A DNA stretch of 64,000 bases from contig NZ_RYYV01000005.1 of assembly GCF_003977665.1 (NCBI RefSeq), positions 62,001 through 126,000 on the forward strand. The letters run 5' to 3'. Positions 1-64,000 of the stretch are shown in pieces. The notes beneath the pieces were generated by a model. It did no database searches and was not told the DNA's origin. It saw nothing but the letters and a program-made list of their open reading frames with translations. Made by a program: the position numbers and the translations under genes. This DNA is from Dyella choica (GTDB lineage: Bacteria; Pseudomonadota; Gammaproteobacteria; Xanthomonadales; Rhodanobacteraceae). Position 1 is the first letter of the stretch. Each line of letters starts with the position of its first letter.

Positions 1-1030
1 CGGCCACATCTTCCCTGGCCTGGCCGTGGCCGAGACGCTGCGCGCGCAAGGCGTGCCGGTGGTGTGGCTAGGCGCGGAAGGCGGCATGGAAACCAAGGTG
101 GTGCCGGCGCATGGCATCGAGCTGTACACCATAGGCGTGGGCGGTTTGCGCGGAAAAGGCTTGAAGACGCGTCTCAAGGCACCGTGGATGCTGCTGCGTG
201 CGCTACTGTCGTCGTTGGTTGTGCTGCATCGTCTGAAGCCGCGCAGTGTGCTGTCGATGGGAGGCTATGTGGCCGGTCCGGGCGGTATCGCCGCGCGCCT
301 TCTGCATCGTCCGTTGTTGGTGCACGAGCAGAATCGCGTGGCGGGCTTCACCAACCGCAAGCTGGCACAGCATGCTCGCCGCGTGATGGCCGGCTTTGCC
401 GACGCGCTACCCAACGCGGAGTGGGTGGGCAATCCCGTGCGCGCTGCGATTGCATCGCTGCAGGCACCTCAGCAGCGTATGGCCGAACGCTCCGGCACGC
501 CGCGTCTGCTGGTACTGGGGGGCAGCCTGGGCGCGCGCGCCCTGAATACGTCCCTGCCCCAGGCATTGGCGCAAATGCCTGCCGGGCAGCGGCCGGAAGT
601 GCTGCATCAGTGTGGCAATCGTGGCATCGATGAAGCGCGCAAGGCCTACGCTGACGCCGGCGTGGAAGCGCGGATCGTGCCCTTCATCGAAGACATGGCG
701 GGAACCTACGCATGGGCTGATCTGGCCGTATGCCGCGCCGGTGCGTTGACCCTGGCCGAGCTCACGGCTTGCGGGCTGGGCGCCGTGCTGGTGCCGTTTC
801 CGCACGCGGTCGACGACCACCAGACGCGCAACGCCGAAGCGCTCGTCGCTGCAGGCGCCGCTGAATTGATCCAGGAACGTGATTTGAATACCAAAGACCT
901 GGCGCAGCGTCTGACTGCGCTGTTGGGCGATAACAGCAAACTGCTGGCGATGGCGGAAGCTGCACGCACGTTGGCAAAGCCTGATGCCGCCGCGGATATC
1001 GCGCGCGCCTGCGTGGAGGTGACTGTATGA
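1..1030 (+). CDS. murG: MurG, UDP-GlcNAc transferase (5' end outside window)
   Basis: Transfers GlcNAc from UDP-GlcNAc to lipid I to give lipid II, at the inner face of the cytoplasmic membrane. The frame is open from base 2 and reads GHIFPGLAVAET, the glycine-rich N-terminal loop of MurG, so roughly the first dozen residues lie before the window and any start inside it would be false. The C-terminal half carries GGSLGARALN and CRAGALTLAEL followed by VPFPHAVDDHQ, the nucleotide-sugar site of this GT28 family. The stop overlaps the next start (ATGA), so it is co-translated with murC. Identification is secure from sequence and order. Confidence 0.97.
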   Translation, partial: GHIFPGLAVAETLRAQGVPVVWLGAEGGMETKVVPAHGIELYTIGVGGLRGKGLKTRLKAPWMLLRALLSSLVVLHRLKPRSVLSMGGYVAGPGGIAARLLHRPLLVHEQNRVAGFTNRKLAQHARRVMAGFADALPNAEWVGNPVRAAIASLQAPQQRMAERSGTPRLLVLGGSLGARALNTSLPQALAQMPAGQRPEVLHQCGNRGIDEARKAYADAGVEARIVPFIEDMAGTYAWADLAVCRAGALTLAELTACGLGAVLVPFPHAVDDHQTRNAEALVAAGAAELIQERDLNTKDLAQRLTALLGDNSKLLAMAEAARTLAKPDAAADIARACVEVTV

Positions 1031-2469
1031 CGCCGCGTCGCCTGCTTGCCCACGAAGACCTGATGAGCACCTTTCGCCGCGTGCACTTCATCGGCATCGG
1101 CGGTGTAGGCATGAGCGGCATTGCCGAAGTGCTGCACAACCTCGGCTATGCGGTATCCGGTTCGGACCGCAGCGAGTCGCCGACCGCGCAGCGCTTGCGT
1201 CAGCTCGGTATCGACGTTCGCATCGGTCACGCTGCTGCGCATATCGGTGATGCGGATGTCGTGGTTACGTCCAGCGCGATCAAGAGCGACAACCCGGAAC
1301 TGATCGCCGCACGCGAAGCACGCATCCCGGTCATTCCGCGCGCGGAAATGCTTGGTGAGCTGATGCGCTTTCGCCGTGGCATCGCCATTGCGGGCACGCA
1401 CGGCAAGACCACCACCACCAGCCTCGTCGCCAGCGTGCTGGCCGAAGCCAACTATGACCCCACCTTCGTGATCGGCGGCCAGCTCAATGCGGCCGGTGCG
1501 AACGCGCGCTTGGGCACCGGCCAGTACCTGGTGGCGGAGGCGGACGAATCGGATGGTTCGTTCCTGCTGCTATCGCCGGTGATCGCAGCGGTGACCAACA
1601 TCGATGCCGATCACCTGGAGAATTACCAGGGCGACTTCGCGCTGGTACGCAAGGCGTTTTCCGATTTCCTGCATCGCCTGCCGTTCTACGGCCTGGCCGT
1701 GTTGTGCGTGGACGATCCGGAAGTGGCTGAGCTGGCCAAGCTTACGGTGCGCCGCGTGATGACCTACGGCATCGACGCCGGGCATGCCGATGTGCGCGCC
1801 GCCAATGTGCGGCAGCAGGGCTTCGAAATGCACTTCGACCTGTTGCTGCCAGGCAACCACGCGCCGATTCCGGTCACGCTGAATCTGCCGGGCCGGCACA
1901 ATGTGCTCAATGCGCTGGCGGCTGCGTCGATCGGTTGGCAGCTAGGCGTGGAGGCCGATGCCATCGCCCATGCTCTGCAGCATTTCCAGGGCGTGGGCCG
2001 CCGCTTCCATCGCCGCGGCGAAATCGCCATCGATCAAGGCAAGGTGATGCTGGTCGATGATTATGGCCATCACCCGCGCGAGCTTGCCGCCGTGTTTGCG
2101 GCAGCGCGTGGCGGATGGCCGGATCGCCGCCTTGTGGTGGGCTTCCAGCCGCATCGCTACAGCCGTACGCGCGACCTGCTCGACGATTTTGCCAATGTGC
2201 TGGCGGAAGTCGACGTGCTGGTGCTGACCGAGGTCTATCCGGCCGGCGAAGCACCGATCGCGGGAGCGGACGGCCGCGCGCTGGCGCGTGCGGTACGCGC
2301 ACGCGGCAAGGTCGATCCGGTACTGATCAGCCACCCGCGCGAATTGAAGGACGCCTTGCCGGCGCTGTTGCGCGACGGCGATCTGCTGCTGCTGCTTGGC
2401 GCAGGAGATATCGGCGCCGCCGCAGTGGAACTGGCGCAAGCGGGTATTTTGAGGACGAGCGAGACATGA
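1027..2469 (+). CDS. murC: UDP-N-acetylmuramate--L-alanine ligase
   Basis: Cytoplasmic ATP-dependent ligase adding L-alanine to UDP-MurNAc, the first step of the peptide stem. The 480-residue product has the N-terminal Rossmann loop [11 protein letters not shown] (about residues 21-31), the ATP-binding loop GTHGKTTTT (about 123-131) and the central-domain motif EADESDGSF. The start at 1027 overlaps the murG stop. An internal ATG at 1063 (MSTFRRVHF) is possible, but related MurC proteins carry a comparable N-terminal extension. It overlaps ddl downstream by ATGA. No murB lies between murC and ddl. Confidence 0.97.
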
Positions 2470-3404
2470 GAAAGATCAACGATCCCGCCCAATTCGGCCG
2501 TGTCGCCGTGGTCATGGGCGGCAGCTCGGCCGAGCGCGAGGTGTCGCTCGATTCCGGCCGCAACGTGCTCGCCGCGTTGCAGGCGCGTGGTGTGGATGCG
2601 CAGGGGATCGACGGCATCCCCGCCTTGCTGGACGCATTGCGCGCCGGCCATTTCGCGCGCGTGTTCAACATCCTGCATGGCCAGCACGGCGGCGGCGAGG
2701 ACGGCGTGCTGCAAGGTGCGTTGGAGTCGCTGCATGTGCCTTACACTGGTTCGGGTGTGTTGGGTTCGGCGTTGTCGATGGACAAGACGCGTTCCAAGCG
2801 CGTGTGGCAATCGCTCGGTTTACCGACACCGAAATTCGTGCCGCTGCCGCGCGGTGCGGATGTGCACGCCGCGGCGAAGCAAATCGGCTTTCCGCTGATT
2901 GTGAAGCCGTCCTGCGAAGGTTCCAGCGTCGGCGTGACGCGCGTGTTCGAAGAGCGGGACCTGGATGCCGCTGTGGCGCTGGCCGCGAAATATCCGGGCG
3001 ATCTGCTGATGGAAGCGCTGATCGAAGGCGATGAACTAACCATCGGCATCCTCGGCCGCCAAGTGCTGCCGAGCATCCACATCGTGCCGAAGGGAGCTTT
3101 CTACGATTACAACGCCAAATACGTCGCCGAAGACACGCGCTATATCTGCCCTGGCCTGGAAGGCGATTCAGAGGCGTCGCTGCGCGCGCTGGCGCTGGAA
3201 GCCTTCGATGCGCTTGGATGCCACGGCTGGGGCCGCGTCGATGTGATGCGCGACACCCAGGGCCGCAACTGGTTGCTTGAGGTGAACACCGCGCCGGGCA
3301 TGACTTCGCACTCGTTGGTGCCGAAGGCGGCTGCGGTGTCCGGCATCGATTACCAGGAGCTTTGCTGGCGCGTGCTGGAAACCAGTTTCAGGGAGGAGCA
3401 ATGA
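2466..3404 (+). CDS. ddl: D-alanine--D-alanine ligase
   Basis: ATP-grasp ligase making the D-Ala-D-Ala dipeptide that ends the peptidoglycan stem; cytoplasmic. The ATG at 2466 overlaps the murC stop and gives 312 residues, the usual DdlB length. The longer open frame upstream lies inside murC and is not used. Visible motifs are [17 protein letters not shown] at the N-terminus, [13 protein letters not shown] in the ATP-grasp core, FYDYNAKY with the tyrosines of the omega loop, and [15 protein letters not shown], which contributes metal ligands and the second D-Ala site. Co-translated with ftsQ by another ATGA overlap. Confidence 0.97.
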
Positions 3405-4138
3405 GGGGAAGCATTCGCCTCGTCGCCTGGTGCCTGGCCATTGCGCTGGTGGTCTTGCCGGTCGTTGGCGTGTTGGGCGGCTGGTTCGCTGCCGACCGCT
3501 GGCCGGTCACCCAGCTGACGTTGCAGGCCGAGTTCAAGCATGTGAGCGCGGAGCAGATCCGCGCCGCTGTGCTGCCGCGCCTGGGCAAAGGCTTCTTTGC
3601 ATTGAATCTGGATGGCGTGCAGAAGGCGGTCGCCGCGCTGCCGTGGGTGGAATCGGTGGAGGCCAGCAAGCGTTGGCCCGATACGCTGCTGCTGCGAGTG
3701 TACGAACGCCAGCCGTTCGCGCGCTGGAACACCAACCAGTTGATCAGCCGCGAAGGCAAGGTGTTCAGCGTGCCGGATGCGGCTGACTACGACCAGCTTC
3801 CCGATCTGCACGGTCCCGAAGATCACCTCGCCGAAGTGGTCAGCTTCTTTGCCGATGTGCAGAAGCCGTTCGCCGGCGCGCATCTGAAGATCATCGGCGT
3901 CACGCTTACCGAGCGCGGCAGCTGGAGCGTGAGTACCGATACCGGCGCGCAGATCGTGATCGGCGATCGCAGCCAGGCTGGCCGCCGCCTGCGCCGCTTC
4001 CTCGACGTGTATCCGCAGGTGGCTGCGGGCCGCGGACAGGGGCTTGAGTACGCCGATCTTCGTTACACCAACGGCTTTGCCGTGAAATGGCCGCAAGCGA
4101 CGGCCGCCCCGACCGCCGGAGGCACGCCACGCACATGA
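3401..4138 (+). CDS. ftsQ: Cell division protein FtsQ
   Basis: Bitopic inner-membrane divisome protein linking cytoplasmic FtsA/FtsZ to FtsB/FtsL and septal synthesis. The chosen ATG follows GGGAGGAGCA and overlaps the ddl stop, giving 245 residues. A single membrane segment lies at about residues 8-29. It is followed by a POTRA domain ([22 protein letters not shown] region, with KGFFALNL and [16 protein letters not shown] typical of FtsQ), then the beta domain. The tail is rich in Pro/Thr/Ala. It sits in the conserved ddl-ftsQ-ftsA order and overlaps ftsA by four bases. Confidence 0.95.
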
Positions 4139-5367
4139 AAGGCAAGAACGAAAAGCAACTGGTAGTCGGACTCGACATCGGCACTTCGAAAGTGGTGGCG
4201 ATCGTGGGCGAGTACGAACCGGGCGAGCCGATCGAAGTGATCGGCATCGGTTCCCACGTTTCACGTGGCATGAAGCGCGGCTCGGTGGTGGACATCGAAT
4301 CGACCGTCCACTCGATTCAGCGCGCGGTTGAGGAAGCCGAGCTGATGGCGGGCTGCGACATCCGCTCCGTCTACGCCTCGATTTCCGGCAGCCACCTGGA
4401 AACGCGCAATTCGCACGGCACCGCGGCGATCCGCGACCGCGAAGTGGCGCCGGGCGATCTCGATCAGGTACTGGAGGCGGCGAGCGCGGTGGCGATCCCG
4501 GCCGACCGCAAGGTCTTGTACAAGGAGTCGCAGGAGTACCGCATCGACGGCCAGGACGGCATTCGCGCGCCGGTCGGTATGAGCGGCGTGCGGCTGGAAG
4601 CTTCCGTGCACCTGGTGACGGGCGCTGCGGCGGCGGTGCAGAACATCAGCAAGTGCATCCAGCGCTGCGGCCTGTCGGTCGATGAGCTGGTGCCCTCGGC
4701 GGTAGCCAGCGCGAAGTCGGTGCTTACCGACGACGAACGCGAGCTGGGCGTCTGCCTGGTCGACATCGGCGCAGGCACGACGGATATCGCCATCTACACG
4801 CAGGGCGCGATCCGCTATACCAAGTCGCTGCCGGTGGGCGGCGATCAGGTCACCAACGACATCGCCTACGGCGTGCATACGCCGACCGCGCACGCCGAGG
4901 AAATCAAGATCAAGTACGCCTGCGCGCTGGCACAGCTTGCGCATGCGGAAGAAACCATCCAGGTGCCGAGCGTGGGCGATCGTCCGCCGCGCCGGCTGGC
5001 GCGCCAGTCGCTCGCACAGAGCGTGCAGGCGCGTTACGAGGAAATCTTCGAGATGGTGCAGGACGAGCTGCGCCGTTCCGGCTACGACAGCCTGGTTGCT
5101 GCGGGCGTCGTGCTCACGGGTGGTGCTTCGCGGATGGAGGGCGCGCTGGAACTGGCCGAGGAGATCTTCCACAAGATGGTGCGCATCGGCGTGCCTCAGC
5201 ACGTGATGGGACTGGGCGAGGTGATCGCCAATCCGCTGCATTCCACCGGCGTGGGCCTGCTATTGCACGGCGCGCGCTCCGGTGGCATGCGAGGCAACGG
5301 CCCGGCCGGTGGCAGTGTCGGCGGCCTGGTCGACAAGCTGCGGACCTGGATCACGAAGAATTTCTAG
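4135..5367 (+). CDS. ftsA: Cell division protein FtsA
   Basis: Actin-like ATPase that tethers FtsZ to the membrane and recruits later divisome proteins. The 410-residue product starts at the ATG overlapping ftsQ; the longer upstream frame lies inside ftsQ. The first phosphate-binding motif is GLDIGTSKVVAIVGEY, the second is CLVDIGAGTTDIAIY, and an adenosine-type motif GVVLTGGASRMEG lies near the C-terminus. The last residues VDKLRTWITKNF form the expected amphipathic membrane-targeting helix. A 124-base spacer separates it from ftsZ. Confidence 0.97.
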   Translation: MKGKNEKQLVVGLDIGTSKVVAIVGEYEPGEPIEVIGIGSHVSRGMKRGSVVDIESTVHSIQRAVEEAELMAGCDIRSVYASISGSHLETRNSHGTAAIRDREVAPGDLDQVLEAASAVAIPADRKVLYKESQEYRIDGQDGIRAPVGMSGVRLEASVHLVTGAAAAVQNISKCIQRCGLSVDELVPSAVASAKSVLTDDERELGVCLVDIGAGTTDIAIYTQGAIRYTKSLPVGGDQVTNDIAYGVHTPTAHAEEIKIKYACALAQLAHAEETIQVPSVGDRPPRRLARQSLAQSVQARYEEIFEMVQDELRRSGYDSLVAAGVVLTGGASRMEGALELAEEIFHKMVRIGVPQHVMGLGEVIANPLHSTGVGLLLHGARSGGMRGNGPAGGSVGGLVDKLRTWITKNF

Positions 5368-5404
5368 AAGCGAAAGGGTTAGGCCGCGCAGGACAGCGCA
5401 GCCC

Positions 5405-5424
5405 GGGCGAATGGAGGTTCGCCC
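5405..5424 (+). other. Stem-loop in the ftsA-ftsZ spacer
   Basis: GGGCGAA and TTCGCCC form a perfect 7-base-pair stem around the loop TGGAGG, within the 124-base spacer before ftsZ. No T-run follows, so it is not a terminator. It may act as an mRNA-processing or translational element, but its function is not shown by the sequence. The real ftsZ ribosome site (ACGGAGGACGGGAA) lies about 60 bases further on. Confidence 0.35.
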
Positions 5425-5491
5425 ATCACCACGGGAAGACAGGAGTCGTACCGCGGTTACAACGACAACGAAGCACTACGGAGGACGGGAA

Positions 5492-6673
5492 ATGTTTGAA
5501 CTGGTCGAAAAACTGGCACCGAATGCGGTGATCAAGGTCATTGGCGTGGGCGGCGGCGGCGGCAACGCGGTCGCGCACATGCTCAACTCCAACATCGAAG
5601 GCGTCGATTTCGTGGTGTGTAACACCGACGCACAGGCTATGAAGGGCTGCGGCGGGCGCATGCACCTGCAACTGGGCGCCAACGTCACCAAGGGCCTGGG
5701 CGCCGGCGCCAATCCGGAAGTGGGCCGCCAGGCCGCGCTGGAAGATCGCGAGCGTATCGAAGAAATGCTCGAAGGCGCGGACATGGTGTTCATTACCGCC
5801 GGCATGGGCGGCGGCACGGGCACCGGTGCGGCTCCGGTCGTTGCCCAGCTGGCGAAAGAGAAAGGCATTCTGACAGTGGCGGTGGTTACGAAGCCGTTTC
5901 CGTTCGAAGGCCGCCGTCGCCTGCAGGTCGCTTTGAAGGGTATCGAAGACCTGTCGCAGCACGTCGATTCGCTGATTACCGTGCCGAACGAGAAACTGCT
6001 ATCGGTGCTGGGCCGCGAAGTGACCCTGCTCAACGCGTTCAAGGCGGCCAATGACGTGCTGCTGGGCGCAGTGCAGGGTATTGCCGATCTGATCACCGCC
6101 CCGGGCCTGATCAACGTCGACTTTGCCGACGTGCGGACAGTCATGAGCGAGATGGGCCTGTCGATGATGGGCTCGGGTACCGCCCGCGGCGATGACCGTG
6201 CTCAGGCGGCAGCGGAAGCGGCGATCAACAACCCGCTGCTGGAAGACGTCAACCTGAACGGCGCTTGCGGCATCCTGGTGAACGTCACCGCCGGTCCGAA
6301 CCTCACCATGCGCGAGTTCGACGAAATCGGCCGCATCATTCACGACTTCGCCAGCGAAGACGCCACGGTGGTCATCGGCACCTCGCTGGATCCGGAAATG
6401 CAGGACGATGTGCGCGTAACGGTGGTGGCCACTGGCCTCAATCGAGCCGCCGCCCGCCAGCCGCTCCGCCAGGCCGCGACCCAGCAGGTGGAAATGCGCC
6501 AGCGTCCCCGTCCCATGGTGCTACGCACCGGCACCGGCAACGAAGTGGTGGATTACGCGCACCCAGAGGTGGCGGCAAGCAATCCGCGCGGCAGCGAGGG
6601 CCTGGCCAAGAGCGCCGATCCCAGTTTCGACTACCTGGACATTCCCGCCTTCTTGCGCCGTCAGGCCGACTGA
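5492..6673 (+). CDS. ftsZ: Cell division protein FtsZ
   Basis: Tubulin-like GTPase that assembles the Z-ring at midcell. The ATG at 5492 follows a GGAGG ribosome site and gives 393 residues beginning MFELVEKLAPNAVIKV; the frame extends upstream but without family similarity. Motifs are GVGGGGGNAVAHM, the tubulin signature GMGGGTGTGAAPVVA and the synergy-loop region INVDFADVRTVM. A variable linker follows, then the conserved C-terminal peptide FDYLDIPAFLRRQAD that binds FtsA, ZipA and ZapD. It is last in the dcw run; a 510-base spacer follows. Confidence 0.98.
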   Translation: MFELVEKLAPNAVIKVIGVGGGGGNAVAHMLNSNIEGVDFVVCNTDAQAMKGCGGRMHLQLGANVTKGLGAGANPEVGRQAALEDRERIEEMLEGADMVFITAGMGGGTGTGAAPVVAQLAKEKGILTVAVVTKPFPFEGRRRLQVALKGIEDLSQHVDSLITVPNEKLLSVLGREVTLLNAFKAANDVLLGAVQGIADLITAPGLINVDFADVRTVMSEMGLSMMGSGTARGDDRAQAAAEAAINNPLLEDVNLNGACGILVNVTAGPNLTMREFDEIGRIIHDFASEDATVVIGTSLDPEMQDDVRVTVVATGLNRAAARQPLRQAATQQVEMRQRPRPMVLRTGTGNEVVDYAHPEVAASNPRGSEGLAKSADPSFDYLDIPAFLRRQAD

Positions 6674-7183
6674 AGGGCGCCCTGAGGCGGTAGGAGTGAA
6701 AAAATAATGTAAGAGAGCTTGCACCGCATGAACTAACGCCGCATTAACTTGTCACTGTTCCTTGTGCCGGGCGAGGAGGGTATCCTCTTCAGTCCGCTGC
6801 CTGATTGCCGCCGGGGTACCGGCAGCGATGTAGGGGGGACATCCACTGATGTCGGCTGGCGTCGCGTTTGTGCGTTGGATGCGATAGGCAGTGCGAGCTT
6901 AAGGATGGCGCACGATTGGCTGCGTGGACTCGGATTCCATGCCGCCGATCCGGAATCCCGTTGCCGGATCTTTCCCGTCCCCGGCGCGGGGTTTTGTGTC
7001 GAATCGCAAGTGCTTGTTTTACCTATAGTGCTTGCAGCATCGGAATGCGAATGACTCGCATTATTTGATGAAAGGAAAATGAAGGATTGACCGTTCGATA
7101 CGGTACGGTTTGTTTTTCCGCAGGTTAAGACTGTGTTAGCATCCGAGCTCAAATTGGCTGCTGCCCCTATAGGTACCCAATAA
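6674..7183 (+). promoter_or_regulatory. 510-base ftsZ-lpxC spacer (no convincing gene)
   Basis: This is the longest gap in the cluster and probably holds the lpxC promoter. Two hairpins are visible. CCCCG-GCG-CGGGG at 6979-6991 is followed by TTTT and could be a weak terminator. AATGCGA and TCGCATT (7044-7062, loop ATGAC) is followed by TTATTTG. A 101-codon frame at 6749-7054 has no recognisable similarity or good ribosome site and was not accepted. After the second hairpin come ATG AAA GGA AAA TGA and ATG AAG GAT TGA, very short frames that could be chance. TTGACC at 7087 resembles a -35 box without a good -10 partner. Confidence 0.4.
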
Positions 7184-8098
7184 ATGATTAAGCAGCGTAC
7201 GTTGAAGAACATCATCCGTGCCACCGGCGTCGGGCTGCATACCGGCGACAAGGTCTACATGACGTTGCGTCCGGCGGCGCCGAACACGGGCATCATCTTC
7301 CGCCGCACGGATCTCAATCCCCCGGTGGAGATCCACGCGCGCCCCGATCACGTGGGTGATACGCGTTTGTCCACCACGCTGGCCAACGGTGACGTGCGTG
7401 TTTCGACTGTGGAACACTTGCTATCGGCCATGGCGGGTCTGGGCATCGACAACGCGTATGTCGACCTGTCTGCGCCGGAGGTGCCGATCATGGACGGCAG
7501 CGCCGGTCCGTTTGTCTTCCTGCTGCAATCGGCGGGCATCGAGGAACAATCCGCGCCAAAGCGCTTCATCCGCATCAAAAAGCCGGTGAAGGTGCAGGAA
7601 GGCGATAAGTGGGCCAGTTTCGAGCCGTTTGAAGGTTTCAAGGTGGGCTTCTCGATCGAATTCAATCACCCGATCATTTCCAAGCGCACCTCCCGCGCGG
7701 AGATCGATTTCTCCACTACGTCGTTCGTCAAGGAAGTGAGCCGCGCACGCACTTTCGGTTTCATGCGCGACATCGAGATGCTGCGCGAACACAATCTTGC
7801 GCTCGGCGGTTCGATGGACAACGCCGTAGTGCTCGACGACTACCGTGTGCTCAATGAGGATGGTCTTCGCTACGAAGACGAATTCGTCAAGCACAAGATC
7901 CTCGATGCGATCGGTGATCTGTACCTGCTCGGCCACAGCCTGATCGGCGCTTACTACGCGCACAAGTCTGGTCACGAGTTGAACAACAAGTTGCTGCGCG
8001 CGCTGATGGCCGATGCCACGGCATGGGAAGAAGTCAGCTACCAGGATGATCCGGCCACCGCCCCGATCTCCTACGCGCACCCAGCCCAGGCGATCTGA
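7184..8098 (+). CDS. lpxC: UDP-3-O-acyl-N-acetylglucosamine deacetylase
   Basis: Zinc-dependent deacetylase performing the committed step of lipid A synthesis in the cytoplasm. The 304-residue product begins [21 protein letters not shown]. Zinc ligands are visible: His78 in the STVEHLLSA motif, and His237 and Asp241 in HKILDAIGD. Glu77 is the expected general base, and His264 (KSGHELN) the second catalytic histidine. The start codon is preceded by an AT-rich stretch with little Shine-Dalgarno character. A Rho-independent terminator follows directly. Position after ftsZ is as in most gammaproteobacteria. Confidence 0.98.
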
Positions 8099-8134
8099 GC
8101 CCAAGGGCCCAGGGAAGGCCGTCCCACCTAGCCG

Positions 8135-8162
8135 AGACCGGGCTCTTTGGGCTCGGTCTTTT
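8135..8162 (+). terminator. Rho-independent terminator after lpxC
   Basis: AGACCGGGCTC and GGGCTCGGTCT form an 11-base-pair stem (two G-T wobbles) around the loop TTT, followed by TTTCATTTTC on the plus strand. It begins 36 bases after the lpxC stop and ends the lpxC transcript before the converging dciA gene. Confidence 0.8.
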
Positions 8163-8315
8163 CATTTTCGCGGACTCCATCACACTTTCCTCGTCCCAGG
8201 GTTCACGCTCCGGCCACGGGCCATAGCGACCTGGAAGGGCGAAGCCGTGGTATAAAACCGCCTCCCACATCGGGGCCGGCGGCCGTATGCCTGCTGGAAC
8301 CCCGGCGTCCGCAGC

Positions 8316-8795
8316 TCAGGGCGTGACGGAGGAACTGGAATCAGTGGTTTCGGCGATGGACGCCAACGCCAGGAACATGGCCCGTAATTCGGGGTCGTGG
8401 ATGGAACCCGCGGCGACCTTCAGATGAAGTGCTGCGGCGGGCGAAAGCGGTTTTGATTGCTCCGGCTGGGGGTCAGGCGGAGGAAGGGGGGCCACTTTCA
8501 CGGTAACTGAGCTGGCATTCGCGCCAATGGCGCGTGCGGCAGCGAGGATTTGCGTCTGTTGCAGGCGCAACCGCGAGGCCCAGGCCGGCGAGGACGCCAG
8601 AAAAACAAGACGATCGTCGCGCAGATTTGCGAATCTGACCTGTTCGCGCAGGGGCGACGGCAACGTTTGACGCAATGCGCGGTCCAAAGCTTCCAGCTTG
8701 CCAGCCTTTCTGGCCAGCGCTGCGACTGGGCCGACCTCGGTGATGGGTTGCGGCCCATGGCCTGATCGATGGGAAGCGGGCACGTCGCGTTGCAT
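8316..8795 (-). CDS. dciA: DUF721 protein, DciA-type helicase loader/operator
   Basis: A 159-residue DUF721 protein. The family includes DciA, the ancestral protein that loads or operates replicative DnaB helicase in bacteria lacking DnaC. The N-terminal half holds the family core (ALARKAGKLEALDRALRQTL, then RLVFLASSPAWASRLRLQQ); the C-terminal third is Pro-rich and low in similarity. Location between lpxC and secA matches the DUF721 gene of pseudomonads. It converges with lpxC and diverges from the M23 peptidase, so it has its own promoter within 8796-8826 or just beyond. Family assignment is strong; the DciA role comes from family knowledge. Confidence 0.8.
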   Translation of the reverse strand: MQRDVPASHRSGHGPQPITEVGPVAALARKAGKLEALDRALRQTLPSPLREQVRFANLRDDRLVFLASSPAWASRLRLQQTQILAAARAIGANASSVTVKVAPLPPPDPQPEQSKPLSPAAALHLKVAAGSIHDPELRAMFLALASIAETTDSSSSVTP

Positions 8796-8826
8796 CAGTG
8801 GTTAAAAATTTCAAACCGGAAACGAC

Positions 8827-9759
8827 ATGCAGATCATACTCGTCTCACGCGCAGGGAAGGTGCCCAAAACTTTGGATCTCACCAACTCGCGTCTGCGCTG
8901 GCGGGTATGTGCAATGGGGGCCGCGATCGTGCTGGCCCTGGCGAGCATCGGCGCCGGCGTGGCGTTGGCGGTGGCCAGTCCCCGCAATCGGGCGCTGGCC
9001 GAGATCGACACGCTGCACCGGCAAGTGAAGATGCAGGACCGGCAGCTTGGTGAATTGCGCGAAGATGCGCACCGCCAGCTCGATGCCTTGGCCATCAAGC
9101 TCGGCCAGCTGCAGGCGCAGGCAACCCGCATCAATGCCCTGGGCGAGCGCCTGGTGGCGGTGGGCAAACTCGATGGCAACGAATTCAACTTCGACCAGCC
9201 GCCGCCGGTCGGCGGCGTGGAAGTCACCGACGGCAGCAGCGCCTATGCGCTGCCGCAGACGCTGGACGTCGGCATCGACCAGCTGGCCACCCAGTTCGAA
9301 ACTCAGCAGGCACAATTGAGCGCAATGCAGAGCCTGCTGCTGAATGCACGCATCGACTCGAACCTCAAGCCCACCGGCATGCCGGCGGAGGGCTATATCT
9401 CGTCCTACTTCGGGGTCCGCGCCGATCCTTTTGACGGGCTCGCCGCCCGCCACACTGGTCTGGATATCGCCGTGCCCTATGGCAGCCCGGTCCATACGGT
9501 GGCCGAGGGCATGGTGACCTATGCCGGTGTGCGTAACGGCTACGGCAATGTGGTTGAAATCGACCACGGCAACGGTTACATGACCCGCTATGCGCACAAC
9601 AGCAAGCTGCTGGTGCATCCCGGCCAGCACGTGCGGGTGGGGGACGAGATTGCCGCGGCCGGTTCCAGCGGCCGCTCAACCGGCTCGCACGTGCACTTCG
9701 AGGTCTGGTACGGCGGTCGCGTGCTCAATCCGCTGGCGTACGTCAAGAATCATCGCTGA
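8827..9759 (+). CDS. M23 (LytM-type) peptidoglycan endopeptidase, membrane-anchored
   Basis: A 310-residue protein with a short cytoplasmic tail, one membrane segment (about residues 26-50), a periplasmic coiled-coil-like stretch (about 55-110) and a C-terminal M23 domain (about 190-305). The zinc ligands are His209 and Asp213 (HTGLD) and His290 in SHVHFEV, with His288 as catalytic partner, so it looks enzymatically active rather than a degenerate EnvC-like activator. It probably cuts peptide cross-links during growth or division. In related genomes such a gene lies directly before secA, as here. The ATG follows CGGAAACGAC, a modest ribosome site. Confidence 0.9.
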   Translation: MQIILVSRAGKVPKTLDLTNSRLRWRVCAMGAAIVLALASIGAGVALAVASPRNRALAEIDTLHRQVKMQDRQLGELREDAHRQLDALAIKLGQLQAQATRINALGERLVAVGKLDGNEFNFDQPPPVGGVEVTDGSSAYALPQTLDVGIDQLATQFETQQAQLSAMQSLLLNARIDSNLKPTGMPAEGYISSYFGVRADPFDGLAARHTGLDIAVPYGSPVHTVAEGMVTYAGVRNGYGNVVEIDHGNGYMTRYAHNSKLLVHPGQHVRVGDEIAAAGSSGRSTGSHVHFEVWYGGRVLNPLAYVKNHR

Positions 9760-9929
9760 GCAGACCCTGGCAGCACCCTTGAAAGCGGGGTGCCGTACCG
9801 CCACCCCTGGGCGTAGTCACGTGGTGATTTCCCGCGTTTGGGATAGCCGGCGGACCCTAGTATCATCAAGCCTTTGCCCGCCTGGATTGGCCCCGGCGTG
9901 CCCCCTCAGTTTCCAGATCCGGAAGATCG

Positions 9930-12653
<2,724 letters not shown>

Positions 12654-12665
12654 TCTCATGCTCTT

Positions 12666-12687
12666 CGTCCTGGCTAACGCCAGGACG
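12666..12687. other. Hairpin after secA
   Basis: CGTCCTGGC and GCCAGGACG form a perfect 9-base-pair stem with loop TAAC, 12 bases past the secA stop. No T-run follows on either strand, so termination is uncertain; it may protect the 3' end of the secA message. Confidence 0.4.
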
Positions 12688-12706
12688 TAAGCGGCTATCC
12701 ATCACC

Positions 12707-12773
12707 GTAGGCTGGGATGAAATCCCAGCTTTCGTGCAGCCGGCAATGCTGGGATTTCATTCCAGCCTGCATT
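12707..12773. repeat. Intergenic double-hairpin repeat, copy 1
   Basis: Begins GTAGGCTGGGATGAAATCCC and ends in the matching reversed arm ATTCCAGCCTGC, with an inner pair of half-units meeting around CAGCCGGCAATG. It fills the space between the converging secA and apaH genes and reaches the apaH stop codon. Copy of a family found at least eight times in this window. Confidence 0.8.
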
Positions 12774-13620
12774 AGTCCTCGCCAGGCATCCGCTTGCGAT
12801 GCGGCTCGGCATCCACCGTGATGTATTGCGGTTCCTCACCATCCAGGCGCAGCGCGGTGAGCTTGCCGCCCCATACGCAGCCGGTATCGATACCGTACAC
12901 GTCCATGCCGGCGAAGCGGCCGAGTGCCGACCAGTGCCCGCATACGATGCGGGTGTCGCGCTTGCGCATGCCGGGCACCTCGAACCAGGGGTACATGCCG
13001 GGTTTTTGCGTGCCGGGTGCCCCTTTGCTTTCGAAGTCGATGCGGCCATTGACGTCGCAGTAGCGCATGCGGGTCAGGGTATTGATCGAAGCACGCATAC
13101 GCTCGATGCCCTGCAGGCGGCTGCTCCATGCCGCCGGCCGGTTGCCGAAGAGATTCTTCAGCAGACGCGTATGCCGCGGGCTGGCCAGCTCGCGTTCCAC
13201 TTCCACCGCGCAACGCTGTGCCTGTTTCAGCGTCCAGCTCGGCGCCAGGCCTGCGTGCACCATCGCCCAGCCGATGGTTTCATCCAGATGCAGCAGCTTC
13301 TGGGTGCGCAGCCAGTCGAGCAGCATCGGCGCATCCTCGGCAAACAGCACTTCGCGCAGCTCCGGATTCACACGCGCCTGCGCGTCCTGCTTGCGCTGTG
13401 CGATCGCCAGCAGGCTGAGATCGTGGTTGCCGAGCGTCACTATCACGTTGTCGCGCAACGAGTGCACCAGGCGCAGCGTGTCCAGCGACTGTCCGCCGCG
13501 ATTGACCAGATCGCCACAGAGCCACAGCCGGTCCGCCGCCGGGTCGAAGCGCAGTTTCTCCAGCAAGCGCTGCAGTTCCGGATAGCAGCCCTGGATGTCG
13601 CCGATTGCATAGATGGCCAT
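12772..13620 (-). CDS. apaH: Symmetrical Ap4A hydrolase
   Basis: Hydrolyses diadenosine tetraphosphate to two ADP, and removes Np4N caps from RNA in enterics; cytoplasmic metallophosphatase. The 282-residue product begins MAIYAIGDIQGCYPELQ, containing the first metallophosphatase motif GDIQG. It continues with LCGDLVNRG and VTLGNHDLSLLA, then the C-terminal ICGHWSALGRF motif (histidine metal ligand). The ATG at 13620 is preferred over an in-frame TTG two codons earlier because AAAGG lies 10 bases upstream and the family starts at this methionine. Last gene of the lptD/surA-to-apaH minus-strand series. Confidence 0.95.
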   Translation of the reverse strand: MAIYAIGDIQGCYPELQRLLEKLRFDPAADRLWLCGDLVNRGGQSLDTLRLVHSLRDNVIVTLGNHDLSLLAIAQRKQDAQARVNPELREVLFAEDAPMLLDWLRTQKLLHLDETIGWAMVHAGLAPSWTLKQAQRCAVEVERELASPRHTRLLKNLFGNRPAAWSSRLQGIERMRASINTLTRMRYCDVNGRIDFESKGAPGTQKPGMYPWFEVPGMRKRDTRIVCGHWSALGRFAGMDVYGIDTGCVWGGKLTALRLDGEEPQYITVDAEPHRKRMPGED

Positions 13621-13672
13621 CAGCAAGTCGCCTTTGGGGTCTGCCGTGCGCGTGTCATGAACGAAGCCTCGA

Positions 13673-14056
13673 TCAGTGCAGCGTGCGGGGAATGGATAGC
13701 GTGAAGATCGGAATCGGCGCTTCGAAGCGCGTACCGTCGTCGGCCATCATCTGATAGCTGCCTTGCATCGTTCCGACCGCGGTTTCCAGTACCGCGCCGG
13801 AGGTGTATTCGAAATCGTCGCCCGGACGCATCCATGGCTGCTCGCCTACCACGCCCTCGCCGAACACCTCTTCGACTTTGCCGTTGGCATCCGTGATCAC
13901 CCAGTGGCGGGTCAGTAGCCGCGCGGATACGAAGCCTGCATTGTGCAGCCTGATCGTGTAGGCAAAGACGTAGCGGTTTTCATTGGGGGCGGACTGGTCA
14001 GGGACAAAACGGGTTTGCACCTGCACGTCGATCGTGTAGGGAGACTTGTCTTTCAT
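13673..14056 (-). CDS. apaG: Co2+/Mg2+ efflux-associated protein ApaG
   Basis: A 127-residue DUF525 protein of FnIII-like beta-sandwich fold, genetically linked to apaH and ksgA and associated with Co/Mg resistance in Salmonella; its biochemical role is unclear. The start at [15 protein letters not shown] is chosen because it gives the normal family length. The frame extends 16 codons upstream through the repeat at 14089-14160, which is not coding. Family motifs are [25 protein letters not shown] and MQGSYQMM. It lies 52 bases before apaH. Confidence 0.93.
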
Positions 14057-14088
14057 GAGGCGCATTGTAGCGGGACTCGCGACGCCAC

Positions 14089-14160
14089 GTAGGTCGGGGT
14101 GCAAACCCCAACATCACCCTGCGCACATTATTCCGATGTTGGGTTTGCACTCCAACCTAC
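14089..14160. repeat. Intergenic double-hairpin repeat, copy 2
   Basis: GTAGGTCGGGGTGCAAACCCC at one end and GGGTTTGCACTCCAACCTAC at the other, each a short hairpin, facing one another. It fills almost the whole space between ksgA and apaG inside an operon. On the minus strand its terminal GTAGG provides the TAG stop of ksgA (14157-14159). Confidence 0.8.
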
Positions 14161-14954
14161 GGGGTATCCCGCAACTTGGCCAACGCCACGAAATCCATCG
14201 GCGCCAAGACCTCCGCCCGCGCCTTCGGATCGATCCCGGCTGCCCGGATGGTCTGGGCATCCATCAATTGCCGCAACGCATTGGAGAGTGTTTTGCGGCG
14301 CTGAGCAAAGGCTGCCTTCACGATCGCATATAGACGCGCTGGGTCGGCGTCATGGCGTGCCTCGGGCGGAAGCGGCGCCAGCCGCACGACCGACGAATCC
14401 ACCTTCGGCGGCGGCCGGAACGCGCCGGGAGGTACGTCGAACAGAGGCTCCACTCGGCAGGCCAGCTGCAACATCACGGATAGCCGTCCATACACCTTGC
14501 TGCCGGGCGCCGCCGCCATGCGATCGACCACTTCCTTCTGCAGCATGAAATGCATGTCGGTGATCGACGCCGCATGATCGATGCAATGAAACAGGATGGG
14601 GCTGGAAATGTAATAGGGTAGATTGCCGGCGATGCGCAGACGCTCCACCCCCGCCTGTCGCGCCATTGCGGTGAAATCCACCTTCAGAACGTCGGCATGC
14701 ACGATCGACAGCTCGCCAACGCCGTTTGCCTGTTCGCGCAGCCGCGGGATCAGGTCGGTATCCAGCTCGATCGCAGTGAGCTTGCCGGCGGCGCGCAGCA
14801 ACGGAAACGTCAGCGCACCTTCGCCAGGACCGATTTCGACCATGAAATCATCCTGGCGTGGCGAGATGGCGGCAACAATGCGCTCTATGTAGCGCCGTTC
14901 GTGCAGGAAGTGCTGGCCAAAACTCTTTTTGGGGCGGGCAGAGGTATTCATCAT
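14157..14954 (-). CDS. rsmA: 16S rRNA dimethyladenosine transferase
   Basis: KsgA/RsmA dimethylates two adjacent adenosines in the 3'-terminal hairpin of 16S rRNA late in 30S assembly. The 265 residues begin MMNTSARPKKSFGQHFLHE. The SAM-binding loop is EIGPGEGALT, and motif IV is NLPYYIS. The chosen ATG overlaps the pdxA stop (ATGA); the next codon is also ATG. Its stop codon TAG lies inside the flanking repeat element. Synonym ksgA. Gene order surA-pdxA-rsmA-apaG-apaH matches E. coli. Confidence 0.96.
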   Translation of the reverse strand: MMNTSARPKKSFGQHFLHERRYIERIVAAISPRQDDFMVEIGPGEGALTFPLLRAAGKLTAIELDTDLIPRLREQANGVGELSIVHADVLKVDFTAMARQAGVERLRIAGNLPYYISSPILFHCIDHAASITDMHFMLQKEVVDRMAAAPGSKVYGRLSVMLQLACRVEPLFDVPPGAFRPPPKVDSSVVRLAPLPPEARHDADPARLYAIVKAAFAQRRKTLSNALRQLMDAQTIRAAGIDPKARAEVLAPMDFVALAKLRDTP

Positions 14955-15943
14955 TTTTTGCTGCGGGCGGCCAGATCCAGTGCCATGTGCGCCGCTGCGA
15001 TCAAGCTGGATGGATCCGCCTTTCCAGTGCCGGCAAGGTCGAGCGCGGTGCCGTGATCGACGGACGTGCGAATGAAGGGCAGGCCGAGCGTGATGTTCAC
15101 CGTACGGTCGAACGCTTCGCTCTTGAGCACCGGCAAGGCCTGATCGTGATACATCGCCAACACGGCGTCATACCGGTGGCGCTGCGCGGGAACAAACGCG
15201 GTATCGGCCGGCAAGGGGCCCAGCAGCTGCATGCCTTCCTGGCGCAGCCTGTTCATCAGCGGAATGATCGTGTCGATCTCCTCGCGCCCGATATGTCCGC
15301 TTTCGCCGGCATGCGGATTGAGGCCGAGCACGGCGATGCGTGGTTCGCTGAAGCCGAATTTCGCGCGCAGCTCGTTGTGCACGATGCGCAACGTGCGCTC
15401 GAGCGACGCGGCTTCGATGGCGGCGGAAACTGCACGCAGCGGCAAATGGGTAGTGGCCAAGGCCACGCGCAGTTGGGGGCTGGCCAGCATCATCACGACG
15501 TCGGCGTGACTGTGCTCGGCGAAAAACTCGGTATGGCCGCTGAAACGAATGCCGGCGTCGTTGATCGAGGATTTCTGCAGGGGGGCCGTAACGACTGCAG
15601 CGTAGCGGCCACTCCGGCATCCATCCGCGGCCTCGGTCAGCGTGGCCAGCACGTGCCGGGCGTTGCGCGGATCGGGATGGCCAGGGAGTTCGGGTTCGAG
15701 TAGCGGAATATGCCTTACGCGCAGCGTGCCGGGCGGGCGCAGTTCGGGGCTTTCACCGTCATCGTCCAGCAAGCGGATGGCGACGCCACAGCGTTTCGCC
15801 GCGCGTTCAAGCAAGCCTCGATCGGTCAGCGCAATGAAATTGGCCGCCAGCGGGGTGGCGGCCAATCGGACCAGCAGCTCGGGACCGACACCGGCCGGCT
15901 CGCCGGCAGTCAGGGCGAGCCGCGGCAGCGCAAGACTGTTCAC
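14951..15943 (-). CDS. pdxA: 4-hydroxythreonine-4-phosphate dehydrogenase
   Basis: NAD-dependent enzyme of the deoxyxylulose-5-phosphate-dependent pyridoxal phosphate pathway. The 330-residue product opens with LALTAGEPAGVGPELL. The three divalent-metal histidines are in FSGHTEFFAEH, ATTHLPLRA and AMYHDQALPVLK, and NPHAGESGHIG is the family phosphate-binding segment. It starts 23 bases after surA and overlaps rsmA by four bases, consistent with one transcript. Confidence 0.96.
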   Translation of the reverse strand: MNSLALPRLALTAGEPAGVGPELLVRLAATPLAANFIALTDRGLLERAAKRCGVAIRLLDDDGESPELRPPGTLRVRHIPLLEPELPGHPDPRNARHVLATLTEAADGCRSGRYAAVVTAPLQKSSINDAGIRFSGHTEFFAEHSHADVVMMLASPQLRVALATTHLPLRAVSAAIEAASLERTLRIVHNELRAKFGFSEPRIAVLGLNPHAGESGHIGREEIDTIIPLMNRLRQEGMQLLGPLPADTAFVPAQRHRYDAVLAMYHDQALPVLKSEAFDRTVNITLGLPFIRTSVDHGTALDLAGTGKADPSSLIAAAHMALDLAARSKK

Positions 15944-15966
15944 CGCTTAGCCGTACTGCGTCGCCA

Positions 15967-17313
15967 TTACGACGCAGCCTTGCTATTGCCGGCAGCGGGC
16001 TCGTCCAGCTCCGGCACAAGAATCTTCACGTACGAACTGGAGCGCAGGTCGCGCAGGAAGTCGTCGTAAGCCTGGTCGGCCTTGCGGTTGCCAATGGCCT
16101 GGCGCGCCTGGTTGTGTGCAATCTCGGTGGTCATGTCGCTGTTGCGCGTGCCAAGGCGTTGCAGGATGTGCCAGCCGGCCTCGCTCTGGAAGGGTTGCGA
16201 GACCTCGTTGTCCTTCATGTCCGCCAGCTTCTGGCCGATCATTGCACCCCAGTCACCCTGCTGGAACCAGTTCATGTCACCGCCCGCGTTGGCCGTGGTG
16301 TCGTCATTGGAGTTGTCCTTCGCCAGCTTGGCGAAGTCCTCGTGCTTGTTGACGATGCGGCTGTAGAGATCCTGCGCCTTCTGCTGGGCCTGCGTCTGCG
16401 ACAGCAGTTCGCTGGGGCGGATCAGGATCTGGCGCGCATGGAACTCGGTCACCATCTGCTTGGCCTGGGCGCGCTGATCCACCAGCTGAAGGATGTGGAA
16501 GCCGGTTGGGCCATGCAGGATGCCGCTGGTTTCGCCGGGCTTCAGGCTACTGATGGTGTCGACGAAGGCCGGCGGCACTTCATCCACGCGGCGCCAGCCA
16601 AGATCACCGCCATCCAGTGCGTCCTGGGCGTCGGAGAAGCGGATGGCCGCCGCCTTGAACGGCATGCCGCCCTTGACCGCGGCCAGTGCCTGCTCGGCCT
16701 TGCTCTGAGCGGACTGGATGTCCGAGGCGGAGGCGCCGCCGGGGATGCTGACTTGAATGTGCGCCAGATGCACTTCACCCGCCTTGTAGGTGGGGCTGTT
16801 GAGCAAGTTGTTGATTTCGCTCTCGGTCACCGAGACCGAACTGCGCACCACGTTTTCATGCAGCTTCTGCACCACCAACTGGTCGTGCAATTGCTGGCGG
16901 TAGGCGGCGTAGCTCATGCCACTCTGTTCCACTGCGGCACGCAACTGCTCGGGCGCCATCTTGTTCTGCGCGGCCACGGCCTGCACGGCTTGGTCGACGT
17001 CGGCGTCGGACACACGGATGCCCTGGTCATCGGCGCGTTGCAACTGCAGCTTCATCAGGACCAGGCGATCGAGCACCTGCCGGCGCAGCACATCGATGGG
17101 AGGCAGTTGTCCAGGTTGGCTGGCGTACTGCTGCTGGATCGCGGCGACGGCGTCGTTCAGTTCGCTCTGCAGGATCACCTCGTCTTCGACGACGGCAACG
17201 ATGCGGTCGATCGGTCCGGAGCCCGAGTCCTGCGGCGCCAGGAACTGAGCCTGGGCCAGCGACGGGATCGCCGTGACGATCGTCAGCGCGAACAACGCAA
17301 AAATCTGCTTCAT
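15967..17313 (-). CDS. surA: Periplasmic chaperone and peptidyl-prolyl isomerase SurA
   Basis: Escorts outer-membrane proteins, including LptD, through the periplasm. The 448-residue product has a signal peptide (MKQIFALFALTIVTAIPSLAQA), a SurA N-terminal chaperone domain (about residues 30-150) and two parvulin domains. The first begins near AGEVHLAHIQVSIP and the second near EFHARQILIRPSE; the FHILQL and WHILQRLG segments close each domain. It lies 109 bases downstream of lptD, its major client. The ATG lacks a strong upstream ribosome site. Confidence 0.96.
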   Translation of the reverse strand: MKQIFALFALTIVTAIPSLAQAQFLAPQDSGSGPIDRIVAVVEDEVILQSELNDAVAAIQQQYASQPGQLPPIDVLRRQVLDRLVLMKLQLQRADDQGIRVSDADVDQAVQAVAAQNKMAPEQLRAAVEQSGMSYAAYRQQLHDQLVVQKLHENVVRSSVSVTESEINNLLNSPTYKAGEVHLAHIQVSIPGGASASDIQSAQSKAEQALAAVKGGMPFKAAAIRFSDAQDALDGGDLGWRRVDEVPPAFVDTISSLKPGETSGILHGPTGFHILQLVDQRAQAKQMVTEFHARQILIRPSELLSQTQAQQKAQDLYSRIVNKHEDFAKLAKDNSNDDTTANAGGDMNWFQQGDWGAMIGQKLADMKDNEVSQPFQSEAGWHILQRLGTRNSDMTTEIAHNQARQAIGNRKADQAYDDFLRDLRSSSYVKILVPELDEPAAGNSKAAS

Positions 17314-17422
17314 CAGTGAACAGCCTTCTGTCGCCGGTGGCGAAGGATTGGTAAACGATATGGCTCAAAAAGCGGCCGCGATGGCTGCTCTTTCGAGGGC
17401 GTCCGAACCTGCCTGGACGCGC

Positions 17423-20020
17423 TTATTGATAGCCAAGGATATCACGCCGCAGTACGCTCTCCGTCTGGCCGCTGAAGGCGCCTAGCCCCTTGAATTCCAA
17501 CTGGAACATGACGGCAGTGTCGCTCCCCGGCGGCTTCTGGCCCGGTGGCAGGCTGGCGATCACGCCGTAATAGCCGGTGACGTAATGGCGGGCCACCAGG
17601 GCCACCTTCACGCAACAGCCCTCGTACTGCACGCCAGCCAGGCCCTCCACCGTGCGCTTGTCCCTCATCGAGTAGGTCCACTCGCCGATCAGGCGCCAGC
17701 GTTCCGTGAGCGGATAGACCGTCGAGGCCTGATATTGTTCCAGCAGGCCGCGACGGAAGCGGTAGGAGAAGTTGAGGATGCCGTCGAAGCCCAGGCGGCG
17801 CTGCACCGTGAACGTGCCCAGGTCAGTCTGCCGGGTGTTCGGGTTCCACAGGTATTCGCTGCTGGCCGTCCACTGGTCGTCGAGTTGGGTGCTGAGTTCG
17901 ACGACGTAGTCTGAGCCGCGCCAATCCGTGGTGGCCTGGCAGCCATTGGGATTTTGGCGGGGCGTACCGTCGTAAACGGTACAGGGCGACTGCACCTTTT
18001 GGGGCGTGAAATAGTGAATCTGCCCGAACGTGGCTGACAGCCGCTCCACGCCACCGTCATCAAGCAGGCGCGTGGTGACGGCAGCGGTCAGGTTGTTCGC
18101 GTTCATCTGGCGGTCTGCGCCTGAAAACTGGTTCGGCGCAAACAGCATCCAGTCGTCGAACGCCATCGGCGCGGTATCGAACAACGGCAGGTTGTTCTGA
18201 TTGCGATACGGTACATACAGGTAGTACAGCCGCGGCTCCAGCGTTTGCGTGTAGTGCGTATCGAACAGCGAGGTGCTGCGTTCGAAGATCAGCCCCTGGT
18301 CCAGACTGAGGATCGGCAGCGCGCGGCTCGGATTGCTCTGTGTGAACGGTGAGAGTGACTTGGCTTTGGGGTCGGCAGGGAGGGGAAGCGCGCCGTAATA
18401 GCTGTAGCGCTGGTAGCCACTGTCAAGCGAATAGCCGGTATAGCGGTAGGCCAGCTTGGGCTTGATGAACCATGCCGCACCCCGGAAATCCGCGTCGACG
18501 TAGGGATACAGGTCGATACGTGAGCCTTCCACCTGGTCGAATTTGTGGAACTTCACCGCTTCGCTGGTCAGGCCAACGTCGTACCAGCGGGCGAACGGAA
18601 TATCCATGTTGAACGTGGCGCGCGGCAGGCGCTTGTAGGGTTCCACGCTGTTCGGTTGTGACGGATCCACGTTCTGGTAGATGTCGCCGCCCACCGAAGC
18701 GCTCCACCAGTTGCCGGCGCCGTTCAGATAGACGCTGGAATACAGCAGCGCGGTGGAGATGCTGAACAGGTCGTCGCCGAAGTCGCGCAGGTAGTTCCGG
18801 TCCGACGCGCGGTTGATGTTCGTGTTGAGCGACCAGCCCGGCCACAGGCTGGTCGTGTTGACGAAGCGGTACAGGTAGCGCTGCCGACCTTGTGTGTCGA
18901 TCGAGGTCGGGGTGAGCTTCTGGTCGTTGTAGTTGTCGTGGGGCAGGAATTCGAACTGGAACTGGCCGCTGGTGCGCGGGAACAGGTAGCGCACCTCGCC
19001 GGACAGCATCGCGCCGCGCCGGCTGTAGTAGCGCGGCGTGAGTGTGGCATCGTAGTTAGGCGCCAGGTTGAAGTAATACGGAATGCGGAACTGATAGCCG
19101 GCACGGCTGGTGTGCTCGAAGTACGGATACAGGAAGCCGCTCTGGCGATCGTTGTTGAGCGGGAACGACATCCACGGGAAATAGAAGAACGGCACCCCGT
19201 ACATGCTCATGGTGGCGCTGTGCGCCACGCCACGGCCGGTAGTGTCGTCGGTGTCGATCTCCCTGGCACGCAACTCCCAGATGTGGCCGCCGACGTCGCA
19301 GGTGGAATAGCTCGCCATGGTGTAGCGGTTGCGATCCGCGTCCAGCATTTCCGCGCGCAACGCGGTGCCGTTGCCGTGCGAATCAAGCAACTGGTAGCGC
19401 ACGTTGCCGCTCGCCAGCCCGGTGCTGTTGCCGGTATTGCCGGTGATATGGTCGGCCGACACCAAATGGGTGGCTTCCTGATAGTTCACGTTGCCGCGGG
19501 CATCGTAGTCGGTGGTATCGCTGTTGTAGTCTGCGACGTCCGCGTGCAGTTCCTGGTCGGCACGGACGGTTTTCACGTGGCCGTCCAGGTGATAGGTGAT
19601 CTGGTCCGGACTTTCCACATGGTCGGCCCATACTTGGGTGTTGGCCGAGGCGCGCAGGGCCGAATCCCTGCTCAGGAACGGATCGTAGAACTCCAGCATG
19701 CCGTTGGGTCTGCACAGCGCGAAGTTGTCTGGGCGGGGGGGGCAGATGAACTCGCCCAGGGGGCAGACCACCTCCGAGCCGTTCAGCGTGGCCTTGGGGT
19801 GTTTGGTCTGGGAAGAAGCATGGGCGCCCTGACTGCTGAACAGAGCAGCGGCAGCAGCGATTGCTAGCAGGCGGCGTGGAGGCAGAGAACGAGAGGGCAA
19901 CAGGCTCTTGGGCTTCACGGAGGCGATCAATCGGCGACGAAGGGGCGTTAAGCTATCAGAAAGGCCCTTCGTACGGCATCCGTCCCGGGCATGCTCTGAT
20001 CCATCCCTTGCCCTCGGCAT
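17423..20020 (-). CDS. lptD: LPS-assembly protein LptD
   Basis: Outer-membrane beta-barrel that, with LptE, inserts LPS into the outer leaflet. The protein has an N-terminal beta-jellyroll (OstA/LptA-like; TQVWADHVESPDQITYHLDG onward) and a large barrel domain. Cysteines fit the essential disulfide network: CPLG, FICPP and ALCRP near the mature N-terminus and an adjacent Cys pair in YEGCCVKVAL near the C-terminus. The start is uncertain. The ATG at 20020 gives 865 residues with a basic 45-residue N-extension. A GTG at 19918 (VKPKSLLPSRSLPPRR) would leave a normal signal peptide ending GAHAS. Confidence 0.93.
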   Translation of the reverse strand: MPRARDGSEHARDGCRTKGLSDSLTPLRRRLIASVKPKSLLPSRSLPPRRLLAIAAAAALFSSQGAHASSQTKHPKATLNGSEVVCPLGEFICPPRPDNFALCRPNGMLEFYDPFLSRDSALRASANTQVWADHVESPDQITYHLDGHVKTVRADQELHADVADYNSDTTDYDARGNVNYQEATHLVSADHITGNTGNSTGLASGNVRYQLLDSHGNGTALRAEMLDADRNRYTMASYSTCDVGGHIWELRAREIDTDDTTGRGVAHSATMSMYGVPFFYFPWMSFPLNNDRQSGFLYPYFEHTSRAGYQFRIPYYFNLAPNYDATLTPRYYSRRGAMLSGEVRYLFPRTSGQFQFEFLPHDNYNDQKLTPTSIDTQGRQRYLYRFVNTTSLWPGWSLNTNINRASDRNYLRDFGDDLFSISTALLYSSVYLNGAGNWWSASVGGDIYQNVDPSQPNSVEPYKRLPRATFNMDIPFARWYDVGLTSEAVKFHKFDQVEGSRIDLYPYVDADFRGAAWFIKPKLAYRYTGYSLDSGYQRYSYYGALPLPADPKAKSLSPFTQSNPSRALPILSLDQGLIFERSTSLFDTHYTQTLEPRLYYLYVPYRNQNNLPLFDTAPMAFDDWMLFAPNQFSGADRQMNANNLTAAVTTRLLDDGGVERLSATFGQIHYFTPQKVQSPCTVYDGTPRQNPNGCQATTDWRGSDYVVELSTQLDDQWTASSEYLWNPNTRQTDLGTFTVQRRLGFDGILNFSYRFRRGLLEQYQASTVYPLTERWRLIGEWTYSMRDKRTVEGLAGVQYEGCCVKVALVARHYVTGYYGVIASLPPGQKPPGSDTAVMFQLEFKGLGAFSGQTESVLRRDILGYQ

Positions 20021-20164
20021 TCATTCCAGTAGGCCTGCAGGGCGTGTCGGGTGGCGCAAGGCAGGTGGTCGTCTGGACTGCTGCGGGCGCAGCCCGTCAG
20101 ACTCGCATACAGTTCGGCCGCAAGCGTGCAGTGACGGGTACCAGGAATAGATCTCGGAGCGCGA

Positions 20165-20581
20165 ATGAATCAGCACAAACCCCAAAAGACCGACGAAGAA
20201 TGGCGCGCCAGCCTGGATCCGGCGCAGTACGCGGTGTGCCGCTGCTCGGCCACCGAGCCGCCCTTCAGTGGCAAGTGGTACAAGCACAAGGAGGCGGGAA
20301 CCTACCTGTGCGTGGCATGCCACGCGCCGTTGTTTGCCTCCGAAGCCAAATACGATTCCGGCTCCGGCTGGCCGAGCTTCTTCCAGCCGATCAAGCGCGA
20401 GACGGTCAACCTGGTGCCGGACGAGAGCCACGGCATGCATCGTACGGAGGTGCGATGCGCGGTATGCGACTCCCATCTGGGACATGTTTTTCCGGACGGA
20501 CCCAAGCCGACCGGCTTACGTTACTGCGTCAACTCGGTGGCCCTGGATTTTGCGCCCGACCCCCATTCCCTTGCGCCGTAG
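20165..20581 (+). CDS. msrB: Peptide-methionine (R)-S-oxide reductase MsrB
   Basis: Reduces methionine-R-sulfoxide residues in proteins. The 138-residue length is typical of stand-alone MsrB. Zinc-binding CxxC pairs are CVAC and CAVC. The substrate motif is [11 protein letters not shown], and the catalytic cysteine sits in [11 protein letters not shown]. An additional CRC lies near the N-terminus. There is no signal peptide, so it is cytoplasmic. It diverges from lptD with a 144-base intergenic region. Its stop codon TAG is the start of a repeat element. Confidence 0.96.
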
Positions 20582-20652
20582 GCTGGGTTGGGAAACCCAG
20601 CATCGCCATGCATGCAATGCCCCGCGATGCTGGGATTGGCATCCCAGCCTAC
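20578..20652. repeat. Intergenic double-hairpin repeat, copy 3
   Basis: Seventy-five bases with arms GTAGGCTGGG and CCCAGCCTAC. Each half is itself a hairpin (GGCTGGGTTGGGAAACCCAG and GCTGGGATTGGCATCCCAGC), and the inner halves share GCATCGC/GCGATGC. It lies between the converging msrB and the deacetylase-family gene. The TAG at 20579-20581 terminates msrB. Confidence 0.85.
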
Positions 20653-20656
20653 AGGC

Positions 20657-21577
20657 CTAATTCATCAGCGCACTTACATGCGCGCCCACGCTGGCTGCCA
20701 GTGCCTGCAGGTCGTAGCCGCCCTCCAGGGTGGAAACCAGCCTGCCACCCGCGTGCGCATGGGCCAGGTCGACCAGCCGCTCGGTAATCCACGCGTAGTC
20801 CTCGGTCTGCAGTTGCAGATTCGCCAGCGGGTCGCGCTGATGCGCATCGAAGCCGGCCGACACCAGCACGAGCTGAGGCTTGAAGTCATGCAGCTTGGGC
20901 AGTAGCACGTCGTTCCACAACGCGCGGAACTCCTCGGAACCCTCGCCGGATGACAAGGGCGCATTGACGATATTGCCCACGCCCCGTTCCTCCGGGCTGC
21001 CGGTGCCCGGATACAGCGGCTGCTGGTGCGAAGAAATGAACAGCACCCGCGGCTCACGCTGAAAAATATCTTGCGTGCCGTTGCCGTGATGCACGTCGAA
21101 ATCGGCGATCGCCACCCTCTTCAGGCCATGCGCAGCCAGTGCGTGCGCAGCACCTATGGCGACATTGTTGAAAAGGCAGAAGCCCATCGCGGCATCGGGG
21201 GTGGCATGGTGGCCGGGAGGGCGCACCGCACAGAAGGCGTGCGTAGTGTTCCCCGACATCACGGCATCCACCGCGGCGACCAGGGCACCGGCAGCGCGCA
21301 AGGCGGCCTCGGCCGAGGCCGGCGACATCAAGGTGTCCTCGTCGAGCCGCACGGCTTCCGAGTCGGGCGTGATGGCCAGGATGCGATCCACATGCTCCGG
21401 GGTATGCACCCGCAGCAGATGTTCACGGGAAGCCCGCGGCGCTTCGATGCGATCCACGCTGGCGTAGCGGTCCTGATCCAATGCCTGCAATACCGCGCGC
21501 AGACGGGCGGGGGACTCAGGATGGCCCGCGCCAGGATCGTGCTGCAGGCATACGGGGTGGGTAAACAGCTGCAGCAT
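20657..21577 (-). CDS. Histone-deacetylase-family zinc amidohydrolase
   Basis: Member of the arginase/deacetylase fold (class II-like HDAC, acetoin-utilisation AcuC and acetylpolyamine amidohydrolase relatives). About 306 residues. Active-site elements are all present: RPPGHHA with the tandem histidines, the zinc motif DFDVHHGNGT, SAGFDAHQRDP with the second aspartate, and LEGGYD. The true substrate (acetyl-lysine, acetylpolyamine or another amide) cannot be told. The start at MLQLFTHP matches family N-termini; an ATG at 21610 (MSVAASQQ) has a better ribosome site (GAGGTG) and would overlap the adenosyltransferase gene. Co-directional and nearly contiguous with the two upstream genes. Confidence 0.88.
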   Translation of the reverse strand: MLQLFTHPVCLQHDPGAGHPESPARLRAVLQALDQDRYASVDRIEAPRASREHLLRVHTPEHVDRILAITPDSEAVRLDEDTLMSPASAEAALRAAGALVAAVDAVMSGNTTHAFCAVRPPGHHATPDAAMGFCLFNNVAIGAAHALAAHGLKRVAIADFDVHHGNGTQDIFQREPRVLFISSHQQPLYPGTGSPEERGVGNIVNAPLSSGEGSEEFRALWNDVLLPKLHDFKPQLVLVSAGFDAHQRDPLANLQLQTEDYAWITERLVDLAHAHAGGRLVSTLEGGYDLQALAASVGAHVSALMN

Positions 21578-21581
21578 GCTT

Positions 21582-22148
21582 TCAGCCTGCTGGCTTGCGG
21601 CGACGCTCATGCTGCCAGAGCACCTCGCCATGGCCGCTCGCACGGGCCAACACGCGGCACAGTACGAATAGCAGGTCGGATAGCCGATTGAGATAGCGCT
21701 GCGCCTGCGGCCGCACGCTTTCCACGCGTCCCAACGCGATCACTTCACGCTCCGCTCGCCGACACACGGTGCGCGCAAGATGGCAGCAGGAGGCGGCCAT
21801 GCCGCCGCCCGGCAGGATGAAATCCTTCAGCGGCGGCAGCGGTTCGTTGAACCGGTCCAGGACCTGCTCGAGGCGATCGATGTCCGCGTCCTCGATCATC
21901 GCCATGCCAGGAATACACAGCTCGCCGCCAAGATCGAACAGCTCGTGCTGCACCTGGGTGAGCGTTTCTTGCACTTCAGCGTCGAGTCCGACGCAGGCCA
22001 GCACCATGCCGATCGTACTGTTGAGTTCGTCAACCGTACCGTACGCATTGACCCGCGCGGAATCTTTCGGCACGCGTGATCCGTCGCCCAGGCCGGTGCT
22101 ACCGTCGTCACCCGTGCGCGTATAGATTTTCGAGAGCCGGTTGCCCAC
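21582..22148 (-). CDS. Cob(I)alamin adenosyltransferase (PduO type)
   Basis: Transfers the adenosyl group of ATP to cob(I)alamin to make coenzyme B12. The 188-residue protein shows the PduO-type hallmarks: IYTRTGDDGSTGLGDGSRVPK (ATP-binding N-terminus), AYGTVDELNS, the ELCIPG segment, and the helical RTVCRRAEREV and YLNRLSDLLFVLCR motifs with the conserved Arg/Asn residues. It starts with GTG three bases after the stop of the BtuM-like gene, so the two are almost certainly co-transcribed. This indicates use of scavenged B12, since no cobalamin-synthesis genes appear here. Confidence 0.92.
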   Translation of the reverse strand: MGNRLSKIYTRTGDDGSTGLGDGSRVPKDSARVNAYGTVDELNSTIGMVLACVGLDAEVQETLTQVQHELFDLGGELCIPGMAMIEDADIDRLEQVLDRFNEPLPPLKDFILPGGGMAASCCHLARTVCRRAEREVIALGRVESVRPQAQRYLNRLSDLLFVLCRVLARASGHGEVLWQHERRRKPAG

Positions 22149-22151
22149 GGC

Positions 22152-22751
22152 TTAGTGCTGCGTCTGGCCGCTGTGCTGGGATACTCGGGCCAGTTGTACT
22201 GCCAGCACGTGCAGCACAGCACCAAGCGCCACGTACGCCGCGGTAGTCTGCAGGAAAGGCAGGTACCAGTGGCCCAGGTTTTCGAACCAGGCCGCGAAAC
22301 TCTTCGGCGCTGCCACGTGCGCGCTCAACCAGTAGAAGCTGCCGTTGGAGATCACATAGCACGCGTTCTCGCTCACTAGCAGTGCAGCTGCGGCCATGCC
22401 CAGCGTGGTGAGTTTGATGCCGTGCTGGTGCTTGGCTAGCCAGCTGCCGCCGATCCACAGCGAGCCGTAGGCGGGAACCAGGAACCAGTAGCCGGCGGAT
22501 ACGCAGTAGTGTTCCCAAAAATTGGTGCCAGAGAGCGTGATGACCACGTAGTCGACCAGCACCGCCTCGGCCATCAGCAGCGGAAACGCCCAGCGGCCGG
22601 TGCCGCGCAGCCAGAAGCCGGCCAGGAAGAACACGCCCCACGACGCGTCCCAGATATCGTGGTGGAACAGTGACAAATGCACGCGGGTCACCGCCAAACC
22701 TAAGGCGAGCGCGGCGAAGATGCCAAGGCGCTGGGTCGATGTCGTAGCCAT
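22152..22751 (-). CDS. btuM: BtuM-like vitamin B12 transporter (solitary ECF S-component type)
   Basis: A 199-residue, six-segment hydrophobic membrane protein. It carries WDASWGVFFLAGFWLRG in the second hydrophobic segment and NFWEHYCVSAGYWFLVPAYG, with Cys83 near the position of the cobalt-coordinating cysteine (Cys80) reported for Thiobacillus denitrificans BtuM. Such proteins import cobalamin without a dedicated ECF module. The adenosyltransferase gene three bases downstream supports a B12-salvage role. The ribosome site AGGGAGTTCTTC precedes the ATG. I looked for a cobalamin riboswitch in the 187 bases upstream and saw no B12 box. Identification rests on recalled family motifs and context, not alignment. 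Confidence 0.72.
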   Translation of the reverse strand: MATTSTQRLGIFAALALGLAVTRVHLSLFHHDIWDASWGVFFLAGFWLRGTGRWAFPLLMAEAVLVDYVVITLSGTNFWEHYCVSAGYWFLVPAYGSLWIGGSWLAKHQHGIKLTTLGMAAAALLVSENACYVISNGSFYWLSAHVAAPKSFAAWFENLGHWYLPFLQTTAAYVALGAVLHVLAVQLARVSQHSGQTQH

Positions 22752-22938
22752 GAAGAACTCCCTAGGAAAGCAGGCGGCTCATATGAGAGGGTGCGAAGAC
22801 TGCGCAGTTTAGCCCAATGCGGACCTACTTATGGGGGGGCTGTGGTCCCTCGGGTACCCGTCACCGCGGCGTCCCGACGCCGGGATTGCCATCCCTGCCT
22901 GCGCGCAGTCAGATGCTTACACCGCGTATCATCCGCGC

Positions 22939-24165
22939 ATGACTATCTCTCCCCCTTTTGTCCCCGCAGGCAACGTGCTGGTGGTCGGTGGCGGCCTGGT
23001 CGGCGCCAGCCTGGCGATCGCGCTGGATGCAGCCGGGTGCCGCGTCACCCTGGTCGAAGCCGCCGCGCCGCGCGCCGATGCGCAGCCCAGCTATGACGAA
23101 CGGAATCTGGCGTTGGCCCGTGCCACCGTGAATGGGCTTAAGGCAATCAGCGTGTGGCCGCTCGCTGCCGCGCAAGCAACGCCGATCCATCGAATCCACG
23201 TCAGCCGCGCAGGCGAATTCGGCAGCGCGCGGCTGGACGCAGCCAGACATGGCGTCGATGCGCTGGGTTGGACCTTGCCGGCGCGCGAACTGGGCGCCGC
23301 CCTGCTGCGCCGGCTGGATGCTTGCCAGCGCCTGGTGCGCCTGGCGCCAGCCAGCCTCACCGGTCTTACTCGCCATGCCGATGGCTGGCGGGCGCAGATC
23401 AAGACGCCTGATGGGGAGCAGCACGTTGACGCTGCCTTGCTGGTCGGTGCGGACGGCACCGACTCGTTCGTGCGCGCGCAGCTTGGCATCCAGGCCGATG
23501 TGCACGATTACCAGCAGACCTTGTTCGTATGCACGGTCACTCCGGAGCGCGATCCGGCGAACCGTGCCTGGGAGCGCTTTTCCGATGAAGGCCCGATCGC
23601 CATGCTGCCGCTGGCGGAGCGCCGCTGCGGACTGGTGCTTACCGTTGATTCGGACGTGGCCGCCACCGTGTCGACCTTGAACGACGCCGATTTCATCGCA
23701 CTGGCGCAGCGCCGTTTCGGCTGGCACCTGGGGCGCTTGAACCGACCTGGCAAACGTCATCCCTACGCCATCAAGCGGGTCGCTGCCCGCGGCCTGATCG
23801 CATCGCGAGCCGTGCTCGTAGGCAATGCCGCTCAGACCGTGCATCCGATCGGTGCGCAGGGCTTCAATTTGGGATTGCGCGATGCGCTGACCCTGGCCGA
23901 GCTGGTCGCCGGGGCGGCAGACCCCGGATCGTCCGAACTGCTGGAGCGCTATGCCGCGCGCCGTGCGCCGGATCGCCAAGGCACCATGGCCATGAGCCAC
24001 GACCTGGTGCGCTTTGCCTGCATGCCGGAGCCATGGCTGGCTCCGTTCCGCTCGCTTGCCCTGCTTGCATACGACCGCGTGCCGCCGTTGCAACAAGCAC
24101 TGGCTCGGCGTGGCATGGGATTTCGCGGCGAGCCGCCGCGTGCCGTGTTGGAGCGACTGCCGTGA
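22939..24165 (+). CDS. ubiH: UbiH-family FAD-dependent ubiquinone hydroxylase
   Basis: Class A flavoprotein monooxygenase adding an oxygen to the ubiquinone ring; UbiH acts at C4 in E. coli. The 408-residue product starts at MTISPPFVPAGNV; earlier frame is non-homologous. FAD motifs: VVGGGLVGASLAIAL (GxGxxG), LVGADGTDSFVRAQLG (DG motif) and LVGNAAQTVHPIGAQGFNLG, the second FAD/ribityl motif (usual GDAAH is GNAAQ here). It overlaps the next paralogue by GTGA. Which of UbiH, UbiI or UbiF each copy is cannot be fixed without a tree. Confidence 0.85.
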   Translation: MTISPPFVPAGNVLVVGGGLVGASLAIALDAAGCRVTLVEAAAPRADAQPSYDERNLALARATVNGLKAISVWPLAAAQATPIHRIHVSRAGEFGSARLDAARHGVDALGWTLPARELGAALLRRLDACQRLVRLAPASLTGLTRHADGWRAQIKTPDGEQHVDAALLVGADGTDSFVRAQLGIQADVHDYQQTLFVCTVTPERDPANRAWERFSDEGPIAMLPLAERRCGLVLTVDSDVAATVSTLNDADFIALAQRRFGWHLGRLNRPGKRHPYAIKRVAARGLIASRAVLVGNAAQTVHPIGAQGFNLGLRDALTLAELVAGAADPGSSELLERYAARRAPDRQGTMAMSHDLVRFACMPEPWLAPFRSLALLAYDRVPPLQQALARRGMGFRGEPPRAVLERLP

Positions 24166-25364
24166 GAACGATTCCTGCAACACAGCGTCGCGCACCAGCC
24201 CTGGATGTCGCCGTAGTCGGCGGTGGCATGGTTGGGGCTGCCGCAGCACTGGCATTGAGTCGTGCCGGCTTCAGCACCGCACTGCTGGAAGCGCGCGAGC
24301 CGGCGGCCTGGCATCCGCAGGATGACGTGGATCTGCGCGTGGTCGGGCTGGCGCCTTCATCGATCAAACTGCTGGATGAGCTGGGCGTCTGGACATCCAT
24401 ACGCGATGCACGTGCCTGTCCTTATGCGCATATGCACGTTTGGGATGCGCAGAACGGTGCGGCCATCGATTTCGATGCCGCCGACGAGGGGCGCAGTGAG
24501 CTTGGCTATATCGTCGAAAACAACCTGGTGCAGTGGGAGCTGTGGCAGGCGCTGGATGCGGCCGGCGTGCAGCGCTTGTGCCCGGTGGCGGTGAAGGATT
24601 TCGAAACACGCGCGGATCGGGTTGTGCTCGAGTTGGCCGATGGTGAAAGCGTGTCAGTACGATTGCTGGTTGCTGCCGATGGCGGCAATTCACCCCTGCG
24701 CGTACGGGCCGGCATCGCGACGAGCGGCAGGGATTATTCGCAGCGCGCGGTAGTGGCGCACGTCAACACCGAACGCCCGCATGGGCATGCTTGCTGGCAG
24801 CGTTTCCTTCCGTCCGGGCCGCTCGCTTTGCTGCCGCTTGCCGATGGGCGCAGTTCCATCGTGTGGTCGCTACCGGAAGGCGAGGCACGACGCGTACTGT
24901 CGCTGGAGGATGAGGCCTTTATCAAGGAGCTTGGCGTCGCCAGCGATTTCCGCCTTGGACGCGTCACGGCCACCACCCGGCGCGTGGCTTTTCCGCTCAA
25001 GCTGCAGCTCGCCAGTGCCTATCATGCTGAGCGTTTCGCGTTGCTTGGCGATGCGGCCCATGTCGTACACCCGTTGGCCGGGCAGGGCGTAAATCTGGGT
25101 TTGCGTGACGTCGCCGAACTGCGCGACGTGCTGGCCGCTGCACGCGACGAAGGACGCGATTTTTCTTCCCCGCAAGTGCTTCATCGTTACGCACGCCGCC
25201 GCCGTAGCGCGGATATGCTCGATGCGTATGGCTTCGATGCACTCGCTCGCGTTTATGCGTGGCAGAGCGCACCATGGGTAGCGGCACGCGGGGTGGGCGT
25301 GCGCCTGGTTGACCGTTTGCTGCCACTCAAGCGACGCCTGGCGGCGCATGCAGCAGGACTGTAG
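24162..25364 (+). CDS. ubiI: UbiI/VisC-type ubiquinone hydroxylase
   Basis: Second FAD-dependent hydroxylase of the UbiH/F/I family, 400 residues, probably acting at C5. It starts with GTG overlapping the ubiH stop (GTGA); the longer frame upstream lies inside ubiH. Motifs are DVAVVGGGMVGAAAALAL, LVAADGGNSPLRVRAGI and the canonical LLGDAAHVVHPLAGQGVNLGLRD. The pair ubiH-ubiI is a common gammaproteobacterial arrangement, and ispB for the polyprenyl tail lies 0.9 kb downstream. The stop TAG is supplied by a repeat element. Confidence 0.85.
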   Translation: MRTIPATQRRAPALDVAVVGGGMVGAAAALALSRAGFSTALLEAREPAAWHPQDDVDLRVVGLAPSSIKLLDELGVWTSIRDARACPYAHMHVWDAQNGAAIDFDAADEGRSELGYIVENNLVQWELWQALDAAGVQRLCPVAVKDFETRADRVVLELADGESVSVRLLVAADGGNSPLRVRAGIATSGRDYSQRAVVAHVNTERPHGHACWQRFLPSGPLALLPLADGRSSIVWSLPEGEARRVLSLEDEAFIKELGVASDFRLGRVTATTRRVAFPLKLQLASAYHAERFALLGDAAHVVHPLAGQGVNLGLRDVAELRDVLAAARDEGRDFSSPQVLHRYARRRRSADMLDAYGFDALARVYAWQSAPWVAARGVGVRLVDRLLPLKRRLAAHAAGL

Positions 25365-25430
25365 GCTGAGGGCAACCCTCAGCATCGCAATGTACGTGCA
25401 CGGCAGAGTTGGGGTGTGCATCCCAGCCTG
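25361..25430. repeat. Intergenic double-hairpin repeat, copy 4
   Basis: Starts GTAGGCTGAGGGCAACCCTC and ends GTGTGCATCCCAGCCTG, with a less regular centre than other copies. It sits between ubiI and the dienelactone-hydrolase-like gene, and the TAG at 25362-25364 ends ubiI. Confidence 0.75.
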
Positions 25431-25461
25431 GGAACTCTCCCTCCTGCAAAGGAAGCCACCT

Positions 25462-26256
25462 ATGCGTTTCGTTCGAACAGTCGCTCTCGCGTTACTCGCC
25501 AGCCTGAGCTTCGCCGCGCAGGCCAGGATGGTGCAACGTCCGGTGGAGTGGACGCTTGACGGCACGCATTTCAAGAGTGTCCTGGTCTACGATGACGCCA
25601 GCCACGCCAAGCGACCCGGCCTGGTAATGGTGCCGAACTGGTATGGGTTGAACGACACCGCCATCCAGAAGGCGCAAATGATCGCCGGCAAGGATTACGT
25701 GGTCCTGCTCACCGACATGTACGGTGAAAACGTGCGGCCCGAGCCGGGTCATGCCGATCAGGCGAAAGCCGCCACCACGCCGTTGTATACGGATCGTGCG
25801 CTGATGCGTAGGCGTATCAACGAAGCACTCACGCAATTGAAGGCACAGGCGGCAAACGTGCCGATTGATACCGCCAAGCTCGCGGCGATCGGCTTCTGCT
25901 TCGGCGGTACGGCCGTGCTGGATCTCGCTCGCAGCAGTGCGGATGTTGCCGCCGTCGTGTCTTTCCATGGCGGCCTGACTACGGATGATCCTGCGCTTGC
26001 CAAGCACATCAAGGCGCGCGTGCTGGTGATGAACGGTGCCGACGACAAGGGCACCATGCCCGATGCCGACAAATTCATGGACGAAATGCGCGCCAGTCCC
26101 GTCGATTGGCAGTTCGTGGTACTCGGCAACGCCGTGCATTGCTTTACCGAAACCGAGCAGAATTCGCCGGGTTGCAAATACGATGCACGGGCGGCGGCAC
26201 GCAGCTACCGCTTGATGCATGAATGGCTGCGCGCTGCGTTCGCCGGTACGCCTTGA
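25462..26256 (+). CDS. Secreted dienelactone-hydrolase-family protein
   Basis: Alpha/beta hydrolase of the DLH family, 264 residues, with a signal peptide (MRFVRTVALALLASLSFAAQA), so periplasmic or secreted. The nucleophile elbow is GFCFGGTAVLD, a cysteine nucleophile as in dienelactone hydrolases. The acid is in NGADDKG and the histidine in NAVHCFTETE. Substrate unknown; exported members are usually annotated only as DLH family. Start chosen at the ATG after AAAGGAAGCCACC; the frame extends upstream through the repeat. It converges with ispB. Confidence 0.88.
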   Translation: MRFVRTVALALLASLSFAAQARMVQRPVEWTLDGTHFKSVLVYDDASHAKRPGLVMVPNWYGLNDTAIQKAQMIAGKDYVVLLTDMYGENVRPEPGHADQAKAATTPLYTDRALMRRRINEALTQLKAQAANVPIDTAKLAAIGFCFGGTAVLDLARSSADVAAVVSFHGGLTTDDPALAKHIKARVLVMNGADDKGTMPDADKFMDEMRASPVDWQFVVLGNAVHCFTETEQNSPGCKYDARAAARSYRLMHEWLRAAFAGTP

Positions 26257-26265
26257 GCTATTCAC

Positions 26266-26292
26266 TCCCTCTCCCCCCTCCGGAGAGAGGGG
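26266..26292. terminator. Possible hairpin between converging genes
   Basis: TCCCTCTC and GAGAGGGG can pair over 7-8 bases with an 11-base loop in the 40-base gap between the dienelactone-hydrolase-like gene and ispB. There is no clear T-run on either strand, so the assignment as a shared terminator is tentative. Confidence 0.3.
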
Positions 26293-26296
26293 ATAC

Positions 26297-27319
26297 TTAG
26301 AACGTACGCTGCACCGAATAATCGGCCAGTGTCGCCAGCGCATCCCGATAGGATGAAGGCGGCAATGGCGCCAGCGCCTCGCGTGCCGCACGCGCATGCC
26401 TTAGCGCGCATTCGCGGGTACGCTCCAACGCGCCCGATTCGCGAATTGCCGCGATGATGTGATCCAGCGAGCCCAGTCCTCCATGCTCGATGGCATGGCG
26501 CATCTCGTTCGCCTGTTCCACGCTCACACGCTGCAGGGCATAGATCAGCGGCAGGGTTGGCTTGCCTTCGGCCAGGTCGTCGCCGATGTTCTTACCCAGG
26601 GTGCGGGCATCGCTGATGTAGTCGAGCAGGTCGTCGGCGATCTGGAAAGCGTAGCCCAGTTGCATGCCGTAGCGGCGCAGTGCCGCGACCTGCGATTCCG
26701 GCAGGCCGCCGAGTAGGCCCCCGAGCTGAGTGGCCGCCGCAAACAGTACCGCGGTCTTGCGTTCGATCACGGCCAGATAGGCGGCCTCGTCCACATCGGC
26801 ATTGCCGATGTTGAGCAGTTGCAGCACCTCGCCTTCGGCGATGGTGTTGGTGGTATCAGCGAGGATGCGCATGATGCGCATGTCGTCCAGTTCCACCATC
26901 AGCTGGAAGGAGCGCGAATACAGGAAGTCGCCCACCAGTACGCTGGCGGCATTTCCCCATAGGGCATTGGCGGTCTTGCGGCCGCGGCGCAGGTCCGACT
27001 CATCCACCACGTCGTCGTGCAGCAGGGTGGAGGTGTGGATGAACTCGATCACCGCCGCCAGCTTGACGTGCCTGTCGCCGGAATAGCCGGCCGCGCGGGC
27101 GGCCAGGGTGTGCAGCATCGGGCGCAGGCGTTTGCCCCCGCCAGCGATGATGTGGTCGGCGATCTGGTTGATCAGCACCACGTCGGAAGCCAGCCGTTGC
27201 CGGACCAGGGCATCGACGCGCTGCATGTCACCTTCGGCGATGGCGCGTACCCCGGCAAAATCGCGAGCAGGGTCGATGGTCTGGAGAACGGAGGTGTTCA
27301 TGCGGCTGGGGCTGGACAT
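26297..27319 (-). CDS. ispB: Octaprenyl (polyprenyl) diphosphate synthase
   Basis: Makes the all-trans polyprenyl diphosphate tail of ubiquinone from FPP and IPP. 340 residues. The two aspartate-rich magnesium sites are LLHDDVVDESDLRRGR and FQIADDLLDYI, and GGKRLRPMLHTLAARAAG is the IPP-binding region. The annotated ATG lies only a few bases after a perfect TATAAT box, so the message may be nearly leaderless; an in-frame ATG six codons on (MNTSVLQ) is an alternative start. Substrate length cannot be read directly. Confidence 0.93.
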   Translation of the reverse strand: MSSPSRMNTSVLQTIDPARDFAGVRAIAEGDMQRVDALVRQRLASDVVLINQIADHIIAGGGKRLRPMLHTLAARAAGYSGDRHVKLAAVIEFIHTSTLLHDDVVDESDLRRGRKTANALWGNAASVLVGDFLYSRSFQLMVELDDMRIMRILADTTNTIAEGEVLQLLNIGNADVDEAAYLAVIERKTAVLFAAATQLGGLLGGLPESQVAALRRYGMQLGYAFQIADDLLDYISDARTLGKNIGDDLAEGKPTLPLIYALQRVSVEQANEMRHAIEHGGLGSLDHIIAAIRESGALERTRECALRHARAAREALAPLPPSSYRDALATLADYSVQRTF

Positions 27320-27328
27320 AGAACTTCG

Positions 27329-27334
27329 ATTATA
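27329..27334 (-). promoter_or_regulatory. Perfect -10 box for ispB
   Basis: TATAAT on the minus strand, with its last base 10 bases before the ispB ATG. A start site about 7 bases downstream would leave only about 3 untranslated bases. The -35 region about 17 bases upstream is poor. Functional status is inferred only from the consensus match. Confidence 0.45.
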
Positions 27335-27540
27335 GAGGCGGAGGCCTCGCTACGTGTGATCCGGCCCGAAAGTTCTGTCGGGCTTGGGCTAGTGGGCGTA
27401 GAGGAAGCCTCTGATCCATTCCTGCTGGGCCTTGTGGGCGTGATGCCGGGTGCCGAAGTAAGATCAATGGCTTCTCCGGCGCCCTCGAGCCGTTATGCGC
27501 TCACGCTACCATGGCGACCATTGTGCCGATGGAAGCGATG

Positions 27541-28314
27541 ATGGGCGATCAGGTACTCAGCCGCAGGCAGGAGCAGCTCGTGGCGCGCGTGCGCGAGGCG
27601 GGCTTTGCCACCGTGGAGGATCTGGCCGCGCACTTCGATGTCACCCAGCAGACCATTCGCCGAGATCTGGCCGCGCTGTGCGATACCGGCCTTTTGCGCC
27701 GCTACCACGGAGGCGTGAGCCTGCCTTCGAGCGTGGAGAACCTGGCCTATGCCAAGCGCCAGCACCTGCTGCACGAGGAGAAGGCCCGCATCGCCGCCTT
27801 GCTGGCCCGGTACATACCCGATAACGCCTCGTTGTTCATCAACCTTGGCACCACTAATGAGGACGTGGCGCGCGCACTGATGAACCATAAGGGCCTGCGC
27901 GTGATCACCAACAACCTGAATGTGGCGACCATGCTCAGTGAAAACCCGAGCTTCGAGGTGATCGTGGCCGGTGGCGTGGTGCGCGGACGCGACCACGGCG
28001 TCACCGGTCAACCGGCCATCGAGCTGGTCCGCCAGTTCAAGGTGGACTTCGGGGTGATCGGCATCTCCGGCATTGATCCGGACGGCACCCTGTTCGATTT
28101 CGACTTGAATGAAGTGCGCGTGGCGCAAGCGATCATCGAGCACTCCCGGCAAGTGTTCCTGGCAGCGGACCACAGCAAAGTGGGGCGCAACGCCCTGGTG
28201 CGCCTGGGGCCGATTTCCCTGGTCCAGGCCTGGTTTACCGACCGCGTCCCGCCGCCTGAGCTGGCAGCCGCATTGGCTGAGGCTGGCACCCAGGTCCACG
28301 TCGCCGATGGCTGA
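27541..28314 (+). CDS. glpR: Glycerol-3-phosphate regulon repressor GlpR (DeoR family)
   Basis: DeoR-family repressor expected to release DNA on binding glycerol-3-phosphate. About 257 residues. The winged-helix domain includes LSRRQEQLVARVREAGFATV, FDVTQQTIRRDLAAL and LLRRYHGGV, and the C-terminal DeoRC sensor has FINLGTTNEDVARAL, IVAGGVVRGRDHGVTG and AADHSKVGR. Start uncertain: ATG codons at 27511, 27529, 27538 and 27541; the last is chosen for family length and GGAAG 7 bases upstream. It precedes glpD by 163 bases rich in inverted repeats, its likely targets. Confidence 0.92.
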   Translation: MGDQVLSRRQEQLVARVREAGFATVEDLAAHFDVTQQTIRRDLAALCDTGLLRRYHGGVSLPSSVENLAYAKRQHLLHEEKARIAALLARYIPDNASLFINLGTTNEDVARALMNHKGLRVITNNLNVATMLSENPSFEVIVAGGVVRGRDHGVTGQPAIELVRQFKVDFGVIGISGIDPDGTLFDFDLNEVRVAQAIIEHSRQVFLAADHSKVGRNALVRLGPISLVQAWFTDRVPPPELAAALAEAGTQVHVADG

Positions 28315-28349
28315 GGTTTTGCTGCGTCGCGGCAAAGCTCGCAACAAAT

Positions 28350-28414
28350 GTTTGAATGTGCTCGTTTCTTGATCGAATTCGAAATAAAACGCCACCGATT
28401 CGGAGTATTCAAAC
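28350..28414 (+). promoter_or_regulatory. Inverted-repeat region upstream of glpD, distal part (candidate GlpR operator)
   Basis: GTTTGAAT (28350-28357) and ATTCAAAC (28407-28414) are exact inverted partners. Between them lies the perfect palindrome TCGAATTCGA (28373-28382). The region is AT-rich compared with its neighbours and lies between glpR and glpD. TCGAA-type half sites resemble known GlpR operators, but binding is inferred. Confidence 0.4.
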
Positions 28415-28425
28415 AATTTTCAAGC

Positions 28426-28440
28426 TTTCGATGGTCGAAA
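28426..28440 (+). promoter_or_regulatory. Candidate GlpR operator proximal to glpD
   Basis: TTTCGA-TGG-TCGAAA is a perfect 6-base inverted repeat, 38 bases before the glpD ATG. It overlaps a longer inverted pair, TGCTCGTTT (28359-28367) with AAACGAGCA (28439-28447), so two repeat systems are nested. Consistent with repressor binding over the promoter. Confidence 0.4.
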
Positions 28441-28477
28441 ACGAGCATCATGGTAGGGGCGCTCCCCGGGACGTGCG

Positions 28478-29986
28478 ATGACTGAGCAATTCGATCTACT
28501 AGTGGTGGGGGGCGGCATCAATGGCGCAGGCATTGCGCGGGATGCGGCCGGGCGCGGGCTGTCGGTATGCCTGTGCGAGCGCGACGACCTGGCCGCACAC
28601 ACCTCCAGCGCCAGTACCAAGCTGATCCATGGCGGCCTGCGCTACCTGGAGCAGTTTGAGTTCGCCCTGGTGGGCAAGGCCCTGGCCGAGCGCGAGGTGT
28701 TGCTGCGCGCCGCTCCACACATCATCTGGCCCTTGCGCTTCGTGCTGCCGCACCAGTCCCATCTGCGCCCGGCCTGGATGATCCGGCTGGGGCTGTTCCT
28801 CTACGACCACCTGGGCCGCGGCCGGCGCACCCTGCCGAAATCGCGGCGCGTGTCCTTGAAACGCCACAAGTCCGGCCTGCCGTTGCGCGACGAGTTTCCT
28901 ATTGGCTTTGTCTACTCGGATGCCTGGGTGCAGGATGCGCGGCTGGTGGTTCTCAATGCTATGGATGCGATGGAGCGCGGGGCGACGATCTTCACACGCA
29001 CGCGCTGTGTGAGCGCCGACCGCGACGATGAAGGCTGGACCGTGCAGTTGCAAACTGTGCACGGCGAGCTTTCCACCGTCCGTGCCAAGGCGCTGGTCAA
29101 CGCGACCGGCCCTTGGACCGTGCAGTTCCTCGATCAGGTCGCCAGGGTCGGGCACGATCACGCGCTGCGCCTGGTCAAGGGCAGCCACATCATCGTGCCG
29201 CGCCTGTTCGAGCATCCTTACGCCTACATCTTCCAGCAACCGGATCGTCGCATCGTGTTTGCCATTCCTTACGAACACGATTTCACCCTGATCGGCACCA
29301 CCGACCTAGATTACCGCGACGATCCTTCTGCACCACGCATCAGCGAGGAAGAAACGCGTTATCTCTGCAACGCGGCGAATCGTTACTTCAAACGCAGCAT
29401 CACGCCGGCCGATGTGGTGTGGAGTTACAGCGGCGTGCGTCCCTTGCTCGATGATGAGTCAGGCAATGCATCGGAAGTCACGCGGGATTACCTGCTGGAA
29501 CTGGATCAGCGAGGCGCACCGCTACTCAATGTGTTCGGCGGCAAGCTGACCACCTATCGCAAGCTGGCGGAGGAGGCCATGGACCGGCTGGCGCCGTTGT
29601 TTCCCCATGCAACCGAAGCATGGACTGCCAGCGGCCATCCGCTGCCCGGCGGCGAAAGGCCGGATGTGAATGCCTGGCAGCGCGAATTGCAGGCGGCGCA
29701 CCCATGGCTGCCCGAATCGATGGCGTGGCGCCTGGTGCACAGTTACGGCAGCCGCGCCGCGCGCATCCTTGGGCAAGCGCGTTCGCTGCACGACCTGGGC
29801 GAGCATTTCGGCGCCGATCTTTACCAGGCCGAAGTAGATTACCTGCGCGCAATGGAGTGGGCCGTTGATGCGAGCGACGTGCTCTGGCGGCGCAGCAAGC
29901 TGGGTTTGCGCCTTACCCCCGAACAAGTGCAGCGCCTGGCGGCTTATCTCACTGACACGCCGCCACGCCGCGCTTCGTTCGCTTGA
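28478..29986 (+). CDS. glpD: Aerobic glycerol-3-phosphate dehydrogenase
   Basis: FAD-linked, membrane-associated dehydrogenase oxidising glycerol-3-phosphate to dihydroxyacetone phosphate and passing electrons to ubiquinone. The 502-residue product has the N-terminal FAD loop DLLVVGGGINGAGIARDAAG and the family signature HGGLRYLEQFEF. Mid-protein segments are GSHIIVPR and IGTTDLDY, and the C-terminal region includes FGGKLTTYRKLAEEAMDRL. Part of glpR-glpD-glpF-glpK, all on the plus strand. Confidence 0.96.
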   Translation: MTEQFDLLVVGGGINGAGIARDAAGRGLSVCLCERDDLAAHTSSASTKLIHGGLRYLEQFEFALVGKALAEREVLLRAAPHIIWPLRFVLPHQSHLRPAWMIRLGLFLYDHLGRGRRTLPKSRRVSLKRHKSGLPLRDEFPIGFVYSDAWVQDARLVVLNAMDAMERGATIFTRTRCVSADRDDEGWTVQLQTVHGELSTVRAKALVNATGPWTVQFLDQVARVGHDHALRLVKGSHIIVPRLFEHPYAYIFQQPDRRIVFAIPYEHDFTLIGTTDLDYRDDPSAPRISEEETRYLCNAANRYFKRSITPADVVWSYSGVRPLLDDESGNASEVTRDYLLELDQRGAPLLNVFGGKLTTYRKLAEEAMDRLAPLFPHATEAWTASGHPLPGGERPDVNAWQRELQAAHPWLPESMAWRLVHSYGSRAARILGQARSLHDLGEHFGADLYQAEVDYLRAMEWAVDASDVLWRRSKLGLRLTPEQVQRLAAYLTDTPPRRASFA

Positions 29987-30102
29987 GCCGGCCGTTGAAG
30001 CAAGGTCCTGCACATGGGTCATCAAGCCCCGGTTCGTCTCGCCGCCATTCCCCTGAAAGCGGGCGGGATGGCAGCATGGGGAGATTATCAAGGGAGGAAC
30101 AT

Positions 30103-30158
30103 ATGTCGAACTGCACCAACCGCCTGGTCACCCCTACGCGTACGCCGGAGGCAGGGCC

Positions 30159-30162
<4 letters not shown>
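30103..30162 (+). CDS. 19-residue open reading frame coupled to glpF
   Basis: ATG at 30103 is preceded by a near-perfect ribosome site (AAGGGAGGAACAT) and opens a 19-codon frame, MSNCTNRLVTPTRTPEAGP. Its TGA stop overlaps the glpF ATG in the arrangement ATGA. This is the classic geometry for translational coupling, so the frame may be a leader peptide controlling glpF translation or a small protein. No homologue is recognised. The glpF start also has its own GGAGGCAGGGCC site, so chance cannot be excluded. Confidence 0.45.
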
Positions 30163-32515
<2,353 letters not shown>

Positions 32516-32755
32516 AGCGCTGGCGGTAGCGGAGGTCGACGGATGGCCGCCACCGCTTCAGGGTGTGGGCCAGTGGCTGGCGGCGAAGTGCTCAAATCGC
32601 GGACATGGCTCCGGGGGCAGGGCGTGTATCATGGAAGGTCATGGGCCTATGGCCATTGGCTCCTGTGAGCACTAGCTACGCATCCAGGAGTCGCCCTAAG
32701 CTCTTTGAGCCTGGCTGGAAAGTCCTTATCCCGATTCAGTTTTTCGAGGTCATAC

Positions 32756-33280
32756 ATGGCACGCGGTATCAATAAAGTCATCCTGGTAGGCAACCTCGGC
32801 GCAGACCCCGAAGTGCGCTACACCGCCGGCGGCACGGCCATCGCCAGCCTCAGCGTGGCGACTTCCGAGCAGTGGACCGACAAGCAGAGCGGCCAGAAGC
32901 AGGAGCGCACGGAGTGGCACCGCGTGAAGCTGTTCGGCCGCCTGGCCGAGATCGCCGGCGAATACCTCAAGAAGGGGCGCCAGGTGTACGTCGAGGGCTC
33001 GCTGCGCACCGACAAGTACACCGACAAGCAGGGCGTTGAACGCTACAGCACCGACATCATTGCCAGCGACCTGCAGATGCTGGGCGGCATGGGCGGTGGC
33101 GAAGGCGGCGGCATGGGTGGCGGCGGCGGTGGATACCGCGAACGCTCGCAGGGTGGCGGCGGTGGTCCGCGTCAACAGAGCCGCGACGACTACGGCAGCG
33201 CACCACAGCGCCAGTCGACGCCGGCTCCGGCGCCGGATATGGGCGGCAACCAGTTCGACGATGACGACATTCCGTTCTAA
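32756..33280 (+). CDS. ssb: Single-stranded DNA-binding protein
   Basis: Coats single-stranded DNA in replication, repair and recombination. 174 residues: an N-terminal OB fold ([22 protein letters not shown] to about residue 110), a Gly/Arg/Gln-rich disordered linker, and the acidic tip FDDDDIPF that recruits partner enzymes. The start follows GAGGTCATAC, and upstream in-frame codons are not family-like. A strong terminator lies 38 bases after the stop. The usual uvrA neighbour is absent here. Confidence 0.97.
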
Positions 33281-33317
33281 GATTTAGCTGAGATATCGCT
33301 GGTACGATTTGTTAAAC

Positions 33318-33348
33318 AACCCCCTGAGCTTCAGGGGGTTATTTTTTT
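33318..33348 (+). terminator. Rho-independent terminator after ssb
   Basis: AACCCCCTGA and TCAGGGGGTT form a perfect 10-base-pair stem with loop GCT, followed by A and seven T residues. It starts 38 bases after the ssb stop. Confidence 0.92.
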
Positions 33349-33579
33349 ACGGTGACTGAAAGTGCTGTCGGCTTGTCGGATGCCGAGCTTCGGTAACACC
33401 TTGAGCACGTGCCAGGCATGTTTCGTGGATGAAGTGCGTCCTGGCTAGAGGATACAGAGCCTTGCAGTGCGCTCCGGCCAGTTCGCGGATACGTGCCTCC
33501 GGCGCCAGGCCGGCTTTCGGTGTTGCCCCCGGCATGTTGCAACGCCCTTCGCTTGATGACCGGTGTACGCGTCGCGTCC
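33349..33579. other. Unassigned gap between ssb terminator and the caspase-like gene
   Basis: 231 bases beyond the ssb terminator. Short frames here overlap the 3' end of the opposing gene and show no family similarity or ribosome sites. No repeat of the intergenic family is present. Nothing further can be supported. Confidence 0.5.
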
Positions 33580-34566
33580 CTACGTCGGATATGCAGCCAA
33601 AAGATCCTGTATCAGCTTGGCTTTGGCAGGTGTCGAACTGGAAAAGGCGGCGCTCACCAGATTGCGGTGCTTTAGAAAGTTGCTGGATTCATCGTCACCG
33701 CTGCCGTCGACCAGTTCTTCCAATTTCTCCTTCAGCCGTGTCGGATTACGCATGGTGTCGTACCAGGTAATAATGTCCCTGAGCTTTTTTTCGCGCTCAT
33801 CCGTGACATCCTTGGGGCCGGTTCCCAGCAGGCCGGTGCCTTTGAGCTGGATGGTCTGGACAATCTGGTCGACGCTGTAATCGGCCCACAGGATCCGGCG
33901 CCCGTCCAGGGTCGTCGCCTCGATATAGTTATCGCCGGGATCGTAGGCGGCGAAGCGCATTACTCTTGCGTCGCCGTTGAAGGTGAAGAGCACCTTTGTA
34001 TAGGGCACTTTGGGCAGGAAGAATCTCTCCAGCCGGCCATAGACCGGTTCGTACGCCCGGTGGCTGAGCTGGGAATTGGTCCTGCGCCCATCAGGGGTCG
34101 CGATGATCGATTCCGTACGCGCGACCAGATCGACGAAGACATCCCAGTCCGTCAATCCATCGTGCAACTTGGCCGCTGGCGAAGTATTGGCGCGACCGTC
34201 AGGTGTGCGGCCGAACAGACAGGAAATCATGTTGACCTGGCACAGCTGGCTGGTGGCCTTGCTGGTGTTACGCCCCTGCAGGCCGTCGCTGACCAGATCG
34301 ACCAGCTCATCGACGTTTTTCTTCACGGTTTGCGTGTCGTCGGTGATGTAGTCAATGCCGACGCCGCCATGTCCAGAGATGAATAGCTTTATGCGCTCAT
34401 CGCCGGGAATGCCACGAACCCAGTTACGGAGATTGGTGGTGGTCGATCCATCGAAGTAGATGCGATGGAAATTGGCTCCGTATTTCGCCGTTGCCTTGCT
34501 GATGAAATTCGGCAACACCTTCGGTTCCATGTTTTGCCAGGTGACGAGAACGGCATGGGTAGGCAT
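33580..34566 (-). CDS. Protein with caspase-like (clan CD) His-Gly and Cys blocks, unknown function
   Basis: 328 residues from an ATG preceded by AGGAG at 8 bases; the frame upstream of it is not convincing. No signal peptide or membrane segment. The N-terminal third has two hydrophobic strands ending in catalytic-looking residues: RIKLFISGHGGVG with His66 and QVNMISCLFGR with Cys116. Strand-His-Gly followed about 50 residues later by strand-Cys is the layout of clan CD cysteine peptidases (caspases, clostripain, C80 toxin processing domains). The C-terminal half is unrecognised. It is a single gene of lower GC than its neighbours (30-33 of 60 bases in sampled lines, against 43 of 60 in glpK), suggesting acquisition. 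Peptidase activity is inference. Confidence 0.55.
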   Translation of the reverse strand: MPTHAVLVTWQNMEPKVLPNFISKATAKYGANFHRIYFDGSTTTNLRNWVRGIPGDERIKLFISGHGGVGIDYITDDTQTVKKNVDELVDLVSDGLQGRNTSKATSQLCQVNMISCLFGRTPDGRANTSPAAKLHDGLTDWDVFVDLVARTESIIATPDGRRTNSQLSHRAYEPVYGRLERFFLPKVPYTKVLFTFNGDARVMRFAAYDPGDNYIEATTLDGRRILWADYSVDQIVQTIQLKGTGLLGTGPKDVTDEREKKLRDIITWYDTMRNPTRLKEKLEELVDGSGDDESSNFLKHRNLVSAAFSSSTPAKAKLIQDLLAAYPT

Positions 34567-35021
34567 GGGTGACACTCCTGTTCGGCAACGAATGGGAAGC
34601 AGTGACCGGATGCAACAACCGCTTTTTGGAATGGATGCAGAGATGAACGGCGCAAACCTGGGGTAGCGTCGAAGTGCCTTTCCCAGAGGAACGGCCAGCT
34701 GATGCGCTGTTAGGTAAAAAAGAGCGGTTCCAAGTCGGGAAACGATACGACGGGGATCAAGGGAGCTCAAGGGGAGGCCCTGCGGTTTCCGTTCCTTGCG
34801 AGATATCTCATTGAAAAACTGACGCTTGTCTTGTGCGGAGATCCCCAATCCGAGGCCGTGATGATGGGGCGAGCACCGTTGAGATGATCGTCAGGCAAAG
34901 CGTCGGCTGGGATGACAATCCCAGCATCGCACGCCCTGCTGTACGGCCATGCTGGGTTTTGCAACCCAGCCTACGCTTCGCCAAATGCACACGCAGGGTG
35001 GTGACGAGTACGTGGAATAGA
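34567..35021. other. 455-base gap with one repeat copy
   Basis: Contains the promoter region of the caspase-like gene, no convincing coding frame, the perfect palindrome GAGATATCTC at 34800-34809, and one copy of the intergenic repeat near its right end. An AT-rich stretch (TTAGGTAAAAAAGAGCGG near 34710) may be part of the promoter. No mobile-element gene is seen. Confidence 0.5.
34902..34974. repeat. Intergenic double-hairpin repeat, copy 5
   Basis: GTCGGCTGGGATGACAATCCC at one end and GGGTTTTGCAACCCAGCCTAC at the other, with GCATCGC and CATGC near the centre. It lies downstream of the HCCA-isomerase-like gene. One end has GTCGG in place of GTAGG. Confidence 0.75.
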
Positions 35022-35600
35022 TCAGAGCATCTCTAGTGCGTCCTCCAGGCGGTCGTCGCCCCAGAACATCTCATCGCCGACAAAGAAGGTCGGCGCGCCA
35101 AAAATGCCACGCGCCTGCGCTGCCTCGGTCTGTCTGCGCAGCGCGAGTTTGTTTTCCTCCGACTGGGCTTGCGCGATCAGCGCTGATGCTGGCAGCTCGA
35201 GCGCCGTCAACGCTTCCGTAACCGCCTCGACATTGTCGATGTCACGATCTTCCGCGAAATTCATCTGCATGATGTGTTTGCAAAAGGCGGCCATCCAAGG
35301 CTGATCGGCGCCGAGCAACGCCACGCGCATGGGCAGCAAGGCGCGTCGGGGAAAGCTTGTCGGCTGCTGCCATGGCAACCCATACCTCTCGCAGCGCCGA
35401 GCCATGTCGCGCCATACATAGCGACCTTTTTGAGGTTGCAGGACGAAGGGCGAGCTGTCCCAGCCGAAGGACTTGAAGATGGGGGCGAGCAGGAAGGGAC
35501 GCCAGACTATGGTCACGTCATGGCGAGCTGCTAGGGCTTCAATGCGCATCAAGCTGAGATAACTGTAGTTGCTGCCGAACTCGAACCAGAACTCGATCAT
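35022..35600 (-). CDS. 2-hydroxychromene-2-carboxylate isomerase-like (DsbA/GST-kappa fold)
   Basis: 192 residues of the HCCA isomerase family, thioredoxin-fold enzymes related to kappa-class glutathione transferases. The family opening is FWFEFGSNYSYLSLMRIE with the serine that activates glutathione. RPFLLAPIFK and the C-terminal GIFGAPTFFVGDEMFWGDDRL follow, as expected. Naphthalene degraders use it on hydroxychromene carboxylate; here no degradation genes are present, so substrate is open. It lies 21 bases after the CmcJ-family gene and is probably co-transcribed with it. Confidence 0.88.
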   Translation of the reverse strand: MIEFWFEFGSNYSYLSLMRIEALAARHDVTIVWRPFLLAPIFKSFGWDSSPFVLQPQKGRYVWRDMARRCERYGLPWQQPTSFPRRALLPMRVALLGADQPWMAAFCKHIMQMNFAEDRDIDNVEAVTEALTALELPASALIAQAQSEENKLALRRQTEAAQARGIFGAPTFFVGDEMFWGDDRLEDALEML

Positions 35601-35621
35601 AGAGAAATTCCCAGGGAGACA

Positions 35622-36533
35622 TTAATCGTAAATGACGAGGCAGCGTGCTTCGATACTCTCGCGCAGCGGCGCATCGGCCGGCACTTCGGGAAGATCGAAT
35701 GCCGTGTGGGGCGTATAGCGCGCAACACCGCTTGCTTGCGAATCGTATTGCTTGAACACCAGTGCCTCGTGGCGATCCATCCTGGAGAAGTACGACCAGC
35801 CATGGCGCGGCGCATAGCGCAAGAGGTAAATCTCGCCAGTGCGCCTGGGGTAATGTACGTCCGCCGGCACCAAGTCGGATGCCGCGATACTGCGCGCGTC
35901 ACATACCGCCAACGGAGTGTCCAGCACGGGGCCGCTGATAGAACGCCACACGTTGACGATGCTATAGCGTCCGTGCCGAGCCGGCGCGGCATGCTCGCCG
36001 AGCACCCGTTGCAGCCGCTGCATGCCCGATTGCTCGGTGTAGTCGTTGTGGATGCGCCCATTGGCCGTCGCGGAGCCGCCTTTGACCGAGCGTCCGAAGT
36101 CGAGCGTGCCGCGGCCTGCCTCGCGCTTGCGCACCAGATGGTCGAACACGTAGGCATGCCGAGCGCCCGTCACCTGGCAAGCCAGCTCGGCCAGCTCGGG
36201 GTAGTACGAGCGGGTGACGACGTCCGGGTCGGCAAAGTCGCGCAGCGCAGAAGGCGCATCCCATAGCTCGAAGCCTTCCCGATCCACCGAGATGCCATCC
36301 GCGTGATAGCGCGCATCGGCGACGTGGACATCGCGCCATTCGTAATGACTGTTTTCCCAGGGCATGCCGTTCGGGGGCGGGAAGGCGTACTGATAGGGCT
36401 TTTCTTCGCTGGAAAGCAGATAGCTCAATCGTGCGCTGACAAAAGCCTTGGTAGGTATCGATCGCGCATACACCGGGCGCAGGGTCGTATCCGTGCCTAA
36501 GAACCTAACAGAGTGGTGATGGACGTCGCTCAT
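35622..36533 (-). CDS. CmcJ/NvfI-family putative Fe(II)-dependent oxygenase-like protein
   Basis: 303 residues beginning MSDVHHHSVRFLGTDTTLRPVY. Similar in motif to the CmcJ/NvfI/AsaB family, first met in cephamycin methoxylation and fungal meroterpenoid pathways. A metal triad is plausible: His162 and Asp164 in GRIHNDYTEQSG and His255 in MDRHEALVFKQYDS, with an Arg-rich segment YPRRTGEIYLLRY. The pattern of a conserved N-terminal region rich in aromatic residues (YQYAFPPPNG) fits. Substrate unknown. Start chosen at the ATG giving family length; the frame runs 32 codons further upstream. A LysR regulator gene lies 137 bases upstream on the same strand. Confidence 0.75.
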   Translation of the reverse strand: MSDVHHHSVRFLGTDTTLRPVYARSIPTKAFVSARLSYLLSSEEKPYQYAFPPPNGMPWENSHYEWRDVHVADARYHADGISVDREGFELWDAPSALRDFADPDVVTRSYYPELAELACQVTGARHAYVFDHLVRKREAGRGTLDFGRSVKGGSATANGRIHNDYTEQSGMQRLQRVLGEHAAPARHGRYSIVNVWRSISGPVLDTPLAVCDARSIAASDLVPADVHYPRRTGEIYLLRYAPRHGWSYFSRMDRHEALVFKQYDSQASGVARYTPHTAFDLPEVPADAPLRESIEARCLVIYD

Positions 36534-36670
36534 ATCCGCCGTCTTGCCGTTGGTTGGGGGGACATTGAGCGCCCTGGCCCGCCCGCGTTCAAACGCAAAA
36601 CCTGCATGCCTGGTATGCACTACGCGCATGCGTCCAGCCGTACCTTTCAGATCTCTGCGGTGCGAGCCGT

Positions 36671-37576
36671 TCAGCCGCGGGCTTCTTCAAGCAGCCAATC
36701 GACCACGGCCTGCACGTTTGCGCGTGGAGCTTGATCGGCTTGCAGCAGCCAATAGCCATGGTGGTTCTGTCGGATTGCCGGTACGGGCGCCAGTACCACC
36801 AGGCTGCGCTCGGCAAGCATGGGGCCAAGCAGGGGGAGTCGTCCCAGTGCAACGCCCTGACCGGCCATCGCCGATTGCACGACCTGGTCGTATTGATTGA
36901 AGCGCACGATGCTCCTGGGCTTGAGACCCTGCCACCCGGCCGACGCCAGCCAATGGCGCCAATGCAGCCATGGGCGTTGCGGGTCATCGAATTCGAGCAG
37001 CGCCTTCCGGGCCAGTTGTTCCTCTCTGAGGGGAATGTGCAAGCCGAGCGAGGGGTGTGCCACCGGCGCTACGGTTTCATCGAACAGGTGGATCGCGCCG
37101 GCGGGCGCGGCGTCGCGCGCGCAGTAGCGGATGGCCAGGTCGATGTCCTCGCGTTCGATGTCGACCAGCCGGTTGCTGGCCGCAATGCGTAGATCGATGG
37201 GCGGGTGCTGCTGCTGAAAACGCCCTAGCCGCGGCAGCAGCCACAATCCGGTGACACCGACGCTTGCAGTCACCGTGACCGGGCGCAATGGCGCGTGATC
37301 GCCGATGGCGTCGAGGGTATCCTGCAATTGCTGCAGCGCCTGGTCCGCGCTGCGAAACAATCGCTCGCCGTCGGTGGTGAGGGTGATCGAGCGGTGTCCA
37401 CGCACCAGCAGCTTGCTGCCCAGCCGCTGTTCCAGGGTCTGAATCTGCCGGCTGACTGCCGATTGTGTCAGGCACAGATCGGCAGCGGCCTGCGTGATGC
37501 TCATGCGCCGCCCCACGGCGACGAACCCTCGCAAGGGATCCAGCAGGGATGAGAGCGACAGCAGCGAGGCAGGCAT
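36671..37576 (-). CDS. LysR-family regulator (GcvA-like)
   Basis: 301 residues. The N-terminal helix-turn-helix (about residues 10-70) includes AVGRRMSITQAAADLCLTQSAVSRQIQTLE, followed by the linker and the two-lobed effector domain (PVTVTASVGVTGLWLLPRLGRF onward). Sequence style is that of the GcvA subgroup. The gene is co-directional with the CmcJ and isomerase genes, 137 bases upstream of them, so it may control that pair, though the usual LysR arrangement is divergent. Effector unknown. Confidence 0.88.
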   Translation of the reverse strand: MPASLLSLSSLLDPLRGFVAVGRRMSITQAAADLCLTQSAVSRQIQTLEQRLGSKLLVRGHRSITLTTDGERLFRSADQALQQLQDTLDAIGDHAPLRPVTVTASVGVTGLWLLPRLGRFQQQHPPIDLRIAASNRLVDIEREDIDLAIRYCARDAAPAGAIHLFDETVAPVAHPSLGLHIPLREEQLARKALLEFDDPQRPWLHWRHWLASAGWQGLKPRSIVRFNQYDQVVQSAMAGQGVALGRLPLLGPMLAERSLVVLAPVPAIRQNHHGYWLLQADQAPRANVQAVVDWLLEEARG

Positions 37577-37667
37577 GCCGTCATTGTAGGTGCGAGTGGG
37601 GACGCCGAGAAGCGAAGGCGACCGGCTTCGGCCGCTTGCCCTTTCCCAGCGCGGTATTCTGCGTACG

Positions 37668-38867
37668 CTAATCCTCGCGAATGCGATACATGGCCGTCGC
37701 GTGCGCCGCCAATTGCAGCTTCAGCGTGTCTGCGCCTTTGACTTGCGAATGTGCCCAAAGATCACGCAGGGTGTGGCTGGTGCGCGGCGCCAGGCCGATC
37801 ACGGTAGTGGCGATGGAGACATCGCGCGGCGTGTCGTTTTCGTTGAACACCGCCACTGCGCGGCCGCCATCCTGGAGCGGCTTGACGATCACGTGAATGC
37901 CGTCGACATCACGCACCTGCCTGCCCTGGATACCTAGCGGATCCTGGTCTACCGCGATCACTTCCTGGTTGAGCAGGATCTTGAGCGTGTCCGGCTTGAC
38001 CGTGCGCAAGTCGGTACCGATCAACAGCGGTGCGGCCATGATCGACCACAGGCTGAAATGACTGCGGTATTCGGTGTCGGTCATGCCGCCGTTGCCCACT
38101 TCCAGTATGCCCGGATCGTTGTAGTGCCCGGGCGTGGCATAGCGATCCAGAACTACGTTCTGCTTGAAATTTTCCAGCATCGAGGTGTATGCATCGCTGA
38201 TGTCATCCGTAGTGCGCCATGAGTCGGCGTTGACGGGCAGCTTGCCGGCCCACGTCCAAGGCTGGTTTTCGCCCCTTTCGCACACACTGTAGATGATCGG
38301 GCGTGCGGCGCCACGCAGCGCCTGGCCCATCGCTGTGTAGCGCTGCTGGGCATCAATATCCAAATGGTTGCAGTTGTCGTACTTGAGGTAGTCCACACCC
38401 CATGACGCAAAGGTGGTGGCATCGCGCTTCTCGTGATCGAGGCTGCCGGGAAAGCCTCCGTTCTCCCGCGGCGGTTCGCAGGTAAAGGTGCCGGCGCTGG
38501 AGTACAGGCCGAACTTCAGTCCACGTTGGTGGATGTAATCGGCCAGCGCCCGGATGCCGCTTGGGAAGCGTTTGGGATTGGCTTCGAGGTCGCCTTGTTT
38601 GTCTCGCCGCCCGTTGGCCCAGCAGTCGTCGATATTGATGTAGGTATAGCCAGCATCGCGCAGTCCCAAGCTGATGAACTTGTCGGCGATGTCGCGCATC
38701 GTCGTTTCATTGAATTCATCGCCGCACTGGGTGGCGTTGCGGTTGTTGAAGCCCATCTGCGGCACGAGAGGCTGGGCGCTGGGGGTGGAGGTGCCGTAGA
38801 CGGCGGAGGCAATGGAAAATGCGAGGAAAGCGGCGATGCGCCGCGAGCAGGCACGGGAAGCAATCAT
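37668..38867 (-). CDS. GH27 alpha-galactosidase, copy A (tryptophans altered)
   Basis: Secreted GH27 retaining enzyme expected to remove alpha-1,6-galactose. 399 residues with a signal peptide (about 1-25). Nucleophile Asp164 in YLKYDNCN and acid/base Asp222 in SWRTTDDI are both present, as are NIDDCW and KFGLYSSAG. Compared with its tandem paralogue it has Arg43 in place of Trp (GFNNRN), Gly86 in place of Trp, and Arg198 in place of Trp in the normally conserved CEWG segment, so substrate binding may differ or be impaired. Start follows GGAGAGAATTCG. It is last in the TonB-GH35-GH27-GH27 run. Confidence 0.9.
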   Translation of the reverse strand: MIASRACSRRIAAFLAFSIASAVYGTSTPSAQPLVPQMGFNNRNATQCGDEFNETTMRDIADKFISLGLRDAGYTYINIDDCWANGRRDKQGDLEANPKRFPSGIRALADYIHQRGLKFGLYSSAGTFTCEPPRENGGFPGSLDHEKRDATTFASWGVDYLKYDNCNHLDIDAQQRYTAMGQALRGAARPIIYSVCERGENQPWTWAGKLPVNADSWRTTDDISDAYTSMLENFKQNVVLDRYATPGHYNDPGILEVGNGGMTDTEYRSHFSLWSIMAAPLLIGTDLRTVKPDTLKILLNQEVIAVDQDPLGIQGRQVRDVDGIHVIVKPLQDGGRAVAVFNENDTPRDVSIATTVIGLAPRTSHTLRDLWAHSQVKGADTLKLQLAAHATAMYRIRED

Positions 38868-39026
38868 CGAATTCTCTCCACTGAAAAATGGGAAGCACGA
38901 TCGAACGCTTGGCGTGCAAAGTTTAGGCTGGCCTATGCGCACAACAGCCGGAGCCACTGGTAGAACTTTCTTTCAAGAAATTACAAAAGTTTCCGGATGT
39001 AAGACGGAAGGCCGTTTGAACATTGC

Positions 39027-39068
39027 GGCGGTGGATCGAATGAGCCTGAGCTCATTCGATCCACCGCC
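39027..39068. other. Perfect 19-base-pair hairpin between the GH27 genes
   Basis: Two exact 19-base arms, 39027-39045 and 39050-39068, flank the loop CTGA. The hairpin starts 10 bases after the stop of GH27 copy B (reading the minus strand) and lies 160 bases before copy A. The minus strand beyond it has no T-run, so it is more likely an mRNA-stabilising or processing element, or a Rho-assisted attenuator, than an intrinsic terminator. Confidence 0.7.
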
Positions 39069-39078
39069 AACGGGTCAT

Positions 39079-40278
39079 TCAAAGACGGCTGATGCGATAG
39101 ATGGCCGTCTCATGCGCTTGCAGGTGTACCTTCAGCGTGCCGTCGCCCTTGGCTTGGGTATGCGCCCACAGATCGCGCACGTTGTAGCTGCTTCTCGCCG
39201 TCAGCCCGGTTTCGGCGTCGGAAACGGCGACATCGCGCTGGGTATCATTTTCGTTGAACACCGCCACTGCGCGACTGCCGTCATTGAGCGGCTTGACGAG
39301 CACGTGGATGCCATCGGAATCGCGCACCTGTTTGCCCTGCACGCCCATCGGATCCTGATCCACCGCGATTACTTCCTTGTTGAGCAGGATTTTCAGTGCA
39401 TCCGGTTTGATCTTGCGCAGATCGGTACCGATCAGCAATGGTGCGGCCATGATCGACCATAGGCTGAAGTGACTGCGGTATTCCGTGTCGCTCATTCCGC
39501 CGTTGCCCACTTCGAGCATGTCGGGGTCGTTGTAGTGGCCGGGTGTGGCGTACCGGTCCAGCACCACGTTCTGCTTGAAGTTCTTCAACATCGAGGCGTA
39601 GCTATCGCTGATGTCGCCGGTGGAGCGCCACGAACCGGCGTCGACCGGCGGCTTGCCGGCCCAGGTCCAAGGTTTGTTCTCGCCCCATTCGCAGACGCTG
39701 AAGAAGATCGGCCGAGCGGTGGCGCGGAGGGCTTCGGCCATCGCTGTGTAGCGTTGAATGGCGTCGACTTTCTGGTTGTTGCAGTTGTCGTACTTCAGAT
39801 AGTCCACGTTCCATGCTGCAATGGTCGCGGCGTCCTGCTTTTCATGCCCTAGGCCGCCCGGAAACCCTCGGTTTTCCTGCAGCGGTTCACAGGTGGAGGT
39901 GCCGGCGCTGGAATACAGGCCGAATTTCAGGCCGTGCTGATGGATGTAATCCGCCAGTGCCTTGATACCGGCAGGGAATCGTTTGGGGTTGGGCTGAAGG
40001 TTTTCGTTCTTGTCGCGTTGCCAGTTGGCCCAGCAATCGTCGATATTGACGTAGGTATAGCCGGCATCGCGCAGTCCAAGGCTGATGAACTTGTCGGCGA
40101 TGCCGCGGATCATGGTTTCGTTGAATTCATCGCGGCAGTGGGTGGAATTCCAGTTATTGAAACCCATTTGCGGAGGTGCCGCTTGCACATCGGATGCAGC
40201 GGCGCCGCCCACGGCGACGGCCGCAACGAACGCGACGGCAGCGGTGGTGTGCCGCAGGCATGCAGGGGAAGCCTTCAT
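39079..40278 (-). CDS. GH27 alpha-galactosidase, copy B
   Basis: 399 residues, same length and alignable without gaps over the positions checked to copy A. Signal peptide MKASPACLRHTTAAVAFVAAVAVGGAAA. It keeps canonical GH27 residues: GFNNWN, NIDDCWANW, nucleophile Asp164 in YLKYDNCN, CEWGENKPW and acid/base Asp222 in SWRSTGDI. Upstream leaders of both copies share GCGTTCGATC at a similar distance before the ATG, so the duplication included regulatory sequence. It lies 45 bases downstream of the GH35 gene and is expected to act in the periplasm or outside the cell. Confidence 0.93.
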   Translation of the reverse strand: MKASPACLRHTTAAVAFVAAVAVGGAAASDVQAAPPQMGFNNWNSTHCRDEFNETMIRGIADKFISLGLRDAGYTYVNIDDCWANWQRDKNENLQPNPKRFPAGIKALADYIHQHGLKFGLYSSAGTSTCEPLQENRGFPGGLGHEKQDAATIAAWNVDYLKYDNCNNQKVDAIQRYTAMAEALRATARPIFFSVCEWGENKPWTWAGKPPVDAGSWRSTGDISDSYASMLKNFKQNVVLDRYATPGHYNDPDMLEVGNGGMSDTEYRSHFSLWSIMAAPLLIGTDLRKIKPDALKILLNKEVIAVDQDPMGVQGKQVRDSDGIHVLVKPLNDGSRAVAVFNENDTQRDVAVSDAETGLTARSSYNVRDLWAHTQAKGDGTLKVHLQAHETAIYRISRL

Positions 40279-40323
40279 CGATTTTTCTCCATCACTTGAA
40301 AATCAGGATCGAACGCCAGTGGT

Positions 40324-42168
40324 TCAAGGTGCCTGCTTGGGCGTACCCAGCACCGGCTGTTTCAACGTATGCAGCGTGGGCTCGCCTTCGGTCAAAAGAT
40401 CCAGCACCACCAGCTGATTGCCACTGGGTTTCAGCCATGCGCCTGGTACGTACAGCGTACGCTGCGGGCCGATGTTCCAGAAGCGGCCGAGAGGATGCCC
40501 GTTGAGCCAGATCATGCCCTTGCCCAGGCCCTTGGTGTCCAGGAAGGTATCGGCGTCGGCATTGCCGGACACCGACGCGTTGAACGTCGCGCGATACACG
40601 CATGGCGCATGGCGGCAGGGACCCCGGGCGTATGCCGAATTCTCGTCTTCGACGAAGGGCAGGGGATGGATCTGCCAATCGAGCAATTGCTTGCCTTGCA
40701 AGCTGACTGCGCCGAGGATGCCTTTGCGTTCATGGGTCAGCTTCTCGCCGAAGTTGATGCGCCCGTCGTTCTGCACCAGCAGATCCAGGGTGTCGCCCTT
40801 GGCGAGCTTCATGGCGAGCGAATCCTGCTTCAGGCGACGATCGAGCGTGCCGATCCGTTTGCCGTTGATATAGATCAAGGCGTAGTCGTGCAGACCATCG
40901 ATATGCAAGGTGCCGGATGCATCGATGTCGATGCGTTTGCGATAGAGGATGTCACCGTAGGATTCCCCAAGTTCCTCCATGGTCTTGAGTTCGTGCGATG
41001 CCGTGGGAGTCGGCAATGCGTCCCACAACGACAACGATTCATCCAGCTTGATGTCGGCGATAGCCTGTGTTGCGGGCGCGGCCGGCACCGGTGGCGGCGT
41101 GATGCCGGTGGCCTCGGCAATCACTTTGCGCAGTGCATAATACTTCGGCGTGGGCCGGCCGCTTTCGTCCAGCGGACTGTCGTAGTCGTAGCTGGTGACA
41201 TCCGGCTGGTAGCTGTCGTCATCCCAGTTGGCGCCGCTCATCCAGCCGAACGAGGTGCCGCCGTGGAACATGTACAGGCTAACGGAATAGCCTTGTTTGA
41301 GCATGCCCGCCAATTCGTTTGCCATCTTGGCGGCGTCGATCACGTAGTGCGGGCCACCCCAGTGGTCGAACCAGCCGACCCAGTATTCGCCGACCATGTA
41401 AGGGCCGCCCGGCTGCCATTGCTGCAGCTTGGCGAGTTTTTCCCGTGCGTGGCCGACGCCGAAATTGATCACCTTGGGCAGGCCGGGTAGTGAGCCAGGC
41501 TCCGGCGCGCTATCGGAGGTGTACAGCATCGAGGCGTCGAAGCCGCTGTCGACGATGTCCTTGCGGATCTGCTGCAAGTAGGCATCGTTGTCCTTGCCGA
41601 AGCTGCCGTATTCGTTCTCCACTTGCACGGCAATGATGTTGCCGCCGCGTGCGTATTGCAGCGGCGCCAGCTCCTGACCGAGCCGATGCAGCCAGCGTTG
41701 GGCTGGCTGCATGAACTTCGGATCAGTGCTGCGGATACGGGTATCACGGTCTTTCAGCAGCCAAGCCGGCAGTCCGCCCAGATCCCATTCCGAGCAGACA
41801 TAGGGACCGGGGCGAAGGATCACGTACAGGCCTTCCTGCCGTGCCTCGCGGACGAACTCACCGATGTCGTTCTGGCCACTGAAGTCGTAGTGGCCAGGCA
41901 CGGTTTCGTGCGCGTTCCAGAACACATAGGTGGTGATCGTGTTCAAGCCCATGGCTTTGGCCATTTTCAGGCGCGCGCGCCAGTACTCGCGTGGAACGCG
42001 CGTGTAGTGCATGTCCCCGGCAATGATGCGCAACGGCTTGCCGTCGAGCACGAATTGCCCTTGTTCGATGGCCAGGCCTGGCGCGGTCTCAACCGGTGCG
42101 GCAAATGCGCGGCCGCATAGAAGGAGGCCGAGCCCTAGGCCCATCGACACACTTTTCAATACCTTCAT
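40324..42168 (-). CDS. GH35 beta-galactosidase, secreted
   Basis: 614 residues with a signal peptide (MKVLKSVSMGLGLGLLLCGRAFA). The GH35 catalytic domain contains the acid/base Glu186 in QVENEYGS and the nucleophile Glu261 in MVGEYWVGWFDHWGG; GPYVCSEWDLGGLPAWLL is the family signature. C-terminal jelly-roll domains include KGMIWLNGHPLGRFWNIGPQ. It removes terminal beta-galactose from plant or animal glycans. Start chosen at the ATG after AAGGGGATTCA. It lies 31 bases after the TonB receptor and 45 before the GH27 pair, suggesting one galactoside-uptake operon. Confidence 0.93.
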   Translation of the reverse strand: MKVLKSVSMGLGLGLLLCGRAFAAPVETAPGLAIEQGQFVLDGKPLRIIAGDMHYTRVPREYWRARLKMAKAMGLNTITTYVFWNAHETVPGHYDFSGQNDIGEFVREARQEGLYVILRPGPYVCSEWDLGGLPAWLLKDRDTRIRSTDPKFMQPAQRWLHRLGQELAPLQYARGGNIIAVQVENEYGSFGKDNDAYLQQIRKDIVDSGFDASMLYTSDSAPEPGSLPGLPKVINFGVGHAREKLAKLQQWQPGGPYMVGEYWVGWFDHWGGPHYVIDAAKMANELAGMLKQGYSVSLYMFHGGTSFGWMSGANWDDDSYQPDVTSYDYDSPLDESGRPTPKYYALRKVIAEATGITPPPVPAAPATQAIADIKLDESLSLWDALPTPTASHELKTMEELGESYGDILYRKRIDIDASGTLHIDGLHDYALIYINGKRIGTLDRRLKQDSLAMKLAKGDTLDLLVQNDGRINFGEKLTHERKGILGAVSLQGKQLLDWQIHPLPFVEDENSAYARGPCRHAPCVYRATFNASVSGNADADTFLDTKGLGKGMIWLNGHPLGRFWNIGPQRTLYVPGAWLKPSGNQLVVLDLLTEGEPTLHTLKQPVLGTPKQAP

Positions 42169-42199
42169 TGAATCCCCTTGCGGTGCCAATGCGCCCGTC

Positions 42200-45067
42200 T
42201 CAGAAAGTGCCACGTACGCCTACGGTATACACGGTGCCATCCGCCTCCGCGTAGAGGAAACGATTGGGATAAGCGGAGTAGTCGTAAAGGTGTGACTGCG
42301 TCAGGTTGGTGCCGGACACGAATAGCGAGACGTGATTGCTGAGCTTGTAGCTGGCGCTCAGGTCCAGTTCGCCATAAGAGGTTCGCGTAGCGGGTTGCGC
42401 ACCCGAGCCGTATGAAATGCTCTCCAGGTATTTCCCGCGCCAGTTATAGGCCAGGCGTACCTGCCAGCGTCCCTTCTCGTAGTAGCCGCTGAGGTTGGCC
42501 GAATCGCCAATGCCTGGGACGGCGAACTTGCCGGACGCAGCGATGGTGCCAGGGCTGAGGTTGGCGCTGCTTTGGACGTGGGTGTAATTGAAGGCCATGC
42601 CCAGTCCGTCGAACGGTGCCGGCAGCACATGCTTGAACTGATAGTTGAAGGTCAGTTCTTCGCCGTAGATCCGCGCCGAATTGAGATTGATCGGTTCGCT
42701 CAGCGACCAGGTCTGGCCGAGGAACGACACCGGCGTGCTGACGATCGTGCTGAAATTGCTGACCCGCTTATAGAAGGTTTCGAGGGCCAGATAGCTGGCG
42801 TCGTCGATGTACCACTCCATGCCGGTGTCGAAGTTGGTCGACGTATAAGGCTGAAGATTGGGATTGCCCTGGCTGATCGTCAACGATTCCGGACGCGTGC
42901 CGAAGCTCTGGTTATAGTACAGGTTGCTCAACTGGGGCGGCGTCAGGGTTTTGGAAGCCGAAAAGCGATAGACCAGATTGTCGAGCAGATTGAGCTTGAA
43001 ATTCATCGACGGCAGCCACTTGTGATAGCCACCTTTGGCGGACTGCGGTTGCAGCGGCCCGTACGCTACCTGGCTCGCACTGCTGTCATTGGGATCCACT
43101 CGGTAGCTGATGGGCTGCTGGAAAATCGCCTGAGATTCCGAGTTCACGTGCATATAGCACGCGCCTATATCCACGGCCCAGGGCTTCTCCCACATCGTGC
43201 CCTCAAACACGGCTTTCGCGAATGCGGCCTTCTCGATTTCTCGCACCTCGTTGAAGCTGCCGGGATTTACCTTGGGCCCGAAGCTACCGTACTGCGCAAG
43301 TGCCGCGAGCAGAGCAGTGCGCTTGTCCGGGGTCAATTGGTTGTAGGCCGCAGGCGTGGTCAGCCAGTTCATGAACTGGGGTACGTTGTATTGAATCCAC
43401 TGCGTGGGCAGACCCGGCTGTGAAACGCCGCTGATCGGCGAAGGTGGCGTATAGACGTATGCTCCGACGGCGCTGGCGGGTACGGACACGGCATATCCGC
43501 AGTACGCATTGCACAGGATGCCATCGGGCGTGGCCACATTCACCGATTTGTCGTAATCGTGGTTTTCCTGGATGCCAAATTCAAGGCTGGAAAGAACGCC
43601 GCTTTCAAAATTCTTGTCGAAATTCAGCTGATACTGGGTGACGCCAGAGGTGACGTTGTTCGACTGTCCACCTTCGTTGCAGCAGTGTGCGTACAGATCG
43701 TTCAGGTTGGTGGTGGAAATAATGTTGGTGTAGCTCGGCGGCTCACTGCTGCCATTGTTGGTCCAGGTCGGATTGACGCCGATATTCCGCGCGCCGATCA
43801 CCGCGAAGTAGCCGTAAGGACTTTGCTTGTTCCAGGCCTTGGAGTTGGAGACGTCCAGGCTGATGGTGCTCGACGGGTCGAGATTGAAAGCCAGATTCAA
43901 TCCGTTCTGAACCATCTTTTCATTGCTCGGGTTGTAGGCGACGACGTAGTCGTTCGCCATCACGCCGGCATTCTTCCGCACATAGTTCAAGACGGTGTTG
44001 TTGGCATCCGTGGTTAGCGACTGAAGGTCGCTGGCGTTGCCGTATTCGCCGAATTCGTGTTCGAGCGGTTTGATCTGATAGCCCGCATACAAGGTGTCGA
44101 ACTTGACGGTCAGCTGGTCGATGGGACGCCAGTCGATGGCGCCCGTGAAGCTCTTGCGTGTGCGCTCCTCGTTGACCACGTTGTTGGCCAACGTTTCCGG
44201 GATGGCGACGCGGGTGTAATTCGGATTGGTCAACCCGGAGAGCTGGGAGATGTTCTGGTTGGCGTACCAGGAGTTGGCCTGCGTGTTGATCTGCGTGTCA
44301 TCACGCTTGTAGTACTGCACGGAAGCCAGGACGCCGAAGGTGTGGTCTGCATTGGTCCAGCCAGCCAGGCCCGATACCTTGGGCGTGGTCTTGCCGGCCC
44401 AGCTACCGGTCAGGTTGCTGTTGACCCCGGCGGCGGAGCCGGTCGCGTGAAAGCCGCTGAAGTCCAGCGGGCGGGCGGTTTGAATGTCCACGACACCGCC
44501 GATGTCGACCTCGGGAATATCGGCCGATGAGGTCTTGTTGACCTGGGCGAGGCTGATGATGTCCGCAGGAAGGACATTGAAATCGAACGCGCGCGTCCCG
44601 GAAGCCGTCGCCATCTGGCGGCCGTTGATCGTCACGGCCACGAAGTCGGGACCAAAGCCACGAATGGCAATCTGGCTGGATTCGCCGCCGCTTCTATTGA
44701 CCGATACGCCTGGCACGCGCTGCAGAGCGTCGGCGACATTCGGATCGGGAAATTTTCCATTCTCTTCCGCAGAAATCGAGTCGACGACGTTGACGGCGTT
44801 CTGTTTGATCGACTCGGCGCGTTGGATCGCGGCGAGCTGGCCGGTGACCGTAATGGCGGTGAGATTGGTGGCTTTTTTCTTGTTGTCGGTCTTGTTCGTA
44901 CCGCTGCCGTCGTCGCCGCTACCTTGGCCGGACGGTGCGGCCGCAGCAGTGGATGGTGCCGGTGCGCTGGTTTGCGCGTGCGCTTGTACGTTATAGCCGA
45001 TCATGCTGGCGATCCCCATCGCCGCCAGCGCCAGGCGCACCGAGAGCGCCATTGGGTTGCGTTGCAT
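42200..45067 (-). CDS. TonB-dependent outer-membrane receptor (carbohydrate type)
   Basis: 955 residues: signal peptide ending AHAQ, a Ser/Ala/Gly-rich low-complexity stretch, and a plug domain starting about ITVTGQLAAIQRAESIK (IRGFGPDFVAVTINGRQ and ADIPEVDIGGVVDIQT inside). A long 22-strand-type barrel follows, ending in Phe (VYTVGVRGTF). The VVDSISAEENGKFPDPNVADALQR plug sequence is typical of the Xanthomonas/Caulobacter carbohydrate-receptor group. The ATG follows CGGAGGGTATTCG, a strong ribosome site; upstream codons are not used. Probably imports an oligosaccharide processed by the GH35 and GH27 enzymes. Confidence 0.92.
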   Translation of the reverse strand: MQRNPMALSVRLALAAMGIASMIGYNVQAHAQTSAPAPSTAAAAPSGQGSGDDGSGTNKTDNKKKATNLTAITVTGQLAAIQRAESIKQNAVNVVDSISAEENGKFPDPNVADALQRVPGVSVNRSGGESSQIAIRGFGPDFVAVTINGRQMATASGTRAFDFNVLPADIISLAQVNKTSSADIPEVDIGGVVDIQTARPLDFSGFHATGSAAGVNSNLTGSWAGKTTPKVSGLAGWTNADHTFGVLASVQYYKRDDTQINTQANSWYANQNISQLSGLTNPNYTRVAIPETLANNVVNEERTRKSFTGAIDWRPIDQLTVKFDTLYAGYQIKPLEHEFGEYGNASDLQSLTTDANNTVLNYVRKNAGVMANDYVVAYNPSNEKMVQNGLNLAFNLDPSSTISLDVSNSKAWNKQSPYGYFAVIGARNIGVNPTWTNNGSSEPPSYTNIISTTNLNDLYAHCCNEGGQSNNVTSGVTQYQLNFDKNFESGVLSSLEFGIQENHDYDKSVNVATPDGILCNAYCGYAVSVPASAVGAYVYTPPSPISGVSQPGLPTQWIQYNVPQFMNWLTTPAAYNQLTPDKRTALLAALAQYGSFGPKVNPGSFNEVREIEKAAFAKAVFEGTMWEKPWAVDIGACYMHVNSESQAIFQQPISYRVDPNDSSASQVAYGPLQPQSAKGGYHKWLPSMNFKLNLLDNLVYRFSASKTLTPPQLSNLYYNQSFGTRPESLTISQGNPNLQPYTSTNFDTGMEWYIDDASYLALETFYKRVSNFSTIVSTPVSFLGQTWSLSEPINLNSARIYGEELTFNYQFKHVLPAPFDGLGMAFNYTHVQSSANLSPGTIAASGKFAVPGIGDSANLSGYYEKGRWQVRLAYNWRGKYLESISYGSGAQPATRTSYGELDLSASYKLSNHVSLFVSGTNLTQSHLYDYSAYPNRFLYAEADGTVYTVGVRGTF

Positions 45068-45440
45068 CGAATACCCTCCGCGTGGAACTACGTTGCCAAC
45101 CACGAATAACGAATGCGATGTCACTTGATACATTGCTGCTACTCGTCGGCATGCTTCATGTCGACGCCGCACTCATCCCCACTGGCAAACACCATGGCCC
45201 GAGCGGCCATCTGTTCGATGTTCGCCAGTCTCGGCGCGAAGCAGGCTTGGTGAAAATCCCCGAAAAACCAGGCCGTGCTTCAGGCCGATCTCATTTGTCG
45301 TATTTTAGGATAATAAGATTGATTCGAGACCGACAAGCTGCGGCGCAACATTTCTCGATGCAATAAAAAAGCCCGCATTGCGCGGGCTTTTGGGGGGCGT
45401 CAGCTCCGGGAAAGCGAGCGTGACAGGCACTTGCTTTCGA
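45068..45440. other. 373-base gap upstream of the TonB receptor gene
   Basis: Holds a terminator (45362-45391) for the isomerase gene and the presumed promoter of the receptor operon. The AT-rich part at about 45300-45330 (minus strand TTGTCGGTCTCG, then ATTATCC) could supply promoter boxes, but no clean consensus is seen. No copy of the LacI-type operator found near 50.2 kb was seen here. No coding frame is convincing. Confidence 0.45.
45362..45391 (-). terminator. Rho-independent terminator after the AGE-family gene
   Basis: AAAAGCCCGC and GCGGGCTTTT form a perfect 10-base-pair stem with a five-base loop. On the minus strand the 3' arm runs into TTTTTTATTG, a good T-run; on the plus strand only four T are followed by G. 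It therefore ends transcription coming from the isomerase gene and insulates the TonB operon. Confidence 0.88.
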
Positions 45441-46658
45441 TCAGGGCATGCCGCCATGGCGAACCAATGCCATCACTTCATAGCAGGCCCCCATGGTGTG
45501 GTAATCCACTTTGCCGGCTGGGCTTTTCTCGTCGCTGTATTTCTGGTTGTCCTGCGTGAGGATGCGGTACCACGCGCCATGCTGGTGGTCGATGAAGTGC
45601 TGCCACGAGTACGCCCACAGCTTCATATACCATTCGTCGTATTTTGCATCGCTCGTACGCGCATGCAACAGCGCGGCGGCAGCCAGCGATTCGGCTTGCA
45701 CCCAGAAGTATTTGTCGCCGTCGCAGATGCTGCCGTCCGGTGCGAAGCCGTAGCAGATGCCGCCGTGCACCGGGTCCCAGGCGTGCGTCAGCGCCGTGTC
45801 GAACAGGTGCTGGGCGGCAGGCAGGATCCATGCTTCGTTCCGGCCGCGTTCCTCGAGCAGCGGCTCCATGATCATCAGCAGCTTGGCCCACTCGGTCTGA
45901 TGTCCGGGCTGGAAGCCCCAGGGACGGAACAGGTGCTTGGGGTCGTCGCGGTGGTAGTCCCAGTCGATGCTCCAGTCCTGGTGGTAGTGTTCCCATACCA
46001 GGCCGTCGGCCAGCTTCGCCTGGCGCTGCGTCATGCTGCGCGCGAGCGTCAGTGCGCGATCGAGATAGCGCGGATCCTTGCTGGCCTGATAGGCCGCAAG
46101 CATCGCCTCGCACATATGCATGTTGGCGTTCTGGCCGCGGTAGGTGCTGAAGTGCCAGGCGGGATCGGCTTCGTCGCGATAGAGATCCGCTTGCGCGTCC
46201 CAGAAATGCTGCTCCAGCAGCTGCCAGGTTTCATCCATCCATGCAGCGGCTTCCTGGATGCCGGCCTTCACCGCGGTGGAATAGGCGAGCAGCACGAACG
46301 CGACGCCGTAGCAATGATTGGTACGGTCCTCCGGCTTGCCGTCGCGGAGGGTCCACGCATAGCCGCCGGTGCGGGCGTCGCGGTGGACATCGCGCAGATA
46401 GCGCAAGCCGTGACGCGCCGCTTCGAGGTACTCCGGCTTGCCGAATTCGATCGCAGCCATGGCGTAGTTGAAAACAAAGCGGGTGCTGCTTACCAGATGG
46501 CGATGGCTGGAGTCATAGACCGTACCATCGTCAAGGAAGTAGTGGAAAAAGCCGCCGGCGGGGTCGATCGAGCGCGGGTGATAAAACGCCATGGTCTGCG
46601 CGACATGTCCGCGCAGGAAGGTTTCGGAACGGAAGTCCGGCTGGGATGGCGAGGTCAT
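45441..46658 (-). CDS. AGE-family epimerase/isomerase, probable mannose isomerase
   Basis: 405 residues of the (alpha/alpha)6-barrel N-acylglucosamine 2-epimerase family, which includes mannose and cellobiose isomerases. Active-site segments include RFVFNYAMA, GFQPGHQTEWAKLL and KYFWVQAESLAAAALL. Start is the ATG overlapping the fructokinase stop (ATGA), discarding an upstream extension inside that gene. Downstream of a fructokinase and a sugar permease, and near a mannosidase, the most likely reaction is mannose to fructose. N-acetylglucosamine epimerisation is an alternative. No signal peptide. Confidence 0.85.
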   Translation of the reverse strand: MTSPSQPDFRSETFLRGHVAQTMAFYHPRSIDPAGGFFHYFLDDGTVYDSSHRHLVSSTRFVFNYAMAAIEFGKPEYLEAARHGLRYLRDVHRDARTGGYAWTLRDGKPEDRTNHCYGVAFVLLAYSTAVKAGIQEAAAWMDETWQLLEQHFWDAQADLYRDEADPAWHFSTYRGQNANMHMCEAMLAAYQASKDPRYLDRALTLARSMTQRQAKLADGLVWEHYHQDWSIDWDYHRDDPKHLFRPWGFQPGHQTEWAKLLMIMEPLLEERGRNEAWILPAAQHLFDTALTHAWDPVHGGICYGFAPDGSICDGDKYFWVQAESLAAAALLHARTSDAKYDEWYMKLWAYSWQHFIDHQHGAWYRILTQDNQKYSDEKSPAGKVDYHTMGACYEVMALVRHGGMP

Positions 46659-47632
46659 GCGTAGGTCTCCATGAATTGTTCTACCTCGCTGGCGTGCGGC
46701 ATGGCGGCGAACGAGCCATGCCGCGTTACTGCCACAGCGCCACAGGCGCTGGCAAAACGCAGCGCGGCGTGCAGGCGCGGCAGCGTCGCCACCCAGGCAT
46801 CGAGGTTGGCGGCAGTGAGGGTCATTTCGGCGAACTGGTAGAGCAGGCCGCCGACGAAGGCGTCGCCAGCGCCGGTACTGTCGACCATCGGCACGTCGTA
46901 ACAGGGTAATTCGCCTTCCGCATCCGGGTGGAACCAGCGTAACGGCTTGGGGCCATCCGTGACGATCAGCAAGCGCGCATTGCCGCCCCACAGGCGCTCA
47001 AGCATGGTTTCTTCGCCGTCGTTCGCCAGCCAGTCGAATTCCTCGGCGCTGAGCTTCACTACATCGGCCAGCAGCAAGGCAGGCCACACGTGCGGACGCG
47101 GCTCGAAGCCGCGTGGCCACAAGGCGGGGCGTAAATTGAGATCAAAGCTCACCAGCGCACCAGCCTGCCGTGCACGCCGCATCCCGGTCAGGGTGACGTC
47201 GGCGAGGTCCGTATCGGTCATGCTGTTGGAGCAGACATGGAACACTGCGGTGTCATGGAACGTCTGCGGGCGGAAGTGCTCGATGCGGAACAACAGATCG
47301 GCGGACGGCGGGCGGTAGAACGCGAAGCTACGCTCGCCGCGCCCGTCCAGGGTTACGAAGGCCAGCGCGGTGTTCGCCTCGCCTGTGCGCACGACGTCGG
47401 CGGTATCCACGCCGGCCTGTTGCAGGCTATGCAACAGGAAGTCGCCGAAGCGGTCGACACCCAGCATGCCGGCAAAGCGTGCATGGCTGCCGAGCTTGGC
47501 TACGGCGACCGCCACGTTGGCGGGTGCGCCTCCGGCAAAAGGAATGAAGTGGCGCGCGAAGCCGTGGCCATCACTGCCTTCGCCGTGCATATCGATCAAA
47601 GCCTCGCCGAAGCAGAGGATGGAACGTTTCAT
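46655..47632 (-). CDS. Fructokinase (PfkB/ribokinase family)
   Basis: 325 residues, cytoplasmic. N-terminal FGEALIDMHGEG, the first PfkB signature region AGGAPANVAVAVAKLG, and the second signature DSTGAGDAFVGGLLYQ with catalytic Asp are all present. Expected to phosphorylate fructose at C6. An in-frame TTG directly precedes the ATG chosen. It overlaps the isomerase gene by four bases, so fructose made by that enzyme would be phosphorylated here. Similar to scrK/frcK-type kinases; specificity is inferred from context. Confidence 0.88.
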   Translation of the reverse strand: MKRSILCFGEALIDMHGEGSDGHGFARHFIPFAGGAPANVAVAVAKLGSHARFAGMLGVDRFGDFLLHSLQQAGVDTADVVRTGEANTALAFVTLDGRGERSFAFYRPPSADLLFRIEHFRPQTFHDTAVFHVCSNSMTDTDLADVTLTGMRRARQAGALVSFDLNLRPALWPRGFEPRPHVWPALLLADVVKLSAEEFDWLANDGEETMLERLWGGNARLLIVTDGPKPLRWFHPDAEGELPCYDVPMVDSTGAGDAFVGGLLYQFAEMTLTAANLDAWVATLPRLHAALRFASACGAVAVTRHGSFAAMPHASEVEQFMETYA

Positions 47633-47780
47633 CAAAGGACCCCAAGCATTGGATTTGTTTTCTTCAAGGGAGGAGCGGAGCCGCGACGCATCGGGATCGA
47701 GGCAGGCCTCGGACGATCAGCGTGGTGAGTTCGGCCCTTCACCCCAACCCTCCCCATGGGAGAGCGGGGCGTGTTTTGTC

Positions 47781-49103
47781 TTATTGGCTGCTGACTGGAG
47801 CGTTGCGAATCTTCGAACCGCTCAGGCCATAGAACACGATGTACCCGTAGCACAGCATCGGTAGTACGAATGCATGGTGGATGCCGATGTTGTCCGCCAG
47901 TACACCCTGCAGCCAAGGCACCAGCGCGCCGCCGACGATGGCCATGATCAGCAGGCTCGACGCCTTGCCGGTGAGCGGCCCCATACGCTCGATGCCGAGC
48001 GAGAAGATGGTCGGGAACATGATCGAGTTGAATAGGCCGATAGCCACGATGCTGTACATGGCGGCGGTGCCGGTCGTGCTCATGGTTGCGATCAGCAACA
48101 GCACGTTGACCGCGGCGAACACCGCCAGCAGCTTGCGCGGCGAAAGCTGGGCGAGCAGGTAGGAGCCGATGAAACGGCCCACCATCGCGCCACCCCAGTA
48201 GAGCGATACGTAGTGCGCGGCATCTTTCTCGCTCATGTGCCCGATGCTGGGTTCGGAAATGTAGTTGACCAGGAAGCTGCCGATCGACACTTCCGCCCCC
48301 ACATAGAAGAAGATGCCCAGTACGCCGAACAGCACGTGCGGATAGCGCAGCGCATCGAGCAGGGTGTGGTGTCCGGTATCCGCCTTGACGGTGCTTTCTT
48401 CCAGCGGCGGCAGGCGGAATAGCCAAACGAACAGCGCCAGCAGCACTAACACAACAGTCAGGCCCAGATAGGGCATCTGTACCGACTGGGCTTCCTGGGT
48501 GCGGTAGAGCAACTGCTCGCTCGTCGACAGGCCGGCGATTTCCGTGGAGCTCTTCACCTGGGTGGAAAGAATCAGCAAGCTGCCGAACACGGGCGCGATG
48601 GTCGTGCCGAACGAGTTCAGTGCCTGGGCGAGGGTGAGGCGGCTGGAACTGGTTTTTTCAGGCCCCAGCAGCGCTACGTACGGGTTCGCCGCCACCTGCA
48701 GCAAGGTGATGCCGGTGGCGAGCACGAACAAGGCGCCGAGAAACGCCGGATACCAGCGCAAACCCGCAGCTGGCCAGAAGCCCAGGGCACCGATGCCTGC
48801 AATCACCAGCCCGGTGACGATGCTCTTCTTGTAGCCAAGCCGCCCCACGACCCAGCCGGCGGGCAGCGACATCAGGAAATACGCGCCGAAGAAGGTGAAC
48901 TGCACCAGCATCGCTCGCGCGTAGTTGAGTTCGAACACCGCTTTCAGATGCGGAATCAGAATGTCGTTGAGGCAGGTGAGGAAACCCCACATGAAGAACA
49001 CCGTCGTGATGACGGTAAGCGCCAGCTGGTTGTACGTGTAGCGGTTATCAGTGGAGTCTGTCGACAATCCCGGGGACGGCGGTGTTGCTGCGGTAAAAGC
49101 CAT
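47781..49103 (-). CDS. FucP-type sugar:H+ symporter (MFS)
   Basis: 440 residues with 12 predicted membrane segments. Family hallmarks of the FucP/GluP (fucose, glucose/galactose) group are FFMWGFLTCLNDILIPHLK in helix 1, FFGAYFLMSLPAGW, LLQVAANPYVALLGP and the second-half GRFIGSYLL. Context with AGE isomerase and fructokinase suggests mannose or fructose as substrate. Fifteen bases after lacI and 148 before the kinase gene. Start follows the long Thr/Ser-rich N-tail. Confidence 0.9.
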   Translation of the reverse strand: MAFTAATPPSPGLSTDSTDNRYTYNQLALTVITTVFFMWGFLTCLNDILIPHLKAVFELNYARAMLVQFTFFGAYFLMSLPAGWVVGRLGYKKSIVTGLVIAGIGALGFWPAAGLRWYPAFLGALFVLATGITLLQVAANPYVALLGPEKTSSSRLTLAQALNSFGTTIAPVFGSLLILSTQVKSSTEIAGLSTSEQLLYRTQEAQSVQMPYLGLTVVLVLLALFVWLFRLPPLEESTVKADTGHHTLLDALRYPHVLFGVLGIFFYVGAEVSIGSFLVNYISEPSIGHMSEKDAAHYVSLYWGGAMVGRFIGSYLLAQLSPRKLLAVFAAVNVLLLIATMSTTGTAAMYSIVAIGLFNSIMFPTIFSLGIERMGPLTGKASSLLIMAIVGGALVPWLQGVLADNIGIHHAFVLPMLCYGYIVFYGLSGSKIRNAPVSSQ

Positions 49104-49118
49104 GAGTTAGTCCGGTGA

Positions 49119-50168
49119 TCAGGCGGGCGGCGGGCAACTGCTTGCGCGTACCAGCAATTGCACGGGGGCGATGGTTTGACGTGGAGGAGGGGAGGGATCC
49201 TTGACGCGCTGAAGGATCAGTTCCGCGGCCTGCCTGCCGCGGTCGCGGGGCGTCACCGCCAGCGTGGTCAATGGCGGTGCGCTGACGGCGGCTTCGGCAA
49301 TGTCGTCGAAACCGGTGAGGGCGAAATCGCGACCCGGCTGCAGGCCGCGCTGATGCAGGCCCAGCATCAGGCCCAGCGCCACCGCATCGTTGTAGCAGAC
49401 CGCGGCGGTAGGGGCGGTCTTGCCCTGGAACAGCTGCTCGCTCTGCGCCACCGCATCCAGGCGATTGGGAATGCATTCCACCATCCAGCTTGGCTCCACG
49501 CTCAGGCCAGCGGCTTTCATGGCCTCGGTATAGCCCGCGCGACGCTGGCGACACGAGCTGGAACCGAGATGGCCGCCATAGAACGCGATGCGCTTGTGTC
49601 CCTGTCCAATCAGGTGTTCCGTGGCCAGGCGCGCTCCGCGCTGGTTGTCGAGGAACAGTCGGTCCCAGTGGTCGCAGGCAGCCACATCGCCGCTCACTTC
49701 GCGGTTGAACAGCAGCAGCGGCGTCACCCCTCCCACGGCCGAGAGGATCTGCTGGGCATCGCTGCCTTCGGCCGGCGAAAGAATAATGCCGGCCGGCCCG
49801 TGTTCCATCAGCGAGGAGAGCACTGCGAGCTCGCGCTCGGTGGATTCGCTGGTGCTGCCCAGCAAGGTCACGAACCCGGTATCCCCCAGCACTTCGTCCA
49901 CGCCAGCGGCGAATTCCGCGAAGAACGGATTGGCCAGGTCGTTGAGTACCAGCGCAATGCTCGATGACGTGCGCCGTCGCAGGTTCGCCGCGGCGCGGTT
50001 GTACACATAGCCCTGGCGTCGCAATTCTTCCTCGACGCGCGCGCGCGTGTGTTTATTGACCAGCGGGCTTCCCCGCAGGACCAGCGAAACGGTGGCGCGG
50101 GAGACGTCGCAGCCCGCGGCAATGTCGCTCAGGGTGACCTTGCGGCCGACCGGCGGTATGTTCCCCAT
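49119..50168 (-). CDS. LacI-family transcriptional regulator
   Basis: 349 residues. The N-terminal helix-turn-helix and hinge are VTLSDIAAGCDVSRATVSLVLRG ... TRARVEEELRRQGYVYNRAAANLRRR. The periplasmic-binding-protein-like sensor domain (SSIALVLNDLANPFFAEFAAGV to the end) follows and should bind a sugar. It is first in a run with the permease, kinase and isomerase genes, and divergent from the GH92 gene. The shared 227-base region holds two nearly identical 14-base operator-like sites, so it probably represses both directions. Confidence 0.92.
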   Translation of the reverse strand: MGNIPPVGRKVTLSDIAAGCDVSRATVSLVLRGSPLVNKHTRARVEEELRRQGYVYNRAAANLRRRTSSSIALVLNDLANPFFAEFAAGVDEVLGDTGFVTLLGSTSESTERELAVLSSLMEHGPAGIILSPAEGSDAQQILSAVGGVTPLLLFNREVSGDVAACDHWDRLFLDNQRGARLATEHLIGQGHKRIAFYGGHLGSSSCRQRRAGYTEAMKAAGLSVEPSWMVECIPNRLDAVAQSEQLFQGKTAPTAAVCYNDAVALGLMLGLHQRGLQPGRDFALTGFDDIAEAAVSAPPLTTLAVTPRDRGRQAAELILQRVKDPSPPPRQTIAPVQLLVRASSCPPPA

Positions 50169-50187
50169 TTATGCCAGAACCTCGCCT

Positions 50188-50201
50188 TTGTAACGATCCA
50201 A
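50188..50201. promoter_or_regulatory. Candidate LacI-family operator 1
   Basis: TTGTAACGATCCAA, 19 bases before the lacI ATG, differs at one base from the second site 91 bases away (TTGGAACGATCCAA). The layout fits the typical LacI-type operator consensus TTGGAnCGnTCCAA. Autoregulation is inferred. Confidence 0.5.
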
Positions 50202-50278
50202 ATGTACCCGAACCAGCGAAGTCGTGATCCTGCAGTGCAGCATGTCAATTCTCCGCCCCCAGTGCTAGCTTCCGGCGC

Positions 50279-50294
50279 CTTGGAACGATCCAAG
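50279..50294. promoter_or_regulatory. Candidate LacI-family operator 2
   Basis: CTTGGA-ACGA-TCCAAG, with perfect 6-base arms, sits about 100 bases before the GH92 ATG. With operator 1 it could let one regulator loop or coat the divergent promoters. Confidence 0.55.
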
Positions 50295-50395
50295 CCGCCA
50301 GGCCCCCTTCGGTCCGGTCCCGGCAACCCAAGGACGGACACTTGCGCGGGCTCCCCGGCCCGCTTCAGCCGCGCACATTAACAGGCCCCCATGCA

Positions 50396-52726
50396 ATGAA
50401 CCATCGCCTGCTCCGTTCCGGTCTTTCCCTGGCACTCCTCGCAGCTCTGGCCATCCTGCCCGTGCTCCAGGCTGCTGAGCCGCACGCGCCCGAGGTCGAC
50501 CCGCGCATCGGTACGGGCGGCGACGGCCATGTGTTCCCGGGCGCCACGGTGCCGTTCGGCATGATCCAGCTTTCGCCCGATACGGCGATGCCGGATTTCA
50601 AGCGGGCCTACAAATGGGCCGCGGGCTACCAGTACAACGATCCCACCATCATGGGTTTCTCCCACACCCATTTCTCCGGTTCCGGCCACTCGGATCTGGG
50701 GGACGTGCTGGTGATGCCGATCGCTGGCGACGTAAAGCTGGATCCGGGCGACGAGAAAGTGCCGGGCAGCGGCTATCGTTCGCGCTTCGAGCACACGAGC
50801 GAAGTGGAGCAGGCCGGCTATTACGCGGTCACGCTGAGCGACTACGGCGTGCGCGCCGAATTCACCGCCAACCGCCGCGTGGGATGGCACCGCTATACCT
50901 TTCCTGCGGCCAAGCCTGCGCACCTCTTGCTCGATCTTCGTCCCAGCATCTACGACTACCCCGGCAAGGTACTGTGGTCGAGCCTGCAGGTGCGCGCGGA
51001 TGGCACCATCACCGGCTGCCGAACCACGCGCGGCTGGGCGCCGGGACGCGAGCTGTGCTTCGCCCTGCGCTTCAACCAGCCGATGACCGCGCGCGCGCTC
51101 TACAACCGCGAAACCGATTTGCCCTACAAGGGCTTCAAGGGGCCCGGCTACCAGCCACAGGACCAGAACGCACAGAACGGTCGCGCCATCGTCGGCGTGT
51201 TCGACTTCGGCAAACTCAAGGCTCCGCTGCAGGTGAAAGTGGCCATTTCGCCGGTGAGCGAGGCCAACGCCGTAGCCAATCTCGACCAGGACGGCAAGGG
51301 CTGGAATTTCGATGAGCAGCGTCACTCCGCCATGGAAGCGTGGAACAAGGCGCTTGCTCCGATCGACATGGACGGTTCGAAACCCTTGCGTACGCAGTTC
51401 TATACCGCGCTGTATCACGCGCTGATGTCACCGAGCCTCAGCATGGACGTGAACAACGAATATCGCGGGCCGGACCATCAGGTGCATCGTACCGACGGAT
51501 TCGATTTCTATTCGAGCTGGTCGATCTGGGACGTTTATCGCGCGCAGCAACCGTTGATGATCCTGCTGCATCCGGATCGCAGCGTGGATTTCGTGCGTTC
51601 GCTGATCGCCGCGCAACAAGCCAGCCCGTTCGGCATGTTGCCGGTATGGGCATACCAGGGCCTGGAAACCTGGTGCATGACCGGCTATCACGCAGTGGCG
51701 ATCATTGCCGACGCCTATGTCAAAGGCATTCGCGGCTACGACGCCGACAAAGCCATGCAGGCGATGCTGTCCACCGCCACCTACGGCGACTATGGCGATC
51801 TTGACGACTACATGAAGCTTGGCTACGTGCCCATCGACAAGGAAGTGGAGGGCGGCTCCAAGACCCAGGAATACGCCTACGACGACTGGGCCATCGCGCA
51901 GATGGCCAAGGCAATGGGCAAGCATGACATCTACGACGGCTTCGAAAAGCGCGCCGGCTACTGGCGCAATGGGTGGGATCCGAAGACCGGTTTCATGCGC
52001 GCGCGCCTCTCCGGCGGTCAGTTCCGCGAGCCGTTCGATCCGGCCAGCGCCGGTTACGGCGACGATTACACCGAAGCCAACGCCTGGCAGTATTCCTGGT
52101 ACGTGCCACAGGACGTGGCCGGCCTGATCACGGCGATGGGGGGCGATCGGGCCTTCACGCACAAGCTGGACGAACTGTTCGATGCCAAGGTCGACCCCGC
52201 CATCTTCAAGAATGTGGAGGACATCACCGGCCTGATCGGCTGGTATGCGCACGGCAACGAGCCCAGCCACCACATCGCTTACCTGTACGACTACGCAGGC
52301 CAGCCTTGGAAGACGCAAGCCAGGCTGAAGCAGATCATGGACAACGAATACGGCCCCGGCCCGGCGGGGCTGATTGGCAACGACGACCTGGGCCAGATGT
52401 CCGCCTGGTACATCTTCACGGCCCTGGGTTTCTATCCGGTCACCCCGGCCAGCGACGAATACGCCATCGGCCGGCCGTTCGTGCCGCGCGCGACGATACA
52501 TCTGGGGAACGGCCGCAGCTTCACAGTAAGCTGTGCACCGTTCGACGACGTGCATCCATACGTTGGTCAGGTCACGCTCAACGGCAAACCGCTCGATCGC
52601 GTGTATCTGAAGCACGCGGACATCCTGGTCGGCGGCGAGCTGCATTTCACGATGCAGGCGCAGCCGAACCGGGACTGGGGCAAGTCGGCTTCGGCGCGTC
52701 CCACGGCGATGAGTCCCTATCGATAG
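50396..52726 (+). CDS. GH92 alpha-mannosidase, secreted
   Basis: Calcium-dependent inverting exo-alpha-mannosidase family (mostly alpha-1,2). 776 residues with a signal peptide (MNHRLLRSGLSLALLAALAILPVLQA). Family landmarks are VDPRIGTGGDGHVFPGATVPFGMIQLSPDT, GFSHTHFSGSGHSDLG, DFYSSWSIWDVYRAQ, FVPQDVAGLI-like YVPQDVAGLITAMGG, GNEPSHHIAYLYDYAG and GNDDLGQMSAWYIFTALGFYPV. Start is the ATG just after AACAGGCCCCCATGCA; an in-frame TTG upstream is weaker. Divergent from lacI with shared operators, so likely induced with the mannose-catabolism genes. Confidence 0.94.
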   Translation: MNHRLLRSGLSLALLAALAILPVLQAAEPHAPEVDPRIGTGGDGHVFPGATVPFGMIQLSPDTAMPDFKRAYKWAAGYQYNDPTIMGFSHTHFSGSGHSDLGDVLVMPIAGDVKLDPGDEKVPGSGYRSRFEHTSEVEQAGYYAVTLSDYGVRAEFTANRRVGWHRYTFPAAKPAHLLLDLRPSIYDYPGKVLWSSLQVRADGTITGCRTTRGWAPGRELCFALRFNQPMTARALYNRETDLPYKGFKGPGYQPQDQNAQNGRAIVGVFDFGKLKAPLQVKVAISPVSEANAVANLDQDGKGWNFDEQRHSAMEAWNKALAPIDMDGSKPLRTQFYTALYHALMSPSLSMDVNNEYRGPDHQVHRTDGFDFYSSWSIWDVYRAQQPLMILLHPDRSVDFVRSLIAAQQASPFGMLPVWAYQGLETWCMTGYHAVAIIADAYVKGIRGYDADKAMQAMLSTATYGDYGDLDDYMKLGYVPIDKEVEGGSKTQEYAYDDWAIAQMAKAMGKHDIYDGFEKRAGYWRNGWDPKTGFMRARLSGGQFREPFDPASAGYGDDYTEANAWQYSWYVPQDVAGLITAMGGDRAFTHKLDELFDAKVDPAIFKNVEDITGLIGWYAHGNEPSHHIAYLYDYAGQPWKTQARLKQIMDNEYGPGPAGLIGNDDLGQMSAWYIFTALGFYPVTPASDEYAIGRPFVPRATIHLGNGRSFTVSCAPFDDVHPYVGQVTLNGKPLDRVYLKHADILVGGELHFTMQAQPNRDWGKSASARPTAMSPYR

Positions 52727-52731
52727 CGGCT

Positions 52732-52793
52732 AGGCCGGGATGACCATCGCAGAACCGGGAAGCAACCAGGGGCTGGAGGAGTCATCCCAGCCT
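52732..52793. repeat. Intergenic double-hairpin repeat, copy 6
   Basis: AGGCCGGGATGAC and GTCATCCCAGCCT are matching arms with one mismatch, around a less conserved centre. It lies directly after the GH92 stop. Shorter and more diverged than copies 3 and 7. Confidence 0.6.
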
Positions 52794-53012
52794 GCCCGGC
52801 TACCTGGCTGACTGGCCCTCCGGGCAAGGTGGGGTTTGCGCGGATTTTTCCGTCTGATTCCTTGATAACGGTTGCCCTTTTGTCCAGGACGGGCATCGTT
52901 GGCGGCGCGAACAGCGGCTTTACGCAAGTGATGGGCCGTCGCACTAGTCAGTGACCGTAAAACATGCGCAGAATGCATGCATCATGCCGAAACGATGGAC
53001 CAAGGGCAGCCG

Positions 53013-54809
53013 ATGATTGCAAGGGGAGTGCGACAAGTGGCGATGCCCTGGCGCACCGGCGGCCTGTTGCTTGCGGTGCTGGTGATCGTCGCCCTGCCGT
53101 ACATGATCATGCGCGGCAGCTCCAAGGAATCCTTCCAGGCTGGCGAACGGGTGACCCGTTCCGCGGAAGTCCAGGCGCTGGTCTACCGAATCGGCGGCCA
53201 GACCTACGCAGCCGAATCGGCGATCCAGCATTTGCTGGCGGATGATCCGTCCAGTCACGCGGAGTCGGTGGCGGCGGGTGCCGAAAGCGAGATTCCCGGC
53301 CTGCTGGACGAACTGCGCCGCATCACTGCCGACAATCCCACGCAGCAACACCTGGTCGAGCAGCTGAGTGTGGCGGAGAACGGCCGTCTGGCGCTGATGC
53401 ATCAAGCGCTGCAGCGTTTCCAGCACAACGATCGTGCCGGTGCGGAACAGGCACTCAAGGACGCAGATGCTCTGTTCCACGTCGACGAGGTAGCCAATAA
53501 GGTGGTCGCCGGTGCGTCACTGGCCCTGCAGCAACGCCGCGAAGCAGCTCGTAAGCAATCGGACGACAGCCGCCTGGTGCTTACCCTTACGTCTGCGGCG
53601 CAGTTGCTGATGCTGATGATCGTGGTGGTCGTCTCCGAGCGGCAGATTGGCCGGCGCTTGCGGGCCGAGGTGCGCGAACGTCAGGCCGTACAGCGTTCCC
53701 AGATGATCCTGCAGGCCGTGCGCGAACCGATCGCGCTGCTCGACCATAACCTGCGCAGTTTGTTGGTGAATGCGGCCTTCAGCGAGCTGTACGGCGTATC
53801 CGAGGAAAGCCGTGCGGAATACCTGGAAAACATCGGCCAGGGCGCCTGGGCCGACGAAGTGCTGCTGCAACGCCTGCGCGACGTGCTGCTGCGCGATCGC
53901 GAGCTGTGGGATTTCGAGCTCACCCAGCGCACCATCGACGGTGTCGAGCGGCACGTGGTGATCAACGCGCGCCGTCTGCAGCAGCAGGACAGCGATAGTC
54001 CAGTCCTGCTATTGACGGTCAGCGATGTCACGGCGCGTGCGCTGGTCGAGCAGCAAGTGAAGGAACTCAACCACCAGTTGGAAAACAAGGTGGCGCAGAT
54101 TTCCGACGTCAACCGCGAGCTGGAGGCGTTCAGCTATTCCGTGTCCCATGATCTGCGCGCGCCGCTGCGGCATATCACGGCGTTCGCGCAGAAACTGGAA
54201 GATCATCTGGGCGAACAGGCCGACACCACCAGCCGGCATTACCTAGGGGTGGTGCGTGATGCCTCGCACCGAATGGCGCAGCTGATCGAAGACCTGCTGG
54301 TGTTCTCGCGCCTGGGCCGTGGCGCGTTGCGCCTGCAGGCGGTGGACATGCAGGCACTGGTGGAGGAAACCTGCACTCTGGCCGAGTCGGAAGTGCCCGG
54401 GCGTAGCATCGTCTGGCGAACCGATCCGTTGCCAACGGTGGTTGGCGACGAAAACATGCTGCGCACGGTCTGGCAGAACCTGATCGGCAATGCGGTGAAG
54501 TACACCGGCCAGCGTGAGATCGCGCATATCGACATTTCCGTGCGGCACGAGGACAGCGGTGATCACGAATTCACCGTCGCCGATGACGGCGCCGGCTTCG
54601 ATATGCGCTACGTCGACAAGCTCTTCGGTGTATTTCAGCGGCTGCATAAGGCCAGCGAATTCCCCGGCAACGGCATCGGCCTGGCCAACGTGCGACGCAT
54701 CGTGATGCGTCATGGGGGGCGGGTCTGGGCTGAAGGCGAACCGGGACAAGGCGCTCGCTTTCATTTCACGTTATCGGCCATCGAACCGCCACCCGCAGGG
54801 AGCGTCTGA
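53013..54809 (+). CDS. Sensor histidine kinase (periplasmic sensor, PAS, HisKA, HATPase)
   Basis: About 598 residues from the ATG preceded by AAGGG at 8 bases; in-frame ATG codons at 52977 and 52995 would extend it. Order: membrane segment (GGLLLAVLVIVALPYMIM), a helical periplasmic CHASE3-like domain, second membrane segment (LVLTLTSAAQLLMLMIVVVV), a PAS-like domain, coiled coil, HisKA with phosphoacceptor His379 in YSVSHDLRAPLRHI, and HATPase with NLIGNAVKYTG, VADDGAGFD and GNGIGLANVRRIV. The HisKA is of the phytochrome-kinase type. Its regulator is the adjacent CheY-like gene, 5 bases on. Signal unknown. Confidence 0.9.
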   Translation: MIARGVRQVAMPWRTGGLLLAVLVIVALPYMIMRGSSKESFQAGERVTRSAEVQALVYRIGGQTYAAESAIQHLLADDPSSHAESVAAGAESEIPGLLDELRRITADNPTQQHLVEQLSVAENGRLALMHQALQRFQHNDRAGAEQALKDADALFHVDEVANKVVAGASLALQQRREAARKQSDDSRLVLTLTSAAQLLMLMIVVVVSERQIGRRLRAEVRERQAVQRSQMILQAVREPIALLDHNLRSLLVNAAFSELYGVSEESRAEYLENIGQGAWADEVLLQRLRDVLLRDRELWDFELTQRTIDGVERHVVINARRLQQQDSDSPVLLLTVSDVTARALVEQQVKELNHQLENKVAQISDVNRELEAFSYSVSHDLRAPLRHITAFAQKLEDHLGEQADTTSRHYLGVVRDASHRMAQLIEDLLVFSRLGRGALRLQAVDMQALVEETCTLAESEVPGRSIVWRTDPLPTVVGDENMLRTVWQNLIGNAVKYTGQREIAHIDISVRHEDSGDHEFTVADDGAGFDMRYVDKLFGVFQRLHKASEFPGNGIGLANVRRIVMRHGGRVWAEGEPGQGARFHFTLSAIEPPPAGSV

Positions 54810-54814
54810 TCTCC

Positions 54815-55261
54815 ATGAAGCCCCCCGCCCTGCGCCCCATTCTGCTGGTTGAAGACAGTCCGGTCGACGCCGAGATGACGCTGGACGCGTTGCGCCAGGC
54901 CCACCTGGCCAATCCGGTGATACATCTGGAGGATGGCGTGGATTGCCTCGACTGGTTGTACGCGCGCGGTGGCTTCGCGGGCCGGGAAGAGGAGGAGCCG
55001 GTCGTCATGCTGCTGGATATCAAGATGCCGCGCTTGAACGGACTGGACGTGCTCACGCAGATGCGTGCGGACGAACGTTTCCGCCATATTCCGGTGGTGA
55101 TCCTGTCCTCGTCGCGCGAGGAGAGCGATCTGGCGCGCAGCTGGGATCTCGGAGTAAACGCTTACGTCATCAAGCCGGTGGACGTACAGCAGTTTTTCCT
55201 GGCGGTACGTACGCTCGGCCAGTTCTGGGCGGTGCTGAATCAGGCGCCGGAGCCAGGGTAA
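54815..55261 (+). CDS. CheY-like single-domain response regulator (Rcp1 type)
   Basis: 148 residues consisting of one receiver domain. LLVEDSPVDAEMT gives the acidic pocket, Asp68 in VMLLDIKMPRLNG the phosphorylation site, VVILSSSREESD the Thr/Ser switch, and VNAYVIKPVD the conserved Lys. No output domain, so it probably acts by protein contact or as a phosphorelay intermediate. Rcp1-type regulators usually sit next to phytochrome-type kinases, as here. A repeat element follows before the hybrid kinase. Confidence 0.92.
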   Translation: MKPPALRPILLVEDSPVDAEMTLDALRQAHLANPVIHLEDGVDCLDWLYARGGFAGREEEEPVVMLLDIKMPRLNGLDVLTQMRADERFRHIPVVILSSSREESDLARSWDLGVNAYVIKPVDVQQFFLAVRTLGQFWAVLNQAPEPG

Positions 55262-55275
55262 GGGGGCTCTGAGGC

Positions 55276-55348
55276 GTAGGCTGGGATGACCATCCCAGCA
55301 TGGTCATGCATGCCACGTCCCGATGCTGGGATTGCCATTCCAGCCTAC
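55276..55348. repeat. Intergenic double-hairpin repeat, copy 7
   Basis: The cleanest copy: GTAGGCTGGGATGACCATCC at one end and GGGATTGCCATTCCAGCCTAC at the other, each a hairpin, joined by CAGCATGGTCATGCATGCC and CGATGCT. It lies between the response-regulator and hybrid-kinase genes, inside what looks like an operon. Confidence 0.88.
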
Positions 55349-55416
55349 GTACTGTTTGCGGTTTACCACCCTCCCGATTGAAATATGATGATCGGGTCAC
55401 TTGGAAAGCCTTTCGA

Positions 55417-57009
55417 ATGCCGGACAAACCCAGTCAACAACGTTCGTTGCCCCGGATCCGGGTGCTGCAGGTCGAGGACAGCCCGCTCGACGCGGAACTG
55501 ATGCTGACCGAACTGCAGGCCGACGGTATCGACTACGAGGTGCGCCTGGTCGACGATGAACCGTCGTACGTGGAGACGCTGAAATCTTTCAAGCCGCATA
55601 TCGTGCTCTCCGATCTGAGCATGCCTGGCTTCTCGGGACAGCGCGCGCTGGAGTTGTTGCGCGAACACAGCGAGGACATTCCGTTCATTTACGTGTCGGC
55701 CACGCTGGGTGAGGAAGCAGCTATCGCGGCGCTGCGTGAAGGTGCCACCGATTACATCCTCAAGCAGAATCCGGCGCGGCTGGCCAGCGCCGTGCGTCGA
55801 GCCCTGCGCGAGGCAGACGAACAACGGGCGCGTGCCCGCGCGGAGGCGGAGCTGATCCGCATCCAGCGTTTTGAAAGCCTGGCCATGCTGGCTGGCGGCT
55901 TGAGTCATGATTTGCGCAATCTGCTGCAGCCGCTGCTGTTGGCCGGCGAAAGCCTGCAGGATTACCAGGATGATCCGCGTTTGGCACGGCTTGGTGCACT
56001 GGTGCGCGACTGTGGTCGGCGCGGACTGGAAATGGTGCAGTCCATGCTGTCGTTTGCGCGTGGAGCGCGCCGCGCCGAGCAGGTGAAGGTGCAGGCACTG
56101 ATCGAAGCGCTGTCTCTGTTGTTGCAGGGCAGCGTGCCGCGCACGATAACGCTGGACATCGAAGTGACCGATCCGCAGCTCACCTTCGAAGGCAACCACA
56201 CCGAGTTGCAGCAGTGCTTGCTCAACCTTTGCCTCAATGCGATGCAGGCGATGCCCCAGGGTGGCGTGCTGCGCGTGACCACCGGCAGGGTAAAGTTGGA
56301 TGCGCGCTTTTTCCTGGAACACGAGGAGGCGCAACCTGGCGATTTCGTGCGCTTCTCGGTGAGCGATACCGGCATGGGCATGACCGAAGATGTACGCATG
56401 CGGCTGTTCGAACCGTTCTTCACCACCAAGGAAGGCGGCACCGGCATTGGATTGCACTCATGCCGCCGTATCGTGTACAGCCACGGCGGCGTCATGCGTA
56501 TGGACAGCATCGTCGGTGAAGGCAGCTGTTTCGATCTATACATACCGTTGGTGCGTGCGGTCAACGAGGTCGCCGACCTTGGCCTGATTGAAAATGATGC
56601 CGCCCTGCACGGCAACGCCGAGCACGTGCTGCTGGTGGTGGAAGAAGCCGGCCAGCTCACGCTGCTGAGCGATACGCTCGATGCCTGGGGCTATGAAGTT
56701 CACGGCAGCCAGAGCGGTACCGCGGCGCTGCAGTGGATCGAAGCCTGCGGCTTGCCCGACCTGGTGGTGATGGACGGCGACATGAGCCTGTTCACCAGCG
56801 AGCGTACATTGGCGGCATTGAGCCAATATGGTTACCACCGCGGCGTGCTGGTGCTATGCCGTGCAGATGATCCGCCGGATACGGCGAAACTGCATATGCC
56901 GGACGGCAACCGGGTAAAGCGCTTGAACAAGCCGGTGGGGACGCGGGCGCTGTTGCATGCGGTGCGAGATAGCCTGCGCGAGGGCGGTAAGGGGAAAACG
57001 CGGCATTAG
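55417..57009 (+). CDS. Hybrid sensor kinase with N- and C-terminal receiver-like domains
   Basis: 530 residues, soluble. Order: receiver domain (phospho-site Asp66 in HIVLSDLSMPGFSG), helical linker, HisKA-like region with His164 in GGLSHDLRNLLQPLLLAG, HATPase with LNLCLNAMQAMP (N box), VSDTGMGM and FFTTKEGGTGIGLHSC, and a C-terminal receiver-like domain (LVVMDGDMSL). The HisKA is of the NtrB-like HATPase group. The start follows TTGGAAAGCC; upstream codons run through the repeat and are not used. It may take phosphoryl groups from or to the neighbouring kinase/CheY pair. Confidence 0.88.
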   Translation: MPDKPSQQRSLPRIRVLQVEDSPLDAELMLTELQADGIDYEVRLVDDEPSYVETLKSFKPHIVLSDLSMPGFSGQRALELLREHSEDIPFIYVSATLGEEAAIAALREGATDYILKQNPARLASAVRRALREADEQRARARAEAELIRIQRFESLAMLAGGLSHDLRNLLQPLLLAGESLQDYQDDPRLARLGALVRDCGRRGLEMVQSMLSFARGARRAEQVKVQALIEALSLLLQGSVPRTITLDIEVTDPQLTFEGNHTELQQCLLNLCLNAMQAMPQGGVLRVTTGRVKLDARFFLEHEEAQPGDFVRFSVSDTGMGMTEDVRMRLFEPFFTTKEGGTGIGLHSCRRIVYSHGGVMRMDSIVGEGSCFDLYIPLVRAVNEVADLGLIENDAALHGNAEHVLLVVEEAGQLTLLSDTLDAWGYEVHGSQSGTAALQWIEACGLPDLVVMDGDMSLFTSERTLAALSQYGYHRGVLVLCRADDPPDTAKLHMPDGNRVKRLNKPVGTRALLHAVRDSLREGGKGKTRH

Positions 57010-57209
57010 TGGCCTCACCCCTTTCGGAAGTCAACGGAAGGTCAGATCTTGCTAGAACGGAACGGCGATTTCAGCGTTAGTAGGACTTGTCCGAGTTCCG
57101 GTTACACAGCGCTTTCACGTTTAACATACAAAGATTGTGGGATGGCCCGATCGGTCAGGCCACATCGAGGAAACGAGAAGCATCACTTCTGACGGCAAGG
57201 GTAGGGCGC

Positions 57210-58844
57210 ATGGAGAAGGGATCGTGGCGTATCGAAGGGTTGAAGCAGATTGCTGTCGCGCTCGGATTCGTGCTTGCCTATGAGGCGGCACATCCACTCT
57301 CTCCTCCGCAATTCGGCCTGGGCTCAGCGCTGAGATTGTTGTGGTTGCTGTTTTTACCCTATCGCTACTGGCCCGCATTGCTCGTCGGCGAGTTCGTACC
57401 CAATTTCCTGGCCGTCTATCCGTGCCTGGATCAATTCGGTGCGTTGTGGGTAGTGTTTCGAGCTAATCCGCCGCTCGCCTTCATGATGCCGATCGTGTGG
57501 TTCTGCCGTGCACGCCTGGCGCTCTTTCCAAGCAGGCGTTTGATTAACGTCAAGACGCTTCTAATTTGCGTCATAGCATGTTCGCTTGTGTTGACTGTGT
57601 ACGGCAGTGTGGCGATGGTGTTGGCGCACATGCAACCTGATACTTTGCCACTTACGCCCGTAGTTGCTGTTTGTTATTTCATAGGCATTTACTTCGCCAT
57701 GCTTGCCATCGTGCCATGGCCATTGATCGCGCGATTTGAGCTGCGTGCGGGCCGGTGGCATGACAAGTTCCTGCGTGCGCTGCGTAGTCGCCTGTTGCTT
57801 GAAGGTGTAGCGGTTCTACTTCCAGTAACGGTGTTGCTAGCCTTTTCAAGTTACCGCTCAAGTACCAGCTATGCGCAGTATATGTTGATGGCAATGTTCC
57901 TACCGGTCACGTGGCTTAGCCTGCGGCATGGTTGGCGAGGAGCTGCCTTGGGAAGCACTTTCACTCTTGTGTGTGCAGCCTGCGTATTGCCCAGCGAGAT
58001 GCTCCAGGCGAACGTGCTGGTCGTCCAGACTGAGGTGTTCCTCGCTCTTACAATCACCGCTCTGTTTGTCGTGGGAGCGCGCATCACGGAGCAGGTGCAG
58101 CTAGGACGGTATGGGAACGATGACCGGTTACTGGCGAGGCAGAGTTACCAACAAGGCGAACAACGCCTTCGACAGACCGCTCACGCGCTGGACATCACTG
58201 CCGGGCGGCTTCATCTCTCGATCAGTCGTCTATTGCGGCAGATGCATCGTTTTCATCCCCACATCGAGAACGAAATCTACTATCAGCAGGCTATGGCTGC
58301 GCACCTGGAGGTGCAGCAGCTAGCCGAAAGCTTGCACCCAGCCGCGTGGCGAGAGCGTGGCTTGCCGGCTGCGCTGCAGGAGTCGATTGGGCGTGTCCTC
58401 GATGAGGCGGGTATCAGCTACCGTTGCGAAATCACGGGTCGGGGGTTTACACGCATGCACCCCGCATTGCTCGCTGCTGCTTATCGCGTTGCCTGCGAGG
58501 CTGTGGTGCATGTCAGTGGACGCCTAGCATGTTCCAGTGTCCGCCTTACGTTGCGCGGAGGTGAAACCCATCGCATGCGCTGGCTGGTGTTGCGCGTGGA
58601 GGGGGCGATGGACGATGCAAAAGTGGCACGCGCCATTCATAACGTGGTAGATCGCAGAAGCCTGGCCACCAAGCTCGGGGCTAGTGGTATGGACCGCCAT
58701 CGGTTGCGGGAACAGGTACGTATATTTGACGGTGAGTTGCACTATTGCTGCAGGCCAGAGCGTGTGCGTTTGACCGTGCTGTTGCACGACGCACGGAAGG
58801 CGAGCACTGATGATGCAGCCTCCATGCGTCTATGGGTACATTGA
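57210..58844 (+). CDS. Membrane sensor with degenerate histidine-kinase-like domain (MASE1-like)
   Basis: 544 residues from an ATG after AAGGGTAGGGCGC; the earlier TTG at 57087 is unlikely. About eight membrane segments fill residues 10-290, resembling MASE1 sensor regions. The C-terminal part resembles UhpB/NarX-type kinases only loosely: LAESLHPAAWRERGLPAALQ fits the segment after the phosphoacceptor and AAYRVACEAVVHVSG the N box, but the catalytic Asn is His434. No ERxRIAxELHD site and no DxGxG box are visible. It may be a pseudokinase. Sampled stretches of its 5' half have only 25-27 GC of 60 bases, well below neighbours, suggesting acquisition. Confidence 0.65.
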   Translation: MEKGSWRIEGLKQIAVALGFVLAYEAAHPLSPPQFGLGSALRLLWLLFLPYRYWPALLVGEFVPNFLAVYPCLDQFGALWVVFRANPPLAFMMPIVWFCRARLALFPSRRLINVKTLLICVIACSLVLTVYGSVAMVLAHMQPDTLPLTPVVAVCYFIGIYFAMLAIVPWPLIARFELRAGRWHDKFLRALRSRLLLEGVAVLLPVTVLLAFSSYRSSTSYAQYMLMAMFLPVTWLSLRHGWRGAALGSTFTLVCAACVLPSEMLQANVLVVQTEVFLALTITALFVVGARITEQVQLGRYGNDDRLLARQSYQQGEQRLRQTAHALDITAGRLHLSISRLLRQMHRFHPHIENEIYYQQAMAAHLEVQQLAESLHPAAWRERGLPAALQESIGRVLDEAGISYRCEITGRGFTRMHPALLAAAYRVACEAVVHVSGRLACSSVRLTLRGGETHRMRWLVLRVEGAMDDAKVARAIHNVVDRRSLATKLGASGMDRHRLREQVRIFDGELHYCCRPERVRLTVLLHDARKASTDDAASMRLWVH

Positions 58845-58845
58845 G

Positions 58846-59316
58846 CTAAGGGGTTTGCGACGTGAAACCAGGGCCACTGCAGCCAGTTTGTGGGCAAAAT
58901 TGAACTAAGAACGCTGTGGCGCCGTTGCTCTGCGTGGATGCCGTTACCGTTGTACTCGCATCACGGTAGACCACTTGTGCCGCCGATGGCGCGGGCGCCG
59001 TCGTTTCCGTGACATTCTGCGCATCCACGCCCATTGGCACGACGAACGTGACCCCGTCGACCAAGCCGATGACTGCATGGATAGTGCCGTTGCGGGTGAA
59101 CTGCAGATATTTGATGCCGTGCAGGCGGAACTCATAAACGTCCCAGTCCGGGCTCCTGCTTACGTTGCGGGCATGTTCCGGCCAAGGCTGCCCCAGCTCT
59201 GGCTTGGTGTCGGTGGCAGGCGCATCTGTCTGCGCGTTGGCGATAGACGCCACGGCAAAAGCGATCAGGCTGGTTGATATGGCTTTCCCAATGAGCTTGC
59301 GCTGTGTGCGGGCCAT
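58846..59316 (-). CDS. Exported hypothetical protein
   Basis: 156 residues with a clear signal peptide (MARTQRKLIGKAISTSLIAFAVASIANA). The mature part begins with an acidic Pro/Thr stretch, then a small domain containing DVYEFRLHGIKYLQFTRNG and IHAVIGLVDGVTFVVPMGVDA, which looks like beta structure. Two cysteines near the end (FCPQTGC) may form a disulfide. No family is recognised. Its end abuts the preceding plus-strand gene (converging), and it is transcribed independently of pilR. Confidence 0.75.
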   Translation of the reverse strand: MARTQRKLIGKAISTSLIAFAVASIANAQTDAPATDTKPELGQPWPEHARNVSRSPDWDVYEFRLHGIKYLQFTRNGTIHAVIGLVDGVTFVVPMGVDAQNVTETTAPAPSAAQVVYRDASTTVTASTQSNGATAFLVQFCPQTGCSGPGFTSQTP

Positions 59317-59474
59317 GGTTTTTCCCTGGGTGATGGTAGCTGCCCTACCGGAAGCCCGAATGTATCAAATCAAGCATGTAAACCTGCATGAAGGTCTCAC
59401 TGCAAGTCGCATCCATCGACCCGTCTGGGAAAGCCGTTCGGATGGGCATGTCAATCGCAAGCTTCTTCAAGGGC

Positions 59475-59501
59475 GTAGGCTGAGATGAAATCCCGGCCTA
59501 C
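59475..59501. repeat. Intergenic repeat, single hairpin unit, copy 8
   Basis: GTAGGCTGAGATGAAATCCC followed by GGCCTAC: one half of the double-hairpin element, folding on itself. It lies 14 bases from the end of the pilR gene. Shows that the family also exists as single units. Confidence 0.6.
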
Positions 59502-59515
59502 GCCGGCAGCAGGCA

Positions 59516-60955
59516 TCAATCGATGCCCAGCTTCTTCAACTTGTAGCGCAATGCCCGGAACGTAATGCCCAGCTTCCGCGCCGCCGCGGTCTTGTTGTAG
59601 CGCGACTCTTCGAGCGCCTTCATGATCGCGCTGCGTTCGAGGTTGCTGATGTAGTCGTCCAGCGGCAGTTCGCTGGAAGGCGTTTGGACAGCTGGCGTGG
59701 CAGAGGGAGAATGCGCTGCTGCGTAGGCAGGTTGCGCGTGATGGGCGCTGTGCGCGGAAACTGCTGCTTCCGCGCCCTGGCGCGTGGGCCGCTGCGGCAG
59801 CATCAGATCGCTGGGCTCGATGCGGTCGCCATCGCACATGGCTACGGAGCGTTCGAGGATGTTCTCCAGTTCGCGTACGTTGCCGGGGAAGTCGTAGTCC
59901 TCCAGCGCCTGACGCGCTTCCGGCAGCAGGCGTACAGGGGTGCCTCCGCCGCTCTTCGCGGCCAGCTGGCGCAGCACGAAGTCGGCCAGCAACGGCACGT
60001 CGCCGCGGCGCTCGCGCAGGGGCGGAACGCGCAGTTCGATCACGTTGATGCGATAGAACAGGTCCTGGCGGAACTGGCCTTGCTCCACCAACGCGGCAAG
60101 GTTCTTGTGCGTGGCGGAAAGAATGCGCACGTCCACCGCGATTTCTTCCCGCGCGCCGATTGGGCGCACGGCTTTCTCCTGGATCGCGCGCAGCAGCTTC
60201 ACCTGCATGTGCAAGGGTAGCTCGGCCACTTCGTCGAGAAACAACGTGCCGCCGTGCGCGGCCTGGAACAAGCCTTCCTTGTCGGCGACGGCGCCGGTGA
60301 AGCTGCCCTTGCGGTGGCCGAAGAACTCGCTTTCCATCAGCTCCGAAGGAATCGCGCCGCAGTTGACCGGCACGAACGGCCCGCTGGCGCGCGGACCTTG
60401 TTCGTGAATCAGCCGCGCCACCAGTTCCTTGCCCACGCCCGATTCGCCGGCGATGTAGACGGGGGCCTGGTTGCGGGCCAGCTTGGTGATGGTGTTGCGT
60501 ACCTGCTGCATGGCGGACGAGTCGCCGATCAGCCGTTCGCTCGAACTGGACGCGGCCGGACTGGCGCCGCCGCCGGTGCGTTTTTCTTCCGCCAGCTTCA
60601 ATGCGGTGCGCACCAGCCGGCGCAGCATCTGGATGTCCACCGGCTTGGATACGAAGTCGAAGGCGCCGGCCTTCAGCGCCGTGACGGCGGCATCCACGTT
60701 GCCGTAGGCGGTGATCATCGCCACCGGGGTTTCGTCATGCTCGGCCGCAATCAGTTCGATGATTTCCTGGCCGCTGCCGTCCGGCAGGCGCATGTCAGTG
60801 AAACACAGGTCGTAGCTACGCTCGGACAGCGCCTGACGCGCCTCCGCGACCGTACCGACGGCATCGACCTTCAGGTCCATGCGGCCGAGCGTGATCGTCA
60901 GCAGCTCGCGAATGTCGCGTTCGTCGTCGATGACCAGGACGGTCTGTTGGCTCAT
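59516..60955 (-). CDS. pilR: Sigma-54-dependent response regulator PilR
   Basis: 479 residues in NtrC layout: receiver domain with Asp54 in CFTDMRLPDG, AAA+ domain with Walker A GESGVGKE, the sigma-54 contact loop GSFTGA (Ser variant, as in Pseudomonas PilR), Walker B GGTLFLDEVAEL and a DNA-binding Fis-type helix-turn-helix at the end (NKTAAARKLGITFRALRYKLKKLG). A His/Ala/Ser-rich linker joins the last two. PilR activates pilA for type IV pili. The usual partner kinase gene pilS is not adjacent; neighbours are an exported protein and an esterase gene. Confidence 0.9.
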   Translation of the reverse strand: MSQQTVLVIDDERDIRELLTITLGRMDLKVDAVGTVAEARQALSERSYDLCFTDMRLPDGSGQEIIELIAAEHDETPVAMITAYGNVDAAVTALKAGAFDFVSKPVDIQMLRRLVRTALKLAEEKRTGGGASPAASSSSERLIGDSSAMQQVRNTITKLARNQAPVYIAGESGVGKELVARLIHEQGPRASGPFVPVNCGAIPSELMESEFFGHRKGSFTGAVADKEGLFQAAHGGTLFLDEVAELPLHMQVKLLRAIQEKAVRPIGAREEIAVDVRILSATHKNLAALVEQGQFRQDLFYRINVIELRVPPLRERRGDVPLLADFVLRQLAAKSGGGTPVRLLPEARQALEDYDFPGNVRELENILERSVAMCDGDRIEPSDLMLPQRPTRQGAEAAVSAHSAHHAQPAYAAAHSPSATPAVQTPSSELPLDDYISNLERSAIMKALEESRYNKTAAARKLGITFRALRYKLKKLGID

Positions 60956-61034
60956 GTTCCGGGGGCGAAGGCTGGGTTTCCATTCAGGATACTCGCCGCA
61001 CCCGCATTCGCAAAGCGCGGCGTGTTCGTATCCA

Positions 61035-62092
61035 TCAATGGCTGAGGTGCGCGAGGAAGAACCTTACCATCACGCGGTAGGCGTCCTGGGATTCGGGCAG
61101 CTCCGGATCCGAGAAGAACGAGTGCCACATGCCTTCCCATACGTGAAGTTCAGTTTTCGCCCCCGCCTTGTCGAGCAATTGCTGGCTGGCCAGCACTGAA
61201 CTCATCGCCATTTCGCGGGTGCCGGTAATCAGCAGCGTGGGGGGGAACCTGGCCAGCGGGACCGGTGACAAGCCTGGCTGCACTAGCGGATCGCGAGGGT
61301 TGGCACCGCGGAAATAGGGCAGGTCGGTAAGCATCAGGCGATGCGCCGGCACGCCCTGGCCGTTCAGCAACGGACCCATCAGGGACGAGTCGCCATCGAT
61401 ATCCAGGGCCGAAGCGCAGAACGTGCCGATCGCCGCGGGCACCGGCACTTTGTCGGTGATCAGCCGGGCCACCGATTCGGCGGTAAGGACGCCGCCGGCG
61501 GAGCAGCCATAAATGCCGATCTGCCTGGGTTTGTATTGCTTGAGCAACGCGCGATAGACCGCCTCGACGTCCTCGCTGGCGGCAGGGAAGGTATGCTCGG
61601 GGCCTTGCCGGTAGTCGACGGTGATCACCTTGATGCGGCCGATGCCCGCCACTGGAATGGCCTCTACCAGGCCGCCGCTGTGGGCGCCCCACAGGAACGC
61701 GCGCCGTGCAGATTGACCAGCACCCGGTGCTCGTTCTCCTTGGAGACGCCTTGTGCAGGCATCACCACGTCCGTGCCCACGCCGGCGATCGTTTCGCTGT
61801 GGATCTTCACGGCAAACATCTTCTCCAAGCGTGCGGCGCGGTTGCTGTTCAAGCGGTCATAAAAAGCGCGGCTAGGCTCGATCGGTCCCTCGATCGACGG
61901 CGGCGCCGGACCGTTCATCAGCTTTGGAAAGAAGGCGCGCGCCTCCGGCGACGCGAAGGCCGAGTAGGGGATGCTGAAGGCGGGAGAGGTGACGCTGCCG
62001 TCAGACTTGACGCTAGGTGAAGCGCCTTGCGCGGAAGCTGCCGCGCCAAGCAGAGTGGCCGCTGCAAGCCATAATTGGCGCGATACGCCCAT
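61035..62092 (-). pseudogene. Secreted alpha/beta-hydrolase (esterase) with a one-base frameshift
   Basis: HSL-type esterase split into two frames. The 5' part (62092 to about 61702) encodes a signal peptide (MGVSRQLWLAAATLLGAAASAQG), then about 105 residues up to VLVNLHG. After that G (codon ending at 61703) the frame changes and stops at TAG. The remaining part continues in another frame with IKVITVDYRQGPEHTFP, the nucleophile elbow GCSAGGVL, and the C-terminal FHSFF-like MWHSFFSD. One extra G would restore CACGGCGGCGCG and the oxyanion-hole HGGAF motif, giving a 352-residue protein. Either a genuine inactivating deletion or a sequencing error in the G+C-rich run. Confidence 0.82.
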
Positions 62093-62116
62093 AATCTCCT
62101 CCGATAAGCGTGGCGA

Positions 62117-62139
62117 AGGTTGGAAACGGACTCCAACCT
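62117..62139. other. Short hairpin between esterase and trehalase genes
   Basis: AGGTTGGA and TCCAACCT form an 8-base-pair stem with a seven-base loop. The arms resemble the outer arms of repeat copy 2 (GTAGGTC, CCAACCTAC), so it may be a decayed single unit. No T-run. Confidence 0.4.
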
Positions 62140-62161
62140 CGTGATGAACGCGTGCGGGAAA

Positions 62162-63832
62162 TTACGGCACGGCAGCCTTGGTCTTCGTGCCGGTCAAGAT
62201 ATCTTTCATCATGAGGTACACCCCGTTGGTCCAGCCAAAGCCGATCACGTTGGTGGTGTAGCCAGTACTGACCTTCACATCCGCGTTGCCACTGGCCATG
62301 TTGTATTTCTCGCGGATGGTGCCGTCGGCCGCCAGGCTGCGGTCGATGGTGGCGCTGAACTTGGCGGCGATGCGGTGCGCGTCGTCATGGAAGCCGTAGG
62401 CATCCAGGCCAGCCACGGCGAGCCAGTTGGTCGGCGCCCAGCCGAAGGGCGCATTCCATTGCGCGCCGCTGGGCCGTTGGTCCATCGCCAGGCCGCCGGG
62501 CAATTCGAAGGTGGAAAGCTTGCCGCGAACGGCGGCGCCCTGCTGCGGCGAGGCCGCGCCGGCCCACAGCGGGTAGAAGGTGGTGAGATAAGGCGCATCG
62601 GACGGCTTGCCCGCAATGAAGTCGTAATCGCGATACATGCCGAACTCCGGGCGCCACAGGTATTTGTCGATCGCTTGCTTGCGCTCGGCGGCAGCTTGTG
62701 CCCAGCGCTTCGCGTCATCGGCCTTGCCGAGCTGCTGCGCAAAATCGTGCAGGTCCATCTCATAGCGATAGAGCAGGCTGTTCAAGCTCACGTCGGCGTA
62801 GTGATGGGTGGAGCCTCCGAACGGACCGTAGTGGAAATTGGTATCGAAGCCGGATTCGCGCATCGCCCGATCACCGTGGTAGTAGTCGGCTGTCAGGCGA
62901 TAGCCGCCCAGCCAATTGCCGGCGCAGACCTTGGAGGCGAGCACGTCGCAGCTTTCGGTTTTCAGGCGTTCGGCCTCGGCGGCATCCGGATGCCGGCTAG
63001 CCTTGATCAGATAGCCCGGGTTATCGGTGGGGTGCGCAATCAGCCACTTGATCACGCCGTTGTAGAATTCGCTGTCCTGGGCTTCCAGTACCGGCCCGCT
63101 GCCGAAGTCGTAGTAGCGAGCCAGGCCGGTGTTGCCGGCCAGATGCTCCGGCCGTGTCCAGATGTCATGATTGCGCACCGCCAACGGATAGGCTTTTTCC
63201 AGCCACGCGCGTTTCTCGCCGGTACCGGGGAAGCTGGCTGGATCATTGAGCACCGACACCATCATTTGGGTCAGGAACGGCGGTTGCGAACGACTGAGGT
63301 AATAGCTGCGGTTCGCGTTCAATACGCCGCCGTAGTACTGCACCTCGAACAGCGCGTTGTCGACCATATTGCGGGCCAGTTCGTTGCGATGGTCGGCCAC
63401 CAGGCCCAGCAGGATGAAGTAGCTGTCCCAACCGTACATCTCGTTGAAGAAGCCGCCAGGTACCACGTAGGGATGCGGTAGATAGAGCAGGCCCTGCACG
63501 GGCAGCTTGGTCGCGTCGATGTCACCTAGCTGCTCGATACTGCGCGGCAGGGTGTGCACGTCGATATTGCAGCGCCTCTGGGCTTGCAAAAGATCTTGTG
63601 GTGCGGTGAATTTCGCCGGGACGTAGAGTACCGGACGGGCTCTTATCTTCGGATCGAGCAGCGATTTGCACTCGTCCTGGGAGCGCGTAAGCGTGCCCCA
63701 GGCTTTGTCGATGTAGGCGCGAGTCTTGGCCGGGTCGGGCTGGGCGGCGGAGGCGGTCGCGACCAGCGCCGAGGACAGCAGCAGCGCGAAAATTCCGCAC
63801 TTGATGAAGTTGCGGCGGTAGGAGTTTTTCAT
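62162..63832 (-). CDS. treA: Periplasmic trehalase (GH37)
   Basis: Hydrolyses trehalose to two glucose. 556 residues. GH37 signature 1 is PGGFFNEMYGWDSYF, signature 2 QWNAPFGWAPTNW; the catalytic acid fits ESGFDTNFHYGPFGG and the base lies near IREKYN. The signal sequence MKNSYRRNFIKCGIFALLLSSALVATASA contains RRNFIK, close to the twin-arginine consensus, so export may be by Tat. Length fits the family. It is transcribed away from the window end; nothing resembling a trehalose operon partner is visible. Confidence 0.92.
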   Translation of the reverse strand: MKNSYRRNFIKCGIFALLLSSALVATASAAQPDPAKTRAYIDKAWGTLTRSQDECKSLLDPKIRARPVLYVPAKFTAPQDLLQAQRRCNIDVHTLPRSIEQLGDIDATKLPVQGLLYLPHPYVVPGGFFNEMYGWDSYFILLGLVADHRNELARNMVDNALFEVQYYGGVLNANRSYYLSRSQPPFLTQMMVSVLNDPASFPGTGEKRAWLEKAYPLAVRNHDIWTRPEHLAGNTGLARYYDFGSGPVLEAQDSEFYNGVIKWLIAHPTDNPGYLIKASRHPDAAEAERLKTESCDVLASKVCAGNWLGGYRLTADYYHGDRAMRESGFDTNFHYGPFGGSTHHYADVSLNSLLYRYEMDLHDFAQQLGKADDAKRWAQAAAERKQAIDKYLWRPEFGMYRDYDFIAGKPSDAPYLTTFYPLWAGAASPQQGAAVRGKLSTFELPGGLAMDQRPSGAQWNAPFGWAPTNWLAVAGLDAYGFHDDAHRIAAKFSATIDRSLAADGTIREKYNMASGNADVKVSTGYTTNVIGFGWTNGVYLMMKDILTGTKTKAAVP

Positions 63833-64000
63833 GTGTATTCCCTATCCAATACGATCGACGTGGGGGGTAATCCAGCCCGCCAGGAGCCTTTCCGAGTCTC
63901 ATGGTCATTCCGGCGAAGGCCGGAATCCAGTCTCAATATGCGTCCGAAGGACACAACACCTCTTAGGTTGAGTGCTTCGCACCACGTATTTAAACTGGAT
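63833..64000. other. Upstream region of trehalase with a REP-like hairpin
   Basis: 168 bases to the window edge. ATTCCGGC-GAAG-GCCGGAAT at 63907-63926 is a perfect 8-base hairpin of the kind (TTCCGGCGAAGGCCGGAATCC) often found as REP-like repeats. It is unrelated to the GTAGG family. No gene is complete here. Confidence 0.55.

Follow-up and report, generated by a model that had tools for sequence, protein, structure and literature searches.

REP elements and genes in the window

In the window, the whole 64,000-nucleotide stretch of Dyella choica DNA that was analysed, three genes terminate at a TAG that is at the same time the TAG within the terminal GTAGG of a GTAG-type REP, as the initial annotation had reported with correct coordinates in all three cases. 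These are ksgA (rsmA), msrB and a hydroxylase gene named ubiI in that annotation; the last was placed in the UbiH/UbiF family, the exact name ubiI being unconfirmed by profile search. The genes and the REP pairs are listed below, where d is measured from the T of a stop codon to that of the TAG in the REP, both on one strand.

12707 to 12770: REP pair of the same family as those at ksgA, msrB and ubiI, off any stop codon
14089 to 14160: REP pair in inverted arrangement, with ksgA on one side and the called gene 13673-14056 on the other, GTAG outward at both ends; RNA fold of 14093-14159, -30.7 kcal/mol, z -4.2
14157 to 14954, minus strand: ksgA (rsmA), stop codon TAG at 14157-14159 on the REP end; TIGR00755, 279 bits
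20165 to 20581, plus strand: msrB, stop codon TAG at 20579-20581 on the REP end; TIGR00357, 186 bits
20578 to 20652: inverted REP pair, the left GTAG of which is the msrB stop; RNA fold -47.2 kcal/mol, z -6.0
24033 to 25364, plus strand: UbiH/UbiF-family hydroxylase ('ubiI'), stop codon TAG at 25362-25364 on the REP end; TIGR01988, 428 bits
25361 to 25430: degenerate REP pair, GTAGGCTGAGGGCAACCCTCAGC on the gene side and the second copy decayed (tag CAGA); RNA fold of 25361-25432, z -2.1
34902 to 34974: REP pair of the same family as those at ksgA, msrB and ubiI, off any stop codon
55276 to 55348: further REP pair of this family, following the TAA of 54815-55261 at d = 18; RNA fold z -6.1

The repeat had been counted at eight copies in the window; at the score cut used here the number was 15 REP units at nine loci, comprising six pairs and three singles, with a low-scoring copy included at three of the loci (25365, 52734 and 59479). 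The right GTAG of the msrB pair (20652-20659) follows the TAG of a convergent ORF (20657-21643) at d = 8. Elsewhere in the window, two segments that are 78% alike (37681-37980 and 39092-39391) lie within neighbouring ORFs that are close to each other in length (37668-38957 and 39079-40278).

The family was characterized in 851 kb of the D. choica genome (787 kb plus the window), in which 749 genes were called; gene calls and REP calls in Dyella were both made with our own scripts rather than taken from curated annotation. REP cores were scored without the GTAG tag, yielding 211 units, and shuffled sequence gave ∼17 units (17.3) per 567 kb, or 2 at a stricter cut, so that ∼26 of the 211 may be noise. 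The consensus is GTAG-GCTGGGAT-loop-ATCCCAGC-ATCG, and copies are frequently paired in inverted orientation, so that a GTAG points outward from each end. Although the tag played no part in detection, it was present on 139 of the 211 units, and a 5' GTAG is thus combined with a short stem-loop. Inverted pairs with outward tags made up 68 of 127 elements and are the common unit, as in REPINs and BIMEs. The repeat is also extragenic and present in many copies: 189 of the 211 units lay mostly outside called genes, 87 of the 211 sat 0-30 nt behind a stop codon, and two strict patterns matched 622 and 670 times genome-wide with no match to the reversed control, a count in which a palindrome can match on both strands.

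A REP-associated tyrosine transposase (RAYT) presumably drives the spread of these REPs. One Y1 transposase gene was found in the genome (PF01797, 42.6 bits; NF047646 REP_Tyr_transpos, 52.5 bits, below the cut-off of 80), with a REP pair ∼0.3 kb upstream and none recognized by eye in the 0.2 kb downstream. G012 gave 18 Y1 transposase matches and just 45 matches to the Dyella REP pattern. At G000:C1:233586, 304115 and several other sites a left half such as GTAGGCTGGGATGACAATC runs straight into a full REP, which gives the appearance of one REP nested by insertion in another. Another repeat, of ∼120 nt, occurs at L046:6104-6229 and 11595-11722 and has dozens of matches in G005, G002 and G010.

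The tag, the hairpin and the pairing of the repeat are shared with known systems. The GTAG-tagged REPs of prokaryotes described in PMC3733652 likewise have a 5' GTAG, a short palindrome, high copy number, inverted pairs and positions shortly after stop codons. In Pseudomonas fluorescens (PMC3116915) the REPINs are likewise inverted REP pairs, there linked to RAYT genes, but are described as random in extragenic space, and the phrase 'stop codon' is absent from the portion of that account compared here. The ends of IS200/IS605 elements similarly combine a hairpin with a 5' tetranucleotide guide, which is GTAG in REPs (PMC6006769).

Coincidence of the REP tag with stop codons

That the overlap with stop codons exceeds chance was borne out when the check was run on the 851 kb. 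The TAG of a REP fell exactly on a called stop codon in 23 of the 211 units (19 of 181 at the stricter score cut), two of the 23 being partial copies ahead of a second REP. Shuffled placement in intergenic sequence and the last 60 nt of genes gave a mean of 0.45 overlaps and a maximum of 4 in 2000 shuffles, and 0.09 overlaps were expected from placement anywhere in the sequence. By distance, 23 units lay at d = 0, 64 were spread over d = 1-30 (2.13 per position) and 3 were found from d = -60 to -1. The peak at d = 0 recurred in two congeners, with 8 of 57 units in G005 and 11 of 54 in G010; pooling the three genomes, in which insertions shared between relatives enter more than once, gave 42 units at d = 0, 105 over d = 1-30 and 3 from d = -60 to -1. 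A further 400 kb of G010, for which an extra rule for other REP types was applied, contained nine genes with the overlap at d = 0, and 23 in which the REP lay at d = 1-30. In at least one of these nine the tag has changed to GTAA and the stop reads TAA, while the hairpin is kept. The peak at an exact position, set against 0.45 overlaps on shuffling, indicates that the overlap is real and exact.

E. coli REP/BIME elements are also GTAG-tagged and lie near stop codons. In 600 kb of E. coli K-12, none of 228 loose REP matches (81 with GTAG) fell on a stop codon and 28 were within 30 nt of one; TAG was the stop codon of 29 of 514 called genes in the same 600 kb.

It has been reported since 2013 that neighbouring ORFs often take their TAG stop from the GTAG termini of REPs (PMC3733652). 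In the passages compared, that account gives no chance expectation, does not raise the question of which came first, the TAG or the repeat, and does not name Dyella. As far as our searches show, the new element is that the TAG often appears to be the older of the two: no statement that TAG predates the REP was found in the literature searched, most subscription papers being outside its reach, and the search found no paper on REPs in Dyella.

Where a REP followed the stop at 1-15 nt, the gene ended in TAG in 15 of 40 cases, compared with 49 of 287 controls. One REP cluster (G000:C1:304115-304203) carries the TAG stops of both convergent neighbours. Both convergent orthologues in G005 end in TAG, with no REP detected at the stop.

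Age of the TAG in REP-free orthologues

Orthologues of 19 of the 23 overlapped genes were present in stretches from up to five congeners; two of the 19 had no REP-free relative, leaving 17 testable genes. TAG was the stop codon in at least one REP-free congener for 14 of the 17, at the same codon in ten and at another length only in four. The corresponding figures were 15 of 68 for genes with no REP (P 7e-6) and 10 of 14 for TAG genes with no REP. For the other three of the 17, every REP-free relative ended in TGA or TAA, and these genes look to have been converted by the REP. Counted as orthologue pairs, 24 of 55 REP-free pairs ended in TAG, where 17.9 would be expected if these stops were conserved like ordinary TAG stops and 2.3 if they were conserved like those of TGA/TAA genes; the excess was significant by gene-level permutation (P 0.0018). 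These data suggest that the repeat has in many cases settled on an old stop codon, given that REP-free relatives so often end in the same TAG. The proposal that the repeat creates 3' ends retains a clear fit in three of the 17 genes.

For the three genes of the window, the initial annotation had the repeat supplying the stop codon. This is not supported: an identical TAG lacking the repeat, the outcome that the annotation itself had named as refuting, was found at the same codon for two of them. The ubiI TAG is present at the same codon without a REP in G005, G002 and G009, and in G010 another REP type lies on the TAG. For msrB, the same codon is a TAG free of any overlapping REP in G005 (where a REP lies 13 nt further on), G010 and G009. 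The case of ksgA is less direct: REP-free orthologues in G002 and G014 end in TAG at other C-terminal lengths, the genes in G010 and G009 end in TAA or TGA, and in G005, the closest relative, the gene has its TAG at an unchanged length and a degenerate REP follows after 8 nt.

The fraction of REP-free orthologues ending in TAG was 7/9 in G005, 3/13 in G010, 4/13 in G002, 8/17 in G014 and 2/3 in G009, counts which exclude relatives with REP-like or ambiguous sequence at the stop; a slightly different filter gave 6/8, 3/13, 3/12, 8/17 and 1/2, respectively. With each genome tested alone, the TAG excess was significant for D. choica itself, G005, G002 and G014, and was not significant for G010 (5/19 vs 9/73) or G009. 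G014 provided the cleanest reference, having 6 strict REP matches compared with 670 and no Y1 transposase match. Over the summed sets, of which the no-REP sets partly share genes and the set with a REP nearby keeps one REP-like row, the G014 orthologue ended in TAG for 12 of 27 overlapped genes, 22 of 170 with no REP (P 0.0003) and 7 of 44 whose stop has a REP at a distance of 1-40 nt (P 0.01). In a predeclared test, four of seven overlapped genes of G010 had TAG in G014, compared with 8 of 71 genes without a REP (P 0.009); the first of two companion tests found TAG in D. choica for four of five overlapped genes of G010, compared with 10 of 63 (P 0.005).

Other points count against an older TAG. 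In the second companion test, the overlapped genes between 330 and 567 kb of C1 in D. choica had TAG in none of three orthologues in G014 and none of two in G010. In addition, the TAG of a REP-free species could be the scar of an older REP.

It is possible, though we hold it to be rather less than an even prospect, that no causal link exists and that weakly constrained genes both use more TAG and tolerate REPs at their 3' ends. TAG use climbed with falling coding score (24, 17 and 12% by tertile) and the overlapped genes were low-scoring, their median codon bias being 0.318 compared with 0.498 for other REP-flanked genes (P 0.001). This weaker bias fits tolerance of the repeat better than benefit from it. 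A REP at 1-40 nt behind the stop also went with more TAG in the relatives of a gene (22 of 85 pairs; 15 of 28 genes); matched by score to the genes of this class, overlapped genes were not distinct (0.41 vs 0.34, P 0.21), and the gene-level contrast between the two classes was weak (P 0.049 for any TAG, 0.17 for TAG at the same position). However, gene class alone cannot give the exact register, with 23 units at d = 0 against about two per position behind it, and the excess survived score matching to genes with no REP (0.41 vs 0.14, P 0.0004), as it did the contrast in G014 between overlapped genes and those with a REP 1-40 nt away.

Junctions and the origin of the register

All 42 pooled overlaps read GTAG, whereas the REP-free orthologues ending in TAG had G before the TAG in 7 of 21 cases. 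The G therefore either came with the repeat or was selected, and the mismatch indicates that the junction is no plain insertion behind GTAG. The base before GTAG was C in 62% of units at d = 0 and in 69% of other REPs, so the repeat has a part in shaping the final codon. Few clean junctions were obtained from the 19 rows of the empty-site search, too few for a target rule. The cleanest empty site (el27, off any called stop) has no GTAG, and GTAG therefore seems to travel with the element. In the few readable rows the flanks behind the stop look replaced rather than simply interrupted.

Two simple schemes were rejected on these grounds. Insertion behind a pre-existing GTAG disagrees with el27 and with the orthologues, and slippage involving an old TAG and the TAG of a REP close by predicts some ATAG, CTAG or TTAG junctions, none of which is present among the 42.

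It is unlikely, though worth weighing, that REPs are guided to existing TAG codons, amber stops being preferred since the GTAG of the element would pair with, or be exchanged for, the TAG of the target. Such guidance would have different REP types settling independently on the same stops across species. Different REP sequence types were found on one stop at ubiI (D. choica and G010) and at the gene C2:16516 (D. choica and G002), an observation that counts in favour of a REP landing on a TAG already present. Insertion of IS200/IS605 elements follows a flanking target tetranucleotide (PMC6006769); in contrast, the el27 empty site lacks GTAG. A share of the TAG excess is found also in genes with a REP just downstream and in weakly codon-biased genes.

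We are equally doubtful that the repeat generally creates the stop, by random insertion in or near gene ends after which an in-frame TAG is kept as a clean terminator. Random insertion would meet TAG, TGA and open frames alike; the pooled REPs at gene ends were in the TAG frame in 42 cases, the TGA frame in one and an open, read-through frame in two, which makes random insertion into gene ends unlikely. Protein lengths bear on the same point. Among the 55 REP-free orthologue comparisons of the first set the D. choica protein matched its relative in length in 31 cases, exceeded it in 15 and fell short in 9, and is thus not systematically shorter; in a later set, overlapped genes of G010 were one codon shorter than in G014 in five of seven cases and equal in two. 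Truncation beyond a codon or two is therefore not the rule, and truncation in a random frame was judged unlikely from the frame counts and length offsets despite the five shorter genes of G010. Creation of the stop by the repeat does agree with those five genes, with the three genes whose REP-free relatives all end in TGA or TAA, with the C before GTAG being as frequent at stops as at other REPs, and with the cluster at C1:304115-304203, which ends both convergent genes at lengths differing by a codon from their relatives. Against it stand the TAG in a REP-free relative for 14 of 17 genes and the E. coli K-12 matches, of which 28 approach a stop codon and none coincides with one.

That selection favours a combined stop and hairpin, ending translation and stabilizing the message, as the initial annotation also suggested, is improbable: the three REP pairs fold well as RNA (z -4.2, -6.0 and -2.1), but genes of weak codon bias have the overlap more often, REPs that lie no more than 15 nt from a stop in E. 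coli are described as stalling ribosomes and lowering translation (PMC12306157, 2025, citing earlier work), and one gene of G010 retains the hairpin where the tag at the stop reads TAA.

On balance we lean, by a little over an even chance, towards a REP TAG that lands in register on a TAG which the gene often already had, a minority of genes having been converted from TGA or TAA. Under this reading the TAG would have come first in the focal lineage, and the repeat would then have replaced a few tens of bases behind the existing amber stop. A REP whose GTAG lay over the existing TAG would be a harmless product, with the protein end the same or shifted by a codon or two, and in the minority a TGA or TAA end would have been turned to TAG by the repeat. 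The outcome is a hairpin set directly against the stop codon, chiefly in genes of weak codon bias.

To our knowledge, the choice of sites by REPs is poorly known. That a repeat supplies a stop codon should not be read from a single genome. If old TAG stops are landing sites, they would provide a testable rule for where REP hairpins settle, and a reason why REPs can fill the 3' ends of genes without harm to the protein.
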